A DNA stretch of 64,000 nt, taken from NCBI GenBank assembly GCA_036227345.1, contig CP109468.1:3720001-3784000 (forward strand). Direction: 5' to 3'. Under the pieces are notes generated by a model. That model saw only the letters and a program-made list of their open reading frames with translations. It ran no database searches and was not told the origin of the DNA. The position numbers and the translations under genes were made by a program. This document shows positions 1-64,000 of this stretch, piece by piece. The DNA comes from Streptomyces sp. NBC_01463 (GTDB lineage Bacteria > Actinomycetota > Actinomycetes > Streptomycetales > Streptomycetaceae). The number at the start of each line of letters is the position of its first letter. The stretch's first letter is position 1.

Positions 1-602
1 TTCAGCGCCTGCTCGGCGAGCGCCTTCGGGGTGGTGGGCACGCCGTCGGGTGCGGCCTTCTCCTTGTCCCGGCCGGCCTCGCCCTCGGCGTGGTAGACGC
101 TGTTCGACTTGCTGTCGTACGCCCAGACCTGGTCCCCGTTGTGGATCAGGCTGTACTCGGACGCCTGGTCGAGGATCGAGACCCGCTGCTTGTCGGGGCC
201 GTCGGCGGCCACCCGCAGGGTGTGGGTGCCGGACGCCAGCTCCGTGAGCTTCGTCTGCGGGTCGGCGCTCGCGCCGCCCCGGTCGCCTCCGCCGTCCGGG
301 ACGAGGGAGCCGGCCAGTCCGCCCATGGACGGGATGCCGAGGTCCGTGCTGATCTTCACCGTGCCGGAGAGCTGCTGCGTGTCCGAGGCGGCGATCTTCT
401 CGATGAGCTCCTGGGCGGTGATCTCCGGCAGGTCCGGGTCGCCGGAACTGGCGAGCGCCGGGACGAGCCCGATCGTGGCGGCCGCCACTCCGGCCACCGC
501 CACCGGGACGATGTAACGCACCGCCTTGCGGCGGTTCGCGACGGATCCTCGGGTCCCGTCCGCGACCGTGCCGTTGGTCTCCGCGCTGTCGTTCGGTGCC
601 AT
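1..602 (-). CDS. LolA/DUF2092-like secreted protein, partial
   Basis: Reads leftward from an ATG at 602 and runs off the window, so only about 200 N-terminal residues are present. A basic stretch (NRRKAVRYIVP) is followed by a hydrophobic segment at about residues 29-50 (VAVAGVAAATIGLVPALASS), an uncleaved anchor or a signal peptide. The exported part contains EITAQELIEKIAASDTQQLS and later QRVSILDQASEYSLIHNGDQ, the pattern of Streptomyces proteins related to outer-membrane lipoprotein-sorting protein LolA. Actinobacteria lack the Lol outer-membrane route, so the cellular role is unknown; binding of a lipid or cell-wall ligand is only an inference from the fold. A long inverted repeat lies 70-115 bp upstream. 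Family assignment is moderately sure, function unknown. Confidence 0.7.
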   Translation of the reverse strand, partial: MAPNDSAETNGTVADGTRGSVANRRKAVRYIVPVAVAGVAAATIGLVPALASSGDPDLPEITAQELIEKIAASDTQQLSGTVKISTDLGIPSMGGLAGSLVPDGGGDRGGASADPQTKLTELASGTHTLRVAADGPDKQRVSILDQASEYSLIHNGDQVWAYDSKSNSVYHAEGEAGRDKEKAAPDGVPTTPKALAEQAL

Positions 603-830
603 GTGTGCCCTACCTCCGTGGTCGGCGGCTTCCGTCGGGATGCACTCGTCCACTCCGTGCCGCCATTCTCACCCGTTTTGGTCAGGAGTGGTTGTTCTCC
701 ATCTGACCAAATCGGGCGGCTTCAGGCGTCAGCCCCCGGGAGCAACTCCGCGTACCTCTTCGGGATGACACCGCGCACCGTTTCCTCACCCGTCCCGTAG
801 GGGTCGCGGCGGCGGTGCGTGGAGCGGCGC
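603..830. promoter_or_regulatory. Upstream region of LolA-like gene with long inverted repeat
   Basis: This 228-bp gap holds no gene. It contains a near-perfect inverted repeat: left arm CCCGTTTTGGTCAG at 672-685 and right arm CTGACCAAATCGGG at 703-716, matching at 13 of 14 positions with a 17-bp spacer. It lies 70-115 bp upstream of the LolA-like start at 602, where an operator or a leader hairpin would be expected. The regulator is not identifiable from the sequence. Confidence 0.5.
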
Positions 831-1841
831 TCAGCCCGCGCGGTGCACCACGGCGTCGCACATCTCTTCCAGGGCGGCCTTGGCGTAGCAGGAGGGCAGC
901 GGCGCGAGGGTGGCCCGCGCCTCCTCCGCGTACCGGACGGTGTCGCGTCGGGCCTGTTCGAGCGCGGGGTGGGCGCGCAGCCGGCGCAGCGCCTCGGCGA
1001 GGCGGTCCGGGTCGCCGAGGTCCCCGTCCAGCAGCTCGACGAGCTCCAGGTCGTCCGGCTTGCCGTCGGCCGCGGCCTGCGCCCTGAGGTGGAGGACGGG
1101 CAGGGTCGGGATGCCTTCGAGGAGGTCGGTGCCGGGGGTCTTGCCGGACTCGTGGGAGTCGGAGGCGATGTCGAGGACGTCGTCGGCGAGCTGGAAGGCG
1201 ACGCCGAGGCGCTCGCCGTACTGGGTGAGGGTGTCGGTCGCCGACTCGTCGGCGCCGGACATCATCGCGCCGAACCGGCAGGCCACGGCGATCAGCGAGC
1301 CGGTCTTCCCGCGCATCACGTCGAGGTAGTGCTCGACCGGGTCGCGCCCGTCGCGCGGGCCCGCGGTCTCCAGGATCTGGCCGGTGACCAGGCGCTCGAA
1401 CGCCTCCGCCTGGATGCGGACGGCCTCGGGGCCGAGGTCGGCCAGGATGTGCGACGCGCGCGCGAAGAGGAAGTCGCCGGTCAGCACGGCCACCGAGTTG
1501 CCCCAGCGGGTATTGGCGCTGTCGACCCCGCGGCGCACGTCGGCCTCGTCCATCACGTCGTCGTGGTACAGCGTCGCGAGGTGGGTCAGCTCGACGACCA
1601 CGGCGGCGGGCACCACGCCCGGGGCGTCGGCGTCACCGAACTGGGCGGCCAGCATCGCCAGCAGGGGCCGGAACCGCTTGCCGCCCGCGCGCACGAGGTG
1701 CTGCGCGGCCTCCGTGATGAAGGGCACCTCGCTCTTGGTGGCATCGAGCAGCCCCGACTCGACAGCAGCCAAACCGGCCTGGACACCGGCCTCAAGAGCC
1801 TGGTCCCGCACGCTCAGTCCGAACGGCCCGACGACGGTCAC
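831..1841 (-). CDS. Long-chain polyprenyl diphosphate synthase
   Basis: A 336-residue trans-prenyltransferase that extends an allylic diphosphate with isopentenyl diphosphate. Visible motifs are GGKRFRP at 53-59, the first aspartate-rich motif DDVMD at 94-98 followed by RRG, and the second, DDVLD, at 220-224. Residues 4 and 5 before the first aspartate motif are Thr and Ala; small residues there allow long products, so a menaquinone side-chain synthase (about C40-C45) is more likely than a farnesyl or geranylgeranyl synthase. The GTG start is supported by CAGGAG about 8 bases upstream. Menaquinone genes (mqnA, mqnC, menG) and the nuo operon in the same window support this role. It is divergent from the peptide transporter gene. 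Exact chain length cannot be read from the sequence. Confidence 0.85.
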   Translation of the reverse strand: MTVVGPFGLSVRDQALEAGVQAGLAAVESGLLDATKSEVPFITEAAQHLVRAGGKRFRPLLAMLAAQFGDADAPGVVPAAVVVELTHLATLYHDDVMDEADVRRGVDSANTRWGNSVAVLTGDFLFARASHILADLGPEAVRIQAEAFERLVTGQILETAGPRDGRDPVEHYLDVMRGKTGSLIAVACRFGAMMSGADESATDTLTQYGERLGVAFQLADDVLDIASDSHESGKTPGTDLLEGIPTLPVLHLRAQAAADGKPDDLELVELLDGDLGDPDRLAEALRRLRAHPALEQARRDTVRYAEEARATLAPLPSCYAKAALEEMCDAVVHRAG

Positions 1842-1997
1842 GAGGGGATCTCCTGTCTGCTGACGATCACACGGAATGTCGATGTGTCGCTGTCATCACT
1901 CAAGTCAGCGTATCCGGTCCCCTTTGGATCACCGTGGGCGCCTTCCCGCCACCGCCGGTATGTTCGGGATCAGCTCATACGATCAGGAGTTGTCCCT

Positions 1998-3497
1998 TTG
2001 TCCCACACCGCCGCAGACACCGAACCCACCCAGCCACCGCCGGGCGACGACCACGCCTTCTTCGGCCAGCCACGGGGTCTGATGACCCTGTCCGGCCTGG
2101 AGGTGTGGGAGCGGTTCTCGTTCCTCGGCATGCAGGCGATCCTGGTCCTCTACTTCGCCGACGCCGTCAGCAACGGCGGCATGGGCATGGAGGCCGGTAC
2201 CGCCGCGTCCGTATCCGCCGCCTACGGCACGCTCGTCTACCTGGTCTCCGTGGCCGGGGGCTGGCTGGCCGACCGGATCCTCGGCTCGTACCGCGCCGTC
2301 CTGTACGGCGGCATCCTCATCGCCATCGGGCACTACGCCATGGCGGTGCCCACCGATGTCATGACCTGGGTCGGCCTGGGCCTGATCAGCGCCGGAACGG
2401 GCCTGCTCAAGCCCAATGTCGCCACCATGGTCGGCAAGCTCTACCGCACCGACGACGAGCGCCGTGACGCCGGCTTCGCCCTGTACTACATGGGCATCAA
2501 CATCGGCGCCTTCCTCGGCCCGCTGATCACCGGCTGGCTCGGTGACCACGCGAGCTGGCACTGGGGTTTCTCGGCCGCCGCGTTCGGTATGACGCTCGGC
2601 CTGATCCAGTACGTCCTGGGCCGCCGTCACCTGGCCGGGCGTAAGAACGCCGCCGAATTCCCGCTGGCCCCCGGACCCATGCGCCGGGCGGTCCGGCTCA
2701 TCGTCATCGGCGTCGTGGTGGTCGCCGCGCTCGCCACCGTGCTGGCCCTGGCGGGCTGGCTGACCATGGACCGCTTCGTCGACCTGCTCACGATCGTCTC
2801 CGTGATCGCGCCGGTCGTCTACTTCGTGGTGATGTTCCGCAGCCCCCGGGTCACCTCGGAGGAGCGCGGCAGGCTGCGCCCGTACGTGGTGCTGTTCCTG
2901 GCCTCGGTCGTCTTCAACTTCATCCTCTTCCAGGCGTACTCGACGATGATGCTGCTGGCGTCGACCAACGCCCGCACGGAGATCTTCGGCTTCCACTTCC
3001 CGGCCAGCTGGTACGCCTCCGCGCTCGGCGCCTTCGAGGTGGCACTCGCTCCGGTGGTCGCAGCCGTCTGGGCGAAGATGGGGCCCCGCCAGCCGCACGC
3101 GTCCAACAAGATCGCGATCGGGGTGATCCTGGGCGGGCTCTCCTTCCTGCTGATGGTCCTGCCCACCTCCGGGCACTCCTCGGACACGTACAAGATGGCC
3201 GCCTGGTGGATCGTCGGCTCGTATCTGCTGCTCGGGCTCGGCGACATCCTGCTGGAGACCTCCGGCATGTCCGCGACCACGAAGCTCGCCCCCAAGGCGT
3301 TCGCCAGCCAGACGATGGCGCTCTGGTTCCTCTCGCTGGCCCTCGCCAACGGCATCCAGGCCCAGATCGTGAAGCTGTACGGCGAGGTCTCCAACCCCGC
3401 CTACTTCGGTGTCAATGGCGCTATCGCGGTGGCGGCCGGTGTGGCCGTCATCGCCGCCGCACCCTGGCTCAAGCGCACCATGCACCCCGTCCACTGA
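1998..3497 (+). CDS. POT-family proton-coupled peptide transporter
   Basis: A 499-residue major-facilitator protein of the proton-dependent oligopeptide transporter (PTR2/DtpT) family, importing di- and tripeptides with protons. The N-terminal helix carries the family sequence LEVWERFSFLGMQAILVLYF, containing the ExxERFxxxG motif; later FALYYMGINIGAFLGPLITG matches the second PTR2 signature. The protein is hydrophobic throughout, with about 14 predicted segments. The open frame extends far upstream, but the TTG at 1998 is chosen because AGGAG precedes it by 8 bases and the family begins with a short hydrophilic tail before FFGQPRGLMTLSGLE. The next gene starts 8 bases after the stop, so the two are probably co-transcribed; peptide uptake next to a hydrolase fits peptide scavenging. 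Confidence 0.9.
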   Translation: MSHTAADTEPTQPPPGDDHAFFGQPRGLMTLSGLEVWERFSFLGMQAILVLYFADAVSNGGMGMEAGTAASVSAAYGTLVYLVSVAGGWLADRILGSYRAVLYGGILIAIGHYAMAVPTDVMTWVGLGLISAGTGLLKPNVATMVGKLYRTDDERRDAGFALYYMGINIGAFLGPLITGWLGDHASWHWGFSAAAFGMTLGLIQYVLGRRHLAGRKNAAEFPLAPGPMRRAVRLIVIGVVVVAALATVLALAGWLTMDRFVDLLTIVSVIAPVVYFVVMFRSPRVTSEERGRLRPYVVLFLASVVFNFILFQAYSTMMLLASTNARTEIFGFHFPASWYASALGAFEVALAPVVAAVWAKMGPRQPHASNKIAIGVILGGLSFLLMVLPTSGHSSDTYKMAAWWIVGSYLLLGLGDILLETSGMSATTKLAPKAFASQTMALWFLSLALANGIQAQIVKLYGEVSNPAYFGVNGAIAVAAGVAVIAAAPWLKRTMHPVH

Positions 3498-3505
3498 GGT
3501 TCCCC

Positions 3506-5500
3506 ATGCACATCCAGACCGTGTTCCCGTACGAGACGACCCGCGAGGACATCTACATCCCGCTGCCGGACGGCACCCAGCTGTACGCCCGGATCTGGCG
3601 GCCGGTCACCGACGAACCCGTGCCCGCGCTGCTGGAGTACCTGCCGTACCGGCTGAGCGACTGGACCGCGCCGCGCGACTGGCAGCGCCATCCCTGGTAC
3701 GCGGGCCACGGCTACGCCTCGGTCCGGGTGGACGTGCGCGGTCACGGCAACAGCGAGGGGATGCCGGGCGACGAGTACGACGCGACGGAGCTCGCCGACG
3801 GGGTCGCCGTCATCCACTGGCTGGCGCAGCAGGAGTGGTGCTCGGGCCGGGTCGGCATGTTCGGCATCTCCTGGGGCGGCTTCAACTCGCTCCAGCTCGC
3901 CGCGCTCGCCCCCGAGCCGCTGAAGGCGATCGTCACCGTCTGCTCGGCGGACGACCGCTACGACAACGACGTCCACTACATGGGCGGCTCCGTCCTCGCC
4001 GTGGACATGCACGCCTGGGCGGCGACCATGCTCGCCTTCGTCTGCCGGCCGCCGGACCCGGCGGACGTCGGCGACGACTGGCGGGAGATGTGGCTGAACC
4101 GGCTGGAAGCCGTCGACCCCTTCATCCACACCTGGCTGGCCCACCAGACGCGCGACGACTACTGGAAGCACGGCAGCGTCTGCGAGGACTACTCCGCCAT
4201 CCAGGCGAACGTCCTCGCGGTCGGCGGCTGGCACGACCCGTACCGCGACACCGTGCTCCGGCTCGTCGAGCACCTGGACCCGGCGAAGGTCCGCGGGCTG
4301 ATCGGCCCCTGGTCGCACCAGTACCCGGACCGCGGGCTGCCGCCGGGGCCCGGCATCGGCTTCCTCCAGGAGACGCTGCGGTGGTGGGACCAGCATCTGA
4401 AGGACCAGGACACCGGCGTCATGGCGGAGCCGCTGCTGCGGTCCTGGATCAGCGAGTCGCACCGGCCGGCGACGGTCTACGAGACGCTGCCGGGCCGCTG
4501 GGTCGGTGACACCAGCTGGCCTTCGGAGAACGTGGCGCCGGTCGCGTACGCGCTCCAGGGCGGGCCGCAGACCGTCGACTCGCCGCAGCAGACCGGGGTG
4601 GACGCCGGGCGGTTCTTCCCGTTCGGCAACGACGCCGACCTGCCGCCCGACCAGCGGGACGAGGACGCCAAGTCGGTGTGCTTCGAGTTCCCGGTCGAGG
4701 CCGCCCCGATCGAGATCCTGGGCCGGCCCAGGGTGAGGCTGCGGATCCGGATGGACGTGCCGCGCGGCCAGGCGATCGCCCGGCTCTGCGACGTCGCCCC
4801 GGACGGCTCGTCCACCCTCGTGACCCGCGGCGTCCTCAACCTCGCCGCCCGCAACGGCCGCGACCGCACCGAGGACTGGCCCGTCGGAACCACCGAGGAC
4901 GTCACCTTCGAGCTGAACGGCATCGGGCACACCTTCCCGCCCGGCCACCGGATCAGGCTCGCGGTCTCCTCCTCGTACTGGCCGTGGATCTGGCCGCAGG
5001 CCGGTTCGAAGGGCTTCACCCTGGACGCCGACGGCAGCTTCGTCGAACTCCCGGTCCGCCGGCACACCGAGGACCCCTCGATCCGCTTCGAGGAGCCCGA
5101 GCAGTCGGAGCCGCTCGGCGTCGTCTTCCCCGTCACCCTCGACGAGCAGCGGCCCGAACGGCTGGTGGTCCGCGATGTCGCCAAGGGCGAGTGGCGGATG
5201 GAGGTCGACCCGCGCTACGGCGGCACCCGGGTCTACCCGGACGGCCTGGAGTTCACCGAGGACGCGGTGGAGACGTACACGGTCCAGGAGAGCGATCCGC
5301 TCTCGGCGCGCACCCGTTCCGACTGGACGATCCGGCTGCACCGGCCGGAGATGTCCTGGGACGTGCTGGTCGAGACGCGCTCGGAGATCTCCGCCGACGC
5401 GAGCGACTTCATCACCTCCAACGAGGTGGTCTGCAAGGAGGGCGGCGAGGTCGTCTTCCACCGGACCTGGGAGAAGCGGATTCCGCGCACCGCCGGGTGA
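3506..5500 (+). CDS. CocE/NonD-family alpha/beta hydrolase (X-Pro peptidase-like)
   Basis: A 664-residue serine hydrolase. The N-terminal alpha/beta-hydrolase domain has the nucleophile elbow GISWGG at 120-125 (Ser122), an RVDVRGHGNSEG strand-loop, and a likely catalytic His in GPWSHQYPD. The C-terminal third is the jelly-roll domain typical of PepX/CocE proteins (IRLAVSSSYWPWIWPQAGS). Family members include cocaine esterase, glutaryl-7-ACA acylase and X-Pro dipeptidyl-peptidases; substrate cannot be predicted. No signal peptide is seen, so it should be cytoplasmic. It starts 8 bases after the peptide transporter stop, so cleavage of imported peptides or ester or amide conjugates is a reasonable inference. 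A 12-bp hairpin just downstream ends the unit. Confidence 0.85.
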   Translation: MHIQTVFPYETTREDIYIPLPDGTQLYARIWRPVTDEPVPALLEYLPYRLSDWTAPRDWQRHPWYAGHGYASVRVDVRGHGNSEGMPGDEYDATELADGVAVIHWLAQQEWCSGRVGMFGISWGGFNSLQLAALAPEPLKAIVTVCSADDRYDNDVHYMGGSVLAVDMHAWAATMLAFVCRPPDPADVGDDWREMWLNRLEAVDPFIHTWLAHQTRDDYWKHGSVCEDYSAIQANVLAVGGWHDPYRDTVLRLVEHLDPAKVRGLIGPWSHQYPDRGLPPGPGIGFLQETLRWWDQHLKDQDTGVMAEPLLRSWISESHRPATVYETLPGRWVGDTSWPSENVAPVAYALQGGPQTVDSPQQTGVDAGRFFPFGNDADLPPDQRDEDAKSVCFEFPVEAAPIEILGRPRVRLRIRMDVPRGQAIARLCDVAPDGSSTLVTRGVLNLAARNGRDRTEDWPVGTTEDVTFELNGIGHTFPPGHRIRLAVSSSYWPWIWPQAGSKGFTLDADGSFVELPVRRHTEDPSIRFEEPEQSEPLGVVFPVTLDEQRPERLVVRDVAKGEWRMEVDPRYGGTRVYPDGLEFTEDAVETYTVQESDPLSARTRSDWTIRLHRPEMSWDVLVETRSEISADASDFITSNEVVCKEGGEVVFHRTWEKRIPRTAG

Positions 5501-5507
5501 ACCCAAC

Positions 5508-5537
5508 GCCGTGTCCCCGTACACACGGGGATACGGC
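5508..5537 (+). terminator. Hairpin after CocE hydrolase gene
   Basis: GCCGTGTCCCCG and CGGGGATACGGC form a 12-bp stem with one G-T pair and a 6-base loop, starting 8 bases after the hydrolase stop. Like most Streptomyces terminators it has no T-run. Confidence 0.6.
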
Positions 5538-5576
5538 GGAACTTTCCGGGCATTGGGGATGGTTGGGGCACTGCCG

Positions 5577-5595
5577 CGTGGGGATGTCCCCCACG
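5577..5595. promoter_or_regulatory. Imperfect palindrome upstream of fahA
   Basis: CGTGGGGA and TCCCCCACG form an imperfect inverted repeat about 45-60 bp before the fumarylacetoacetase start, a possible operator. A second copy of GTGTCCCCCA follows at once. No regulator can be assigned. Confidence 0.3.
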
Positions 5596-5637
5596 TAACG
5601 TGTCCCCCAAGCGACCTGGAAAGCGAGGCAGCAACAG

Positions 5638-6867
5638 ATGCCCGAGCAGAGCAGCCCGCTCGAACTGGCCGAGGGCGATCCCTTCGGTCCGCACAACCTT
5701 CCGTACGGTGTCTTCTCCACCCCCGACCGCCCCGGCGAGCGGCGGGTCGGTGTCCGCATCGGCAACCACGTGCTGGACGCCGGGGCGGCCGCGCACGCGC
5801 TGGGCTCGCCCTACGCGCAACTGCTGGCCCAGACCGACCTGATGCCGCTGCTGGCCGCCGGCCGCACCGCCTGGAGAGATGTACGCCGCGCGCTGACCGC
5901 GTGGGTGACGGTCCCCGCCCACCGCGCCGACATCGAGCCGCTGCTGCACCCCGTCGAGTCGGTGACGCTCCACCTGCCCTACCGGGTCGCGGACTACGTG
6001 GACTTCTACGCCAGCGAGAACCACGCCACCAACGTCGGCCGCATCTTCCGCCCCGACGGCGACGCTCTCACCCCCAACTGGAAGCACCTGCCGATCGGTT
6101 ACCACGGCCGGGCGGGCACGGTCGTGGTCTCGGGCACGGACGTGGTGCGTCCGGCGGGGCAGCGCAAGGCCCCCGCCGACCCGGCGCCGGTCTTCGGCCC
6201 GTCCGTGAAGCTGGACATCGAGGCCGAGGTCGGTTTCGTCGTCGGTGTCGGCTCGGAGCAGGGCCGGCCCGTCCCGCTGGCCGACTTCCGGGAGCACGTC
6301 TTCGGCCTGTCGCTGCTCAACGACTGGTCGGCGCGCGACATCCAGGCCTGGGAGTACGTCCCGCTGGGCCCGTTCCTCGGCAAGTCCTTCGCCACCTCCG
6401 TCTCGGCGTGGGTGACACCGCTGGAGGCCCTGGACGCCGCCCGGACCGCCCCGCCCGCCCGTGACTTCCCGCTGCTGCCCTACCTCGACGACGCGGACGA
6501 GGAGGAGCCCGGCGGCTTCGACCTCCGGCTCTCCGTCGCGATCAACGGGCAGGTCGTCGCGGAGCCGCCGTTCTCCACGATGTACTGGACGGCCGCCCAG
6601 CAGCTGGCGCAGATGACGGTGAACGGCGCCTCGCTGCGCAGCGGCGACCTGTACGGCTCCGGCACCATCAGCGGCGCCGAACCGGCCCAGCGCGGCTCCC
6701 TGCTCGAACTCACCTGGAACGGGCGCGATCCGCTCGAACTCCCGGAGGGCAAGCGGACGTTCCTGGAGGACGGGGACACGGTGACGCTGACGGCCTGGGC
6801 CCCGGGACCGGACGGCACCCGGGTCGGTCTCGGCGAGGTGACCGGCCGGATCGTGTCCGCGCCATGA
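5638..6867 (+). CDS. fahA: Fumarylacetoacetase
   Basis: A 409-residue enzyme of the final step of tyrosine/homogentisate catabolism, hydrolysing fumarylacetoacetate to fumarate and acetoacetate. The length is close to that of eukaryotic FAH (about 420). It has the small N-terminal domain and the catalytic FAH domain: YVDFYASENHATNVGRIFRP contains the conserved His/Glu region, and LLNDWSARDIQAWEYVPLGP is the hallmark metal- and substrate-binding segment, followed by GPFLGKSFATSVSAWV. The ATG at 5638 lies after GAGGCAGCAAC, a weak ribosome site. The stop overlaps the start of the GOLPH3-like gene (ATGATG), so these two are translationally coupled. The other homogentisate genes are not in the window. 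Confidence 0.93.
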   Translation: MPEQSSPLELAEGDPFGPHNLPYGVFSTPDRPGERRVGVRIGNHVLDAGAAAHALGSPYAQLLAQTDLMPLLAAGRTAWRDVRRALTAWVTVPAHRADIEPLLHPVESVTLHLPYRVADYVDFYASENHATNVGRIFRPDGDALTPNWKHLPIGYHGRAGTVVVSGTDVVRPAGQRKAPADPAPVFGPSVKLDIEAEVGFVVGVGSEQGRPVPLADFREHVFGLSLLNDWSARDIQAWEYVPLGPFLGKSFATSVSAWVTPLEALDAARTAPPARDFPLLPYLDDADEEEPGGFDLRLSVAINGQVVAEPPFSTMYWTAAQQLAQMTVNGASLRSGDLYGSGTISGAEPAQRGSLLELTWNGRDPLELPEGKRTFLEDGDTVTLTAWAPGPDGTRVGLGEVTGRIVSAP

Positions 6868-7514
6868 TGCCGCCGCAGCCCGCGCCGACGCTGCCCGAGG
6901 AGCTGATGCTGCTCGCGCTGGACCCGGTGCGCGGCAAACCGTTCTGCCGCGGCCGTTTCCTGGAGTACGCGATGGCCGGGGCGGCCCTGGCGGAGCTGGA
7001 GATCCAGGGGCGGATCACCGGCGGGGGCGGCCGCTTCCAGGTCGCCAATCCGCTGGACCCGCCGGACCCGGTGCTCGCAGGGGTGATGCGGAGCCTGCCG
7101 GCACCGGGCAAGGGCGGCCGGTTCTCCGGGGTGTCGGCCAAGGGCTGGGTCCGGCACGCCGGACGGCAGGTCGAAGGCATGTATCTGGACGCCCTGGTGG
7201 AGCGCGGCATCCTGCGCCGGGAGACCCACCGCTTCCTCGGGCTGCTCCCCTACCACCGCCACCCGGTGGCGGCGAAGGACCTGGCCGCGCAGGCCCGGCA
7301 GCAGTTCGTCCATGCCGAGATGGCGGGGTTCCCCGACCACCGCGGCCGGGCACTCGCCGCCCTCGTCTCGGCGGCGGGTCTCTCCCGCTTCGTCGGCACC
7401 GACCGCGGCAGCCGGAGCGCGATGCGCCGCCTGGTCCTCGATCAGTGGCCGGCCCACGCGGTGCTGCGCAACGTCCGCCAGGACAGGTCGAACCAGTCGG
7501 GCGGCGGCGGGTAG
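6864..7514 (+). CDS. GOLPH3/VPS74 (GPP34) family protein
   Basis: A 216-residue cytoplasmic protein of the GPP34 family. The N-terminal sequence TLPEELMLLALDPVRGK followed by LEYAMAGAALAELEIQGRI is the typical GPP34 opening. In eukaryotes GOLPH3 binds phosphatidylinositol-4-phosphate at the Golgi; actinomycetes encode many homologues whose role is unknown, so membrane-lipid binding is inference only. It overlaps the fahA stop by 4 bases. Either of two adjacent ATG codons could be the start. A 9-bp hairpin lies just downstream. Confidence 0.85.
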   Translation: MMPPQPAPTLPEELMLLALDPVRGKPFCRGRFLEYAMAGAALAELEIQGRITGGGGRFQVANPLDPPDPVLAGVMRSLPAPGKGGRFSGVSAKGWVRHAGRQVEGMYLDALVERGILRRETHRFLGLLPYHRHPVAAKDLAAQARQQFVHAEMAGFPDHRGRALAALVSAAGLSRFVGTDRGSRSAMRRLVLDQWPAHAVLRNVRQDRSNQSGGGG

Positions 7515-7546
7515 GACAGCGCCCGGTGACGGTCGCGACGGCCGGC

Positions 7547-7573
7547 GCCGGTGGCAGATCTTCCGCCACCGGC
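7547..7573 (+). terminator. Hairpin after GOLPH3-like gene
   Basis: GCCGGTGGC and GCCACCGGC form a 9-bp stem around a 9-base loop, about 32 bases after the stop. It separates the fahA unit from the regulator gene. Confidence 0.5.
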
Positions 7574-7615
7574 CCCGTCGCCGCAGGTCACAGCCCTCGC
7601 GCCGGCATCCCCAAG

Positions 7616-7637
7616 TGGCGCAACACTGTGGCAACAC
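7616..7637 (+). promoter_or_regulatory. Direct repeats upstream of GntR regulator
   Basis: GCAACAC occurs at 7620-7626 and 7631-7637, exactly 11 bp apart, within GTGGCGCAACAC and GTGGCAACAC. They lie 34-50 bp before the GntR start, a position suited to autoregulation. The arms are direct rather than inverted, unusual for a GntR site. Confidence 0.3.
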
Positions 7638-7670
7638 CAACTCCCGCACGGCGTCGGTATGGTCCACCGC

Positions 7671-8441
7671 ATGCCAGCCGAACGCATCCGTGAGCACACC
7701 GTGCCGGTCGCCGCCGCCCGCCGGCGCCGACTGCGCGCGGACGGTGCCCGGCTCCTCGCCGACCTGCTGCGCCACCAGGTGCGCACGGGTGCGTTCCCGG
7801 GCGGTGTCCTGCCGTACGAGGACACCATCGGCACCGACTACCGCGTCTCGCGCAACACCGTCCGCCAGGCGCTCGACCTGCTGCGCGGCGAGGGGATCGT
7901 CGAACGGCAGCCGGGGGTCGGCACCGTCGTCGTCGGCGAGAAGTACCCGCACGCCGTGGACCGGCTCCAGGGGCTCGCCGAGACCCTGCACGAACACGGC
8001 CGGGTCACCAACGAGGTCCGTACCGTCGGACCGGTCCCCGCGCCCGCCCCCGTCGCCCGGCGGCTCGGCGTCGACGAGCACACCGACGTGCTCTACATCG
8101 AGCGCCGCCGGCTGCTGAACGGGCTGCCGCTCTCCCTCGACCTCACCTACGTCCCGATGGACCTCGGCGCCGGGCTGATCGGCGCCGACCTGGAGAACAC
8201 CGACGTGTTCCGGCTGCTGGAGTCGCTGACCGGGCAGCCGCTGGGCAGCGCCGACATCACCCTGGAGGCCGTCAACGCCGACGCGCACTCCGCCGCCGTC
8301 CTGGAGACCCCGCGCGGCTCCGCAGTCCTGATGCTGGAGCGCCTCACCCATCTCGCCGACGGGCGCCCCGTCGACCTGGAGTTCATCCGCTTCCGCGGCG
8401 ACCGCATCAGCATGAACGGCGTGCTGCACCGCGACTCCTGA
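7671..8441 (+). CDS. GntR/UTRA-family transcriptional regulator
   Basis: A 256-residue regulator of the HutC/PhnF type. The winged helix-turn-helix spans about residues 15-80 (YRVSRNTVRQALDLLRGEGI and RQPGVGTVV), and the rest is a UTRA ligand-binding domain with the usual YIERRRLLNGLPLSLDLTYV strand. ATG at 7671 is taken as start; an in-frame ATG at 7659 adds four residues, and neither has a strong ribosome site, so a leaderless transcript is possible. It stands first in a same-strand run (ferredoxin, ABC transporter, flavoprotein) and is 39 bases from the ferredoxin, so it is probably the substrate-responsive repressor of that operon. Confidence 0.88.
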   Translation: MPAERIREHTVPVAAARRRRLRADGARLLADLLRHQVRTGAFPGGVLPYEDTIGTDYRVSRNTVRQALDLLRGEGIVERQPGVGTVVVGEKYPHAVDRLQGLAETLHEHGRVTNEVRTVGPVPAPAPVARRLGVDEHTDVLYIERRRLLNGLPLSLDLTYVPMDLGAGLIGADLENTDVFRLLESLTGQPLGSADITLEAVNADAHSAAVLETPRGSAVLMLERLTHLADGRPVDLEFIRFRGDRISMNGVLHRDS

Positions 8442-8480
8442 ACCCCTTCCCTTCCCTCCCCCTTTCCCTGGAGCCCCGCC

Positions 8481-8708
8481 ATGCCTCTGGCGCCCCAGCG
8501 GGCCGACGTGCCCGTGACCATCGACGAGTCGAAGTGCATCGACGGCTGCACCCTCTGCGTCGACATGTGCCCGCTCGACTCCCTCGCCATCAACCCGGAG
8601 AGCGGCAAGGCCTTCATGCACGTCGACGAGTGCTGGTACTGCGGCCCGTGCGCCGCCCGGTGCCCCACCGACGCGGTGACCGTCAACATGCCCTACCTCC
8701 TGCGCTGA
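8481..8708 (+). CDS. AprB-like 2[4Fe-4S] ferredoxin
   Basis: A 75-residue ferredoxin with two four-cysteine sets: CIDGCTLCVDMCP near residues 19-31 and CWYCGPCAARCP near 50-61. The VDECWYCGPCAARCPTDAV segment resembles the ferredoxin part of dissimilatory APS reductase beta subunit (AprB), which has DMCWECYSC at the same place. The protein lacks AprB's C-terminal tail. It lies in the same operon as an AprA-like flavoprotein (11714-14434), so it is probably its electron partner, as in AprAB. Pseudomonas arylsulfonate-desulfonation loci also pair a ferredoxin with a reductase (AsfB/AsfA); kinship is suggested, not shown. Cytoplasmic. Confidence 0.85.
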   Translation: MPLAPQRADVPVTIDESKCIDGCTLCVDMCPLDSLAINPESGKAFMHVDECWYCGPCAARCPTDAVTVNMPYLLR

Positions 8709-8722
8709 AAGGCCCGACTCCC

Positions 8723-10090
8723 ATGCGACGCAAGGCATTCGGCGCACTGTCCGGCGCCGCGCTGCTCGTCACCCTCACCGCGGGCTGCGGCGGCGGGGCG
8801 AACGCGGACGACAGCGGCACGGTCACGGTGACCGTCGGCTACCAGTCCCGGACGATCAACACCGTCACGGCCGGCACCCTGCTGCGTTCCCTCGGCTACT
8901 TCGAGGACGAGCTGCGCAGCCGCGGGAAGCGGGACGGTGTGACGTACAGGGTGAAGTGGCAGGACTACGCCACCGGCGCCCCGATCACCGCGCAGATGAC
9001 CGCGGGAAAGATCGACATCGGCTCGATGGGCGACTTCCCGCTGCTGATCAACGCGGCCCGCGGCACGCAGCTCGACCGCCCCACCCGGCTCGTCTCGGTC
9101 ACCGGGTACAACCTGGCGGGCGGTCTCAACACCGTGGTCACCGCGCCGGACTCGAAGCTGGACTCGCTGACCGACCTGCGCGGCAGGAAGGTCTCCACGA
9201 GCGTCGGCTCGGCGGCCGACGGCACCCTCGTCCGCGCCCTCCAGCAGGCCGGTCTCGACCCGGAGAAGGACATCCGCAAGCTCAACCAGCAGCCGGCGGT
9301 GGGCGCTTCGGCACTCCAGGCGGGCAGCGCGGACGCCCTGTCGCAGTTCGTGGCGTGGCCCGGGCTGCTCGCCTTCCAGGGCCGGGCGAAGGCGCTGTAC
9401 GACGGCGCCGAGCTGAAGCTGCCGACCTTCCACGGGGTCACGGTCCGCCAGGACTTCGCGAAGAAGCGGCCGGCGGTGGTGGAGGACTTCCTGCGCGCCC
9501 AGGGGCGGGCGACCGACTATCTGCACGAGCACCCGGTGGCGGCGTCCGAGTCGGTCGCGAAGGCCACCGGGCTGCCGGCCGAGGTCGTCCACCTCTACAA
9601 CGGCGCCCAGGGCATCGCCACCTTCGACACCACGCTGAAGCCCGCCCTGATCGCGGCGCTGAAGAAGGACGTCCCGGTGCTGCGCTCGGCGAAGCTCGTC
9701 GGTGATGTCGACGTGGACGCGTTCGTCGACGACAGCTATGTGAAGCGGGTGTACGGCTCCGGCTACGCGAAGGCCCTGGCCGCGGGTCCGCCCGCCCGGC
9801 GCGGCGGCGAGGTGTGGCTGAAGGGGAAGGACACCACGACGGCGTTCGCCGGCTCCGCCGAACTGCTGCGGTACGTGGCCGCGCACCGCGACGCGGTCCG
9901 GGCGGCGTACGTCCCCGACGCGTCCACCGGCACCCTGTGGTTCGCGGACCGGGCGGTGTGGGTCGCCGACGGGGACGCGCTGCGCCCGTACGTCACCGGC
10001 TCGGCCGCCCGCGCCGACGTGAAGGCCCACCCGGGCGCCCGCACGGTCCCGTACGCCACCGCGCTGAGCCTGGCCCGGTCCGCGTCATGA
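8723..10090 (+). CDS. ABC transporter substrate-binding lipoprotein with NosL-like tail
   Basis: A 455-residue lipoprotein with a lipobox LTAGC near residue 22. Residues about 35-350 are a periplasmic-binding domain of the SsuA/TauA/NMT1 type (ITAQMTAGKIDIGSMGDFPL; DLRGRKVSTSVGSAADGTL), the class that binds sulfonates, taurine or nitrate. After about residue 365 there is an extra part (AFAGSAELLRYVAAHRDAVR, AAYVPDASTGTLWFADRAVW, ending HPGARTVPYATALSLA) whose pattern resembles the C-terminal half of NosL copper-chaperone domains but without their Cys/Met ligands. Such a tail is not usual in SsuA-type proteins. The stop overlaps the permease start (ATGA). The operon partners are redox proteins, so the ligand is likely an organosulfur compound or another reducible anion. 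Confidence 0.82.
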   Translation: MRRKAFGALSGAALLVTLTAGCGGGANADDSGTVTVTVGYQSRTINTVTAGTLLRSLGYFEDELRSRGKRDGVTYRVKWQDYATGAPITAQMTAGKIDIGSMGDFPLLINAARGTQLDRPTRLVSVTGYNLAGGLNTVVTAPDSKLDSLTDLRGRKVSTSVGSAADGTLVRALQQAGLDPEKDIRKLNQQPAVGASALQAGSADALSQFVAWPGLLAFQGRAKALYDGAELKLPTFHGVTVRQDFAKKRPAVVEDFLRAQGRATDYLHEHPVAASESVAKATGLPAEVVHLYNGAQGIATFDTTLKPALIAALKKDVPVLRSAKLVGDVDVDAFVDDSYVKRVYGSGYAKALAAGPPARRGGEVWLKGKDTTTAFAGSAELLRYVAAHRDAVRAAYVPDASTGTLWFADRAVWVADGDALRPYVTGSAARADVKAHPGARTVPYATALSLARSAS

Positions 10091-10953
10091 GCGGCCGGTG
10101 GTCCCTCGTGCGCCGGGCGCTCTCGCTCGTCGCGGCGCTCGCCCTGTGGCAGGCGCTGACCTCCTACGACATCAACGTGTGGCTGCGCTTCGAGCAGTTC
10201 CCCACGGTGACGGAGGTGGCCCGCGCCTACGCGGACCGGATCACGGGCGACACGTACTGGCAGGACCTCACCGACAGCCTGACCAGGATCGTCACCGGGT
10301 TCACGCTGGCCGCCGTCCTCGGCGTCACCGTCGGCACGGCCGTCGCCCGCTCGCGGCTCGCCGCCGATCTGCTCGGCCCGGTCCTCGAAGTGCTGCGCCC
10401 CGTCCCGGCGATCGCGCTCGTCCCGGTCGCGATCCTGCTCTTCCCCAGCAACGAGCAGGGCATCGTCTTCATCACCTGCACCGCGGCGTTCTTCCCCGTC
10501 ATGGTCTCCACCCGGCACGCGGTGCGGGCGCTCACACCGGTGTGGGAGGAGGCCGTGCTGACGATGGGCGGCGGACGGTGGCGGATCCTGTGGTCCGTCG
10601 TGCTGCCCGGCGCGCTCCCCGGCATCCTCGGCGGTCTGTCCGTCGGCATCGGGGTGTCGTGGATCTGCGTGATCTCCGCCGAGATGATCTCCGGCGAGTA
10701 CGGGGTCGGTTACCGCACCTGGCAGGACTACACGGTCGTCGACTACCCGGGCGTCTTCGTCGGCATGGCCACCATCGGCCTGCTCGGCTGGCTGACCTCC
10801 ACGGCCGTGGAACTGCTCGGCCGCAGGCTGACCCGCTGGCTGCCGCGTACGGAGAACCGCCCGGCCGCTCCGGTACGCCGCCGGCCCGCACCGGCGGCGG
10901 CCGCCGTCCTCCCGGCCCGTGCGGCACAGGAACAGGAACGGGTGCGCTCATGA
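10087..10953 (+). CDS. ABC transporter permease (SsuC/TauC type)
   Basis: A 288-residue inner-membrane permease with about six hydrophobic segments and the BPD inner-membrane motif EEAVLTMGGGRWRILWSVVLP, the EAA loop that contacts the ATPase. It starts inside the stop of the binding-protein gene and its own stop overlaps the ATPase start (ATGA), so the three transporter genes are coupled. The last 35 residues form an Ala/Pro/Arg-rich cytoplasmic tail (PVRRRPAPAAAAVLPARAAQ) that is longer than in typical SsuC. It belongs to the sulfonate/nitrate/taurine importer group. Confidence 0.9.
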   Translation: MSGRWSLVRRALSLVAALALWQALTSYDINVWLRFEQFPTVTEVARAYADRITGDTYWQDLTDSLTRIVTGFTLAAVLGVTVGTAVARSRLAADLLGPVLEVLRPVPAIALVPVAILLFPSNEQGIVFITCTAAFFPVMVSTRHAVRALTPVWEEAVLTMGGGRWRILWSVVLPGALPGILGGLSVGIGVSWICVISAEMISGEYGVGYRTWQDYTVVDYPGVFVGMATIGLLGWLTSTAVELLGRRLTRWLPRTENRPAAPVRRRPAPAAAAVLPARAAQEQERVRS

Positions 10954-11687
10954 TCACCGAATCCCACGGCGTCCGGCTCACCCTGCGCGGCGCCACGCTC
11001 GGCCGGGCCGGGGTGCCCGTCCTGGACGGGGTCGACCTCGACGTCGTCCCCGGCGAGATCCTCACCGTCGTCGGCCCGTCCGGCTGCGGGAAGTCCACCC
11101 TGCTGCGCACCCTGGCCGGGCTGCTGCCCGCGCTCGGCGGCGAGGTGAGCCAGGACGGCGAGCCCGTCACCGCGCCCTGCGCCGAGCGGGCCCTCGTCTT
11201 CCAGGACGACGCGCTGCTGCCCTGGCGCACGGTCCGCGCCAACGTGGAACTGCCGCTCGCCATCCAAGGGGCGGGGCGCGGCGAACGCCGGGAACGGGCC
11301 GCGTCCTGGCTGGCCCGGGTCGGTCTGGAGGAGCACGCGGCGAAGCTCCCGCACCGGATCTCGGGCGGTCAGCGCCAGCGCGTCCAGCTGGCCCGGGCGC
11401 TGGCCGCCGGGCCGCGCGCGGTCCTGATGGACGAGCCGTTCGGCGCGCTGGACGCCCAGACCAGGGCCGGGATGCAGCAGCTGCTCGTCGATGTGCTGCG
11501 GGGCACCGGCGCCACGGTCGTGTTCGTCACGCACGACGTGGACGAGGCGCTGTTCCTCGGCGACCGCGTCGCGCTGCTCTCCACCGGACGGGTGCTGCCC
11601 GTGCCGCGCCCGCGCGAGCGCGCCGCCCACACCGATCCGGCGACGGTCGCGCTGCGCCGCGAGGTCCTGGAATCCCTCACCTCTTGA
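10950..11687 (+). CDS. ABC transporter ATP-binding protein (SsuB/TauB type)
   Basis: A 245-residue ATPase of the nitrate/sulfonate/taurine importer class. Walker A is GPSGCGKST, the Q-loop region is VFQDDALLPWRTVRANVELP, the signature is ISGGQRQRVQLARAL, Walker B is VLMDEPFGALD, and the switch His is in VFVTHDVDEAL. The Q-loop with LLPW is typical of SsuB/TauB/NrtD proteins. ATG at 10950 overlaps the permease stop. It lies 26 bases before the flavoprotein start, so the transporter and the oxidoreductase are one transcription unit. Confidence 0.92.
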   Translation: MITESHGVRLTLRGATLGRAGVPVLDGVDLDVVPGEILTVVGPSGCGKSTLLRTLAGLLPALGGEVSQDGEPVTAPCAERALVFQDDALLPWRTVRANVELPLAIQGAGRGERRERAASWLARVGLEEHAAKLPHRISGGQRQRVQLARALAAGPRAVLMDEPFGALDAQTRAGMQQLLVDVLRGTGATVVFVTHDVDEALFLGDRVALLSTGRVLPVPRPRERAAHTDPATVALRREVLESLTS

Positions 11688-11713
11688 ACTCCCCTCTCCC
11701 GAAAGGCCCTCCC

Positions 11714-14434
11714 GTGCAGATCCCCGCCCTCGCCGACGCCGAGGAACTCTCCTGCGACGTGCTGGTCGTCGGCGGCGGCACGGCCGGCACGATGGCGGCC
11801 CTCACCGCCGCCGAGCGCGGCGCCTCGGTCCTCCTCCTGGAGAAGGCGCACGTGCGTCACTCCGGCGCCCTCGCCATGGGCATGGACGGCGTGAACAACG
11901 CCGTGATCCCCGGCCGCGCCGAACCCGACGACTACGTCGCCGAGATCACCCGCGCCAACGACGGAATCGTCGACCAGTCCACCGTCCGGCAGACCGCGAC
12001 GCGCGGCTTCGCGATGGTGCGGCGGCTGGAGTCGTACGGGGTGAAGTTCGAGAAGGACGAGCACGGCGAGTACGCGGTCCGCCAGGTCCACCGCTCCGGC
12101 TCGTACGTGCTGCCGATGCCCGAGGGCAAGGACGTGAAGAAGGTCCTCTACCGGCAGCTGCGCCGCCGCGAGATGCGCGAACGCATCCGGATCGAGAACC
12201 GCGTCATGCCCGTGCGCATCCTCACCGGCGACGACGGCCGGGCGATCGGCGCGGCCGGCTTCAACACCCGCACCGGGCAGTTCGTGACGGTCCGCGCGGG
12301 CGCCGTCATCCTCGCGACCGGCGCCTGCGGCCGCCTCGGCCTGCCCGCCTCCGGCTACCTCTACGGTACGTACGAGAACCCGACCAACGCGGGCGACGGC
12401 TATGCCATGGCGTACCACGCGGGCGCCGAACTGACCGGCATCGAGTGCTTCCAGATCAACCCGCTGATCAAGGACTACAACGGCCCGGCCTGCGCGTACG
12501 TCGCCAACCCCTTCGGCGGCTACCAGGTCAACCGGCACGGCGAACGCTTCGTGGACTCCGACTACTGGTCCGGGCAGATGATGGCCGAGTTCGCGGCGGA
12601 GGTCGCCTCCGACCGCGGGCCGGTCTACCTGAAGCTGAGCCACCTCCCGGAGGAGTCCGTCAGCGCGCTGGAGACGATCCTGCACTCCACCGAGCGGCCC
12701 ACCCGCGGCACCTTCCACTCCGGACGCGGCCACGACTACCGCACCCATGACATCGAGATGCACATCTCCGAGATCGGCCTGTGCGGCGGCCACTCCGCCT
12801 CCGGCGTCCGCGTCGACGACCACGCCCGCACCACCGTGGACCGGCTCTACGCGGCGGGCGACCTGGCCTGCGTCCCGCACAACTACATGATCGGCGCGTT
12901 CGTCTTCGGCGATCTTGCGGGCGAGGACGCGGCCCGTTTCACGGCGTACGAGGGCGAGTTGCCGGCCGAGCAGCTGCGCGCGGCCCACGAGCTGGTCTAC
13001 CGGCCGCTGCGCAACCCGGACGGGCCGCCGCAGCCGCAGGTCGAGTACAAGCTGCGCCGCTTCGTGAACGACTACGTGGCCCCGCCGAAGTCGGGCGCCC
13101 GGCTCGGGATCGCCCTGGAGTCCTTCGAGCGGATGCGCACGGACCTCGCGGAGATGGGTGCGAAGACCCCGCACGAGCTGATGCGGTGCGCGGAGGTGTC
13201 GTTCATCCGGGACTGCGCGGAGATGGCGGCACGCTCCTCGCTGGCCCGCACGGAGTCCCGCTGGGGCCTCTACCACGAGCGTACGGACCATCCGGAGCGG
13301 GACGACACGGACTGGTTCCACCACCTGGACCTGTACAAGTCTGCGTCCGGGGCGATGGAGTTCACCGCCCGCCCGGTGGCTCCCTACCTGGTCCCGGTGG
13401 AGGGCTTCGCCCCGGCCGGGGGGCCCGTGCGGCGGATCGGCGAGGTGGAGCCGGAGGGGGTGGGGACGGCGGGGGCGCGGGACGCGGCGCCGGTGTCCGG
13501 CTCCGCGCGCAGGGCCTCTCCCGCCGCGGGCGGTGTCGCCCCCTCCACCTCGCCGCGCATCCTGGAGCTGCTGGCCCTGGCCGAGGGCGAACCCGAACTG
13601 GCGGCCCTCGCCCCCTACCTGGCCGATCCCGACCCGGCCGTCCGCCGGGCCGCCGTCGCCGCGCTGACCGAGTCGACCCCGCCGGGCGCGGGCCCCGCCC
13701 TGGCGGGGGCGCTCGCCGATCCGGCCGTGGCCGTACGGGCGGCCGTCGCGGCGTCCCTGCGCGAACTGGTCGAGGTGCTGGAGCCCGCGCCCGCCCTGCG
13801 CACGCCCTTGGTCACCGCCCTCTCCTCGGCCGACCCGGTGGTCCGCGCCGCCGCCCTCGACACGTTGCGCGCGCTGCGGCTCGGGGACGCGGAGCTGTAC
13901 GCCGGCACGCTGGACGACCCGGATCTCGATGTGCGGGTCGAGACGGTCCGGGCCCTGGTGTCCGTGGACGCGGTGGAAGGGCTGGTACGCGCGGCCGCCG
14001 ACCCGGCCCGCGAGGTGCGGGTGGCGGTGGCGAAGGGGCTCGCCGCCGTCCGCTCCCCCGCCCCGGCCCCCCTCGACCCGCTGCTGGACGACCCGGACGC
14101 GCTGGTCCGGGCGGCGGCGCTGGCCGCGCTCGCGGGGACGGGGTGCCCGCCCTCGTACGCCGAGCGGGCGGTGGCCGCGCTGACCGACCCGGCCTGGCGG
14201 GTACGCGCGGGCGCGGCGACGGCCCTGTCCTCGGCGGACCCGGACCGGGCGGTCACCCCGCTGGCCGAGGCGCTCGACGACCCGAACGCCGATGTCCGCA
14301 AGGCGGCGGTGCTGGCACTGCTGCGTCACCCGGGCGACTCGGCGGCGCGGAAGGCCCTGGCGGGGGCGGTCACGGATGCGGACGCGGATGTGCGGGCGTA
14401 TGCGGGGCGGGGGGTGGGGGTCAACGGCGCGTGA
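11714..14434 (+). CDS. AprA-like FAD flavoprotein fused to HEAT repeats
   Basis: A 906-residue two-part protein. Residues about 1-590 are a fumarate-reductase/succinate-dehydrogenase/AprA-type flavoprotein: dinucleotide-binding VLVVGGGTAGTMAAL near 16-30, LLLEKAHVRHSGALAMGMDG, and RLYAAGDLACVPHNYMIGAF closing the FAD site. An acidic linker follows, then from about residue 615 to the end at least nine HEAT-like repeats of about 30 residues, each with a D-P-x-x-x-V-R-x-A core (DPDPAVRRAAVAAL, DPAVAVRAAVAASL, DDPNADVRKAAVLAL). With the upstream AprB-like ferredoxin it resembles a heterodimeric adenylylsulfate-reductase-type enzyme; the HEAT solenoid probably docks a partner. The GTG at 11714 is preceded by GAAAGG. 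True substrate unknown; redox transformation of the imported organosulfur or oxyanion compound is the working inference. Confidence 0.82.
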   Translation: MQIPALADAEELSCDVLVVGGGTAGTMAALTAAERGASVLLLEKAHVRHSGALAMGMDGVNNAVIPGRAEPDDYVAEITRANDGIVDQSTVRQTATRGFAMVRRLESYGVKFEKDEHGEYAVRQVHRSGSYVLPMPEGKDVKKVLYRQLRRREMRERIRIENRVMPVRILTGDDGRAIGAAGFNTRTGQFVTVRAGAVILATGACGRLGLPASGYLYGTYENPTNAGDGYAMAYHAGAELTGIECFQINPLIKDYNGPACAYVANPFGGYQVNRHGERFVDSDYWSGQMMAEFAAEVASDRGPVYLKLSHLPEESVSALETILHSTERPTRGTFHSGRGHDYRTHDIEMHISEIGLCGGHSASGVRVDDHARTTVDRLYAAGDLACVPHNYMIGAFVFGDLAGEDAARFTAYEGELPAEQLRAAHELVYRPLRNPDGPPQPQVEYKLRRFVNDYVAPPKSGARLGIALESFERMRTDLAEMGAKTPHELMRCAEVSFIRDCAEMAARSSLARTESRWGLYHERTDHPERDDTDWFHHLDLYKSASGAMEFTARPVAPYLVPVEGFAPAGGPVRRIGEVEPEGVGTAGARDAAPVSGSARRASPAAGGVAPSTSPRILELLALAEGEPELAALAPYLADPDPAVRRAAVAALTESTPPGAGPALAGALADPAVAVRAAVAASLRELVEVLEPAPALRTPLVTALSSADPVVRAAALDTLRALRLGDAELYAGTLDDPDLDVRVETVRALVSVDAVEGLVRAAADPAREVRVAVAKGLAAVRSPAPAPLDPLLDDPDALVRAAALAALAGTGCPPSYAERAVAALTDPAWRVRAGAATALSSADPDRAVTPLAEALDDPNADVRKAAVLALLRHPGDSAARKALAGAVTDADADVRAYAGRGVGVNGA

Positions 14435-14520
14435 CTCGTTCACACGTTCAGGCAGGCCCGAGCCGGTTCCGTGCGGATACGCTGGACGGACCCGCCAGAC
14501 TCCGGCCCATGGGAGCACTG

Positions 14521-15129
14521 ATGAGCGTCGAACCCGAGGCCCCCGAGCCGCGGTGGGTGGTTCCGCCCGTGGGCGGCTGGACCGCCGATGACCTGGACAC
14601 ACTCCCGAATCTGCCTCCGCACACGGAGCTGATCGACGGGAGCTTGGTTTTCGTGAGTCCGCAGACCGTTTTCCACGAGCGCGCGATCGACTACCTGAAA
14701 TGGCAGTTGCAGTCGCTGGCACCGCTCGATCTGGAGGTCTTCCGGGAATTCACCATCGACGTCGACTTCCAGAACCGGCCCGAACCCGATGTGGTCGTCG
14801 TCCGCGGCGACGCGGTCGAGAGTCTGCGGCAGACCCGGTTCCCCGCGAGCAGCGTGCTGCTCGCGATCGAGGTCGTGTCCGACGAGTCCGTCACCCGTGA
14901 CCGGGAGACCAAGCCCGTGAAGTACGCACGGGCGAGGATCCCGCACTACTGGCGGGTGGAGAACCAGGACGGCCGTGCGGTCGTCTACGTCTTCGAGCTG
15001 GAGCCGGCGACCGGGGCCTACACCTCCACCGGCATCTTCCACGACCGGATGAAGGTCTCTGCGCCCTTCCCCGTCGATCTCGACCTCACCGCGATCGTCT
15101 CGCGCCGCCGGGCGGCGGACCCGCAGTAG
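14521..15129 (+). CDS. Uma2-family (DUF820) putative endonuclease
   Basis: A 202-residue PD-(D/E)XK-fold protein of the Uma2 family. The core is visible: HTELIDGSLVFVSPQTVFHE, then PEPDVVVVRGDAVESL with the PD motif, then LLAIEVVSDESVTRDRETKP giving the E-x-V half and the downstream Lys. Streptomyces genomes carry many solitary copies whose function is unproven; nuclease activity is inferred from fold only. ATG at 14521 is chosen over an ATG 12 bases earlier because GGGAG lies 5-9 bases upstream. It converges on recQ and shows no operon partner. Confidence 0.85.
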   Translation: MSVEPEAPEPRWVVPPVGGWTADDLDTLPNLPPHTELIDGSLVFVSPQTVFHERAIDYLKWQLQSLAPLDLEVFREFTIDVDFQNRPEPDVVVVRGDAVESLRQTRFPASSVLLAIEVVSDESVTRDRETKPVKYARARIPHYWRVENQDGRAVVYVFELEPATGAYTSTGIFHDRMKVSAPFPVDLDLTAIVSRRRAADPQ

Positions 15130-15153
15130 ATCCGCCGTACCCCCGCCCCAGCC

Positions 15154-17175
15154 TCACTCGTACTCCGGCGGTTCCTCGTCCCAGCCGAACTCCGGGTCGG
15201 CTGCCGGGGCTGCGGCCGGGGTTGTCACCCGGGCCGGGGCGGCAGGGGCCGAGGCGGGGGCCGCCTCCGGGGCCGCGGGTGCCGCTTCGTCCGGGAGACC
15301 GGCCAGCACCTCCAGCACGCCCTCCCCGTACGTCGCCAGCTTCTTCTCGCCCAGTCCGCTGATCCCGCCCAGCTCGCCGAGCGACGACGGGCGCAGGGTC
15401 GCGATCTCGCGCAGCGTCGCGTCGTGGAAGATCACATACGCGGGCAGGCCCAGCTCCTTGGCCTGGGCGCCGCGCCAGGCGCGCAGGGCCTCGAAGACCG
15501 GGAGTGCCTCCGGCGGGAGTTCGGCGACGGCCGCCGAGGACTTCGCCTTCCGCTCGCCCTTCGAGGAGGAGCGGGACGACGTGGGCTTCTTCGGCTCCTT
15601 GCGCAGCAGCACCTCGCGCTCCCGGCCGAGCACGGTGCCGCTCTCCTCCGTGAGCACCAGCGTGCCGTACTCGCCCTCCACGGCGATCAGGCCCTGGGCC
15701 AGCAGCTGCCGGACCACGCCCCGCCATTCCGCCTCGGCCAGCTCCTCACCGATGCCGAACACCGAGAGCTGGTCGTGGTCGAACTGGATGACCTTCGCCG
15801 TCTTGCGGCCCAGCAGGATGTCGATGACCTGGCCGGCGCCGAACTTCTGCCCGCGCTCCCGCTTCAGCCGGACCACCGTCGACAGCAGCTTCTGGGAGAC
15901 CACCGTGCCGTCCCAGGTCTCGGGCGGGGTCAGACAGGTGTCGCAGTTGCCGCAGGCGGCGGTGACGGGGTCCTGGCCGAAGTACGTCAGCAGCTGGGCC
16001 CGGCGGCATTCGACGGTCTCGCACAGCGCCAGCATGGAGTCCAGGTGGGCGGCGGCCCGGCGGCGGAACGCCTCGTCGCCCTCGCCGCCCTGGATGAGCT
16101 TGCGCTGCTGGACGACGTCCTGGAGTCCGTACGCCATCCAGGCCGTGGACGGGGCTCCGTCACGCCCGGCGCGGCCCGTCTCCTGGTAGTAGCCCTCGAC
16201 GGACTTCGGCAGGTCGAGGTGGGCGACGAAGCGGACGTCCGGCTTGTCGATGCCCATGCCGAAGGCGATCGTCGCGACGACGACGAGCCCCTCCTCGCGC
16301 AGGAAGCGGGACTGGTGGACCGCGCGCGTGCCCGCGTCGAGACCCGCGTGGTACGGGACGGCCTCGATGCCGTTGCGGCAGAGGTACTCGGCGGTCTTCT
16401 CCGTGGAGTTGCGCGAGAGGCAGTAGACGATGCCCGCGTCGCCGGCGTGCTCCTCCTGGAGGAAGGTCAGCAGCTGCTTCTTCGGGTCGGACTTCCCCAC
16501 GATGCGGTACTGGATGTTGGGCCGGTCGAAGCTGGCCACGAAGTGCCTGGCGTCGGGCATGCCCAGGCGCTGGGTGATCTCGCGGTGCGTGGCATCGGTC
16601 GCCGTGGCCGTCAGGGCGATGCGCGGGACGTCGGGCCAGCGCTCGCCCAGCACGGACAGGGCCAGGTAGTCGGGGCGGAAGTCGTGGCCCCACTGGGCGA
16701 CGCAGTGCGCCTCGTCGATCGCGAAGACGGAGATCTCGCCCCGGGAGAGCAGCCCGAGCGTGGAGTCCAGGCGCAGCCGCTCCGGGGCCAGGTAGAGCAG
16801 GTCCAGCTCGCCGGCCACGAACTGGGCCTCCATCGAGCGGCGCTCGTCGAAGTCCTGCGTGGAGTTGATGAACCCGGCCCGCACGCCGAGCGCGCGCAGC
16901 GCGTCGACCTGGTCCTGCATCAGGGCGATCAGCGGGGAGATCACGATGCCCGTGCCCCGTCTGACCAGGGACGGGATCTGGTAGCAGAGGGACTTCCCGC
17001 CACCGGTCGGCATGAGCACGACGGCGTCGCCGCCCGCCACCACATGGTCGACGACCGCTTCCTGCTCGCCGCGGAACGTCTCGTACCCGAAGACCCGGTG
17101 CAGCGTCTGCCGCGCATCGCTCTCGGTCACGTCCGTGGTCATGTCCGTCACACCTGTCCCGCCCGTCATGCTCAT
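15154..17175 (-). CDS. recQ: ATP-dependent DNA helicase RecQ
   Basis: A 673-residue 3'-5' DNA helicase used in recombination and repair. Motif I is [18 protein letters not shown], motif II is [16 protein letters not shown] (DEAH), motif VI is [10 protein letters not shown], followed by the RecQ zinc-binding cysteines (CETVECRR and CGNCDTC), a winged-helix RQC domain, and an HRDC domain near residues 535-615 ([20 protein letters not shown]). The last 50 residues are an Ala/Pro-rich tail ending in an acidic cap. ATG at 17175 is used because GGGGGA precedes it; the frame remains open upstream without a better site. It reads in the same direction as nuoN but is separated by a strong hairpin. Confidence 0.93.
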
Positions 17176-17251
17176 CGCTCTGTTCCCCCGACGACTGGTC
17201 CCGTTCTGTCCCCGTGCTCTCCCCTGCCACGATAGGCGCCGCCTACGACAA

Positions 17252-17286
17252 CGCCGGACGGGCTTGACTTCCAAGCCCGTCCGGCG
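17252..17286 (-). terminator. Terminator of the nuo operon
   Basis: A perfect 15-bp stem (left arm CGCCGGACGGGCTTG at 17252-17266, loop of 5 bases, exact complement at 17272-17286) lies 25 bases beyond the nuoN stop. It ends the 16-kb complex I transcript before recQ. The stem shares the CCGGACGGGCT core with the repeats at 59318-59492, so it belongs to a recurrent Streptomyces terminator type. Confidence 0.85.
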
Positions 17287-17310
17287 CTGTCGATGCGGTG
17301 GTGCGTCCGG

Positions 17311-18975
17311 CTACCTCACGAAGACTCCGGCCTGGCTCGCCAGGTCCAGGAAGTACTGCGGGGCCAGGCCCAGCACCAGGGTGACCGCGACTCCGACCGC
17401 GATCGTGGTCATCGTCAGCGGGGACGGGACGGCGACCGTGGGGCCGTCCGCCTTCGGCTCGCTGAAGAACATCAGCACGATGACCCGGATGTAGAAGAAC
17501 GCCGCGATCGCCGAGGAGATCACACCGACGACGACCAGTCCGCCCGCGCCGCCCTCGGCCGCGGCCTTGAACACCGCGAACTTCCCGGAGAAGCCCGAGG
17601 TGAGCGGGATACCGGCGAACGCCAGCAGGAACACCGCGAAGACCGCGGCGACCAGCGGGGAGCGCCGGCCGAGTCCGGCCCACTTCGACAGGTGCGTCGC
17701 CTCGCCGCCCGCGTCCCGCACCAGGGTGACGACGGCGAAGGCGCCGACCGTCACGAAGGAGTACGTGGCCAGGTAGAAGAGGACCGAGGAGATGCCCTGC
17801 GGGGTGGCCGCGATGACACCGGCGAGGATGAATCCGGCGTGCGCGATCGAGGAGTAGGCCAGCAGCCGCTTGATGTCGGTCTGGGTGATGGCGACGACCG
17901 CGCCGCCCACCATCGTGACGATCGCGATGCCCCACATGACCGGGCGCAGGTCCCAGGTGAGGCCCGGCAGCACCACGTACAGCAGGCGCAGCAGCGCGCC
18001 GAACGCGGCGACCTTCGTGGCCGCGGCCATGAAGCCGGTGAGCGGGGTCGGGGCGCCCTGGTAGACGTCCGGGGTCCACATGTGGAACGGGACGGCGCCG
18101 ACCTTGAAGAGCAGGCCGGTCAGGATCATCGCGCCGCCGATGAGCAGCAGTGCGTCGTTGCCCATGGTGTCGGCGAGCGCGGGGTCGATCTGCTGGATCG
18201 AGCCGTCGACGACGGTGGCGATCTGCGCGTACGAGACGGAGCCCGCGTAGCCGTAGAGGAGGGCGATCCCGAAGAGCAGGAACGCCGAGGAGAAGGCGCC
18301 GAGCAGGAAGTACTTCACCGCGGCCTCCTGCGACAACAGCCGCTTGCGGCGGGCGAGGGCGCACAGGAGGTAGAGCGGGAGCGAGAAGACTTCCAGGGCC
18401 ACGAAGAGCGTCAGCAGATCGTTGGCCGCCGGGAAGACCAGCATGCCGGCCACCGAGAACAGGACCAGCGGGAAGACCTCGGTGGTGGTGAACCCGGCCT
18501 TGACGGCGGCCTTCTCGCTGTCGCTGCCGGGCACCGAAGCGGCCTGGGCCGCGAAGGAGTCGACCCGGTTGCCGTGCGACTCGGGGTCGAGCCGCCGCTC
18601 GGCGAAGGTGAAGACGGCGACCAGTGACGTCAGCAGGATGGTGCCCTGGAGGAACAGGGCGGGTCCGTCGACGGCGATGGCGCCCATCGCGGCGATGTGT
18701 GCCTTTGTCGTACCGTATCCGGCGGCCGCCAGGCCGATCACCGCGGCGAACGCGGCGACCAGGGCGGCGACGGTCAGGAAGACCTGCGTGTAGTAGCGGG
18801 CCCGGCGCGGCACGAAGGCCTCGACGAGCACGCCCAGGACGGCGACTCCGATCACGATCAGGACCGGGGTCAGCTGGGTGTACTCGATGACCGGGGCCTT
18901 GAACTTCTCGTCCGGGGCGGCCGATGTCACCCCGCCCGCCATTGTCCACAGGCTGTGGACAGCTGTTGCGCTCAC
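17311..18975 (-). CDS. nuoN: NADH-quinone oxidoreductase subunit N
   Basis: A 554-residue membrane subunit of complex I, one of three antiporter-like proton channels. It has about 14 hydrophobic segments and the conserved proton-translocation helices (YFLLGAFSSAFLLFGIALLY; VGAVPFHMWTPDVYQGAPTP with its Lys/His region; QTDIKRLLAYSSIAHAGFIL). It is the last gene of the operon. The GTG start overlaps the nuoM stop (GTGA), and a terminator hairpin follows. The N-terminal extension before the first helix is longer than in E. coli NuoN (485 residues), as is usual in actinomycetes. Confidence 0.95.
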   Translation of the reverse strand: MSATAVHSLWTMAGGVTSAAPDEKFKAPVIEYTQLTPVLIVIGVAVLGVLVEAFVPRRARYYTQVFLTVAALVAAFAAVIGLAAAGYGTTKAHIAAMGAIAVDGPALFLQGTILLTSLVAVFTFAERRLDPESHGNRVDSFAAQAASVPGSDSEKAAVKAGFTTTEVFPLVLFSVAGMLVFPAANDLLTLFVALEVFSLPLYLLCALARRKRLLSQEAAVKYFLLGAFSSAFLLFGIALLYGYAGSVSYAQIATVVDGSIQQIDPALADTMGNDALLLIGGAMILTGLLFKVGAVPFHMWTPDVYQGAPTPLTGFMAAATKVAAFGALLRLLYVVLPGLTWDLRPVMWGIAIVTMVGGAVVAITQTDIKRLLAYSSIAHAGFILAGVIAATPQGISSVLFYLATYSFVTVGAFAVVTLVRDAGGEATHLSKWAGLGRRSPLVAAVFAVFLLAFAGIPLTSGFSGKFAVFKAAAEGGAGGLVVVGVISSAIAAFFYIRVIVLMFFSEPKADGPTVAVPSPLTMTTIAVGVAVTLVLGLAPQYFLDLASQAGVFVR

Positions 18976-20543
18976 TTGGCGGCCTCCACCTCGGGCTGGG
19001 GGTCCTTCTTCTGTACGTCGGACATGGTGTGCTGCACCGCCGGGTTGACGATCTCCGTCAGCGGCTTCGGGTAGACGCCCAGGAAGATCAGCAGTGCGAT
19101 CAGCGGGACGACCACCACCAGCTCACGGACCTTGAGGTCCGCCATGCCCTGGACCTCGGCCTTGACCGGTCCCGTCATCGTCCGCTGGTAGAGGACGAGG
19201 ACGTAGATCGCGGCGAGCACGATCCCGGTGGTGGCGATGATGCCGACCGCCGGATACGCGGCGAACGCGCCGACCAGGACCAGGAACTCACTGACGAACG
19301 GGGCGAGCCCCGGCAGCGACAGCGTGGCCAGGCCGCCGATCAGGAAGGTGCCGGCCAGGACCGGGGCCACCTTCTGCACTCCGCCGTAGTCGGCGATGAG
19401 GCGCGAACCGCGCCGGGTGATCAGGAAGCCCGCCACCAGCATCAGCGCGGCCGTCGAGATGCCGTGGTTGACCATGTACAGCGTCGCGCCCGACTGGCCC
19501 TGGCTGGTCATCGCGAAGATGCCCAGGATGATGAAGCCGAAGTGCGAGATCGACGCGTAGGCGATCAGCCGCTTGATGTCGCGCTGACCGACGGCGAGCA
19601 GCGCCCCGTACACGATGCTGATCAGCGCCAGGACCAGGACCACCGGGGTGGCCCACTTGCTGGCCTCCGGGAAGAGCTGGAGGCAGAAGCGCAGCATCGC
19701 GAAGGTGCCGACCTTGTCGACGACCGCGGTGATCAGCACGGCGACCGGGGTGGTCGCCTCGCCCATGGCGTTGGGCAGCCAGGTGTGCAGCGGCCACAGC
19801 GGGGCCTTCACCGCGAAGGCGAAGAAGAACCCGAGGAAGAGCCAGCGCTCGGTGCCCGTCGCCATGGTCAGCGAGCCGTTGGCCCGGGCCTCGGCGATCT
19901 CGGAGAGCGAGAACGTCCCCGCGACCACGTACAGCCCGATCACCGCGGCCAGCATGATGAGGCCGCCGACCAGGTTGTACAGGAGGAACTTCACGGCCGC
20001 GTACGAACGTTGCGCGGCGGCGTTCTCGTCGCTCCCCGAGTGGGCCCGGTCCCCGAAGCCGCCGATGAGGAAGTACATCGGGATGAGCATGGCTTCGAAC
20101 AGGATGTAGAAGAGGAAGACGTCGGTGGCCACGAAGGACAGGACCACCATCGCTTCGACCATCAGGATCAGGGCGAAGAAGCCCTGAGTGGGGCGCCAGC
20201 GAGAGGAGTTGGTCTCCAGCGGGTCCGCGTCGTGCCAGCCCGCCAGGATGACGAAGGGGATCAGCAGGGCGGTGAGCGCCATGAGCGCCAGCCCGATGCC
20301 GTCCACGCCCAGTTCGTACCGGACGCCGAAGTCCTTGATCCAGGCGTGCGATTCGGTGAGCTGGTAGCGGCTGCCGCCGGGCTCGAAGCGGACGAGCGCG
20401 ATGCCCGCCAGCACCAGGGTGCCCAGCGAGAAGGCCAGCGCCAGCCACTTGGCGGCGGTGCGCCGGGCGGCCGGGACGGCGGCGGTGGCGATCGCGCCGA
20501 TCGCCGGGAGCGCCGCCGTCGCTGTCAGGAGAGGAAAGGACAT
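18972..20543 (-). CDS. nuoM: NADH-quinone oxidoreductase subunit M
   Basis: A 523-residue antiporter-like membrane subunit of complex I. Conserved features include ELGVDGIGLALMALTALLIP near the N-terminus, FYILFEAMLIPMYFLIGGFG with the channel Glu, APLWPLHTWLPNAMGEATTP with the trans-membrane Lys region, and QRDIKRLIAYASISHFGFII. The ATG lies only 4 bases after the nuoL stop, and its own stop overlaps nuoN. The C-terminus is a short charged tail (VQKKDPQPEVEAAK). Confidence 0.95.
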   Translation of the reverse strand: MSFPLLTATAALPAIGAIATAAVPAARRTAAKWLALAFSLGTLVLAGIALVRFEPGGSRYQLTESHAWIKDFGVRYELGVDGIGLALMALTALLIPFVILAGWHDADPLETNSSRWRPTQGFFALILMVEAMVVLSFVATDVFLFYILFEAMLIPMYFLIGGFGDRAHSGSDENAAAQRSYAAVKFLLYNLVGGLIMLAAVIGLYVVAGTFSLSEIAEARANGSLTMATGTERWLFLGFFFAFAVKAPLWPLHTWLPNAMGEATTPVAVLITAVVDKVGTFAMLRFCLQLFPEASKWATPVVLVLALISIVYGALLAVGQRDIKRLIAYASISHFGFIILGIFAMTSQGQSGATLYMVNHGISTAALMLVAGFLITRRGSRLIADYGGVQKVAPVLAGTFLIGGLATLSLPGLAPFVSEFLVLVGAFAAYPAVGIIATTGIVLAAIYVLVLYQRTMTGPVKAEVQGMADLKVRELVVVVPLIALLIFLGVYPKPLTEIVNPAVQHTMSDVQKKDPQPEVEAAK

Positions 20544-20547
20544 GTGA

Positions 20548-22449
20548 TCAGACCGCCCTCATCAGCAGGGTCGCGGCGATGACGACCGCCGTACCGCCGA
20601 ACATCGAGACCGCGTAGGAGCGGGCGTAGCCGTTCTGCAGTTTGCGCAGCCGGCCGGAGAGCCCGCCCATGGACGCGGCCGTGCCGTTGACGACGCCGTC
20701 GACCAGGGTGTGGTCGACGTAGACCAGGGAGCGGGTGAGGTGTTCGCCGCCGCGGACCAGGACCACGTGGTTGAAGTCGTCCTGGAGGAGGTCGCGGCGG
20801 GCCGCCCGGGTGAGCAGCGAGCCGCGCGGGGCGACCGCGGGCACCGGCCGGCGGCCGTACATCGCCCAGGCGATGGCGACACCGATGACGAGCACCACCA
20901 TGGTGGCGGCGGTGACGGTGGTCGCGCCGACCGGGGCGTCCCCGTGGTCGTGGCCGGTGACGGGCTCCAGCCAGTGCAGGAAGCGGTCGCCGATGGAGAA
21001 GAAGCCTCCGGCGAAGACCGAACCGAACGCCAGGACGATCATGGGGATGGTCATGGACTTCGGGGACTCGTGCGGGTGCGGCTCGTGGCCGTCGGCGTCC
21101 GGGACCCAGCGCTTCTCGCCGAAGAACGTCAGCAGCATCACGCGCGTCATGTAGAACGCGGTGATCGCGGCGCCCAGCAGGGTGACCGCGCCGAGGATCC
21201 AGCCCTCGGTGCCGCCCTTGGCGAACGCGGCCTCGATGATCTTGTCCTTGGAGAAGAAGCCGGACAGACCGGGGAAGCCGATGATCGCGAGGTAGCCGAG
21301 TCCGAAGGTGATGAACGTGACCGGCATGTACTTCCGCAGGCCGCCGAACTTCCGCATGTCGACCTCGTCGTTCATGCCGTGCATGACCGAACCGGCGCCG
21401 AGGAAGAGCCCGGCCTTGAAGAAGCCGTGCGTCACCAGGTGCATGATCGCGAAGACGTAGCCGATGGGGCCGAGCCCGGCGGCCAGGATCATGTAGCCGA
21501 TCTGCGACATCGTCGAGCCGGCGAGGGCCTTCTTGATGTCGTCCTTCGCGCAACCGACGATCGCCCCGAAGATCAGCGTGACCGCTCCGACGATGACGAC
21601 GACCAGCTGGGCGTCCGGTGCACCGTTGAAGATCGCGCCGGAGCGGACGATGAGGTAGACACCGGCGGTGACCATGGTGGCCGCGTGGATCAGGGCCGAG
21701 ACCGGGGTCGGGCCCTCCATCGCGTCACCGAGCCAGGACTGCAGCGGCACCTGGGCCGACTTGCCGCAGGCGGCGAGCAGCAGCATCAGGCCGATCGCCG
21801 TCAGCTTGCCCTCGCTCGTCTGACCGCCCTCGGCGGCATCCAGGACGGGGGCGAAGGCGAACGTGCCGAAGGTGGTGAACATCAGCATGATCGCGATCGA
21901 CAGGCCCATGTCACCGACCCGGTTGACCAGGAAGGCCTTCTTCGCGGCAGTCGCCGCGCTGGGCTTGTGCTGCCAGAAGCCGATCAGCAGGTACGACGCC
22001 AGACCGACGCCCTCCCACCCGACGTACAGCAGCAGGTAGTTGTCGGCGATGACCAGGATCAGCATCGCGGCGAGGAACAGGTTCAGATAGCCGAAGAAGC
22101 GGCGCCGGCGCTCGTCGTGCTCCATGTAGCCGATCGAGTAGATGTGGATCAGCGTGCCCACACCGGTGATCAGCAGGACGAAGGTCATCGACAGCTGGTC
22201 GAGCTGGAAGGCCACATCGGCCTGGAAGCCCTCGACCGGAATCCAGCTGAACAGCTTCTGGTGCAGCGCGCGGTCCTCGGCGCCCTTCCCGAGCATGTCG
22301 GTGAAGAGCACCACGGCGACGACGAACGAGGCGGCGGCGAGCAGGGTGCCGAGCCAGTGGCCCGCGCGGTCGAGCCGGCGGCCGCCGCAGAGCAGCACCA
22401 CCGCTCCGAGCAGGGGCGCCGCGACGAGCAGCGCAATCAGGTTCTCCAC
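20548..22449 (-). CDS. nuoL: NADH-quinone oxidoreductase subunit L
   Basis: A 633-residue subunit, the distal proton channel of complex I. Typical sequences are [40 protein letters not shown] with the channel Glu, [20 protein letters not shown], and [21 protein letters not shown] His-rich cytoplasmic loop ([15 protein letters not shown]) separates C-terminal helices, followed by the long lateral-helix region. The GTG start lies 15 bases beyond the nuoK stop, one of the few non-overlapping junctions of the operon. Confidence 0.95.
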
Positions 22450-22464
22450 AGTTCAAGCGCCCCT

Positions 22465-22764
22465 CTACAGCTTCATCAGGCTGGCGTCGTCGACCGAGGC
22501 CGAGTGGCGGGAACGGAACAGCGACACGATGATCGCGAGCCCGACCACGACCTCCGCGGCGGCGACGACCATCGTGAAGAAGGCGATGATCTGGCCGTCG
22601 AGATTGCCGTGCATCCGGGAGAAGGTGACGAACGCGAGGTTGCAGGCGTTGAGCATCAGCTCCACGCACATGAACACCACGATCGCGTTCCGCCTGATCA
22701 GCACCCCGGCCGCGCCGATGGTGAACAGCAGAGCGGCGAGATAGAGGTAGTTGACCGGATTCAC
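22465..22764 (-). CDS. nuoK: NADH-quinone oxidoreductase subunit K
   Basis: A 99-residue membrane subunit with three helices. The conserved helix [20 protein letters not shown] carries the Glu required for proton transfer, and a second Glu lies in [18 protein letters not shown]. The length equals that of most bacterial NuoK (about 100). The GTG start overlaps the nuoJ stop (GTGA). Confidence 0.95.
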
Positions 22765-23591
22765 TTGGCGACCTCCTCTTCTTCTGCGGTGTCCCGGCCG
22801 AGCCGCTCACCGGAGCGCTGCTCCAGTGCCTTGAGGCCGGCCAGCGACTCGTTGGACACATCGCGCATCTGGCCGCGCTTGCGCAGCGTCTGCATGACGG
22901 TGAGTTCGGACGGGGTGCCGTCGGGGAGCAGTCCGGCGATGTCCACGGCGTTGTGCCGGGCGTAGACGCCGGGTGCGGGCAGCGGCGGCAGGTGGTTCCC
23001 GCGCACGCGGTCCTCGGACATCTCCCGCTGGGTCTTGGCCCGTTCGGTGCGCTCGCGGTGCGTCAACACCATCGCGCCGACCGTGGCGGTGATCAGCAGT
23101 GCGCCGGTGATCTCGAAGGCGAAGACGTACTTGGTGAAGATGAGGCTGGCGAGCCCCTCCACGTTTCCGCCGTGCTCCGCGTTGGCCGTGCCGAGTCCGT
23201 TGAAGCTGTTCAGCGAGGCGTTGCCGATACCGGCGATCAGGAGGACGCCGAAGCCGAGCCCGCAGCCGGCAGCCAGCCAGCGCTGGCCCTTGAGGGTCTC
23301 CTTCAGCGAGTCCGCCGCCGTGACACCGACGAGCATGACCACGAAGAGGAACAGCATCATGATCGCGCCGGTGTAGACGACGACCTGGACGACGCCGAGG
23401 AAGTAGGCGCCGTTGGCGAGGTAGAACACCGCCAGGATGATCATGGTCCCGGCGAGGCTCAGCGCACTGTGCACGGCCTTCTTCATCAGCACGGTGGACA
23501 GGGCGCCGATCACGGCGACCGTGCCCAGCACCCAGAACTGGAAGGCCTCACCGGTCGAGGTCTGGGAGGCCGCAGCGGCCAGGCCGGTCAT
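22761..23591 (-). CDS. nuoJ: NADH-quinone oxidoreductase subunit J
   Basis: A 276-residue membrane subunit with five helices in the first 175 residues, including [20 protein letters not shown], the conserved helix with a pi-bulge. The remaining hundred residues form a charged cytoplasmic tail ([20 protein letters not shown] and [20 protein letters not shown]) absent from E. coli NuoJ (184 residues); such tails are common in actinomycete NuoJ. ATG overlaps the nuoI stop (ATGA). Confidence 0.95.
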
Positions 23592-24271
23592 GCGTCCACC
23601 TCCCGCGTCGAGCCGTTGCTCTCGCTGTCACCGTCGTCCGGCTTCTCGCCCTTGGAGACGGCGGGCTGGCGTTCCGTGCCGGGGGCGGCCTCGGTGACCA
23701 GGCCCCGGTAGTAGTCCTGTTCGTCCGTGCCGGGGAAGATCGCGTGCGGGCTGTCGACCATGCCTTCCTCCAGGCCCGCGAGCAGCTCGTCCTTGGTGTA
23801 GATGAGGCTCTCGCGGGTGGTGTTGGCGAGCTCGAACTCGTTGGTCATCGTGAGCGCCCGGGTCGGGCACGCCTCGATGCACAGTCCGCAGAGGATGCAG
23901 CGCGCGTAGTTGATCTGGTAGACGCGGCCGTAGCGCTCCCCCGGGGAGTAGCGCTCCTCCTCGGTGTTGTCCGCGCCCTCGACGTAGATCGCGTCCGCCG
24001 GGCAGGCCCAGGCGCACAGCTCGCAGCCGACGCACTTCTCCAGGCCGTCCGGGTGGCGGTTGAGCTGGTGCCGGCCGTGGAAGCGCGGCGCCGTCACCTT
24101 CGGCGTCTCCGGATACTGCTCGGTCAGCCGCTTCTTGAACATGGCCTTGAAGGTCACGCCGAAGCCGGCCACGGGATTCTGGAACTTCTCATCCGGAGTA
24201 TCCGAGGACCCGGAAGCCTGCGTGGGCTTCGCCGGCCTCTTGGACCCCGGCGACTCAGACAGTTCAGACAC
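23588..24271 (-). CDS. nuoI: NADH-quinone oxidoreductase subunit I
   Basis: A 227-residue peripheral-arm subunit carrying clusters N6a and N6b. Two ferredoxin motifs are present, [12 protein letters not shown] and [12 protein letters not shown], separated by about 45 residues. The GTG at 24271 is chosen because it overlaps the nuoH stop, as at other junctions of this operon, although the frame is open further upstream. The N-terminal 30 residues are hydrophilic and Ser/Pro-rich, and the last 25 residues are acidic, both outside the conserved core. Confidence 0.94.
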
Positions 24272-25667
24272 CGCCGGCCTCCTTTCCGTCGCTCGGAATT
24301 CCGTCACTCTGAGTATCCACGCCGCCACTGACAACGAGCTCCCGCTCGCGGCGCGGCCTGCGCCGGGGCACGGGCGGCAGGGTCTGTCCGGGCAGCGGTG
24401 GCACCGGGAATCCGCCCGCCATCGGGTCGAACGCCGGCTCCGGTTCCGCCCGGGCGGCGGCTTCCCTGCCCTTCCGGTCCCGGAAGATGTCGACCACGAA
24501 GGAGATCAGCAGGACCGCGATCACGGCCCCGGCCACGTAGAGCAGGATCCTGGAGAAGTCGTAGCCCTCGTTGCGCAGCGCCCGCACCGTCGCGACCAGC
24601 ATCAGCCAGACGACGGAGACCGGGATCAGGACCTTCCAGCCCAGCTTCATCAGCTGGTCGTAGCGGACCCGGGGCAGCGTGCCGCGCAGCCAGATGAAGA
24701 AGAACAGCAGCAGCTGGACCTTGATGACGAACCAGAGCATGGGCCACCAGCCGTGGTTCGCGCCCTCCCAGAAGGTGCTGATCGGCCACGGGGCCCGCCA
24801 GCCGCCCAGGAACAGGGTCGTGGACACCGCGGAGACGGTCACCATGTTGACGTACTCGGCGAGCATGAACATCGCGAACTTGATCGACGAGTACTCGGTG
24901 TTGAAGCCGCCGACCAGGTCGCCCTCGGACTCCGGCATGTCGAACGGGGCGCGGTTGGTCTCCCCGACCATGGTGATGATGTAGATGATGAAGGAGACCG
25001 GCAGCAGGATGATGAACCAGCGGTCCTCCTGCGCCTCCACGATCTTCGAGGTCGACATCGACCCGGAGTAGAGGAAGACGGAGGCGAACGCGGCACCCAT
25101 CGCGATCTCGTAACTGATCATCTGGGCGCACGAGCGGAGCCCGCCGAGCAGTGGGTACGTCGAACCGGAGGACCAGCCCGCCAGCACGATGCCGTAGATC
25201 CCGACCGAGGCGACCGCGAGGATGTAGAGCATCGCGATCGGCAGGTCGGTGAGCTGCATCGCCGTACGGTGCCCGAAGATCGAGACCTCGTTGCCGGACG
25301 GTCCGAACGGGATGACCGCGATCGCCATGAACGCCGGGATCGCCGCGATGATCGGGGCGAGGACGTAGACGACCTTGTCCGCCCGCTTGACGATGACGTC
25401 TTCCTTCAGCATCAGCTTGATGCCGTCGGCGAGCGACTGGAGCATGCCCCAGGGGCCGTGCCGGTTGGGACCGATGCGCAGCTGCATCCAGGCGACGACC
25501 TTGCGCTCCCACACGATGGAGAAGAGCACGGTCACCATCAGGAACGCGAAGCAGAAGACCGCCTTGATGACGACGAGCCACCAGGGGTCGGTGCCGAACA
25601 TCGACAGGTCCTCGGCGGCGAGCACGGCGCCGTGCGGTGCCGCGGCCAGTTGAGCGAAGGCACTCAC
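24264..25667 (-). CDS. nuoH: NADH-quinone oxidoreductase subunit H
   Basis: A 467-residue membrane subunit forming the quinone-chamber junction between the arms. Signature sequences are [20 protein letters not shown] and the loop [20 protein letters not shown], which lines the quinone tunnel. It has about eight core helices. GTG at 25667 overlaps the nuoG stop (GTGA). A Pro/Arg-rich C-terminal tail of about 70 residues ([20 protein letters not shown]) extends past the E. coli length of 325 and is typical of actinomycetes. Confidence 0.95.
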
Positions 25668-28171
25668 GCCCCCACCTCCGGTGTGACGTCGGGAGTACCG
25701 GGTGCGGCGGGGCCGATCCGGACCAGGCCGCCGGGCTGGACACCGGTGCCCGCGGGGACACCCCGCCCGACGGAGTTCAGCGGCACCCAGACCACCCGGT
25801 CCGGCATCTCGGTGACCTGAAGCGGCAGTTGCACGCTGCCCGCCGGGCCGGATACGGACAGCACGTCGCCGTCCTTGACGCCGGTCTCGGCGGCGGTGTC
25901 GGCGGAGAGCCGGGCGACCGCGGCGTGCCGGGTCCCGGCCAGCGCCTCGTCGCCCTCCTGGAGCCGGCCGAGGTCGAGCAGCATCCGGTGGCCCGCGAGG
26001 ACCGCCTCGCCGTCGCCGGGCCGGGGCAGCGGCTGCGCCGAGACGCGCGGGTCGTCCGCGTGCGTGCCCTGCGAGCCGCCGAGCCGGTCCAGTTCGCGGC
26101 GCACGGACTTCAGGTCCGGCAGCGCGAAGTGGACGTCCAGCGCGTCGGCCAGCATGTGCAGCACCCGGGCGTCGCCCGGGGCGAGGTTCCGCGTCATCTG
26201 CTCGGGCTTCAGCGCGGCCTCGAACATCCGCGCCCTGCCCTCCCAGTTGAGGAAGGTGCCGGACTTCTCGGCGACCGCGGCGACCGGGAAGACCACGTCG
26301 GCCCGGTCGGTGACCTCGCTGGGGCGGAGCTCCAGCGAGACCAGGAACCCGACCTGGTCCAGGGCCTCCAGGGCCCGGGCCGGATCGGGCAGGTCGTCCG
26401 TCTCGACACCGGCGACGAGCAGCGCGCCCAGTTCGCCGGTGGCCGCGGCCTCGACGATCTGGCCGGTGTCGCGGCCGAAGCGGGACGGGAGTTCGGCGAC
26501 GCCCCAGACGGCCGCCACCTCGTCCCGGGCCCGCGGGTCGGTGGCCTGGCGGCCGCCGGGCAGCAGCGACGGGAGCGCGCCCGCCTCCACCGCACCGCGC
26601 TCGCCGGCCCGGCGCGGGATCCACACCAGGGTGGCCCCGGTCGCGGTCGCCGCCCGCACCGCGGCGGTCAGCCCGCCGGGCACTCCGGCCAGCCGCTCAC
26701 CCACCACGATCAGGGCGCCCGCACCGCGCAGCGCCTCGGCCGCGGCGGCTCCGTCGCCGTCCAGGCCGACACCGCCCGCGATGGCGTCCAGCCACTCCGT
26801 CTCGGTGCCGGGGGCGGCCGGCAGCAGCGTGCCGCCCGCCTTCGTCAGACCGCGGGTGGCGTGCGAGGCGACGGCGTAGGTGCGCTGTCCGCTCTTGCGG
26901 TTCGCCTTGCGCAGCCGCAGGAAGACGCCGGGCGCCTCCTCCTCGGACTCGAAGCCGACCAGCAGCACCGCCGGGGCCTTCTCCAGCGAGGTGTACGTGA
27001 CCCCTCTGCCGTCCAGGTCCCGGCCGCGCCCGGCGACGCGGGCGGCCAGGAAGTCGGCCTCCTCGCCGCTGTGCACCCGGGCCCGGAAGTCGATGTCGTT
27101 GGTGTCCAGCGCGATCCGGGCGAACTTGCTGTACGCGTACGCGTCCTCGACGGTCAGCCGGCCGCCCGTGAGGACGCCGGTCCTGCCGCGCGCGGCGGAG
27201 AGTCCGGCGGCCGCCGCGGCCAGCGCCTCGGGCCAGCTCGCCGGCTCCAGCTCACCGGACTCGCCCCGCACCAGCGGGGTGGTGAGCCGGTCGCGCTGCT
27301 GCGCGTAGCGGAAGCCGAAGCGGCCCTTGTCGCAGAGCCATTCCTCGTTGACCTCGGGGTCGTTGGAGGCCAGGCGCCGCATGACCTTGCCGCGCCGGTG
27401 GTCGGTGCGGGTGGCGCAGCCGCCGGCGCAGTGCTCGCACACCGAGGGCGACGACACCAGGTCGAAGGGGCGGGAGCGGAACCGGTACGCCGCCGAGGTC
27501 AGCGCACCGACGGGGCAGATCTGGATGGTGTTGCCGGAGAAGTACGACTCGAACGGGTCGCCCTCGCCGGTGCCGACCTGCTGGAGCGCGCCGCGCTCGA
27601 TCAGCTCGATCATCGGGTCGCCCGCCACCTGGTTGGAGAACCGGGTGCAGCGGGCGCAGAGCACGCACCGCTCACGGTCCAGCAGCACCTGGGTGGAGAT
27701 CGGGACGGGCTTCTCGTACGTGCGCTTCTTCCCGTCGAAGCGGGAGGTCGCGTCGCCGTGCGACATCGCCTGGTTCTGCAGCGGGCACTCGCCGCCCTTG
27801 TCGCAGACCGGACAGTCCAGCGGGTGGTTGATGAGGAGCAGCTCCATCACGCCGCGCTGCGCCTTGTCGGCGACCGGCGAGGTGATCTGCGACTTGACGA
27901 CCATGCCGTCGGTGCAGGTGATGGTGCAGGACGCCATCGGCTTGCGCTGGCCCTCGACCTCGACGATGCACTGGCGGCAGGCGCCGGCCGGGTCGAGGAG
28001 CGGGTGGTCGCAGAAGCGCGGGATCTCGATGCCGAGGAGTTCGGCGGCCCGGATGACCAGGGTGCCCTTGGGCACGCTGATCTCGATGCCGTCGATGGTC
28101 AGCGTGACGAGGTCCTCGGGCGGGAGCGCCGCCTCGCCGCCCCCGGAGGGCGCACTCGTGGTGACTGTCAT
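25664..28171 (-). CDS. nuoG: NADH-quinone oxidoreductase subunit G
   Basis: An 835-residue peripheral-arm subunit with several clusters. The N-terminal [2Fe-2S] domain has [15 protein letters not shown]; the His-ligated motif is [27 protein letters not shown] follows; and [11 protein letters not shown] plus a Cys in [10 protein letters not shown] gives the extra C-x2-C-x3-C...C set of cluster N7. The remainder is a molybdopterin-oxidoreductase-like domain without molybdenum ligands. Slightly shorter than E. coli NuoG (908). It starts at an ATG overlapping the nuoF stop. Confidence 0.95.
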
Positions 28172-29532
28172 GCGTTCACCCCCTGGGATGCGTTCTTGTC
28201 GTCGGCCCAGACGGTCGACCTGGCGGGATCGAAGGGGCAGCCCTTGCCGGTGATGTGCTGCTCGTACTCCTCGCGGAAGTACTTCAGCGAGGAGAAGATC
28301 GGCGAGGCGGCGCCGTCGCCGAGGGCGCAGAACGACTTGCCGTTGATGTTGTCGGCGATGTCGTTGAGCTTGTCGAGGTCGGACATCTGGCCCTTGCCGG
28401 CCTCGATGTCGCGCAGCAACTGGACCAGCCAGTACGTGCCCTCACGGCACGGCGTGCACTTGCCGCAGGACTCGTGGGCGTAGAACTCGGTCCAGCGGGT
28501 GACGGCCCGCACCACGCAGGTGGTCTCGTCGAAGCACTGGAGCGCCTTGGTGCCGAGCATGGATCCGGCGGCGCCGACACCCTCGTAGTCGAGGGGCACG
28601 TCGAGGTGCTCCTCGGTGAACATGGGGGTGGAGGAGCCGCCCGGGGTCCAGAACTTCAGGCGGTGGCCGGGGCGCATGCCGCCGCTCATGTCGAGGAGCT
28701 GGCGCAGCGTGATGCCGAGCGGGGCCTCGTACTGGCCGGGTCCCGAGACGTGCCCGCTGAGCGAGTACAGCGTGAAGCCCGGGGACTTCTCGCTGCCCAT
28801 GGACTTGAACCAGTCCTTGCCCTTGTTCAGGATCGCGGGAACCGAGGCGATGGACTCGACGTTGTTCACCACAGTGGGGCAGGCGTACAGGCCTGCGACC
28901 GCGGGGAAGGGCGGGCGCAGCCGGGGCTGGCCGCGGCGTCCTTCGAGCGAGTCGAGGAGCGCGGTCTCCTCACCGCAGATGTACGCGCCGGCGCCCGCGT
29001 GCACGGTGAGTTCCAGATCGAGTCCGGAGCCCATGACGTTCGTGCCGAGATAGCCCGCCTCGTACGCCTCGCGCACGGCCTCGTGCAACCGCCGCAGTAC
29101 GGGGACGACTTCGCCGCGCAGGTAGATGAAGGCGTGCGAGGAGCGGATCGCGTAACAGGCGATCACGATGCCTTCGATCAGGCTGTGCGGGTTGGCGAAG
29201 AGGAGCGGGATGTCCTTGCAGGTCCCGGGCTCCGACTCGTCGGCGTTGACCACCAGGTAGTGCGGCTTGCCGTCGCCCTGCGGGATGAACTGCCACTTCA
29301 TCCCGGTGGGGAAGCCGGCGCCGCCGCGGCCGCGCAGACCGGAGTCCTTGACGTACGCGATGAGGTCGTCCGGGGACATGGTGAGGGCCTTGCGCAGCCC
29401 CTCGTACCCCTCGTGGCGGCGGTAGGTCTCCAGGGTCCAGGACTCGGGCTCGTCCCAGAAGGCGGAAAGGACCGGCGCGAGAAGCTTCTCGGGACTGGTC
29501 CCGTTCTTGTCGATTTCGGCGGCCAACGTCAT
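28168..29532 (-). CDS. nuoF: NADH-quinone oxidoreductase subunit F
   Basis: A 454-residue subunit that oxidises NADH and holds FMN and cluster N3. [16 protein letters not shown] is the FMN/NADH glycine-rich loop, [20 protein letters not shown] the conserved flavin segment, and [15 protein letters not shown] with a later Cys in [10 protein letters not shown] binds N3. ATG at 29532 is chosen; an adjacent in-frame GTG at 29535 is equally possible. GGAGG lies about 9 bases upstream, within the end of nuoE, whose stop it overlaps (TGATG). Confidence 0.95.
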
Positions 29533-30395
29533 CACTCCCCCTCCTCGGCGGCGGGGCCGGCCGGGTGGTCCGGGTCGGACGCCGAGGTCTGCTGCGGTGC
29601 GTCGTGGGAGCTGAGGTGCTCGGCGCCCTTCTGCGGTTCGTCGCGCGGGGCCTCGTCGCGAGGCGTCTCGCCGCGCGGGCTCACGACACGGGCCTGCGGT
29701 GCGGCCTCGCCCCTGGCCAGCTTCAGGCCGATGAGCGAGGCGGGTCCGGCGCCGCCGGAGGCCTCCACCGCGCCGGGACGCTCGTCGGGGAAACCGGCCA
29801 GGATGCGGGCGGTCTCCTTGTACGAGCAGAGCGGGGCGCCACGGGTCGGCTCGACGGTGCGGCCGGCGATCAGGTCGTCGACGAGCCGCGTCGCGCTCTC
29901 GGGCGTCTGGTTGTCGAAGAACTCCCAGTTGACCATCACGACGGGCGCGAAGTCGCAGGCCGCGTTGCACTCGATGTGTTCGAGGGTGACCTTGCCGTCC
30001 TCGGTCGTCTCGTCGTTGCCGACGCCGAGGTGCTCCTTGAGCCTGTCGAAGATGGCGTCGCCGCCCATCACCGCGCAGAGCGTGTTGGTGCAGACACCGA
30101 CCTGGTAGTCGCCGCTGGGCTTGCGCCGGTACATCGTGTAGAAGGTGGCGACCGCGGTGACCTCGGCGGTGGTGAGGCCGAGCTGCTCGGCGCAGAAGGC
30201 CATGCCCGTACGCGAGACGTACCCCTCCTCGGACTGCACGAGGTGCAGCAGCGGCAGCAGCGCGGAGCGGCTGCCGGGGTAGCGGGCGATCACCTCCTTC
30301 GCATCCGCTTCGAGCCTGGCGCGCACCTCGGCCGGGTAGGCGGGGGCGGGGAGCTGCGGCATCCCCAGACTGACTTCGCTACGTGCTTCGGTCAC
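29532..30395 (-). CDS. nuoE: NADH-quinone oxidoreductase subunit E
   Basis: A 287-residue thioredoxin-like subunit carrying [2Fe-2S] cluster N1a. The four ligands lie in [13 protein letters not shown] (C-x4-C) and [13 protein letters not shown] (C-x3-C). The conserved part ends near residue 205; about 80 residues of disordered, Asp/Glu/Pro-rich tail follow ([20 protein letters not shown]), making it much longer than E. coli NuoE (166). GTG at 30395 overlaps the nuoD stop (GTGA). Confidence 0.94.
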
Positions 30396-31714
30396 CGGTC
30401 GACGCCTCCCATCACGGGGTCGATGGATGCGACGGCGACGATGACGTCGGCGACCTGGCCGCCCTCGCACATCGCCGCCATGGCCTGGAGGTTGGTGAAG
30501 GACGGGTCGCGGAAGTGGACCCGGTAGGGGCGGGTGCCGCCGTCCGAGACGACGTGCACGCCGAGTTCGCCCTTGGGCGACTCGACGGCGGTGTACGCCT
30601 GCCCGGGCGGGACCCGGAAGCCCTCGGTCACCAGCTTGAAGTGGTGGATCAGGGCCTCCATGGAGGTGCCCATGATCTTCTTGATGTGGTCGAGCGAGTT
30701 GCCGAGGCCGTCCGGTCCGAGCGCGAGCTGCGCGGGCCAGGCGATCTTCTTGTCGGCGACCATGACCGGGCCCGGCGCGAGCCGGTCGATGCACTGCTCG
30801 ATGATCCGCAGCGACTGGCGCATCTCCTCCAGCCGGATGAGGAAGCGGCCGTAGGAGTCGCAGCTGTCCGCCGTGGGGACGTCGAACTCGTAGTTCTCGT
30901 ACCCGCAGTAGGGGTCGGTCTTGCGCAGGTCGTGCGGGAGCCCGGCGGAGCGCAGGATCGGGCCGGTGGCGCCGAGCGCCATGCAGCCGGTCAGGTCGAG
31001 GTAGCCGACGTCCTGCATGCGGGCCTTGAAGATGGGGTTGCCGGTGGCGAGCTTGTCGTACTCCGGCAGGTTCTTCTTCATGGTCTTCACGAACTCGCGC
31101 AGCTGGTCGACCGCGCCCGGGGGCAGGTCCTGGGCGAGTCCGCCGGGGCGGACGAACGCGTGGTTCATCCGCAGGCCGGTGATCAGCTCGAAGAGATCGA
31201 GAACGAGTTCACGATCGCGGAAGCCGTAGATCATGATCGTGGTGGCGCCGAGCTCCATGCCGCCGGTGGCGATGCACACCAGGTGCGAGGAGATCCGGTT
31301 GAGCTCCATCAGGAGCACGCGCAGGACGGTGGCCCGGTCGGGGATCTGGTCCTCGATGCCGAGGAGCTTCTCGACCCCCAGGCAGTACGCCGTCTCGTTG
31401 AAGAACGGCGTCAGGTAGTCCATGCGCGTGACGAAGGTGGTGCCCTGGGTCCAGTTCCGGAATTCGAGGTTCTTCTCGATGCCGGTGTGGAGGTAGCCGA
31501 TGCCGCAGCGGGCCTCGGTGACGGTCTCGCCGTCGATCTCCAGGATCAGCCGGAGCACGCCGTGCGTGGACGGGTGCTGGGGACCCATGTTGACGATGAT
31601 GCGCTCGTCGTCGGACTTGACCGCCGATTCGACGACCTCGTCCCAGTCGCCGCCGGTGACTGTATATACAGTCCCCTCGGTCGTGGCTCGGGGCGTTGCA
31701 TGGGGAGTGGTCAT
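30392..31714 (-). CDS. nuoD: NADH-quinone oxidoreductase subunit D
   Basis: A 440-residue 49-kDa-type subunit forming one wall of the quinone pocket. [20 protein letters not shown] contains the His that contacts quinone; the [12 protein letters not shown] segment and the C-terminal DPVMGGVDR are family signatures. The protein is separate from NuoC, unlike the fused NuoCD of E. coli. ATG at 31714 overlaps the nuoC stop by one base. Confidence 0.95.
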
Positions 31715-32439
31715 CAGGAGTACGACCTCCGCTGGTCCGGAGCCGGGATCTGAGCGCCCTTGTACTCGACGGCGATGCCGCCGAGCGGATAGTCCTTGCG
31801 CTGGGGGAAGCCCTGCCAGTCGTCCGGCATCATGATCCGGGTGAGGGCGGGATGCCCGTCGAAGACGAGCCCGAAGAAGTCGTACGCCTCGCGCTCGTGC
31901 CAGTCGTTGGTCGGATAGACCGCGACGAGGGACGGGACGTGCCGGTCGCTGTCCGGTGTGGACACCTCCAGCCGGATCAGCCGGCCGTGGGTGATCGAGC
32001 GCAGGTGGTAGACGGCGTGCAGCTCGCGTCCCTTGTCACCGGGGAAGTGGACGCCGCTCACCCCCGTACAGAGCTCGAAGCGCAGCGCGGGGTCGTCGCG
32101 CAGGGTGCGGGCCACGGCCGGCAGGTGCTCGCGGGCGATGTGGAAGGTGAGCTCGTCGCGGTCGACGACCGTCTTCTCGATGACGTTCCCGGGGAGCAGG
32201 TCCTGCTCCTCCAGGGCCCCTTCGAGCTCGTCGGCCACCTCGTCGAACCAGCCGCCGTACGGCCGGGCGGTGGCGCCCGGCAGCGCGACGGTGCGGACGA
32301 GACCGCCGTAGCCGGAGGTGTCGCCGCCGTTGTCGGCGCCGAACATCCCCTTGCGTACGCCGATGACCTCGCCGTGCTCGTCGCGCGGGGCGGGAACGCC
32401 GTTGGCGCTCTGCTCGGCGCCGTTGTCGTGCTCGCTCAT
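31714..32439 (-). CDS. nuoC: NADH-quinone oxidoreductase subunit C
   Basis: A 241-residue 30-kDa-type subunit of the connecting module. The family signature lies in [20 protein letters not shown] followed by [13 protein letters not shown]. An N-terminal extension of about 60 residues ([20 protein letters not shown]) precedes the conserved part and is typical of actinomycetes. ATG overlaps the nuoB stop (ATGA). Confidence 0.95.
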
Positions 32440-32990
32440 CGCAGCAGCCCCTTCATCTCGATCAGGGGCAGTGCCTTGAGCGCCGCGTCCTCCGCCTCGC
32501 GGGCGGCCTCCTCCGCGTTGACCCCGAGCTTGGAGCCCTGGATCTTCTGGTGGAGCTTGAGGATCGCGTCCATCAGCATCTCGGGCCGCGGCGGGCAGCC
32601 CGGCAAATAGATATCAACCGGGACAATATGATCAACACCCTGAACAATGGCGTAATTATTGAACATTCCGCCCGATGACGCGCAAACCCCCATGGAGATG
32701 ACCCACTTGGGGTTCGGCATCTGGTCGTAGACCTGCCGCAGGACGGGCGCCATCTTCTGGCTGACCCGCCCTGCCACGATCATCAGGTCCGCCTGCCGCG
32801 GCGATCCGCGGAAGACCTCCATGCCGAACCGGGCCAGGTCGTAGCGCCCGGCCCCCGTCGTCATCATCTCGATGGCGCAGCAGGCGAGGCCGAAGGTGGC
32901 CGGGAAGACGGAGGACTTCCGTACCCAGCCGGCGGCCTGCTCGACAGTGGTCAGCACGAAGCCGCTGGGCAGCTTCTCTTCGAGTCCCAT
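32436..32990 (-). CDS. nuoB: NADH-quinone oxidoreductase subunit B
   Basis: A 184-residue subunit holding terminal cluster N2. The ligands are the paired cysteines in [12 protein letters not shown], Cys in [13 protein letters not shown], and Cys in [10 protein letters not shown]. The start lies 17 bases after nuoA. Codons of the segment from the third ligand to the fourth are strikingly A/T-ending (AAT AAT TAC, ATT GTT, GTT GAT CAT ATT, GAT ATC TAT TTG), unlike the rest of the gene; see the separate entry at 32604-32672. Confidence 0.96.
32604..32672 (-). other. AT-rich codon island inside nuoB
   Basis: Within nuoB a 69-base stretch has about 41% GC by direct count (28 of 69), against roughly 70% around it. 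It codes for the conserved segment [20 protein letters not shown] just before the last N2 ligand, with codons rare in Streptomyces at almost every third position. The reading frame and the protein are intact, so this is not a frameshift or a foreign insertion at protein level. Confidence 0.8.
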
Positions 32991-33007
32991 ATGTGCCCCT
33001 CAGCCCC

Positions 33008-33367
33008 TCAGTCCCATTCCAGGCCGCCGCGACGCCACACATACGCGTAGGCGACGAAGACGGTGAGCACGAAGAGCAGCATCTCGACGAGCCCGAAGAT
33101 CCCCAGGGCGTCGAAAGTGACCGCCCAGGGATAGAGGAAGACGATCTCGATGTCGAAGACGATGAAGAGCATCGCCGTCAGGTAGTACTTGATGGGAAAG
33201 CGGCCGCCTCCGGCTGGAGTGGGGGTGGGTTCGATACCGCACTCGTACGCTTCGAGCTTGGCCCGGTTGTACCGCTTGGGACCGATTAGCGTGGCGCTGA
33301 CCACGGAGAAGATCGCAAACCCTGCCCCGAGGGCGCCGAGCACGAGGATGGGCGCGTAGGCATTCAC
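33008..33367 (-). CDS. nuoA: NADH-quinone oxidoreductase subunit A
   Basis: A 119-residue membrane subunit, first gene of the operon. It has three helices, and the loop YECGIEPTPTPAGGGRFPIK carries the conserved Cys-Gly-x-Glu of the TMH1-2 loop that moves with quinone binding. FDIEIVFLYPWAVTF has the conserved acidic pair. GTG at 33367 is chosen because GGAAGGAG lies 8 bases upstream and the length matches the family; the frame is open upstream but without homology. A Rex-type operator lies 81-98 bp upstream. Confidence 0.95.
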   Translation of the reverse strand: MNAYAPILVLGALGAGFAIFSVVSATLIGPKRYNRAKLEAYECGIEPTPTPAGGGRFPIKYYLTAMLFIVFDIEIVFLYPWAVTFDALGIFGLVEMLLFVLTVFVAYAYVWRRGGLEWD

Positions 33368-33447
33368 GCTCCTCGCTCCTTCCAGTCGTCCTTGACCGTT
33401 GGACCGCATCGGGCGACCTGGCTCGCCACCTCACCAAGATCGTGCAC

Positions 33448-33465
33448 ATGTGAGGCAGTTCACAA
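33448..33465 (-). promoter_or_regulatory. Rex operator (ROP) of the nuo operon
   Basis: In the nuoA direction the sequence is TTGTGAACTGCCTCACAT. The Rex operator of Streptomyces is TTGTGAACNNNTTCACAA; the first half matches 8 of 8, the second 5 of 7. It lies 81-98 bp upstream of the nuoA start. Rex senses NADH/NAD+ and represses respiratory genes when NADH is low, so it would link complex I synthesis to redox state. Confidence 0.72.
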
Positions 33466-34183
33466 GCCCGACTGCCCCGCATCCTATGCCTGCCGTCCTG
33501 TGATCTGCGACACGGGGTACGACAACGTCTTTGTGATCTCCACCACCTGACGAACGATCATGAAGTCGGATGAGCGGTGATCTTCGTACACGAAGCGGCC
33601 GAGTGATCACGAGACGTGACATCTGGTGCCGTTACCGCTGGTCAAAGAGGTGTCGCCCTATCAAGCGGACGCACACTCCGCCAAATTGGCGATGGACGCG
33701 ATGGGGTGATAAAGGGATCTGCCCCACTCTGGGAAGACCGGGGGTCACTCGCGCGGGGTCCGGGACGGAACGAAGTGGACACACCGCGACATCCACCCCC
33801 TTACGGGCGAATGGGCAGCCGCGGCCCGCCAGTTCCCCGGGGCCGGGACGCCTCCCCCCGAAGCCGGCTTCACGCCGACGGGGCGTTCCGCGCGCGAGGC
33901 GCTCGTATGCCCGTCACGCGGAGACCATGCTGTGACCTGCGTCACTCCACCAGGTCGCCCACAGAAGCGGGCTTGGCCATCGGTGTGAACGGATGGTAAG
34001 TGACGGGCAATTCGGGCGTATTACCGAAAGCCCGTGATCACAGCCGTGATCAGCCATGCCCGTTTTGACCGTTACGGCGTCAATAAAGGCCTCCGGAAAG
34101 CGGATTCACAGATTCCGGACGTAACTGTGTCGCAACACACGTTTCTTGATGGGACCCCTGAGGCCCTGATAGCGCTAGTACCC
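33466..34183. other. Non-coding region between nuoA and the NlpC/P60 gene
   Basis: About 720 bp without a convincing gene: open frames here lack codon bias and recognisable sequence. It contains four copies of GTGATC at 33500, 33533, 33577 and 33603 (the last as the palindrome GTGATCAC), two more 12 bp apart at 34034 and 34046, a 13-bp palindrome CGCCAAATTGGCG at 33679-33691, and an inverted repeat TGTGT/ACACA around 34126-34139. It must hold the promoters of nuoA and of the hydrolase. No c-di-AMP riboswitch core could be recognised. Confidence 0.6.
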
Positions 34184-35020
34184 ATGTCCCACACCGCTCT
34201 CATACCCAGCCACCGGAAGCCCCGCCGAAACGCCTCGAAGACGGCGCTGCGGGCCGGAGTTGCCGGTGGCGTCCTCAGCACCATCGCGGTCGCTGGCGCT
34301 GCCGGGCCGGCCCAGGCCGAGCCGGTGACCCAGACGATCGAGATGCCGACCATCACGGCCGGGCTCTCCACCACCGTCGCGGCATCCGCCGAGGCCACCC
34401 AGCAGGTCGCCCTGGACCTGGAGACGCAGGCCAGCGAGGACGCCGCGGCCACGACCGCCGCCAAGGCCGCCAAGAAGGCCAAGGCCGAGGCCGTCCGCAA
34501 GGCAGAGGCCAAGAAGAAGGCCGAAGCGGCCGCCAAGGCCAAGGCGGAGGCCGCCGAGCGCGCCTCCCGCAGCGCCGCGCGCACGACGCTCAGCACCACC
34601 TCCGGCTCCTCCTCCTCGGGTTCCTCGTCGTCGTCCGCCTCGACGCCGGTCTCCTCCTCCGCCACGGGCTCCGCAGCGGCCGTCGTCTCCTTCGTGCAGA
34701 TGCAGGTCGGCGACGCGTACGTGTCCGGCGGCACCGGCCCCAACTCGTGGGACTGCTCCGGCCTCGTCCAGGCCGCGTTCCGCTCGGTGGGCGTCGACCT
34801 GCCGCGCGTCTCGCAGAGCCAGTCGACCGCGGGCACCCAGGTCTCCCTGAGCAACCTCCAGCCGGGCGACATCCTGTACTGGGGCGGCGCCGGCAGCGCG
34901 TACCACGTCGGCGTCTACGTCGGCGGCGGCCAGTTCGTCGGGGCACAGAACTCCTCCACCGGTGTGGTGCAGAAGTCCCTGGACTACGACCCGCCGTCGG
35001 GCGCGGTCCGCGTCCTCTGA
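34184..35020 (+). CDS. Secreted NlpC/P60 cell-wall hydrolase
   Basis: A 278-residue exported peptidoglycan endopeptidase. A Sec signal peptide (KTALRAGVAGGVLSTIAVAG ending PAQA) is cleaved near residue 46. Next comes a predicted coiled coil, very rich in Ala, Lys and Glu (about residues 85-130), a Ser-rich linker, and a C-terminal NlpC/P60 domain with the catalytic Cys in NSWDCSGLVQAAF (Cys191) and the His in YHVGVYVGGG. The start at 34184 has no clear ribosome site but gives a proper signal peptide; the open frame extends 150 bases upstream without one. It is divergent from nuoA, the same arrangement as in other Streptomyces. A strong hairpin follows. Confidence 0.9.
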   Translation: MSHTALIPSHRKPRRNASKTALRAGVAGGVLSTIAVAGAAGPAQAEPVTQTIEMPTITAGLSTTVAASAEATQQVALDLETQASEDAAATTAAKAAKKAKAEAVRKAEAKKKAEAAAKAKAEAAERASRSAARTTLSTTSGSSSSGSSSSSASTPVSSSATGSAAAVVSFVQMQVGDAYVSGGTGPNSWDCSGLVQAAFRSVGVDLPRVSQSQSTAGTQVSLSNLQPGDILYWGGAGSAYHVGVYVGGGQFVGAQNSSTGVVQKSLDYDPPSGAVRVL

Positions 35021-35052
35021 GTTCACGGATTCACAAGCGCCTCGGCGCACTT

Positions 35053-35094
35053 CGAAGGGCCGCCGCTCCCCCGCTCGGGAGCGGCGGCCCTTCG
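35053..35094 (+). terminator. Terminator of the NlpC/P60 gene
   Basis: A perfect 18-bp stem (GAAGGGCCGCCGCTCCC and its complement plus one closing C-G pair) with a 6-base loop, 33 bases after the stop. Confidence 0.85.
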
Positions 35095-35234
35095 CCGTGA
35101 CCGGCGAGAACGCGACCTGCCCCCCGGTGGCGGCCGTCGACGTCGCGAACCTGCCGGACTCCGTGCACCGGAGCTTGTGAACTGGGGCCCGTAGGGGCGG
35201 ACAGCCCGCCCCACCGAGCACAGGACGGCCCCGC

Positions 35235-35440
35235 CGGGGTCGCGGGGTGGCCGGGAACTTCCTCGGCGGCACCCTGGTCGCACACCGCCCGCGCCCGGCG
35301 TTCGGGGCGGCCGCCGCGACGATCGCCACCGCGACGGCCCTGCTGCCCGTCCTGGGCCGCGGCGGGGCGGGGCGGGCGCCTGCGTCCTGCTCGCGGTCCG
35401 GGGGCTCGTGGTTCCGCTCCCCGACACCCGTCAGGAGCGC
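35235..35440 (+). pseudogene. Possible relic of an MFS transporter C-terminus
   Basis: Between the hydrolase terminator and the convergent reductase gene, the plus strand can be read as GVAGNFLGGTLVAHRPRPAF then AAAATIATATALLPVLGRGG, resembling the GN-x-L-G-G-x-L-A loop and following helix of drug-efflux MFS proteins. A one-base frame change in the G-rich run near 35370 continues with GACVLLAVRGLVVPLPD. No start or ribosome site is present and the frame breaks, so it would be a decayed fragment. The assignment rests on short similarity and may be wrong; the rest of the 35095-35430 gap shows nothing recognisable. Confidence 0.3.
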
Positions 35441-36714
35441 GGAGCCACCTTCGTCAGCCCGTTGATGATGCGGTCCATCGCGTCGCCGCCCGTCGGGTCG
35501 GTGAGGTTGGCGAGCATCTTCAGGGTGAACTTCATCAGCAGCGGGTGCGTCAGGCCGCGCTGGGTGGCGACCTTCATGACCTTCGGGTTGCCGATCAGCT
35601 TCACGAAGGCGCGGCCCATCGTGTAGTAGCCGCCGTAGGTCTCCTTGAGCACCTTCGGGTAGTTGTTCAGGGCCAGTTCGCGCTGGGCCGGGGTGGCGCG
35701 GGCGTGGGCCTGGACGATGACGTCCGCGGCGATCTGGCCCGACTCCATGGCGTACGCGATGCCCTCGCCGTTGAACGGGTTGACCATGCCGCCCGCGTCA
35801 CCGACGAGCAGCAGGCCCTTGGTGTAGTGCGGCTGCCGGTTGAACGCCATCGGGAGGGCGGCGCCGCGGATCGGCATCGTCATGTTCTCGGGGGTGTAGC
35901 CCCAGTCCTCCGGCATCGAGGCGCACCACGCCTTGAGGACCTCTCGCCAGTCCAGCTCCTTGAAGGCGGAGGAGGAGTTGAGGATGCCGAGGCCGACGTT
36001 GGAAGTGCCGTCACCCATGCCGAAGATCCAGCCGTAGCCGGGCAGCAGCCGGTCCTCGGCGCCGCGCCGGTCCCAGAGTTCGAGCCAGGACTCCAGGTAG
36101 TCGTCGTCGTGGCGGGGCGAGGTGAAGTACGTACGGACCGCGACACCCATCGGCCGGTCCTCGCGGCGGTGCAGTCCCATCGCCAGCGAGAGCCGGGTGG
36201 AGTTGCCGTCGGCGGCGACGACGAGCGGGGCGTGGAAGGTGACCGGGGTCTTCTCCTCGCCGAGCTTCGCGTGCACGCCGGTGATCCGCCCGGTGCGCTC
36301 GTCCGTGATCGGGGCGCCGACGTTGCAGCGCTCGTACAGCCGCGCGCCGCCCTTCTGCGCCTGGCGGGCCAGCTGTTCGTCGAAGTCGTCGCGCTTGCGG
36401 ACCAGTCCGTAGTCCGGGTACGAGGCGAGGTCCGGCCAGTCGAGCTGGAGCCGGACGCCGCCGCCGATGATGCGCAGGCCCTTGTTGCGCAGCCAGCCGG
36501 CCTCTTCGGAGATGTCGATGCCCATGGAGACGAGCTGCTTGGTGGCGCGCGGCGTGAGGCCGTCGCCGCAGACCTTCTCGCGAGGGAAGGCGGTCTTCTC
36601 CAGGAGGAGGACGTCGAGTCCGGCCTTGGCGAGGTAGTACGCGGTCGTGGAGCCGGCGGGACCCGCCCCGACGACGATCACGTCCGCGCTGTGCTCGGAG
36701 AGGGGCTCGGTCAC
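35431..36714 (-). CDS. Geranylgeranyl-reductase-family FAD enzyme, MenJ-like
   Basis: A 427-residue flavoprotein. VIVVGAGPAGSTTAYYLAKA at the N-terminus is the FAD dinucleotide fold; KVCGDGLTPRATKQL is the substrate/FAD motif of the geranylgeranyl reductase family, and LLVGDAGGMVNPFNGEGIAY is the second FAD motif. Members saturate isoprenoid double bonds. A gene close to menG and the nuo operon suggests menaquinone reductase (MenJ, which saturates one isoprene of the menaquinone tail in mycobacteria). Streptomyces menaquinones are partly saturated, so this is a good candidate, but reduction of other prenyl lipids cannot be excluded. No ribosome site decides between nearby starts. Confidence 0.8.
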   Translation of the reverse strand: MTEPLSEHSADVIVVGAGPAGSTTAYYLAKAGLDVLLLEKTAFPREKVCGDGLTPRATKQLVSMGIDISEEAGWLRNKGLRIIGGGVRLQLDWPDLASYPDYGLVRKRDDFDEQLARQAQKGGARLYERCNVGAPITDERTGRITGVHAKLGEEKTPVTFHAPLVVAADGNSTRLSLAMGLHRREDRPMGVAVRTYFTSPRHDDDYLESWLELWDRRGAEDRLLPGYGWIFGMGDGTSNVGLGILNSSSAFKELDWREVLKAWCASMPEDWGYTPENMTMPIRGAALPMAFNRQPHYTKGLLLVGDAGGMVNPFNGEGIAYAMESGQIAADVIVQAHARATPAQRELALNNYPKVLKETYGGYYTMGRAFVKLIGNPKVMKVATQRGLTHPLLMKFTLKMLANLTDPTGGDAMDRIINGLTKVAPRS

Positions 36715-36860
36715 GGCGGGGTCTCCCGAAAACTCGACGACATTGCGTATGCGGGCAGTCTATGGGGGACATCCGGAGCCGGAAGGGCGGGTGGGCCGCG
36801 GCCGGAACCGGTCCGCACATCGGTCCCCTCACGTGGCCGATCCCGGTGCGATCATCATCC

Positions 36861-37872
36861 GTGACCATCAAGAAGATCATCACTTGGCGCGGCTCCCTCG
36901 TCGCCGCCGCGCTCGCCCTGCTCGTGGAGATCGACCCGGCTGCCTCCGCGCTCACCCTGGAGAGCATCGTCGGCACGGGGGACGCGGACTGACCGAGACG
37001 GTCGCCGATCAGCTCGCCGGCGTCTCGTCGGTCGCCGCCCGCCGTCCGTACGCGGGTGTCAACGGCGGCCTGTTCAAGTCCGAGCCCAAGCACCCCGATC
37101 ACGTCCTGCCGGCCGGTGCCGAAGGCACGACCCTGATGCACATGGGCGTCTCGGTCACGGACGGCGTCCTGCACAGTTCCAGCTGCTGGACGAACGGCGA
37201 CGGCAGCAACGGGGCGGTCATCCAGTACGGCATCCCGTACATCACCAGGCTCCGTACGGACCTGCGGCTGACCGCCGCCGGCACGACCGTACGGATCGAC
37301 GACGTCAACCGGGATCCCGGCCGCAGCCGGGGCTGCGCACCCACCTCACCCGCGACGACCGCCCGGCGGTCGGCCTGGAACTCCACGACATGACACTCGA
37401 CCGGGACATACCCCTGGACGGCTCGGTCGACGTCGTGAGCTCCTTCCACCAGCTGCTCCGCGTCGGCACGGTCCCCGCCGAACTCCCCGACTCGTGCAGC
37501 GGCCGCGAGACCGGGGCCGACGGCACGACCCTGATCTGCACGGACTCCCGCACGGCGCTCGGCACCGATATCAAGGGCCGCCCCGTGCTCATCACCCTCA
37601 CCGGACAGCCGCAGACCGATCCCTCGGTCACCCACGAGGACGGCGACTCCCTCCAGGCCTTCGCCCGGCTGCTCGACTCGCCGGAGCTGGCGCTGGTCGA
37701 CGTCCTCAACCTCGACGGCGGCGGATCCACGACGCTCATGACGGGTACGGAGGTGCAGACACCGCCGACGGACGCGGGCAAGGATCCGGACGGACCGGAG
37801 TACGTCCACCGGCGGGTGGCCGACTCCGTGTACACCGGGGTCGGCGGCTACGGCATGTACGCGAAGCAGTAG
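36861..37872 (+). pseudogene. Broken phosphodiester glycosidase (NAGPA-domain) gene
   Basis: Three pieces in three frames. From GTG 36861: a signal-peptide-like N-terminus (KKIITWRGSLVAAALALLVE) ending at a stop at 36990-36992. In another frame from about 36985 to 37320: TETVADQLAGVSSVAARRPY then AGVNGGLF, the start of the NAGPA domain. In a third frame from about 37327 to the stop at 37872: RTHLTRDDRPAVGLELHDMT and the hallmark VDVLNLDGGGSTTLMTG. The NAGPA domain normally follows about 100 more residues after the signal peptide, so there is probably an internal deletion as well as two frameshifts. It converges on menG with only 6 bases between. Sequencing error could explain one frameshift but hardly all lesions. 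Confidence 0.75.
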
Positions 37873-37878
37873 CCCGCG

Positions 37879-38574
37879 TCAGACCGCCTTGGTGCCGCGG
37901 TGCAGGGCGACGATGCCGCCGGTGAGGTTGCGCCAGGCGACCTGCGACCAGCCGGCCCGCTGGAGCTTCGCAGCGAGGCCGGCCTGGTCGGGCCAGGCGC
38001 GGATCGACTCGGCGAGGTAGACGTACGCGTCGGGGTTGGACGACACCGCGCGCGCGACCGGCGGCAGCGCCCGCATCAGGTACTCGGTGTAGACGGTCCG
38101 GAACGGTGCCAGGACCGGCTGGGAGAACTCGCAGATGACCACCCGGCCGCCCGGCTTCGTCACCCGGTACAGCTCACGCAGCGCCGCGTCCGTGTCCTGG
38201 ACGTTGCGCAGCCCGAAGGAGATGGTGACGGCGTCGAACGTCTCGTCGCGGAACGGCAGCTTCGTGGCGTCGCCCGCGGTGAACGGGAGCCAGGAGTTGC
38301 GCTTCTTGCCCTCGCGCAGCATCCCGATGGAGAAGTCGCACGGCACGACGTACGCGCCGGTCGCGGCGAACGGCAGCGAGGACGTCGCCGTCCCGGCGGC
38401 CAGGTCGAGGACCTTCTCGGCGGGGCGGGCGTGCACCGCCTTGGCGACCTCCTTGCGCCACAGCCGGGCCTGGCCGAGCGAGAGCACGTCGTTGGTGAGG
38501 TCGTAGTTCGCCGCCACGTCGTCGAACATCGAGGCGACTTCGTGCGGCTGCTTGTCCAGGGAGGCTCGGGTCAC
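37879..38574 (-). CDS. menG: Demethylmenaquinone methyltransferase
   Basis: A 231-residue UbiE/MenG SAM-dependent methyltransferase, the last step of menaquinone synthesis. SAM motif I is [17 protein letters not shown]; the UbiE signatures are [20 protein letters not shown] near the N-terminus and [17 protein letters not shown] followed by [14 protein letters not shown] at 38574 (giving [20 protein letters not shown]) matches the usual N-terminus and length of Streptomyces MenG; an ATG 12 bases earlier is possible. It serves the futalosine pathway whose mqnC and mqnA lie nearby. Confidence 0.95.
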
Positions 38575-38724
38575 CCACCCATTCAAGCAGCCCGGCCGGA
38601 CGGCACCGGGGCGGGCCCGCCGTCCCGGGATGCGGGAAGGAGTTCCGATCCGGCTTCAACCTTTCGTGCCTGCCGGCACTCAGTAACAGGCGTGGTGACC
38701 ACGACAGACCGCAGAGGAGGCCGC

Positions 38725-39234
38725 ATGACAGCCGGACGCAGCCCGGACGCCGCCGGCTTCGAGGAATTCGCCCGCGCGAGCCAGCGCCGGCTGTACCGCA
38801 CCGCGTATCTGCTGTGCGGGGACGCCGACGCCGCCCGGGACCTGACCCAGACCACGCTGGCGAAGCTCTTCCAGCACTGGGGCCGGGCGAGCGCCGCAGA
38901 CCATCCGGACGCCTACGCCCGCACGGTGCTGACCCGTACCTACATCGCCGAGCGCCGCCGCCGGCTGCGCGACTTCCGTGCCCACACCCCGATAGCCGCG
39001 CACCCGCCCGCGGTCGGCCCGGAGCTCACGGTGACGCTGCTGACCGCGCTCGCCGAACTGCCGCCCCGCGCCCGGGCGATGGTCGTCCTGCGGTACTGGG
39101 AGGACCTGAGCGTGGAGACGGTCGCGGAGCTGCTGCGGTGCAGCCCGTCCACCGTGAAGAGCCAGTGCTCACGCTCACTCGCCACCCTGCGCACCCTCCT
39201 GGGCGACGCACACCTCTACACCACCCGAAGCTGA
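38725..39234 (+). CDS. ECF sigma factor, SigE-family (TIGR02983-like)
   Basis: A 169-residue extracytoplasmic-function sigma factor. Region 2 is RLYRTAYLLCGDADAARDLT followed by QTTLAKLFQHW; region 4 is ALAELPPRARAMVVLRYWED then LSVETVAELLRCSPSTVKSQ, the helix-turn-helix. Length and the CGD-x-x-x-A-x-D-L-x-Q motif match the actinomycete SigE family. GAGGAGG 5-10 bases before ATG 38725 is a strong ribosome site. The next gene starts 12 bases downstream and encodes a single-pass membrane protein, so a sigma/anti-sigma pair is likely. Divergent from menG. Confidence 0.9.
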   Translation: MTAGRSPDAAGFEEFARASQRRLYRTAYLLCGDADAARDLTQTTLAKLFQHWGRASAADHPDAYARTVLTRTYIAERRRRLRDFRAHTPIAAHPPAVGPELTVTLLTALAELPPRARAMVVLRYWEDLSVETVAELLRCSPSTVKSQCSRSLATLRTLLGDAHLYTTRS

Positions 39235-39245
39235 GGAGACCCGTC

Positions 39246-40145
39246 GTGGACGTTACCGACCGCTCCGGCCACCGGCCGGACCCCGATGCCGAGGCCGTGC
39301 TGATCAGGGCGGCCATGGAACAGGCCGCCGAGGGCGCGCCGCCGCTGCCCGACCTGGTGCCGGTCGCCCTGGTCCAGGGCCGTCGGCGCCGCACCCGCGC
39401 CCGTGCGGCCGTCGGGGCCGGGGTGACGGGTGTGGTGGCACTGGGAGTGTTCGGCGCGGTGCTGGCGACGTGGGTCCCGGAGGGGCGTACGCAGCCGGCA
39501 CAGACCTGGTCCTCCGCCGCCTCGCAGACCACGACCGCCGCCCCGTCGCCGGTCCCGTCCGCCCGGCCCGTACCCGCGCCCGTGCACATCGAGCCGAGCG
39601 ACGGCGAGACGCCGATGGCCGCCCTGCCCGCGGCCGAACGGGCCCGGCAGGAGGCGTTCCAGCAGAAGGTCGCGGTGCTGCTCGACGAACTGCTCCACGA
39701 GCAGCTCGGCACCGTCCGCCCGGTCGACCTGGCGGTCAACCGCTACCAGGGCGGATCGGACGGCAACACCTTCCCGGTCGTCGTCTCGGTGCGCCCCAGG
39801 GGCGGTCCGGGCGCCGTTCCCGCCGATCCGGCGTGCCGCAGCATCCCTTCGAAGGGCCTCGAGTGCCGGATGGTCGTGCTGCCGGGCGGCATCAGGGCCC
39901 GCGCCATCACCGCGGAGGGCAACTGGGACGGCTCGCGGACGATCACCGGCGTCGATCTCAAGCTCGCCTACGGGACCAGCACCGTCCGGCTTTCGGTCGA
40001 CGGTGACGGCTCCTCGATGGTGTCGTCACCGGTCACCGTGGACCAACTCGTCTCCGTCGCGAGCGACTCCAGGTTCCTGGAGCTCGTGAAGTACGCGGAC
40101 GGACATCCGATGGAAGACAAGGAGCACTCCGTACGTGGCGGCTGA
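39246..40145 (+). CDS. Single-pass membrane protein, probable anti-sigma partner
   Basis: A 299-residue protein with a cytoplasmic N-terminus of about 50 residues, one membrane helix near 54-77 (AAVGAGVTGVVALGVFGAVL), and an exported Pro/Ala/Thr-rich linker and C-terminal domain. The extracellular part (FPVVVSVRPRGGPGAV; CRSIPSKGLECRMVVLPGGI with two Cys) has no recognised family. No zinc-binding anti-sigma motif (HxxxCxxC) is present in the N-terminus. Position 12 bases after the sigma factor, with GAGGAG before its GTG, makes it a likely regulator of that sigma factor. Its stop overlaps the DUF3152 gene start. Confidence 0.7.
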   Translation: MDVTDRSGHRPDPDAEAVLIRAAMEQAAEGAPPLPDLVPVALVQGRRRRTRARAAVGAGVTGVVALGVFGAVLATWVPEGRTQPAQTWSSAASQTTTAAPSPVPSARPVPAPVHIEPSDGETPMAALPAAERARQEAFQQKVAVLLDELLHEQLGTVRPVDLAVNRYQGGSDGNTFPVVVSVRPRGGPGAVPADPACRSIPSKGLECRMVVLPGGIRARAITAEGNWDGSRTITGVDLKLAYGTSTVRLSVDGDGSSMVSSPVTVDQLVSVASDSRFLELVKYADGHPMEDKEHSVRGG

Positions 40146-41022
40146 GACAGGACGGCACCCCGCACCGCGGCGAGGCCGGGGAGTCCGGCGGCGCACCCGG
40201 CGGGAGCGGCGGCGCCGCGGCCGGATACGCGTGCTCGCCGCCGTCACCGTCACGGCGGCACTGATCGGGATCGCCGTGGTCGCCGCACCCCGGTGGGCCG
40301 GCGGGGACGACCGGCCGGCCGCGGCGGCCGCGCCGGAACCGTCGGACACGCCACGGACCTCACGGCCGGACAACGCGGCGTCCGCCCCGGCCGCGGAACC
40401 CACGAAGAGCGCCACGCCACCACCCCCTTCCCCCTCCCCCACGGACTCCGCCCGCGACCCCGTCGTCCCCGCGTCCGGCCCCGGCACGTTCGCCGTCGCC
40501 CGCGCGGGCGTCTCCCCGGGCGGCGGGAACGCCTACCGGGTCGAGGTCGAGGACGGTTCCGGCGTCGACCCGGACGAGGCGGCCGGCCGGGTCGCCGGCA
40601 TCCTGGCCGCGCCGCGCGGCTGGGCGCACGGCGGGGCGCACTCCTTCCACCAGGTCGCGGACGCTCGGGCCGGACTGGTGATCCGCATCGCCACCGCGGC
40701 GACCACCGACCGGGTGTGCGGGGCGATGGGCCTCGACACGCACGGAGAGGTCAACTGCCGGGTGGGCGAGGTGGTGATGGTGAACCTGAAGCGCTGGCAG
40801 ACGGGTTCGCCCGAGTTCCACGGGCCGCTCGCCGACTACCGCGCCCTGATCGTCAACCACGAGGTCGGACACTGGCTCGGCCACGGCCACGAGACCTGCC
40901 CCGGCAAGGGACGCCCCGCCCCCGCCATGATGCAGCAGATCTACGGACTCAAGGGCTGCGTCTCCAACGCCTGGCCCTACGCCGCCGACGGCACCTACCT
41001 CGGCGGCCCCACCGTCCCGTGA
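40135..41022 (+). CDS. DUF3152 membrane-anchored metalloprotease-like protein, copy 1
   Basis: A 295-residue protein with a basic N-terminus, one helix near residues 33-52, a Pro/Thr/Ser-rich linker (PTKSATPPPPSPSPTDSARD), and an exported DUF3152 domain from about residue 115. The domain holds NHEVGHWLGHGHETC, a full HExxHxxGxxH metzincin-type zinc motif starting at His242; zinc-protease activity is inferred, not proven for the family. It overlaps the preceding membrane-protein gene by 11 bases, so it belongs to the sigma-factor operon. Its last 220 coding bases are identical to those of the next gene. Confidence 0.85.
   Translation: MAAETGRHPAPRRGRGVRRRTRRERRRRGRIRVLAAVTVTAALIGIAVVAAPRWAGGDDRPAAAAAPEPSDTPRTSRPDNAASAPAAEPTKSATPPPPSPSPTDSARDPVVPASGPGTFAVARAGVSPGGGNAYRVEVEDGSGVDPDEAAGRVAGILAAPRGWAHGGAHSFHQVADARAGLVIRIATAATTDRVCGAMGLDTHGEVNCRVGEVVMVNLKRWQTGSPEFHGPLADYRALIVNHEVGHWLGHGHETCPGKGRPAPAMMQQIYGLKGCVSNAWPYAADGTYLGGPTVP
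40801..41020 (+). repeat. 220-bp identical tract, copy 1
   Basis: These 220 bases are identical, base for base, to 41595-41814. The tract covers the end of the DUF3152 domain including the zinc motif and stops at the first base of the stop codon (TGA here, TAG there). Upstream of the tract the two genes diverge clearly. Confidence 0.92.
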
Positions 41023-41120
41023 TCCATATGTGTGTGGACTGAACCAATCGGCTCCGGCGGCGGTCCTTATAGCGGGGAAACGCCAACCGCAGGGGATGCG
41101 GAGGCCGGGGAGGGGCGCGG

Positions 41121-41816
41121 ATGTCCGCAGGGAGTGTGGGCCGGGGAGTGCGGCGCGAGCGCGGCCGGAACCGGCTGTGGGTGAAGGCCGTCGTGCCGGT
41201 GGTGCTGGTCACGGCGGCGGCCGTGGCGGTCCGGTGGAACGGCGGGCACGAGCCGAGCTCGTCGTCCGCCGCCGCCACCTTCACCGTGGCCCGCGCGGGT
41301 GTCTCGGAGTCCGGCGGCGGTGACGCCTACCGGGTCGAGGTGGAGAAGGGCTCGGGACTGGACCCGGACGCGGCGGCCGCCGAGGTCGCCCGCATCCTGG
41401 CCGCCCCGCGCGGCTGGGCGCACCACGGCGAGCACTCCTTCCGCCAGGTCGCCGAGGGGCCGGCCGGGCTGGTCATCCGGATCGCCACCCCGGAGACCAC
41501 GGACCGCATCTGCGGGAAGGGCGGGCTCGACACGCACGGCGAGGTCAACTGCCGGGTCGGGACCGACGTCATGGTCAACCTCAAGCGCTGGCGGACGGGT
41601 TCGCCCGAGTTCCACGGGCCGCTCGCCGACTACCGCGCCCTGATCGTCAACCACGAGGTCGGACACTGGCTCGGCCACGGCCACGAGACCTGCCCCGGCA
41701 AGGGACGCCCCGCCCCCGCCATGATGCAGCAGATCTACGGACTCAAGGGCTGCGTCTCCAACGCCTGGCCCTACGCCGCCGACGGCACCTACCTCGGCGG
41801 CCCCACCGTCCCGTAG
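41121..41816 (+). CDS. DUF3152 membrane-anchored metalloprotease-like protein, copy 2
   Basis: A 231-residue tandem duplicate of the preceding gene with a much shorter linker: N-terminal basic tail, helix near 22-38 (VKAVVPVVLVTAAAVAVRW), then directly the DUF3152 domain (FTVARAGVSESGGGDAYRVE). It has the same HEVGHWLGHGH zinc motif. The domains are about 75-80% identical before the last 73 residues, which are identical. The ATG lies 98 bases after copy 1. Either two proteins with different reach from the membrane are kept, or the duplication is recent. Confidence 0.85.
   Translation: MSAGSVGRGVRRERGRNRLWVKAVVPVVLVTAAAVAVRWNGGHEPSSSSAAATFTVARAGVSESGGGDAYRVEVEKGSGLDPDAAAAEVARILAAPRGWAHHGEHSFRQVAEGPAGLVIRIATPETTDRICGKGGLDTHGEVNCRVGTDVMVNLKRWRTGSPEFHGPLADYRALIVNHEVGHWLGHGHETCPGKGRPAPAMMQQIYGLKGCVSNAWPYAADGTYLGGPTVP
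41595..41814 (+). repeat. 220-bp identical tract, copy 2
   Basis: Second copy of the tract at 40801-41020. One base upstream of it the sequences differ (CGG against CAG) and divergence then increases, the pattern expected from gene conversion. Confidence 0.92.
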
Positions 41817-41835
41817 ACACTCCCCGGGACGGCCC

Positions 41836-42492
41836 TCAGCGGCCCCGGTACACCAGGCGTCCGCCCGCGACCGTGGCCACGCAGCTCGCCCCGCCCGCCT
41901 CCGCCAGCGCGGCCTCGTCCGGTGCGTCGAAGGCGGCGAGGTCCGCCCGGCCCCCGACGGTGAGGGGTGACGCCATCGCGTCGGCCACCGCACTCACCCC
42001 GGCCAGCGGGTCGAGCCGCGGCCCGTCGCCGGCGGGGCTCCCGGTGCCCGGCGCGGGGCCGAGGACCAGCAGGCCGGATCGGCGCACGGCGGTGAGCAAC
42101 GCGGGCGCGGTGGCGGGCGGAACGGTCACCGCGGTCGTGCCGTGCCGGAGCATCCGGTGCAGCCCGCGCCGGACGCTGCCCGCCCGCCAGGTGTCGTCCG
42201 GTCCGAGGGCGTCGAGCGCCGCACCGGTCAGCGGCTCCGTGCCCAGGGTGTCCGCCTCGCGCGGATCGGGGAAGTACGACTCCTCCAGCAGCCGGACGGC
42301 GTCCCGCTGCACCAGGCCCGGGGTCAGGACGCCCGGCCAGCGCCGGACCCGGGCGGCGGGGTGGGCCGCGGCGAGTCCGGCGTACGGGCCGAAGGCGGCG
42401 ATCACCGCGTCCCGGACGGCCACCGCCCCGCCGGGCACGGGCGCACGACCGCCGCCCGGCAGGAGCAGGGCGGCGGTGTGGATCGTCAGCAA
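41836..42492 (-). CDS. Imidazolonepropionase-like N-terminal-domain protein
   Basis: A 218-residue protein directly behind mqnC. It contains parts of the amidohydrolase composite beta-sandwich (LTIHTAALLLPGGGRAPVPG and RADLAAFDAPDEAALAEAGG ending VATVAGGRLVYRGR) and a short central part with RMLRHGTTAVTV, but no metal-binding HxH motif, so it is probably not an active amidohydrolase. The frame overlaps mqnC's 3' end and runs on upstream; a TTG at 42492 is the first usable start after the mqnC stop at 42504, without a good ribosome site. The conserved neighbourhood suggests a link to menaquinone synthesis, unproven. Confidence 0.6.
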   Translation of the reverse strand: MLTIHTAALLLPGGGRAPVPGGAVAVRDAVIAAFGPYAGLAAAHPAARVRRWPGVLTPGLVQRDAVRLLEESYFPDPREADTLGTEPLTGAALDALGPDDTWRAGSVRRGLHRMLRHGTTAVTVPPATAPALLTAVRRSGLLVLGPAPGTGSPAGDGPRLDPLAGVSAVADAMASPLTVGGRADLAAFDAPDEAALAEAGGASCVATVAGGRLVYRGR

Positions 42493-42503
42493 GGCGACGG
42501 ACC

Positions 42504-43703
42504 CTAGTTGGCGTTGAGGAGCTTGAGCTCGGGGTGGGCCGTGCCGCCCTCGATCGCGGTGGACGAGATGTGCGAGACGACGCGCTCGTCGACCGGGTCG
42601 TTCGCCGGGTCGTCGTGGACGACGAGGTGCTCGTACGTGGTGGCGCGCTGGGCCGGCACCCGGTCCGCCTTGCGGATCAGGTCGATGATCTCCAGCCGGT
42701 TGGAGCGGTGCTTGGCACCGGCGGAGGAGACGACGTTCTCCTCCAGCATGATCGAGCCGAGGTCGTCGGCGCCGTAGTGCAGCGACAGCTGGCCGACCTC
42801 CTTGCCGGTGGTGAGCCAGGAGCCCTGGATGTGGGCGACGTTGTCCAGGAACAGCCGGGCGATGGCGATGATCCGCAGGTACTCGAAGAGCGTGGCCTGC
42901 GTCTGGCCCTTCAGCTTGTTGTTCTCCGGCTGATACGTGTACGGGATGAAGGCGCGGAAGCCCCCGGTGCGGTCCTGCACGTCGCGGATCATGCTCAGGT
43001 GCTCGATGCGCTCGGCGTTGGTCTCGCCGGTGCCCATCAGCATGGTGGAGGTCGACTCGACGCCGAGGCCGTGGGCGATCTCCATGATCTCCAGCCAGCG
43101 CTCGCCGGACTCCTTGAGCGGGGCGATCGCGGTGCGCGGCCGGGCCGGCAGCAGTTCGGCGCCGGCGCCCGCGAAGGAGTCGAGCCCGGCGGCGTGGATG
43201 CGGCTGATGGCCTCCTCGGCGGAGACCTTCGAGATCCGGGCCATGTGCTCGATCTCGGAGGCGCCGAGCGAGTGGATGACCAGCTGCGGGAACGCCTTCT
43301 TGATCGCGGAGAAGTGCTCCTCGTAGTACTCGACGCCGTAGTCCGGGTGGTGCCCGCCCTGGAACATGATCTGCGTGCCGCCGAGCTCGACCGTCTCCGC
43401 GCAGCGGCGCAGGATGTCGTCGAGATCGCGGGACCAGCCCTTGGCGGTGTCCTTCGGCGCGGCGTAGAACGCGCAGAACTTGCACGCCGTCACACACACG
43501 TTGGTGTAGTTGATGTTGCGCTCGATGATGTACGTCGCGATGTGCTCCGTACCGGCGTAGCGGCGCCGGCGCACGGCGTCGGCGGCCGCGCCCAGTGCGT
43601 GCAGGGGCGCCGACCGGTAGAGGTCGAGGGCCTCCGCCGGAGTGATCCGGCCGCCTTCGGCGGCTCGGTCGAGGATGGGCTGGAGGTCGGCCTTCTCGGT
43701 CAC
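42504..43703 (-). CDS. mqnC: Cyclic dehypoxanthinyl futalosine synthase
   Basis: A 399-residue radical-SAM enzyme of the futalosine menaquinone pathway, cyclising dehypoxanthinyl futalosine. The cluster motif is CVTACKFC (Cys70, Cys74, Cys77: C-x3-C-x2-C) in NINYTNVCVTACKFCAFYA. GGTQIMFQGGHHPDYGVEYY and FIPYTYQPENNKLKGQ are typical of MqnC and separate it from MqnE. Length equals the family norm. mqnA lies 2.2 kb upstream on the same strand. Confidence 0.93.
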   Translation of the reverse strand: MTEKADLQPILDRAAEGGRITPAEALDLYRSAPLHALGAAADAVRRRRYAGTEHIATYIIERNINYTNVCVTACKFCAFYAAPKDTAKGWSRDLDDILRRCAETVELGGTQIMFQGGHHPDYGVEYYEEHFSAIKKAFPQLVIHSLGASEIEHMARISKVSAEEAISRIHAAGLDSFAGAGAELLPARPRTAIAPLKESGERWLEIMEIAHGLGVESTSTMLMGTGETNAERIEHLSMIRDVQDRTGGFRAFIPYTYQPENNKLKGQTQATLFEYLRIIAIARLFLDNVAHIQGSWLTTGKEVGQLSLHYGADDLGSIMLEENVVSSAGAKHRSNRLEIIDLIRKADRVPAQRATTYEHLVVHDDPANDPVDERVVSHISSTAIEGGTAHPELKLLNAN

Positions 43704-43775
43704 CGGGCTGTCACCTTTCGGCGGTTTTTCAACGGATCTACGGACCGCTTCAGCGTACGCCAGCGCCGGTACGGG

Positions 43776-45506
43776 TCAGCGGCCGGACCGGGTCAGCGTG
43801 CCGTAGGGAAGTCCGGCGCCCCGCTCGTCGGACCGGAACCGCAGCGTGCCGTCGGCCGCGCGGGTGAAGTGGAGGTCGGCGGGCGTGGTCGTGCACAGCC
43901 CCGCCGTGCCCGGGTGTTCGGGATCGGCGCGCTCCCGGAGCGTCAGCTCCTTCTCCGTGGCGGAGGTGAGGGTGGCGATGCTGTGGCAGCTGACGTCCAC
44001 GCCGAGTCCGGTGACCGTCGTCGTCATACGGGCGACCCCGGCGCCCTTCTTCCCCTTCACGAGCACCGCGGTGAGCGTGCCGTGCGGCGCTCCGGTCGTC
44101 TTCTCGGTGAGCGGCCCCCGCCACGTCCCGACGAAGGCGTCCGGGACCGCGGTGAGCGGGTCCGCCGGCCCGGTCGCGGAGCGCGTCGGCGCGGGGGGCT
44201 CCGCGGCGGACGGGCCGGAGGAGGTGGCGGACGGGGTCGCACCGGTATCGCTGGGACCGGCGTTGTCGGCGCCGCGTCCGCCCGGCATCAGGTCGAAGAG
44301 GAAGGCGCTGCCCACGGTCACCGCGGCGAGCGCACCGGCCACCGCGAGGGCGACGGTGCAGCTGAGTCTGCGCCCCCGGTGCTCGCCGGGCCGCGCGTCC
44401 GCGTTCAGGGTGACGGCGAACCGGGGATCGGGGGTGCGCTGCCCCGGCACCCCGCCGGTCCCGGTGGCGGGGTGGTGCGGCGGCGGGGTCGGCCCGGACG
44501 CCTGGGGCGGTTCGACGGGCGGGCCGAAGACACCGAGCGGGCCGTTCGCCCCGGTCGTCCCGAACGACGCGCTGGTGAACGGCACCGGTCCCGACTGCAC
44601 CGGGGCCTCCTGCGGTTCCAGGTCCAGCAGCGCGACCGCCGAGCGGCTGACCTCGCGCACCAGCGGACCGGGCAGCCAGCCCGCCGCGACCGAGGCCGCC
44701 GCACCGCCGGGCGCCAGCTGCCGGGCGAGCTCCGCCGGGGTGGGCCGGACGGCCGGGTCCTTCGCGAGGCAGGAGGCGATGACGTCGCGCAGTCCACCCT
44801 CCATTTCACCCAGTTCGGGTTCCTCGTGGACCACCTTGTAGAGGAGTACGGCGGAGGAGTCGCCGAGGAAGGGGGCGGCGCCGGTCGCCGCGTAGGCGAG
44901 CACCGCGCCCAGCGAGAAGATGTCGGCCGCGCCCGAGATGTCCAGGCCGCGGATCTGCTCCGGTGCCATGTAGCCGGGCGAGCCGACCGAGACGCCGGTG
45001 GAGGTGAGCGAGGCGGTGGCGTCGATGGCCCGGGCGATGCCGAAGTCGATGAGCCGGGGGCCGTCGAGGGCGAGCAGCACGTTGGACGGCTTCACGTCCC
45101 GGTGGATCAGGCCCTGGCCGTGGACCGCGGCCAGCGCCTCGGCGAGCCCGGCACCCAGCGTGCGTACCGCCTGTTCGGGCAGCGGCCCGTACTCGGTGAC
45201 GGCTTCCGAGAGCGGCGGCCCGGCGACGTAACCGTGGGCCACCCACGGAACGGGGGCGTCCGGGTCCGCGTCCAGGACGGGGGCTGTCCACTGCGCGCCG
45301 ATCCGCCGCGCCGCGTCCACCTCGCGCCGGAAGCGGGCGCGGAACTGCTCGTCGAGCGCGAAGTGCGGGTGGACGACCTTGACCGCGACGGTCCGGCCGC
45401 CCGCGCTGCGCCCCAGATAGACGCGCCCCATGCCGCCGGCGCCGAGCCGGCCGAGCAGCCGGTAGGCACCGATGCTCAGCGGTTCGCCGGCTTCGAGCGG
45501 CTGCAT
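43776..45506 (-). CDS. Membrane Ser/Thr protein kinase
   Basis: A 576-residue Hanks-type kinase. The kinase domain spans about residues 10-270: glycine loop LGAGGMGRVYLG, Lys in VAVKVVHPHF, catalytic loop LIHRDVKPSNVLL, DFG in LIDFGIARAID, activation segment with SVGSPGYMAPEQIRG. A Pro-rich linker leads to a membrane helix near 380-403 (CTVALAVAGALAAVTVGSAF), then a Thr/Ser/Pro-rich stretch and a small exported domain (FVGTWRGPLTEKTTGAPHGT) with two Cys that could sense a ligand. GGGGAG lies 8 bases before ATG 45506. It is not the AfsK orthologue, which is at 59507-61894. Confidence 0.9.
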   Translation of the reverse strand: MQPLEAGEPLSIGAYRLLGRLGAGGMGRVYLGRSAGGRTVAVKVVHPHFALDEQFRARFRREVDAARRIGAQWTAPVLDADPDAPVPWVAHGYVAGPPLSEAVTEYGPLPEQAVRTLGAGLAEALAAVHGQGLIHRDVKPSNVLLALDGPRLIDFGIARAIDATASLTSTGVSVGSPGYMAPEQIRGLDISGAADIFSLGAVLAYAATGAAPFLGDSSAVLLYKVVHEEPELGEMEGGLRDVIASCLAKDPAVRPTPAELARQLAPGGAAASVAAGWLPGPLVREVSRSAVALLDLEPQEAPVQSGPVPFTSASFGTTGANGPLGVFGPPVEPPQASGPTPPPHHPATGTGGVPGQRTPDPRFAVTLNADARPGEHRGRRLSCTVALAVAGALAAVTVGSAFLFDLMPGGRGADNAGPSDTGATPSATSSGPSAAEPPAPTRSATGPADPLTAVPDAFVGTWRGPLTEKTTGAPHGTLTAVLVKGKKGAGVARMTTTVTGLGVDVSCHSIATLTSATEKELTLRERADPEHPGTAGLCTTTPADLHFTRAADGTLRFRSDERGAGLPYGTLTRSGR

Positions 45507-45866
45507 ATACGGACTCCCCTTGTGGACCGGCCGGACCTCCGACCGAAGCCTAGGGGCGAAGGTCATCGGGTCACAGGGGAAACCATCCGCCGATTTCGCC
45601 CCCAAGGGAACGAACGGCGTCATTCACCGCAACAAAAGGCGTGAATGTGCCGTTCCGCGGGGCGATTGCGGAAGGGCCCGGGGAGGCACACCCCCGGGCC
45701 CTTCCGTCAACCGGCCATTCAACGCGAATTCACCCGAATCGATATCCGCACATCCGCCCGAGCCTTCCCCTCGGGGAAGGGCGGGAACGGCGGAACGGAA
45801 AGGCCGGGCATTCCGGCCCGGCCCGCACCGCCGGCATCCGCCGTAGCGGAATGTCCGGCGAAGCCC
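45507..45866. other. Intergenic region behind mqnA
   Basis: About 360 bp with no gene. It holds the mqnA terminator hairpin (45669-45706), a smaller 7-bp hairpin at 45803-45822 closer to mqnA, and a short stem CCTTCCCC/GGGGAAGG near 45764-45780. The 45507-45668 part must contain the kinase promoter; no clear -10/-35 pair was recognised. Confidence 0.6.
45669..45706 (-). terminator. Terminator downstream of mqnA
   Basis: Perfect 15-bp stem built from CGGAAGGGCCCGGGG and its complement with an 8-base loop, about 160 bases beyond the mqnA stop in the direction of transcription. Confidence 0.75.
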
Positions 45867-46961
<1,095 letters not shown>

Positions 46962-47098
46962 TAGGCTCAACGCCAAGTTGCAGTTTGGTTTCCCTTGCAG
47001 TACAGAGCCTGCGGAGCATGTAACCCGCAGGCTTTTGTAGTTTTCAGACTTCTTTGCAGGTTCTGGAGCAGGGCAACCCTTTGGCCCAAGGAGGGCTT
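46962..47098 (+). promoter_or_regulatory. Promoter and structured leader of cold-shock gene
   Basis: TAGGCT at 46962-46967 fits a Streptomyces -10 box, giving a leader of about 125 bases. At 47007-47032 an 8-bp stem (GCCTGCGG and CCGCAGGC, 10-base loop) is followed at once by TTTTGTAGTTTT, so it looks like an intrinsic terminator lying before the gene. The second half is low in GC. CAAGGAGGG just before the ATG is the ribosome site. Long structured leaders are the way cspA-type genes respond to cold; attenuation here is inference. Confidence 0.6.
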
Positions 47099-47302
47099 AT
47101 GGCTACCGGAACCGTCAAGTGGTTCAACGCTGAAAAGGGCTTCGGCTTCATCGCCCAGGACGGCGGCGGCCCGGATGTCTTCGTCCACTACTCCGCGATC
47201 AACGCGTCCGGGTTCCGCTCCCTCGAGGAGAACCAGGTCGTGAACTTCGACGTCACTCAGGGACCCAAGGGTCCGCAGGCTGAGAACGTCACCCCGGCCT
47301 AG
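47099..47302 (+). CDS. CspA-family cold-shock protein
   Basis: A 67-residue single OB-fold nucleic-acid chaperone. RNP-1 is KGFGFIAQD and RNP-2 is VFVHYSAI, both intact, after the standard opening [12 protein letters not shown]. The ATG at 47099 has AAGGAGGG upstream and yields the usual length; an in-frame start 45 bases earlier would add residues not found in the family. A compound hairpin follows the gene. Confidence 0.95.
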
Positions 47303-47343
47303 TTGCCCGGGTCGGCCGATCGCGGCCGGTAATGCAGTACCCA

Positions 47344-47385
47344 AGGAGCCCCGCTCCTCCGCCTCGGCGGAGAAGCGGGGCTCCT
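47344..47385 (+). terminator. Terminator of cold-shock gene
   Basis: A 12-bp outer stem (AGGAGCCCCGCT with AGCGGGGCTCCT) enclosing a 6-bp inner stem (TCCGCC/GGCGGA), 42 bases after the stop. Confidence 0.85.
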
Positions 47386-47523
47386 GCCTGTGCCCCTCCC
47401 GCCGAACGCGTCCGGGTCGCCTGCCCGTATCCGGGCTCTCAGGGAATGCTCCACGTCAGTTGCCGTCCGCGGCGGGCGAGGAGTTCCCATGACGCGCGTC
47501 ACACCCGGACCGGGGGTTGCGAT

Positions 47524-47547
47524 GCTTGACCTTGACACCGTGTGAGG
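47524..47547 (+). promoter_or_regulatory. MerR-type operator/promoter
   Basis: CTTGACCTTGACAC followed by CGTGTGAGGC forms an imperfect dyad (ACCTTGACAC against GTGTGAGG) that overlaps a TTGACC -35-like element. It ends about 20 bp before the MerR start. MerR proteins bind such dyads inside overlong promoter spacers, so autoregulation is likely. Confidence 0.5.
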
Positions 47548-47566
47548 CCGTGCACTGGGAGACATC

Positions 47567-48394
47567 ATGTTCACCATCGGAGACTTCGCCCGGTACGGGC
47601 GGGTGTCGGCCCGGATGCTGCGTCACTACGACGCGGTGGGGCTGCTGCACCCCGACCGTACCGACCCCTCGACCGGCTACCGGCACTACGGTGCCGCCCA
47701 GCTCGCCCGGCTCAACCGGATCATCGCCCTCAAGGACCTCGGCTTCACGCTCCAGCAGGTGCGGGCCGTCCTCGACGACGAGGTGGGTTCCGAGGAGCTG
47801 CGCGGGATGCTGCGGCTGCGGCGTTCGGAGCTGGAGGCGGCGATGGCCGCGGCGGCTGCGCGGCTGGCCCAGGTCGAGGCGAGACTCCGGTCGATCGAGA
47901 GCGAGGGACACATGTCCGTGGACGATGTCGTGATCAAGAGCGTTCCGCCGGTACGGGTCGCGGAACTGACCGAGGTGGCCGCCGGTTTCGCGCCGGAGGA
48001 CATCACACCGGTGATCGGCCCGCTGTACGAGCGGCTGTTCCCGCTGCTGGGCGAGGCCGGGGTCGTGCCGACGGGCCCGGGGATCGCCCGCTACGAGGAC
48101 GTGCCGGAGGGCGGCGGGGCGGTCGTCGTGCACGCGGGGGTGACGGTCTCGGCCCCGGCCGGGCCGCTGGGTGACACCGGTGTGACGGTGGTCGAGCTGC
48201 CCGCGTTCGAGGCGGCGACGATCGTCCACCGCGGCTGCATGGACGGCGTCCTGTCGACGGTGCAGACGCTGGCCCGGTGGATCGACGCCGGCGGCTACCG
48301 CTCGGCGGGGTATGCGCGCGAGGTCAGCCTGGAGTGCCCCGAGGACCGGGACGCGTGGGTGACGGAACTCCAGGAGCCGGTCACCCGGGCCTGA
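47567..48394 (+). CDS. MerR-family regulator with GyrI-like effector domain
   Basis: A 275-residue regulator. The N-terminal MerR winged helix reads FTIGDFARYGRVSARMLRHY, then YRHYGAAQLARLNRIIALKD and a dimerising coiled coil (ELEAAMAAAAARLAQVEARL). The C-terminal half (about 125-275) is a GyrI-like small-molecule-binding domain with its repeated strands (VRVAELTEVAAGFAPEDITP; VVELPAFEAATIVHRGCMDG). It resembles BltR/BmrR-type multidrug sensors. GGGAG precedes ATG 47567. No efflux gene is adjacent, so the target, other than itself, is unknown. Confidence 0.9.
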   Translation: MFTIGDFARYGRVSARMLRHYDAVGLLHPDRTDPSTGYRHYGAAQLARLNRIIALKDLGFTLQQVRAVLDDEVGSEELRGMLRLRRSELEAAMAAAAARLAQVEARLRSIESEGHMSVDDVVIKSVPPVRVAELTEVAAGFAPEDITPVIGPLYERLFPLLGEAGVVPTGPGIARYEDVPEGGGAVVVHAGVTVSAPAGPLGDTGVTVVELPAFEAATIVHRGCMDGVLSTVQTLARWIDAGGYRSAGYAREVSLECPEDRDAWVTELQEPVTRA

Positions 48395-48403
48395 CCGGGT
48401 GAG

Positions 48404-48435
48404 GGGGGTGAGGGGCCGGCCGCCCCCTCACCCCC
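48404..48435. terminator. Bidirectional hairpin between MerR and amidohydrolase genes
   Basis: GGGGGTGAGGGG and its complement CCCCTCACCCCC make a perfect 12-bp stem between two convergent genes, 10 bases after the MerR stop and 5 before the amidohydrolase stop. Confidence 0.75.
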
Positions 48436-48439
48436 TCTC

Positions 48440-49672
48440 TCACACCGCCGTGCCGGGCCCCGCCCAGAGCCCGTCGTCGGTCAGCCCGAGCAGGTCGATC
48501 GCGTTGCGGCGCACGATGCGGTCCACGACATCGGCGTCCAGGTGCCCCATCTGCGCCTCGCCGACCTCGCGGGACTTGGGCCAGGTCGAGTCGGAGTGCG
48601 GGTAGTCCGTCTCGTACAGGACGTTCCCCACCCCGATCGCGTCCAGGTTCTTCAGCCCGAAGGCGTCATCGAAGAAGCAGCCGTAGACGTGCTCGGTGAA
48701 GAGCTCCGACGGCGGCCGGTGGACCTTGTCGGCCACTCCGCCCCAGGCCCGGTTCTCCTCCCAGACGACGTCGGCACGCTCCAGGATGTACGGGATCCAG
48801 CCGATCTGGCCCTCCGCGTACATGATCCGCAGGTTCGGGAAGCGTTCGAACTTGCCGCTCATCAGCCAGTCGACCATCGAGAAACAGCAGTTGGCGAAGG
48901 TGATGGTGGAGCCGACGGCCGGCGGGGCGTCGGCCGAGGTGGACGGCATCTTCGAGGACGAGCCGATGTGCATGGCGATCACCGTCCCCGTCTCGTCGCA
49001 GGCGCGGAGGAACGGGTCCCACTCGTCCGTGTGGATGGACGGCAGCCCGAGGTGCGGGGGTATCTCGGAGAACGCCACGGCACGCACCCCGCGTGCGGCG
49101 TTGCGCCGGACCTCGTCGGCGGCGAGCTGTGCGTCCCAGAGCGGGACCAGGGTGAGCGGGATGAGCCGGCCGTGCGCGTCGGGCCCGCACCACTCCTCGA
49201 CCATCCAGTCGTTGTACGCGCGCACCCCGAGCAGCCCGAGTTCGCGGTCCTTGGCCTCGGTGAAGGTCTGGCCGCAGAAGCGGGGGAAGGTCGGGAAACA
49301 CAGTGCGGACTGGACGTGGTTGACGTCCATGTCGGCCAGCCGCTCGGGCACCGAGAACGAACCGGGCCGCATCTGCTCGTAGGTGATGACCTCCAGCCTG
49401 ATCTCGTCGCGGTCGTAGCCGACGGCGGTGTCGAGCCGGGTCAGCGGGCGGTGCAGGTCCTCGTACACCCACCAGTCGCCGATCGGGCCGTCGTCGCCCT
49501 TCGCACCCATCACGGGCGCGAACTTGCCGCCCATGAAGGTCATTTCCTTGAGCGGCGCCCGGACGATGCGCGGTCCTGAGTCCGCGTACTTGGACGGGAG
49601 CCGGTCCCGCCAGACATGAGCGGGCTCCACCGTGTGGTCGTCCACCGAGATGATCTTCGGGAAGGTCTCCAT
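48440..49672 (-). CDS. Amidohydrolase-2 family (COG2159) metal enzyme
   Basis: A 410-residue TIM-barrel hydrolase or decarboxylase. The first metal-binding strand is ISVDDHTVEP, a DxH variant of the usual DxHxH; the barrel His is in TVIAMHIGSS, and the late acidic residue is in VLYETDYPHSDSTWP. Family members act in ring cleavage and side-chain catabolism (ACMSD-like decarboxylases and amidases). ATG at 49672 gives METFPKIISVDDH; an in-frame ATG 9 bases earlier is possible. Upstream, at 49692-49711, is a 20-bp palindrome nearly identical to one in the fadD/ltp promoter region 5.6 kb away, so it may act in the same catabolic pathway. Confidence 0.82.
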   Translation of the reverse strand: METFPKIISVDDHTVEPAHVWRDRLPSKYADSGPRIVRAPLKEMTFMGGKFAPVMGAKGDDGPIGDWWVYEDLHRPLTRLDTAVGYDRDEIRLEVITYEQMRPGSFSVPERLADMDVNHVQSALCFPTFPRFCGQTFTEAKDRELGLLGVRAYNDWMVEEWCGPDAHGRLIPLTLVPLWDAQLAADEVRRNAARGVRAVAFSEIPPHLGLPSIHTDEWDPFLRACDETGTVIAMHIGSSSKMPSTSADAPPAVGSTITFANCCFSMVDWLMSGKFERFPNLRIMYAEGQIGWIPYILERADVVWEENRAWGGVADKVHRPPSELFTEHVYGCFFDDAFGLKNLDAIGVGNVLYETDYPHSDSTWPKSREVGEAQMGHLDADVVDRIVRRNAIDLLGLTDDGLWAGPGTAV

Positions 49673-49691
49673 GCGTCCCACGGTAGCGCCG

Positions 49692-49711
49692 ATCTGACGA
49701 ACCGTCAGCTA
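49692..49711 (-). promoter_or_regulatory. Shared palindromic operator, site 1
   Basis: In the amidohydrolase direction the site reads TAGCTGACGGTTCGTCAGAT, 20-39 bp before the amidohydrolase start. It matches site 2 (55275-55294) at 17 of 20 positions, and all differences are in the 4-bp centre. The inverted CTGAC/GTCAG arms fit a TetR-type dimer. Confidence 0.7.
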
Positions 49712-49905
49712 TCTGGACGGGGCCCCGTTCCACAATCGTTGTCGAGGGCTTGTGCAGAGAGTCACCCACTGCTGACGCGCGCCCCGTTCACAAGGCAGAC
49801 TGTTGACGGCGATACCAACGGTATGGAGCAATCCGGATGGCCTCGAAGGAATCCGGACATGTGCCATCGTGCCGGGCAGCGCACAGAGCAGGACAGGAGA
49901 CAGCA

Positions 49906-52872
49906 ATGGGCCGTGCCGACGGACCACGGGTACGCGTTCCGGAGCAGCGCGTCCCGGAGCAGAGGTCGGTGGAGGAAGCCGGACTTCGTTTCTCCCTCCT
50001 CGGTCCGGTACGGGCCGGGCGGGGCGACGAGACGCTGCCGTGCGGCTCGCCGCAGCAGCGCGCCCTGCTGACGGCCCTGCTCCTGAGAGGCGGCCGCACA
50101 GCCACGGCCGCCGAACTCATCGACGCCATCTGGGGCGAGGACCCGCCCTCCCAGGCACTGGCCGCGGTACGCACCTACGCCTCGCGCCTGCGCAAGACCC
50201 TGGGCCCGCTGACCCTGGCGAGCGACTCCGGCGGATACGCGATGCGGATCGGGCCCGGGGCGCTCGACCTGACCGTGGCCCAGGACCGGGCGGCCGACGC
50301 GGAGAAGGCCAGGGCGTCGGGCGACCGCTGCGGGGCCAGGGCGCTGCTGAACGAGGCACTCGCCCTCTGGGACGGCGAGGCGCTGGCCTCCGTCCCCGGG
50401 CCGTACGCGGAGTACCAGCGGACCCGGCTGGAGGAGTGGCGGCTCCAGCTCACCGAGACCCGTCTCGATCTGGACCTGGAGGTCGGCTGCCACGCGGAGG
50501 CGGTCTCCGAACTGACCGCGCTCACCGCCGCGCACCCGCTGCGCGAACGGCTGCGCGAGCTCCTGATGGTGGCCCTGTACCGCAGCGGCCGCCAGGCGGA
50601 GGCCCTCGCCGTCTACGCCGACACCCGGCGGCTGCTCGCCGAGGAACTCGGCGTCGACCCGCGCCCCGAACTCGCCGCGCTCCAGCAGCGCATCCTGCGG
50701 GCCGACGAGGAGCTGGCCCGCCCGGCCGACGAACCCACGCCGGCCGCCGCACCGCTCCGCCCCGCGCAGCTCCCGGCCACGGTCTCCGACTTCACGGGCC
50801 GCAACTCCTTCGTCCGCGAACTGGGCGACCGCCTCGCCACCGCGGAGGGCTCGGTCATGGCCGTCTCCGCCCTCGCGGGCATCGGCGGCGTCGGCAAGAC
50901 GACCCTCGCCGTGCACGTCGCCCACCAGGCCCGCCCGCACTTCCCGGACGGCCAGCTCTACGTCGACCTCCAGGGCGCGGGCGCCCGCGCCGCCGAGCCG
51001 GAGACGGTCCTCGGCGCGTTCCTGCGCGCGCTGGGCACGGCGGACTCGGCGATCCCCGACTCCCTGGACGAACGCGCCGCGCTCTACCGCTCCACGCTCG
51101 ACGGCCGCCGCATCCTGGTCCTCCTGGACAACGCCCACGACGCGGCCCAGATCCGCCCGCTGCTCCCCGGCACGGCCGGCTGCGCGGCGCTGGTCACCAG
51201 CCGGGTCCGGATGGTCGACCTGGCGGGCGCGCACCTGGTCGACCTGGACGTGATGTCGCCCGAGGAGGCGCTCCAGCTCTTCACCCGGATCGTGGGCGAG
51301 GAGCGCATCAACTCCGAACGCGAGGCGGCGCTCGACGTGGTCGCCGCGTGCGGCTTCCTCCCGCTGGCCATCCGCATCGCGGCCTCCCGGCTGGCGGCCC
51401 GCCGCACCTGGACGGTCTCGGTCCTGGCCGCGAAGCTCGCGGACGAGCGCCGCCGGCTGGACGAGCTCCAGGCGGGCGACCTCGCGGTGAAGGCCACCTT
51501 CGAACTCGGCTACGGCCAGCTGGAACCGGCCCAGGCCCGCGCCTTCCGTCTGCTGGGCCTCGCCGACGGCCCGGACATCTCCCTGGCGGCTGCGGCGGCG
51601 CTGCTGAACCTGGAGGCGCACACGGCGGAGGACCTCCTGGAGGCCCTGGTCGACACGTCCCTCCTGGAGTCGGCGGCCCCGGGCCGCTACCGCTACCACG
51701 ACCTGGTCCGCCTCTACGCGCGTTCGTGCGCTGACCGGGACGAACAGCCGCCGGAGGAGAAGGAACTGGCGCTGTCGCGGCTGCTGGACTTCTATCTGGC
51801 GACGGCCGCGGGGGTCTACGCACTGGAGCGGCCGGGGGAGCGGGTCCTCGATCACTTCTCGTCCACGTCCTACCCGGGCCTTGCCTTCCGGGTCCGCGAG
51901 ACCGCCCTGGACTGGCTGTTCACGGAGTCCAGCGGACTGCTCGCCTGCGCCCGCCAGTCGGCCGCCATCGGCATGCCGCGGCGCGCATCCGACCTGCTGA
52001 TGGCGGTGGTCGACCTCGGTGAGTCGGGCGCGAACTCACACCAGTTCGCCACGGCCGCGACGGCCGTGGCCGAGGCCGCCGAGGCCGCGGGCGAGGCGCA
52101 GGCCGAGGCCAGGGCCCGCACCATGCTGTCCCACGTCCACAGCGTCTCGGGCCGGTTCACCGAGGCGGAGGCCGAAGCGATGAGGGCCCTGGGGCTCGGC
52201 GAACTGGCCGGCGACCCGGTCTCGCTGGGGCAGGCGCCCAACCAGCGCGGGATCATCGCGCTCTACGAGAACCGCCACGAGGACGCGGAGTCGCATCTCA
52301 CGCAGGCCATGACGGCCTTCCGCGCCGACGGCAACAAGCCCGGCGAGGCATCGGCGCTCTGCAACCTCTCGCGTGTGCACCTCGCGACGGACCGGACCCC
52401 GAGCGCCGTCCAGCTGGCACAGCGGGGCGTCGCGATCTACGAGGACGACACCACCGGTCTCGCGCTCCGGCTCGCGAACGGGAAGTACGCGCTCGGGCTC
52501 GCCCTCATCGGCAGCAGGCAGACCTCCCGGGCCCAGAACGTCCTGCTGGAGGCCCTGCACATCTTCCGCGAGAGCCGCCAGCGGCTGTGGCACGGGATGA
52601 CGCTCTTCCGGCTGGCCGAGCTGCACATGGCCGAACAGCAGGCGGCTCAGGCGGCGGCCCACGCCGAGCAGGCGCTGGCCGTGCTCCGTGGCATCGGCGG
52701 GGACTGGCGCAGGGCCAACGTGCTGACGGTGCTCGGTCAGGCACTGGCGGCCATCGGGCAGACGGACCGTGCGCAGGTCTGCTGGAACGAGGCTCTGACG
52801 ATCTTCGATACGCTCGGCTCCCCGGAGGCCGAATCGGTCCGTGCACTCGTCAACCCGACTGCCGTGGCCTGA
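49906..52872 (+). CDS. afsR: AfsR-type SARP regulator with NB-ARC and TPR domains
   Basis: A 988-residue pleiotropic regulator of secondary metabolism. Residues about 25-120 are the OmpR-like DNA-binding domain (LRFSLLGPVRAGRGDETLPC; PQQRALLTALLLRGGRTATA), followed by the BTAD domain to about 280 (GCHAEAVSELTALTAAHPLR), an NB-ARC ATPase with P-loop GIGGVGKTTLA near 325 and ILVLLDNAHDA as Walker B, and C-terminal TPR repeats from about 690. Length and domain order match S. coelicolor AfsR (993). ATG at 49906 has AGGAGA upstream and gives a VPEQR-containing N-terminus as I recall for AfsR. In the known system AfsK phosphorylates AfsR, which activates afsS; all three are in this window. Confidence 0.85.
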   Translation: MGRADGPRVRVPEQRVPEQRSVEEAGLRFSLLGPVRAGRGDETLPCGSPQQRALLTALLLRGGRTATAAELIDAIWGEDPPSQALAAVRTYASRLRKTLGPLTLASDSGGYAMRIGPGALDLTVAQDRAADAEKARASGDRCGARALLNEALALWDGEALASVPGPYAEYQRTRLEEWRLQLTETRLDLDLEVGCHAEAVSELTALTAAHPLRERLRELLMVALYRSGRQAEALAVYADTRRLLAEELGVDPRPELAALQQRILRADEELARPADEPTPAAAPLRPAQLPATVSDFTGRNSFVRELGDRLATAEGSVMAVSALAGIGGVGKTTLAVHVAHQARPHFPDGQLYVDLQGAGARAAEPETVLGAFLRALGTADSAIPDSLDERAALYRSTLDGRRILVLLDNAHDAAQIRPLLPGTAGCAALVTSRVRMVDLAGAHLVDLDVMSPEEALQLFTRIVGEERINSEREAALDVVAACGFLPLAIRIAASRLAARRTWTVSVLAAKLADERRRLDELQAGDLAVKATFELGYGQLEPAQARAFRLLGLADGPDISLAAAAALLNLEAHTAEDLLEALVDTSLLESAAPGRYRYHDLVRLYARSCADRDEQPPEEKELALSRLLDFYLATAAGVYALERPGERVLDHFSSTSYPGLAFRVRETALDWLFTESSGLLACARQSAAIGMPRRASDLLMAVVDLGESGANSHQFATAATAVAEAAEAAGEAQAEARARTMLSHVHSVSGRFTEAEAEAMRALGLGELAGDPVSLGQAPNQRGIIALYENRHEDAESHLTQAMTAFRADGNKPGEASALCNLSRVHLATDRTPSAVQLAQRGVAIYEDDTTGLALRLANGKYALGLALIGSRQTSRAQNVLLEALHIFRESRQRLWHGMTLFRLAELHMAEQQAAQAAAHAEQALAVLRGIGGDWRRANVLTVLGQALAAIGQTDRAQVCWNEALTIFDTLGSPEAESVRALVNPTAVA

Positions 52873-52883
52873 CCTTGTCGGGC

Positions 52884-52901
52884 GTTCATCAATCGTTTAT
52901 C
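52884..52901 (+). promoter_or_regulatory. SARP/AfsR heptamer repeats in the afsS promoter
   Basis: GTTCATC (52884-52890) and GTTTATC (52895-52901) are direct repeats exactly 11 bp apart, one helical turn, the spacing that SARP regulators recognise. They lie just after the afsR stop and about 170 bp before afsS. Established: AfsR binds near the afsS -35 region in S. coelicolor. That these are the contact bases is inferred. Confidence 0.6.
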
Positions 52902-53072
52902 GCGGCACGCCACTCTCTACTCATCGATCCGCCGCGTCGGGGGGCAGACGGATCGGCGTGCGGCCTCACCACTAAGGTGAACGGCCCTGGAAGGCCCGCC
53001 CGGCAGTCCACGGGGGAACAGCCGGGCGGGCCGGCCCAATCCATATGTCCACACTTTCAGGAGTTGACCTTC

Positions 53073-53246
53073 ATGGCCGCCAACAAGGACAGCCTCAAGC
53101 CGACCGACGCGCACGCGACGGGCGAGGAGATCACCACCCTGGACGCGCACGCCACGTCCGAGCCGGCCAAGCCCACCGACGCGCACGCCACGTCCGAGCC
53201 GGCCAAGCCGACCGACGCGCACGCCACGAGCGAGCCGGCCAACTAG
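53073..53246 (+). CDS. afsS: AfsS-like small repeat protein
   Basis: A 57-residue acidic protein made almost entirely of a 12-residue repeat: DAHAT at residues 12, 24, 36 and 48, mostly as KPTDAHATSEPA. No hydrophobic segment or signal peptide. AfsS of S. coelicolor (63 residues), often annotated as sigma-like protein, is a short repeat protein placed directly behind afsR; position, size and repeat character agree. AfsS activates pathway-specific antibiotic regulators by an unknown mechanism. AGGAG 9 bases upstream supports ATG 53073. A 13-bp hairpin follows. Confidence 0.8.
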   Translation: MAANKDSLKPTDAHATGEEITTLDAHATSEPAKPTDAHATSEPAKPTDAHATSEPAN

Positions 53247-53262
53247 TCCAACCTGCACGGGG

Positions 53263-53303
53263 AGCGGCCGCGGCGGCGCGGAGGGGGAGCCGTCGCGGCC
53301 GCT
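53263..53303 (+). terminator. Terminator of afsS-like gene
   Basis: AGCGGCCGCGGCG pairs with CGTCGCGGCCGCT (13 bp, one G-T) around a 15-base loop, 17 bases after the stop. Confidence 0.7.
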
Positions 53304-53438
53304 GCGTGTCCGGGCAGGGACGGCCCACGCGATCGCGTCAGCGTGGGGGCCGCTTCCCGCCAGGGGGTACCGCCGCCGCCGGTCCCGTCGCTAGCGTCAC
53401 TCCACGTCCGGAAGTTCGCTCCCATCGCAGGAGTTGAG

Positions 53439-53606
53439 ATGACTCGCACCAAGAAGACGCTCGTCGCCGCCGCGTTCGCCGTGGCCCTCGGCATCGGCGG
53501 CGCGTGTCCCGCCCTGGCCGACGCCCACGCGAGCGGCGACACCCCGGTCACGACTCAGGATGCCGACACCGGCGTGGCCACCCCGCAGGACGCGCACGCG
53601 AGCTGA
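53439..53606 (+). CDS. Small exported peptide with DAHAS motifs
   Basis: A 55-residue precursor. Residues 1-27 are a clear Sec signal peptide (TKKTLVAAAFAVALGIGG; cleavage after PALA), leaving a 28-residue acidic peptide that begins DAHAS and ends QDAHAS, with TTQDADT between. The DAHA(S/T) element is the same as in the AfsS-like protein 190 bp upstream, so the two are probably related, one cytoplasmic and one secreted. CAGGAGTTGAG precedes ATG 53439, nearly the same leader as before the afsS-like gene (CAGGAGTTGACC). TAGCGT at about 53391 could be a -10 box. Function unknown; a signal or structural peptide is possible. Confidence 0.7.
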   Translation: MTRTKKTLVAAAFAVALGIGGACPALADAHASGDTPVTTQDADTGVATPQDAHAS

Positions 53607-53612
53607 ACCGGC

Positions 53613-53665
53613 CGGCACGGCGGAGGGGCCCGAGCCACCCCGGCCCGGGCCCCTCCGCCGTGCCG
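53613..53665. terminator. Bidirectional terminator, 20-bp stem
   Basis: CGGCACGGCGGAGGGGCCCG (53613-53632) has its exact complement at 53646-53665. It lies 6 bases after the peptide gene and 5 before the convergent fadD stop, so it serves both. Confidence 0.9.
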
Positions 53666-53670
53666 TTCCC

Positions 53671-55230
53671 CTACCCCCGCCCGCCCCGCAGCTCCCCCTT
53701 CACCACCTTGCCGCTCGCGTTGCGCGGGAGCTCGCTGACGAACTCCACCGCCCTGGGCACCTTGTAGTTCGCCATCTCCCGCCGCGACCAGGCGATCAGG
53801 TCGTCCGCCGTCACCGTGGCGCCCGGGCGGCGCACCGCGTACGCCTTGCCGACCTCGCCCAGGCGGGGGTCGGGGATGCCGATCACCGCGACGTCCGCCA
53901 CGTCCGGGTGCAGGCCCAGGAGCTGTTCGATCTCCGCGGGGTAGGCGTTGAAGCCGCCAACGATGAACATGTCCTTGATCCGGTCCGTGATCCTCAGGTT
54001 GCCGTCCCCGTCGAGGACGCCGACGTCGCCGGTGTGCAGCCAGCCGTCCGAGGTGATCGTGGCGGCCGTCGTCTCCGGGTCCTCGAAATAGCCCCGCATC
54101 ACGTTGAAGCCGCGGACCAGGATCTCGCCGGGGGTGCCGGGGGCGCCCAGGACACGGAGTTCCGTGCCGGGGATCGCGCGGCCCGACGTGGCGGCGATCA
54201 CCTCCGCCGGGTCGCCCTGGCGGCACATCGTGACGATGCCGCTCGCCTCGGAGAGGCCGTAGGCGGTCAGGACGGTGGCGATGTCGAGTTCCGTGCGCAG
54301 GCGGTTCACCAGCTGGAGAGGGACGACCGCGGCGCCCGTCACCACCAGGCGCAGGGCCGAGAGGTCGTGGTTCGCGCGGGCCGGGTGGTCCAGGATGGAC
54401 TGGTGGAGCGTGGGCGGGCCGGGCAGGACCGAGATGCGTTCGGCGGCGATGTTCGCGAGGACCGTGTCCACGTTGAAGACCGGCTGGGGGACCATCGTCG
54501 CCCCCCGCATCAGGCAGGCGATGATGCCCGCCTTGTAGCCGAAGGTGTGGAAGAACGGGTTCACGATCAGATAGCGGTCGCCCTCGCGCAGGCCCGCCAG
54601 CTCGCTCCAGATCGCGTAGCAGCGCAGGGTCTGCGCGTGGCTGATGACCGCGCCCTTGGGGCGGCCCGTGGTGCCCGAGGTGTAGATGATGTCGGAGGGA
54701 TTCGAGGGGGCGATCGTGGCGGCCCGGGTGCGGACCTGCCCGGGGGATATCCGCTCCCCCGCCGCCAGGAAGTCCTTCCAGGTGACGTAGTCGGCGGGGG
54801 CGGAGTCGGCGAGCACCACCACCGTCTCCAGGTGCGGGAGTTCGACCTCGGACCGGCGCAGGGACGCCACGTACGACGTCCCCAGGAAGGTGCCCGTGAC
54901 GAAGAGCAGTTTCGCGCGGCTCTGCTCCAGGACGTACGCCGCCTCCGTGCCCTTGAAGCGGGTGTTGAGCGGGACCAGGACCGCGCCCGCGGTCACCGCG
55001 CCCAGCGCGGAGACGATCCAGTCCAGGGTGTTCGGCGCCCAGATCCCGACCCGGTCCCCCGGCTCCACCCCCGAGGCCATGCACGCGGCAGCGGCCCGCT
55101 CCACGCGCTCGCCGAGTTCCGCGTACGTGACGCGGGTGCGGCCGTCGGCCACCGCCTCCCGGTCCCCGTACCGGCTCGCCGCCGCCCTCACCAGGCTGGG
55201 GACCGTGGACCATTCCTCGTCGCCGCGCAT
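53671..55230 (-). CDS. Acyl-CoA synthetase (FadD-type, FadD3-like)
   Basis: A 519-residue class I adenylate-forming ligase. The phosphate-binding motif is DIIYTSGTTGRPKGAVISH, motif II is LTAYGLSEASGIVTMC, the GWLHTGDVGVLDGDGNLRIT hinge is present, and the catalytic Lys lies in PRNASGKVVKGEL near the C-terminus. The order ANTxxW (WAPNTLDWIVSALG) and the short C-terminus suit FadD3-type enzymes that activate steroid-ring or branched side-chain acids, but fatty acids cannot be excluded. It is divergent from the ltp operon; the 116 bp between contain the shared palindrome, so both are probably co-regulated. Confidence 0.85.
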   Translation of the reverse strand: MRGDEEWSTVPSLVRAAASRYGDREAVADGRTRVTYAELGERVERAAAACMASGVEPGDRVGIWAPNTLDWIVSALGAVTAGAVLVPLNTRFKGTEAAYVLEQSRAKLLFVTGTFLGTSYVASLRRSEVELPHLETVVVLADSAPADYVTWKDFLAAGERISPGQVRTRAATIAPSNPSDIIYTSGTTGRPKGAVISHAQTLRCYAIWSELAGLREGDRYLIVNPFFHTFGYKAGIIACLMRGATMVPQPVFNVDTVLANIAAERISVLPGPPTLHQSILDHPARANHDLSALRLVVTGAAVVPLQLVNRLRTELDIATVLTAYGLSEASGIVTMCRQGDPAEVIAATSGRAIPGTELRVLGAPGTPGEILVRGFNVMRGYFEDPETTAATITSDGWLHTGDVGVLDGDGNLRITDRIKDMFIVGGFNAYPAEIEQLLGLHPDVADVAVIGIPDPRLGEVGKAYAVRRPGATVTADDLIAWSRREMANYKVPRAVEFVSELPRNASGKVVKGELRGGRG

Positions 55231-55274
55231 CTCGTGCCCTCCCGCCGTCGAACCGGAACGCCATGGCCGCCCCG

Positions 55275-55294
55275 TAGCTGACTATCCGTCAGAT
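55275..55294 (+). promoter_or_regulatory. Shared palindromic operator, site 2
   Basis: TAGCTGACTATCCGTCAGAT lies midway between divergent fadD (45 bp from its start) and ltp (53 bp from its start). Outer bases are identical to site 1 at 49692-49711. The location would let one repressor block both directions. Confidence 0.7.
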
Positions 55295-55346
55295 TAGCTG
55301 TAGCCTCCTCCGCTGTCAGCAGTCATGACGGCCTCGGAGGTGGCGG

Positions 55347-56495
55347 GTGGCGACGCTCAAGGACAAGGCGGCGATAGCCGGGATAGGGCAGACGCGTTTC
55401 GCGAAGCACCTGCCCGAGTCGGAGAAGACCCTGGCCTGCCGGGCCATCGTCGCGGCGCTCGACGACGCGGGCATCGCCGCGTCGGAGGTGGACGCGTTCT
55501 CCTCGTACACGATGGAGGAGACCGACGAGGTCGAGGTCGCCAAGGCGATCGGGGCCGGTGACGTCACCTTCTTCAGCAAGGTGGGGTACGGGGGCGGCGG
55601 TTCCTGCGCGACCCTCGCGCATCTGGCCTCCGCCGTCGCGACCGGACAGGCGAGCGTCGGTGTCGCCTGGCGCTCACGGAAACGGGGCTCGGGCCCGCGG
55701 CCCTGGAAGAACACCGCGGTGCAGCTGCCCACCCCCGCGCAGTGGACCCGCCCGTACGGGCTGCTGCGGCCCGCCGACGAGATCGGCATGCTCGCCCGGC
55801 GGTACATGCACGAGTACGGCGCGACCCGCGACCACCTCTTCAACGTCGCGCTCGCCTGCCGCAACCGCGCCAACCAGAACCCGGACGCGGTGATGTACGA
55901 GCGCCCGCTGACCCGCGACATGTATATGACCTCGCGCTGGATCAGCGACCCGCTCTGCCTCTTCGACAACTGCCTGGAGACGGACGGGGCGCTGGCCTGC
56001 GTCATCGTCTCCGCCGAACGCGCCCGCGACTGCCGGCAGAAGCCCGTCTACCTGCACTCCGTCGCCCAGGGACTGCCCGCCCAGCACCACGGGATGGTCA
56101 ACTACTGGAACGACGACCCGCTCACCGGCCCGGCCTGGGCCGCGGCCCGACAGCTGTGGAAGCAGGCCGACTTCGGGCCCGAGGACATCGATGTGGCGCA
56201 GATCTACGACGCGTTCACCCCGCTCATCCCGCTCTCCCTGGAGGGCTACGGGTTCTGCGGGCGCGGCGAGGGCGCCGCGTTCACCGAGGGCGGGGCGCTG
56301 GAGAGCGGTGGCCGGCTGCCGGTCAACACCGGCGGGGGCGGGCTCAGCGAGGGGTACGTACACGGCTTCAACCTCATCAACGAGGGCGTGAAGCAACTGC
56401 GCGGCATCTCCACCGCCCAGGTCCCGGACGCCTCGACCTGCCTGGTCACCGCCGGGGAGGGCGTCCCCACGTCCGCCGTACTGCTGAGGAACTGA
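55347..56495 (+). CDS. Thiolase-like lipid-transfer protein (Ltp/ChsH-associated aldolase type)
   Basis: A 382-residue protein of the SCP2-thiolase-like Ltp family. It starts with DKAAIAGIGQTRFAKHLPES, a family hallmark, and has GGGGSCATLAHLASAVATGQ where thiolases have the nucleophile region and DIDVAQIYDAFTPLIPLSLE. In actinobacterial steroid degraders Ltp2 is a retro-aldolase that works in complex with a DUF35 OB-fold protein; here such a protein follows 13 bases downstream, so the same chemistry on a CoA-bound beta-hydroxy acid is likely. GTG at 55347 follows GGAGG. The substrate is unknown. Confidence 0.82.
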   Translation: MATLKDKAAIAGIGQTRFAKHLPESEKTLACRAIVAALDDAGIAASEVDAFSSYTMEETDEVEVAKAIGAGDVTFFSKVGYGGGGSCATLAHLASAVATGQASVGVAWRSRKRGSGPRPWKNTAVQLPTPAQWTRPYGLLRPADEIGMLARRYMHEYGATRDHLFNVALACRNRANQNPDAVMYERPLTRDMYMTSRWISDPLCLFDNCLETDGALACVIVSAERARDCRQKPVYLHSVAQGLPAQHHGMVNYWNDDPLTGPAWAAARQLWKQADFGPEDIDVAQIYDAFTPLIPLSLEGYGFCGRGEGAAFTEGGALESGGRLPVNTGGGGLSEGYVHGFNLINEGVKQLRGISTAQVPDASTCLVTAGEGVPTSAVLLRN

Positions 56496-56508
56496 GGAGC
56501 TGACCGAG

Positions 56509-56949
56509 ATGGATGGACTGCTGCTGCCCGTCGTGGACGAGGACGGGGCACCCTTCTGGGAGTACGCGGCCCGCGGTGAACTGCGCGTCCAGGCGTGCGC
56601 CGCCCCGGACTGCGGAAGGCTCCGCTTCCCGCCCCGGCCGTGCTGCCCGCACTGCCAGTCGTTCGAGAGCGAGTGGCGCGAGATGAGCGGACGCGGCCGC
56701 ATCTGGTCGTACGTGCTGCCGCATCCGCCGCTGCTCCCCGCGTACGCCGACCAGGCCCCGTACAACGCCGTCGTCGTCGAACTGGCCGACGCCCCGGAGA
56801 TCCGGCTGGTCGGGAACGTGGTCAGCGGGCCCGACGCGCCCCTGAACTCCGTCGATCCGGCGCGGCTGCGGATCGGGGCGGCGGTGAGGGCGGTCTTCTG
56901 CCCCGTCTCCCCCGACGCGACCCTGGTCCGCTGGCTGCTGGAGCGGTGA
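56509..56949 (+). CDS. DUF35/OB-fold zinc-ribbon protein, aldolase partner
   Basis: A 146-residue protein with an N-terminal zinc ribbon (CAAPDCGRLRFPPRPCCPHC, giving two Cys pairs) and a C-terminal OB fold (GRIWSYVLPHPPLLPAYADQ; PYNAVVVELAD). Such DUF35 proteins bind acyl-CoA and assemble with Ltp-type aldolases or thiolases. ATG lies 13 bases after the ltp stop and the enoyl-CoA hydratase starts 6 bases after its end, so the three genes are an operon. Confidence 0.88.
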   Translation: MDGLLLPVVDEDGAPFWEYAARGELRVQACAAPDCGRLRFPPRPCCPHCQSFESEWREMSGRGRIWSYVLPHPPLLPAYADQAPYNAVVVELADAPEIRLVGNVVSGPDAPLNSVDPARLRIGAAVRAVFCPVSPDATLVRWLLER

Positions 56950-56955
56950 CGGGTC

Positions 56956-57738
56956 ATGGCGCTGCGCACGGAGACGGACAAGGGGACCGGGGTGGCGCTG
57001 GTCACCCTGGACCGGCCCGAGAAGCACAACGCGATCGATCTCGCGACCGCCGCCGAACTCACCGCCGCCTGGCGGGCGTTCCGGTACGACGACGAGGTGC
57101 GGGCCGTCGTCCTCACCGGGGCCGGCGGGCGGGCGTTCTGCACCGGGATCGACCGGGGCGTGGACGTGCCGCAGCCCTCGTCCCCGTACACGATCGACGA
57201 TCCGCTGATCGCGATCGGGCCGAAGGCCAACGACCTGTGGAAGCCGGTGATCGCGGCCGTGGAGGGGATGGCCTGCGGCGGGGCGTTCTATCTGCTGGGC
57301 GAGTCGGAGTTCGTCATCGCGTCCGACGAGGCGACGTTCTTCGACCCGCACACCTCGTACGGCATGGTCAGCGCGTACGAGGCGATCTCGATGGCGCAGC
57401 GGATGCCGTTCGGTGAGGTCGCCCGGATGTCCCTGATGGGGACGGCGGAACGGGTCACGGCCCGGCGTGCGTACGAGACCGGGCTGGTCAGCGAGGTGAC
57501 CCCGCCCGGTGAGGCGGTGGCGGCGGCGCTGCGGGCGGCGGCCGTCGTCGCCTCGTATCCGACCGGGGCGGTGCAGGGCACGGTGCGGGCCGTCTGGTCC
57601 GCCAGGGAGGCGGCCCGGGCGCAGGCGCTCGCCCATGCCCCGCACCTGATCGCGCTCGGGAACCTGACGCCGGAGCGGCAGGCGGAGCTGTTCAGGGGGC
57701 GGGGCGGGGGCGGCGGCGGAACGTTCCGGCTGCGGTGA
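56956..57738 (+). CDS. Enoyl-CoA hydratase/isomerase-family protein
   Basis: A 260-residue crotonase-fold enzyme. VTLDRPEKHNAID is the N-terminal signature; LTGAGGRAFCTGID and VEGMACGGAFYLLGESEFVI form the two halves of the oxyanion hole. The usual catalytic glutamate pair of enoyl-CoA hydratase is not obvious in the segment FGEVARMSLMGTAERVTARR, so isomerase, hydrolase or another crotonase activity is possible. Placed last in the ltp-OB operon, it probably hydrates the unsaturated acyl-CoA before aldol cleavage by Ltp. The C-terminus is Gly-rich (GRGGGGGGTFRLR). Confidence 0.85.
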   Translation: MALRTETDKGTGVALVTLDRPEKHNAIDLATAAELTAAWRAFRYDDEVRAVVLTGAGGRAFCTGIDRGVDVPQPSSPYTIDDPLIAIGPKANDLWKPVIAAVEGMACGGAFYLLGESEFVIASDEATFFDPHTSYGMVSAYEAISMAQRMPFGEVARMSLMGTAERVTARRAYETGLVSEVTPPGEAVAAALRAAAVVASYPTGAVQGTVRAVWSAREAARAQALAHAPHLIALGNLTPERQAELFRGRGGGGGGTFRLR

Positions 57739-57762
57739 GGGCGGTGTGTCCGGCCCGGACCG

Positions 57763-58317
57763 TCAGTAGCTGAGCTCGGCGGTGACCGCGCACTTCTTCA
57801 CGCGGGAGACCTTGCCCGGGCTGGCCATCCGGACGGAGACCGTCTTCGTGTCGCCGCCGTCCGCCTGCACGGTGGCCTCACCGGTGTCGACGGTGTTGCC
57901 GACCGCGTCGAGGAACTTCACGTCGACCTCGTACGTGTGGCTGCCGACGGCGTTCGCGGTGAGCCGGACGGTGGAGGTGGTGACGGCCTTGCGCTTGCCC
58001 TTGCGGGGTGCCGCGCAGCGGAAGACGTACGCCTGCGGGGCGTCCGTCGCGGTGGCGGTGGGGGTCGGGGTGCCGTAGGTGGAGCCGGACGAGCTGCTCG
58101 ACGAGCTGTAGTCGTCATCGTCGTCGTAGTCGGTGTCGTGGTAGGTGCCGTTGCTCTTCTTGGAGTTGGAGCACCCGCCGCCGCTGCTGCTGCTCGACTT
58201 GCTCTTCCCGCTCCGGCTCTTGCCGCCCTTGCCGCCGTGGCTGGAGCTGGAGAAGCCGGTGAGCGCGAGCACCACCGCCACCAGGACCACGGTCAGTTTC
58301 ACGTGTTGCCGCACCAT
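57763..58317 (-). CDS. Small secreted Ser/Gly/Asp-rich protein
   Basis: A 184-residue exported protein. The signal sequence is VRQHVKLTVVLVAVVLALTG; after it comes a low-complexity part (HGGKGGKSRSGKSKSSSSSG, then YHDTDYDDDDDYSSSSSSSG) and, from about residue 95, a compact domain (QAYVFRCAAPRKGKRKAVTT to the C-terminal KKCAVTAELSY) with two Cys that may pair. No lipobox Cys follows LTGF. ATG at 58317 is favoured over the longer frame because GGGGGA lies 9 bases before it. Homologues are common in Streptomyces; function unknown. Confidence 0.75.
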   Translation of the reverse strand: MVRQHVKLTVVLVAVVLALTGFSSSSHGGKGGKSRSGKSKSSSSSGGGCSNSKKSNGTYHDTDYDDDDDYSSSSSSSGSTYGTPTPTATATDAPQAYVFRCAAPRKGKRKAVTTSTVRLTANAVGSHTYEVDVKFLDAVGNTVDTGEATVQADGGDTKTVSVRMASPGKVSRVKKCAVTAELSY

Positions 58318-58559
58318 CGGTACGTCCCCCTTGTGTTGTCCTTCGTCTGTGCCGCGGCCGGCCCGGCAGGCGGGCGGCCGCGCGACACCGTAACGCACAG
58401 CATGGCGGGCCCCGTCCGGCGGCCCGGTCATGGCCCTGTCACAGTCTCGTCATCGTCCGTCTGGTGGCGAGGGGCATACCCCGGGCGTAGCGTCGAGTCG
58501 AGAGCGGTGGTGATCCGCGTCGCCGGCCGGCGGCGCTCACGCCCGCGGGAGGTCCGGAG

Positions 58560-59249
58560 ATGATCCGTAACGTCCTCGGTTCGATCGTCGCTCTCCTTGG
58601 AGCGGCGGCCGCCGTGCTGAGCCCCTTCCGTGACTGGTACGACGGCCGCCTCGGGCGGTACTACGGGGTCGACGACCTCTTCACCGGTGTCACCGGGGCG
58701 CACCCGGCCGTGCTCGGTTCGATCCTGCTGCCCTTCCTCTTCGCCGCGGTGCTGGCGGTCGTGGGCGTCGTCCTCCGCTTCCGGCCGATGGTCGCGCTCG
58801 CGGGCGTGCTGGTGCTCGGGTTCACGGTGCTGTGGATGGTGCGCCAGGGGCAGGCGGCCGGCAGCCTGACGATCGCGGGCGACGGCTCCGGGCTCCAGCA
58901 GGGGGTCGCGGGCGCGGCGGGCGGCGGGGTGCTGCTGCTGCTGGGGGCGGCGCTGATGTCGGGGCGGCGCGGAAGGCCGCGGCGCGAGCGGGTCGACCGG
59001 CCGTACGAGGCGCCGGGGTCGGCGGATCCCGATACGTGGCCGCCGACGCGGGAGCCGGGGCCGTCGGTGCAGACGAGCCCGTGGCCGGAGCCGGAACCCG
59101 ACCCGTACGTGGGCCCGCCGGGGCCGCCGTCGGGGCCGCGTGATCCGGCTTCGGGGCCGCCGCGGGATCCCGACTCGGAGCCGACCGCGACGTACCCGGT
59201 CCAGGACCCGCCGGACCGCCCGGGTCCCCCGGGCTACCCGCGGGGGTAG
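58560..59249 (+). CDS. Small membrane protein with proline-rich tail
   Basis: A 229-residue membrane protein. Four hydrophobic segments lie in residues 5-20, 50-75, 78-95 and 113-132, followed by an Arg-rich turn (GRRGRPRRERVDR) and a cytoplasmic tail of about 85 residues dominated by Pro, Gly, Asp and Glu (PEPDPYVGPPGPPSGPRDPA). GGAGG precedes ATG 58560. No enzyme motif is visible. It lies beside afsK, read toward it, with repeat elements between; function unknown. Confidence 0.75.
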   Translation: MIRNVLGSIVALLGAAAAVLSPFRDWYDGRLGRYYGVDDLFTGVTGAHPAVLGSILLPFLFAAVLAVVGVVLRFRPMVALAGVLVLGFTVLWMVRQGQAAGSLTIAGDGSGLQQGVAGAAGGGVLLLLGAALMSGRRGRPRRERVDRPYEAPGSADPDTWPPTREPGPSVQTSPWPEPEPDPYVGPPGPPSGPRDPASGPPRDPDSEPTATYPVQDPPDRPGPPGYPRG

Positions 59250-59317
59250 CCGTCACCGGCGCGCCCGGCGCCCGACCGTGCCGGTCCGGCGCATGACGAC
59301 GATTCGGCCACCAGGTC

Positions 59318-59340
59318 CAGCCCGTCCGGCGCTTGAGGAC
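59318..59340 (+). repeat. Streptomyces intergenic repeat, copy 1
   Basis: The element starts CAGCCCGTCCGGCG and ends TTGAGGAC (23 bp with one variable base). It is inverted relative to copies 2 and 3. Its core occurs again in the nuo terminator, so it belongs to a dispersed family of terminator-associated repeats. Confidence 0.75.
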
Positions 59341-59398
59341 GAAGCGGCCGCCGGGCGCCCCCGGACCCTCTCGCGACGCCCGCCCGCTCACCGGTTCC

Positions 59399-59421
59399 GT
59401 CCTCAAACGCCGGACGGGCTG
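59399..59421 (-). repeat. Streptomyces intergenic repeat, copy 2
   Basis: Reverse orientation (GTCCTCAA then CGCCGGACGGGCTG on the plus strand), able to pair with copy 1 to form a long stem. Same flank GGTTCC as copy 3, 71 bp away. Confidence 0.75.
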
Positions 59422-59469
59422 GAGGTGGACGTTTTCCGTCCGGGCGGCGGCCACCACAGCCACGGTTCC

Positions 59470-59492
59470 GTCCTCAAACGCCGGACGGGCTG
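59470..59492 (-). repeat. Streptomyces intergenic repeat, copy 3
   Basis: Identical to copy 2 over 23 bases and flanking GGTTCC, and located 15 bp from the afsK stop. Together with copy 1 it probably forms a bidirectional terminator for afsK and the membrane-protein gene. Confidence 0.75.
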
Positions 59493-59506
59493 GGGTGGGC
59501 GCCCCG

Positions 59507-61894
59507 CTACGCCCGCGCCCGGTTGCCCGTGCCCGTGCCCTTCAGCGCGTCCAGCGCGTACACGCAGCGGTCCTTGCTGCACGCATAGACCACCCCGCCC
59601 TGCGCCACCGGCGAACCCGTGATCTCGCCGCCCGTGGCCAGCTTCCAGCGGAGCTGGCCGCCCGCCGCGTCCAGGGTGTACAGGACGTGGTCCGCCGAGC
59701 CGAAGTGGACGCGGCCGTCGGCGACGACCGGCGCGCCCACCACCTCGCCACCCGCGGCGAACCGCCACTTCGGGGTGCCCGTGACCGCGTCCAGCGTGTA
59801 CAGCGCGCTGCCGCTGCCGACGTGCACGTTGCCCGCCACCACCAGCACCGGTTCGATCGACTGCCGGGACTCCGTGGCGATGCGCCAGCGGTCCTTGCCG
59901 GTCGAGGCGTCCAGCGCGTACACCGTGCCGAGGTAGTCCGCGAGGTACACGCCACCGCCGGTGACCGCGGGGCCGGGGGCGAACGCGGGCGGGGAGAGGA
60001 AGACCGCCGGGGACTCGAAGTGCCAGCGCACATGGCCGGAGGCGATGTCCACGGCCAGGACCCGGGTGCCGGCGGAGACGTACACGTAGCCGTCCGCCGC
60101 CGGGGTCACCCGGACCGGAACCCCGCCGCAGGACGCCGCGTCGCCGACCGGGTAGGACCAGCGCTCGGAACCGGTGCGGGCGTCGAGGGCCCGCAGCCGG
60201 GCGTCCTGCCAGACGTAGACCGTGCCGTCGTGGAGCGCCGGTCCGGCCTCCGCCGTCTCGAAGTCCGTCTGCGCCCCGTTGATCTCCCAGAGCTTCTCGC
60301 CGGTGGACGCCTCCCGCGCCTGGACGCCGCCGCCCCGGGTGCCGGTGAGGACCGTTCCGCGCTCGGCCTTGAGGGAGTACACCCACGCGTCGGACTGCAG
60401 CCGCCACCGCTCGGTGCCGGTGGTCGCGTCCAGGGCGTAGAGCGACGGGCCGTCGGAGGCGTGGATGCTGCCGCCGTCCACGGCCATCGCCCAGGCCACG
60501 TCCCGGGTCTTGAACTGGCGCCGCCCGTTGCCGGTGTCCAGCGCGTGCACCTCGAAGGAGGTGACGTACAGCAGGTCACCGACGACGACCGGGGTCCCCC
60601 ACACGTCGTTCGACATCCGGAACCGCCAGGGCCGCCAGCGCTCGGGGGCGGCGGGTGCGCTGTCGGGCGCGTGCGCCGGAGCGGGTACGGGGGCGGTCGG
60701 GGCGGTCGCCGCCACGCCGTTCACCCCGGCGGGCGGGCGCACCCACCCGGTCGCCGGACCGGCCTCGGCGGCGCCCGCCGAGGCGCGCACGTCCTGGGCG
60801 CGCGGGCCGGGACCGATCGGCACATGCGCGCCGGACAGCCGCACCGGACCGCCCGCGTCGGGTGCCTGCGCGGGGGCGGCGGGCGGCTGCCCCTCGGCTC
60901 CGCTGCGCCAGGCGTTGTCCCAGTCGGCACCGGGCGACTGCTGCGGCGGCGGCGCCACGGGCGCGGGCGGGACGGGCGGCGCGGCGGCGATCGCGCGGCC
61001 GCCGCCGCGGCGCTGCTCGATCATCGCGGTGGCGTCGGCCGGCAGCCAGGCCGAGGCCGTGCCGCTGTCGTCGTCGCCGGAGGCGAACAGGTGCGGGGAG
61101 AGCTGGGCCTGCAGTTCGGCGGGGCTGGGCCGCAGCGAGGCGTCCATCTGCATGCAGGACTCGATGAGGGGCCGCAGGTCGTCGGGCAGACCGCTGACGT
61201 CGGGGCCCTCGCGCAGCAGCATGAAGACCGTCTCGACGGGGTTGGCCCCGTGGAACGGCGCATGGCCGGTCGCGGCGAAGACGAGCGTCGAGCCGAGCGA
61301 GAAGATGTCGCTGGCGCCGGTGACGCTGCGCGAGTCGCGCGCCTGCTCCGGCGACATGTAGGCGGGCGTGCCCACGGCGACGTTCGTCATCGTGAGCCGG
61401 GTGTTGGAGACACCGGAGGCGATCCCGAAGTCGATCACGCGCGGGCCGTCCTCGACGACGAGCACGTTCGACGGCTTCATGTCGCGGTGGACCAGCTTCG
61501 CGCCGTGAATGGACTGCAGGGCCTCCGCGATGCCCGCCGCCAGCCAGCGCACGGCCTGCGTCGGCATCGGCCCGCACTCATTCACTATCTCTTCCAGGGA
61601 GGGCGCGGGCACGTAGGCGGTGGCGAGCCAGGGCACGGCCGCGCGCGGGTCGGCGTCGACCACGGCGGCCGTGTAGAACCCGCTGACCGCGCGGGCGGCC
61701 TCCACCTCGCGCGTGAAGCGGACCCGGAACAGCTGGTCCTCGGCCAGTTCCGTACGGACCGTCTTGATCGCCACCCGCCGGCCCGACGCCGAACGGGCGA
61801 GATAGACCAGCCCCATGCCGCCGGCCCCGAGCCGTCCCAGCACCTCGAACGGGCCGATCCGCCTAGGGTCGTGCTGCGTCAGCTGCTCCACCAC
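59507..61894 (-). CDS. afsK: Ser/Thr protein kinase AfsK (PQQ beta-propeller)
   Basis: A 795-residue cytoplasmic or membrane-associated kinase. The kinase domain (15-270) has LGAGGMGLVYLA, VAIKTVR, LVHRDMKPSNVLV and VIDFGIASG; the activation loop is NTRLTMTNVAVGTPAYMSPE, and residue 168 by count is the Thr of RLT, the reported self-phosphorylation site of AfsK. A Pro/Ala-rich linker (280-420) leads to a PQQ-type beta-propeller (425-795) with repeats such as LYALDATTGTERWRL, LRALDARTGSERWSY and VYALDASTGKDRWRI. Size and layout match S. coelicolor AfsK (799). It phosphorylates AfsR, encoded 7 kb away here. Start is GTG 61894. Confidence 0.88.
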   Translation of the reverse strand: MVEQLTQHDPRRIGPFEVLGRLGAGGMGLVYLARSASGRRVAIKTVRTELAEDQLFRVRFTREVEAARAVSGFYTAAVVDADPRAAVPWLATAYVPAPSLEEIVNECGPMPTQAVRWLAAGIAEALQSIHGAKLVHRDMKPSNVLVVEDGPRVIDFGIASGVSNTRLTMTNVAVGTPAYMSPEQARDSRSVTGASDIFSLGSTLVFAATGHAPFHGANPVETVFMLLREGPDVSGLPDDLRPLIESCMQMDASLRPSPAELQAQLSPHLFASGDDDSGTASAWLPADATAMIEQRRGGGRAIAAAPPVPPAPVAPPPQQSPGADWDNAWRSGAEGQPPAAPAQAPDAGGPVRLSGAHVPIGPGPRAQDVRASAGAAEAGPATGWVRPPAGVNGVAATAPTAPVPAPAHAPDSAPAAPERWRPWRFRMSNDVWGTPVVVGDLLYVTSFEVHALDTGNGRRQFKTRDVAWAMAVDGGSIHASDGPSLYALDATTGTERWRLQSDAWVYSLKAERGTVLTGTRGGGVQAREASTGEKLWEINGAQTDFETAEAGPALHDGTVYVWQDARLRALDARTGSERWSYPVGDAASCGGVPVRVTPAADGYVYVSAGTRVLAVDIASGHVRWHFESPAVFLSPPAFAPGPAVTGGGVYLADYLGTVYALDASTGKDRWRIATESRQSIEPVLVVAGNVHVGSGSALYTLDAVTGTPKWRFAAGGEVVGAPVVADGRVHFGSADHVLYTLDAAGGQLRWKLATGGEITGSPVAQGGVVYACSKDRCVYALDALKGTGTGNRARA

Positions 61895-62069
61895 TTGCCT
61901 GCCACCTCCCCGTACGGACCTCCGTGAGGAGAGGTCCGCGAAAAACCCGCCGTGTGCAGCGTCTCATCAGTGGGCACCACCCGGCGGTGCGCACCCCGAT
62001 TGTTCCTGGCCGAGGCGCCGGTTGCGAACCCGGGGGCGGATCGGGGTGTCCCGTACCGTTCCGCCTGTT
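61895..62069. other. Gap between VOC protein gene and afsK
   Basis: About 175 bp, no gene. Upstream region of afsK; contains GGACCTC/GAGGTCC, a small inverted repeat near 61916-61938. No regulator site recognised. Confidence 0.4.
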
Positions 62070-62870
62070 TCAGGACACAGGTTCCTGAAGTACGGCGAAG
62101 ACGGCGCCCTGGTTGTCCTGGAGGACCGCCATCCGCCCGTACGGGATGTCGAAGGGAGGTTCGGAGACCCGGCCGCCCAGCCGGACGGCGGTCTCGGCCG
62201 CCGCGTCGCAGTCGGCCACGGTGAAGTAGCTGAGGAAGTGGCTGGGCATCTCGGCGGGGAGCCCGTCCGTGATGACGCTGCGCCCGCCGACCGCGGTGTC
62301 GGGCCCCGGTTCGGTGCCGGGCGGGGACCACATGCGGTAGTCCACGCCGGACTCCGCGGTGCCCGGGTCACCGGCGCCCGGCTCGTCGATGTCCATGGAG
62401 CGGAAGCCGAAGACCTGCTCGTAGAAGGCGTCGACCCGGTCCTTCTGACGGGTGTAGACCTCGGTCCAGCAGAAGGAGCCCGGCTCGTTCTGCTTCTGGA
62501 ACCCCTGGCGCTCACCGGCCTGCCAGAGGCCGAACACGGCACCGCCGGGGTCGGCGGCCTGCGCCAGCACCCCGGAGCGGCCGGCCCGGACGGGGTCGGT
62601 GATCACCTGGCCGCCGTGCTCGCGGACCCGGGCGACGGACGCGGCGATGTCGTCGGTGGCGAAGTAGATGCCCCAGGCGGTCGGCATGCGGCCGTCCTGC
62701 TTGGCGGCGAGCGCGGCGACGAGGGCACCGTCGCTGAGCGCGTCGGCGTACGGCCCGTCGCCCGCCCGGAAGGTCCAGCCGAAGAACTCCCCGTAGAAGC
62801 GCTTGCCCGCTTCGAGGTCGGGGAGCTGCACATCCACCCAGCACGGCGCGGACTGCGCGAATGCGGCCAT
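62070..62870 (-). CDS. Tandem VOC-fold protein, possible AfsK-binding protein KbpA
   Basis: A 266-residue protein of two glyoxalase/VOC domains: first MAAFAQSAPCWVDVQLPDLE to about residue 120 (YFATDDIAASVARVREHGGQ), second from FCWTEVYTRQKDRVDAFYEQ to the end (FTVADCDAAAETAVRLGGRV). This class is often annotated as hydroxylase or CFP30B-like antigen. It sits directly upstream of afsK on the same strand, 175 bp apart. In S. coelicolor the AfsK inhibitor KbpA (about 252 residues) is encoded next to afsK; size and position fit, but I cannot confirm sequence identity. ATG at 62870 has GGAAGGA upstream. Confidence 0.75.
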   Translation of the reverse strand: MAAFAQSAPCWVDVQLPDLEAGKRFYGEFFGWTFRAGDGPYADALSDGALVAALAAKQDGRMPTAWGIYFATDDIAASVARVREHGGQVITDPVRAGRSGVLAQAADPGGAVFGLWQAGERQGFQKQNEPGSFCWTEVYTRQKDRVDAFYEQVFGFRSMDIDEPGAGDPGTAESGVDYRMWSPPGTEPGPDTAVGGRSVITDGLPAEMPSHFLSYFTVADCDAAAETAVRLGGRVSEPPFDIPYGRMAVLQDNQGAVFAVLQEPVS

Positions 62871-63192
62871 GGGCCCGGATCCTTCCGTCGTGGTGACGCT
62901 CGTCACACCCAAAGTAGCCGCGCTCCGGGCCGCCCGCGCACCGGCACCTCCGATGCGAACATATTTTCGATGCACGAAGCGCCCTCATGGACGTCACGGA
63001 AAGTTATCCACGGAAGTTATCCACAGGCTGTTGATAACACTAATCAAGCTGTGGGGAACCCGGCCGGGCCTCGGCGGGACGCATCGCCCGATATCACCCC
63101 ACTCCCGCCTCACTCCCCCCACCACGCCTGCCGCGCTCCCCATTTGCAGTCGGCCGAATCGCGCTCCGATCACCCGTCGGTAAGCTGACGGC
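62871..63192. promoter_or_regulatory. Divergent region with DnaA-box-like repeats
   Basis: No gene in these 320 bp. TTATCCACG (63004-63012) and TTATCCACA (63017-63025) are direct DnaA-box matches; TGTTGATAA (63029-63037) and TGTGGGGAA (63050-63058) are weaker inverted ones, all within 55 bp. The stretch is AT-rich for this genome. A second palindrome, GTGAC/GTCAC at 62893-62906, lies next to the VOC gene start. TetR and VOC gene promoters must be here. Confidence 0.6.
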
Positions 63193-63840
63193 ATGACAGG
63201 ACAAGTACGCACCGTCGACGGCCGCGTGGCCGGTCGACGCGGACAGGCGACGCGGCAGAAGCTGCTCGACTGCCTCAGCGAGATGCTCAGCTCCTCGCCG
63301 TACCGGGACGTCAAAGTCATCGACGTCGCCCGGAAGGCGGGGACTTCACCCGCGACCTTCTACCAGTACTTCCCCGACGTCGAGGGCGCCGTCCTCGAAA
63401 TCGCCGAAGAAATGGCCAAGGAGGGTGCCGGACTGACCGAACTGGTCGCCGGGCGCTCCTGGGTCGGCAAGTCGGGATGGCAGACCGCCGAAGAACTCGT
63501 CGAGGGATTCCTCGACTTCTGGCGGCGCAACGACGCGATCCTGCGCGTGGTCGACCTCGGCGCGGCCGAGGGCGACAAGCGGTTCTACAAGATCCGCATG
63601 AAGATCCTGAACTCCGTCACCAACTCCCTTACGGATTCGGTGAAGGAGCTCCAGTCCAAGGGCAAGGTCGACAAGGACGTCAGCCCCGCGGCGATGGCGG
63701 GATCCCTGGTGGCGATGCTGGCCGCCGTCGCCTCGCACCAGAAGGGCTTCACCACCTGGGGCGTGAAGCAGTCGGAACTCCGGCCGAACCTGGCGCTGTT
63801 GGTGCATCTGGGCATCACCGGCAAGAAGCCGACGAAGTAG
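63193..63840 (+). CDS. TetR-family transcriptional regulator
   Basis: A 215-residue regulator. The N-terminal helix-turn-helix is RQKLLDCLSEMLSSSPYRDV then VIDVARKAGTSPATFYQYFP, typical of TetR; the helical C-terminal domain (WQTAEELVEGFLDFWRRNDA; MAGSLVAMLAAVASHQKGFT) would bind an unknown ligand. The ATG at 63193 is used, with no strong ribosome site. Its upstream region has DnaA-box-like sequences but lacks the palindrome found near fadD, so it is not obviously the regulator of that block. A TetR gene close to afsK and kbpA is, as I recall, also found in S. coelicolor. Confidence 0.9.
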   Translation: MTGQVRTVDGRVAGRRGQATRQKLLDCLSEMLSSSPYRDVKVIDVARKAGTSPATFYQYFPDVEGAVLEIAEEMAKEGAGLTELVAGRSWVGKSGWQTAEELVEGFLDFWRRNDAILRVVDLGAAEGDKRFYKIRMKILNSVTNSLTDSVKELQSKGKVDKDVSPAAMAGSLVAMLAAVASHQKGFTTWGVKQSELRPNLALLVHLGITGKKPTK

Positions 63841-63906
63841 CGCCCGCGCCGGATTTCCCTCGTACTGGGTGACGCGCGGTGATCCCGGGCACCCCAGGTC
63901 CTGTCT

Positions 63907-63944
63907 CACCGACGGCGGACCACGCAGGTGGTCCGCCGTCGGTG
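63907..63944 (+). terminator. Terminator of TetR gene
   Basis: CACCGACGGCGGACCAC and its exact complement form a 17-bp stem with loop GCAG, about 66 bases after the stop. The last 56 bases of the window show no feature. Confidence 0.85.
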
Positions 63945-64000
63945 TATCCGGACGCCCGTCCACCTCACTCGTGACCGCCGCGCCCCTCCAACGGATCCAA

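Follow-up and report, generated by a model that had tools for sequence, protein, structure and literature searches.

Pentapeptide words in AfsS and a putative exported relative, and co-variation of the AfsS word with the AfsR sensor in Streptomyces

The AfsR–AfsS pair of Streptomyces is the described system closest to the locus analysed here. In the available text of three papers on this pair (PMC10936776, PMC10972967, PMC2267785), the mode of action of AfsS and the existence of a ligand for the AfsR sensor are called unknown, and no description of an exported AfsS twin or of a sensor-matched word was found; among the literature matches listed for DAHAT, in partial text, only unrelated words appear. 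Two further points of reference are the STAND regulator MalT, whose ligand is given as maltotriose (available text of PMC10936776), and the RRNPP peptide receptors, given as proteins of 250–500 aa (available text of PMC10075063). The window, the whole 64,000-nt stretch of DNA analysed, comes from a 9.07-Mb Streptomyces genome and contains the same locus as the AfsR–AfsS pair, with an AfsR equivalog, an afs box and AfsS repeats, followed by a gene for a putative exported AfsS relative (Table 1).

The afsR–afsS locus and a putative exported AfsS relative

The afsR product scores 1779.9 bits against NCBIfam NF053617 (AfsR; cut-off 1430), contains BTAD, NB-ARC and TPR domains, and matches PDB entries 8k60 and 8jke, both AfsR, with E=0. 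AfsR residues are numbered from the listed ATG at 49837, and the true start may be 49906, because the NF053617 match begins near residue 24. The AlphaFold model of residues 691–1011 is a helical superhelix with a mean pLDDT of 93.1. AfsR is present in 388 of 392 sampled Streptomyces genomes, and in many Streptomyces of this 392-genome table there is a second AfsR-like match with E below 1e-200. The element directly 3′ of the afsR stop resembles the afs box consensus quoted as CGTT(T/C)ATCGNN (available text of PMC10972967). CGTT[TC]ATC lies no more than 260 nt upstream of 241 of 252 AfsS genes and within 170 nt upstream of none of 53 exported genes, and an afs box ahead of the exported gene was therefore rejected.

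The small multi-repeat protein encoded directly downstream of afsR had been described as AfsS-like with DAHAT every 12 residues, and its copies indeed start at residues 12, 24, 36 and 48. It scores 20.2 bits against the NCBIfam AfsS model NF053616, below the cut-off of 60; by position and repeats it is AfsS, and the model seems narrow. AfsS words follow the pattern [DEN]-x-H-x-[TSPG], with the first motif 7–32 residues after Met (n=252), and the commonest word has 63 forms among the 252 AfsS. All pattern matches within a protein are identical in 234 of these; about half of the 18 non-uniform cases are overlapping reads of words such as DHHAP, which the pattern also reads as GDHHA (one of the 153 genomes used for co-variation has such a shifted word). 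Among AfsS with two equal copies, a demand not made in the 252-protein scan, 96.4% of 1069 copy pairs inside one protein are identical, compared with 2.8% between proteins, and only 31% of 1031 amino-acid-identical copy pairs are identical in DNA. Codon identity between copies is 0.67 at position 4 and 0.53 at position 5, compared with 0.60 and 0.47 for independent draws. Gene conversion as the sole source of word concordance was rejected, since the silent codons oppose it, although identity lies slightly above independent draws; the copies are kept alike by amino-acid selection more than by recent DNA copying.

Table 1. Positions of features of the afsR–afsS locus within the window
Feature	Position	Strand	Basis
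afsR, SARP–NOD (NB-ARC)–arm/TPR regulator	49837..52872	+	NCBIfam NF053617
AfsR residues 691–1011, arm/TPR sensor region, proposed pentapeptide reader	51907..52869	+	AlphaFold and co-variation
AfsR codon 803 (Gln), partner of motif position 2	52243..52245	+	Co-variation
AfsR codon 809 (Leu), partner of motif position 4	52261..52263	+	Co-variation
AfsR codon 878 (Arg), partner of motif position 1	52468..52470	+	Co-variation
AfsR codon 921 (Met), partner of motif position 5	52597..52599	+	Co-variation
AfsR codon 958 (Arg), partner of motif position 5	52708..52710	+	Co-variation
afs box CGTTCATCAAT CGTTTATCGCG, directly 3′ of afsR stop	52883..52904	+	Likeness to quoted consensus
afsS, 57 aa, no export signal, DAHAT ×4, proposed internal AfsR ligand	53073..53246	+	Position, repeats
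AfsS motif copy 1, DAHAT	53106..53120	+	Translation
AfsS motif copy 2, DAHAT	53142..53156	+	Translation
AfsS motif copy 3, DAHAT	53178..53192	+	Translation
AfsS motif copy 4, DAHAT	53214..53228	+	Translation
15-bp stem with 11-nt loop, possible afsS terminator	53263..53303	+	Folding
TAGCGT, conserved −10-like element of exported gene	53392..53397	+	5-species alignment
Exported AfsS relative (predicted), 55-aa precursor	53439..53606	+	Homologues; dN < dS over codons 2–27
Sec-type signal peptide (predicted), residues 1–27, predicted cleavage ALA|D	53439..53519	+	AxA rule; AxA|motif in 45/53 relatives
Exported motif copy 1, DAHAS, predicted mature N-terminus	53520..53534	+	Translation
Degenerate middle copy, DADTG	53559..53573	+	DAHAS at same place in P0003
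Exported C-terminal motif copy, DAHAS	53589..53603	+	Translation

The second small gene matches its preliminary description, a 55-residue precursor with a 28-residue mature part beginning and ending in DAHAS (...CPALA|DAHAS...DAHAS, with cleavage predicted by the AxA rule); the spacing, given there as 190 bp, is 192 nt from the afsS stop to the exported ATG. The shared leader sequence fared less well: CAGGAGTTGA does stand ahead of both genes and is mostly Shine–Dalgarno, the 10-mer lying no more than 25 nt from the start in 20 of 252 AfsS genes and 5 of 53 exported relatives. Neither AfsS-type trait, the lack of an export signal or a motif that is not C-terminal, is found in the exported protein of the window. 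In P0003, its closest homologue, the middle copy is DAHAS, in place of DADTG in the window. A lipoprotein reading was rejected, since among 31 aligned proteins only the one from the window has Cys at 23, the others having mostly Ser or Thr near there.

Outside the query's own cluster, a protein search returned 31 homologues. All of them have xxH motifs after an N-terminus that resembles a signal peptide, and all those with an organism name are from Streptomyces. The homologues thus keep both the motif and the signal peptide, on which the preliminary description had staked its reading. Profile A1 has matches in 71 of 392 Streptomyces genomes at E 1e-3, many of them AfsS or bare signal peptides, and 25 of the 30 loci fetched are of the exported type. 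As suggested by the proposed link to secondary metabolism, AfsR stands immediately upstream of 23 of these 25; in the remaining pair, L018 and L026, which look unrelated, AfsR is missing from the 1.5-kb flanks. Across 230 AfsR-anchored loci (80 retained of 212, 149 of the AfsR places listed, which are the best-scoring ones, and the window), AfsS is found in 217 and the exported gene, with two or more motif copies, in at least 19, a lower bound because some regions end short; one locus, L046, ends at a contig end. Adding loci found through the exported gene itself brings the total to 53 exported genes, spread over 52 of 286 Streptomyces afsR loci or genomes, a count in which named contigs (L033–L112) and other genomes are pooled, so that the same species may count twice. 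A further draw on the genus (330 genomes) returned only genomes already seen, among those listed, and added one locus (L347). Profile A3 came to pick up mostly generic signal peptides (matches in 294 of 392 genomes at E 0.01), and these counts are therefore based on AfsR-anchored scanning. Occurrence of the exported gene in other genera of the family was rejected on the weakness of the matches outside Streptomyces, the best of which reaches 3.1e-7. Judged from sequence, the exported AfsS relatives are a real family that recurs at afsR.

In an alignment of 32 chosen exported members, M1, A25, A27 and H30 are invariant. A25 and A27 form the signal-peptidase AxA, and H30 is the His at +3, which aligns in L079 only through a gap. 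The motif directly follows AxA in 45 of the 53 exported genes, and it is exactly C-terminal in 28 of 53, compared with none of 252 AfsS. One locus (L093) has two tandem exported-type genes, 641 and 1054 nt after AfsR, in the second of which Cys residues flank the first motif (SACDNHMTCG). Elsewhere, L310 (G081 C468) has on its minus strand, at about 1447–1650, a gene for another DxHxx-like precursor of the exported type; its 1.5-kb flanks contain no AfsR, and it adjoins DNA-glycosylase-like and helicase-like frames named from translations alone.

Upstream of the exported gene, conservation was read from an alignment of five of six named species (L038 dropped out). The TAGCGTCAC segment, which includes the −10-like element, is identical in all five, and a sigma-70 consensus scan upstream of the exported gene found no promoter. 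In the stem region downstream of afsS, 34 nt are identical in the five species; the 91 nt around the stem fold at −52.9 kcal/mol, a stability not unusual for the composition (z −1.66; 12 of 200 shuffles as stable). Between this stem and the exported gene lies a palindrome, ACGCGATCGCGT (53327–53338), a possible operator, of which ATCGCGT (in ATCGCGTCA) is identical in the five species.

For signal-peptide codons 2–27, all 10 pairs have dN below dS (dN 0.00–0.17, dS 0.22–0.53); for the mature part this holds for 5 of 6 pairs, with dN equal to dS in the sixth (dN 0.16–0.34, dS 0.16–0.89), indicating weaker constraint there than in the signal peptide. The latter values would suit a lineage by-product, an afsS duplicate that gained a signal peptide and drifts with no function outside the cell, as would the patchy occurrence (19 of 230 loci), the poor concordance of exported copies (pair identity 0.33 over 181 pairs), and broken exported-gene remnants downstream of afsS in L047 and L064, which suggest repeated loss of the gene. 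We nevertheless consider such drift unlikely, since the −10-like element and leader are conserved in five species, dN is below dS in every signal-peptide pair, the AxA register is fixed in 45 of 53 genes, and the exported word keeps a regular relation to the AfsS word, described below.

Co-variation of the AfsS word with the AfsR sensor

AfsR residues 691–1011 hold the columns with the strongest co-variation to motif positions 2, 4 and 5. Specifically, among 62 AfsR lineages below 90% identity, mutual information with position 2 peaks at AfsR 803 (z 18.5; 725, 769, 766 and 799 next), with position 4 at 809 (9.0), and with position 5 at 921 (19.7), then 947 and 961. Position 1 varied little among these lineages, with 878 outside the top list; among 93 C-terminus lineages, 878 is its top column (z 22.6). 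A z above 4 for positions 2, 4 and 5 is reached by 45%, 7% and 31% of columns 716–1011, and by no more than 5% of columns in the SARP and NOD parts.

The pairings are specific at the residue level, the candidate columns having been picked and tested on the same genomes. In 153 genomes, position 2 pairs with residue 803 as N–D (53/53), S–E (24/27), G–E (9/9) and M–A (8/8), more loosely for T, A and D; position 4 pairs with 809 as A with L, I or F (98/98) and M with G, V or N (21/23); and position 5 pairs with 921 as T–M (84/89), S–V (25/30) and P–T (16/26), S also occurring with I947 in 28 of 30. In addition, T or S at position 5 goes with R958 in 119 of 119 and P with M, W, I or T in 25 of 26, while position 1 pairs with 878 as D–R (126/126), E–R (8/8) and N–K (16/18). 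Among relatives at least 90% identical in SARP–NOD, residue 803 differs in 97% of 499 pairs with unlike position 2 and in 12% of 151 pairs with the same position 2. The TPR half (AfsR 716–1005, in L033–L142 and the window) and AfsS can switch type together while SARP–NOD stays more than 90% identical, which gives the appearance of a specificity module that can be swapped.

When the candidate columns are left out of the tree, most co-changes prove specific to one motif position: 878 changes with position 1 in 3 of 3 cases (p 2.6e-5), 803 with position 2 in 10 of 25 (p 2.3e-5), 809 and 817 with position 4 in 12 of 32 (p 8e-7) and 5 of 8 (p 1.5e-4), and 921 and 961 with position 5 (p 2e-3 and 5e-3). 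Residues 799, 766 and 769 are linked to positions 2 and 4 alike and 958 to positions 4 and 5 alike (p 0.009 and 0.014), 803 and 809 show weaker off-diagonal links (p 0.007–0.012), and 951 and 947 have no significant link to any motif position. Pairs differing at a single motif position are few at TPR identity of at least 80% (0 to 16 per position), with a clear result for position 5 alone; at 70%, positions 2 and 5 are clear, position 4 is weak (809 differs in 0.47 vs 0.22), and an effect at position 1 is not seen.

Four AfsR residues predict position 2 in 97 of 106 genomes, and the nearest relative predicts it in 95 of 106 when chosen by the C-terminus and in 13 of 106 when chosen by SARP–NOD. 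Together with the tree, these predictions indicate that the sensor half of AfsR, and not the rest of AfsR, goes with AfsS. C-terminal similarity slightly beats the chosen residues at position 1 (105 vs 102) and position 5 (101 vs 98), and the exact contact residues are less certain than the match between sensor half and AfsS.

Such predictive power of C-terminal similarity, equal to that of the chosen residues, is also what would be expected if AfsS and AfsR were associated through mere co-inheritance of neighbouring DNA, the afsR 3′ end together with afsS, in which case the exported gene would be uninformative about AfsR. The whole C-terminal region does diverge more between AfsR with unlike motifs (0.44 vs 0.17 of variable columns). 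However, silent 4-fold sites in 716–1011 (41 sites, limited to those with conserved A, G, P, T or V) have a mean z of 0.2–0.3 and a maximum of 3.3, so linkage to the adjacent afsS is not a simple cause, although very old co-inheritance could have saturated such sites. The top AfsR columns, moreover, differ from one motif position to the next and form chemically sensible pairs, and co-changes recur on a tree built without those columns, the single-difference pairs supporting this for positions 2 and 5 only. We regard co-inheritance as quite improbable. Rather, AfsS is, on this pattern, probably the missing ligand of the AfsR sensor, and its words are very likely bound by AfsR directly.

The exported word and a proposed peptide circuit

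We compared the exported word with the AfsS word for 48 of the 53 exported genes (G090, G348, G349, G366 and G390 lacked an AfsS call and were left out; for G064, G137, G191, G194 and G306 the AfsS word was supplied by hand). Over the four variable positions, comparison of the AfsS word with the exported copy nearest to it gives exactly one difference in 40 of 48 cases, two in 4, three in 4 and none in 0, compared with 16, 21, 9 and 1 expected from shuffles within the P-ending and other classes. Counted by lineage, 30 of 36 are one-off; the same holds for 34 of 48 first exported copies and 94 of 155 exported copies overall, with no identical word in either set. The single change falls at position 4 (21) or 2 (17) and rarely at 1 or 5 (one each), the window being the position-5 case, with T in AfsS and S in the exported word. 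Independent mismatches would give about 9 identical pairs (P of none 6e-5); simple re-pairing expects about one, so that the absence of identity alone is not significant (P 0.31). The odd feature is the lack of identity combined with close tracking of the AfsS word.

Where the two words differ, AfsR suits the AfsS word better (17 of 25 at position 2, 23 of 29 at position 4 and 5 of 5 at position 5); in six of the eight contrary cases at position 2, Gly in either the AfsS or the exported word opposes another residue. AfsR residues co-vary with AfsS, and the exported word follows at a distance of one. An exported word aimed at other strains, as a jamming peptide that equals the cognate word of competitors' AfsR, was rejected as very unlikely: 42% of 60 one-off exported words do match another strain's AfsS word, but general AfsS usage, taken as the source of the changed residue, would give the same 42%.

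Human serum albumin begins DAHK, and the predicted start of the exported peptide, DAH, is alike. The exported peptide could accordingly be an extracellular metal binder, whose mature X-X-His start (ATCUN, given as Xaa-Zaa-His with Zaa not Pro in the available text of PMC12929937) would bind Cu(II) or Ni(II) outside the cell. In 45 of 53 genes the motif follows AxA without a gap and has its His at predicted mature +3, with Pro at +2 in none of these. Metal binding does not account, however, for the way in which positions 2, 4 and 5 follow AfsS and AfsR, for the internal and C-terminal copies, or for a word that never equals that of AfsS. In addition, G194, G247 and G159 have lost the first copy or carry it in altered form; we give this role a low probability.

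Drawing on what can be read from the sequences, namely the gene family, its location, the co-variation of word and AfsR, and the one-off rule, we propose that AfsR forms the core of a peptide-ligand system at this locus. A pocket in its arm/TPR sensor would read the pentapeptide word. The product of afsS, a gene that AfsR turns on, is a cytosolic protein in which the word of the strain occurs two to about eight times, and it would bind the pocket as a feedback ligand. In a minority of Streptomyces, a further gene encodes a predicted Sec-exported precursor whose word is near-cognate, in most cases with one residue changed; this word stands at the mature N-terminus and often also at the very C-terminus. 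Once exported and processed, as its signal peptide predicts, the cleaved peptide would reach the AfsR sensor and there either act as an accessory signal or compete with AfsS, and the effect on AfsR may be of either sign.

Whether AfsR has a Rap/NprR-like peptide receptor in its TPR region, with AfsS as internal ligand and the exported peptide as accessory near-cognate ligand, is in our judgement evenly balanced, and we hold the action of the exported peptide through AfsR to be an equally open call. Its return would be achieved most simply by re-import, as in Rap–Phr or NprR, a step that we put forward tentatively. The mismatch would stop the precursor from binding AfsR before export, or would make a weaker or antagonistic ligand. 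A Rap–Phr-like code, in which the AfsR TPR reads the AfsS word and some strains secrete a one-off pheromone or antagonist insulated from self-binding before export, is conceivable but somewhat doubtful. The earlier suggestion of an extracellular signal thus receives indirect support, from a motif family that co-evolves with the AfsR sensor and from a TPR fold like that of pheromone receptors; the exported protein may also be a decoy, as had been suggested.

Comparison with known systems

The co-variation names residues on both partners, AfsS and AfsR, and a word that tunes AfsR could be a general handle on silent antibiotic clusters, because nearly every sampled Streptomyces genome has AfsR. 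Compared with ATCUN peptides such as albumin DAHK, the exported peptide shares the N-terminal Asp-Ala-His after predicted cleavage, and its relatives share X-X-His without Pro in 45 of 53 cases; unlike them, it has internal and C-terminal copies matched to AfsR. The RRNPP/RRNPPA systems (Rap–Phr, NprR–NprX, PlcR–PapR and AimR–AimP) have a TPR receptor fold in common with AfsR, a fold that by itself is widespread, and a small gene for a predicted Sec-exported propeptide lies near the receptor gene here as well, with afsS in between. Unlike RRNPP receptors, AfsR is a SARP–STAND protein of about 1000 aa, and its locus adds a proposed cytosolic multi-copy ligand, AfsS; the exported word differs from the AfsS word, import would be required, and the host belongs to the Actinomycetota. 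MalT and other STAND regulators have ligand-sensing superhelical domains, and the ligand proposed for AfsR is a peptide; the exported twin would then link peptide signalling with a STAND regulator outside the Bacillota.
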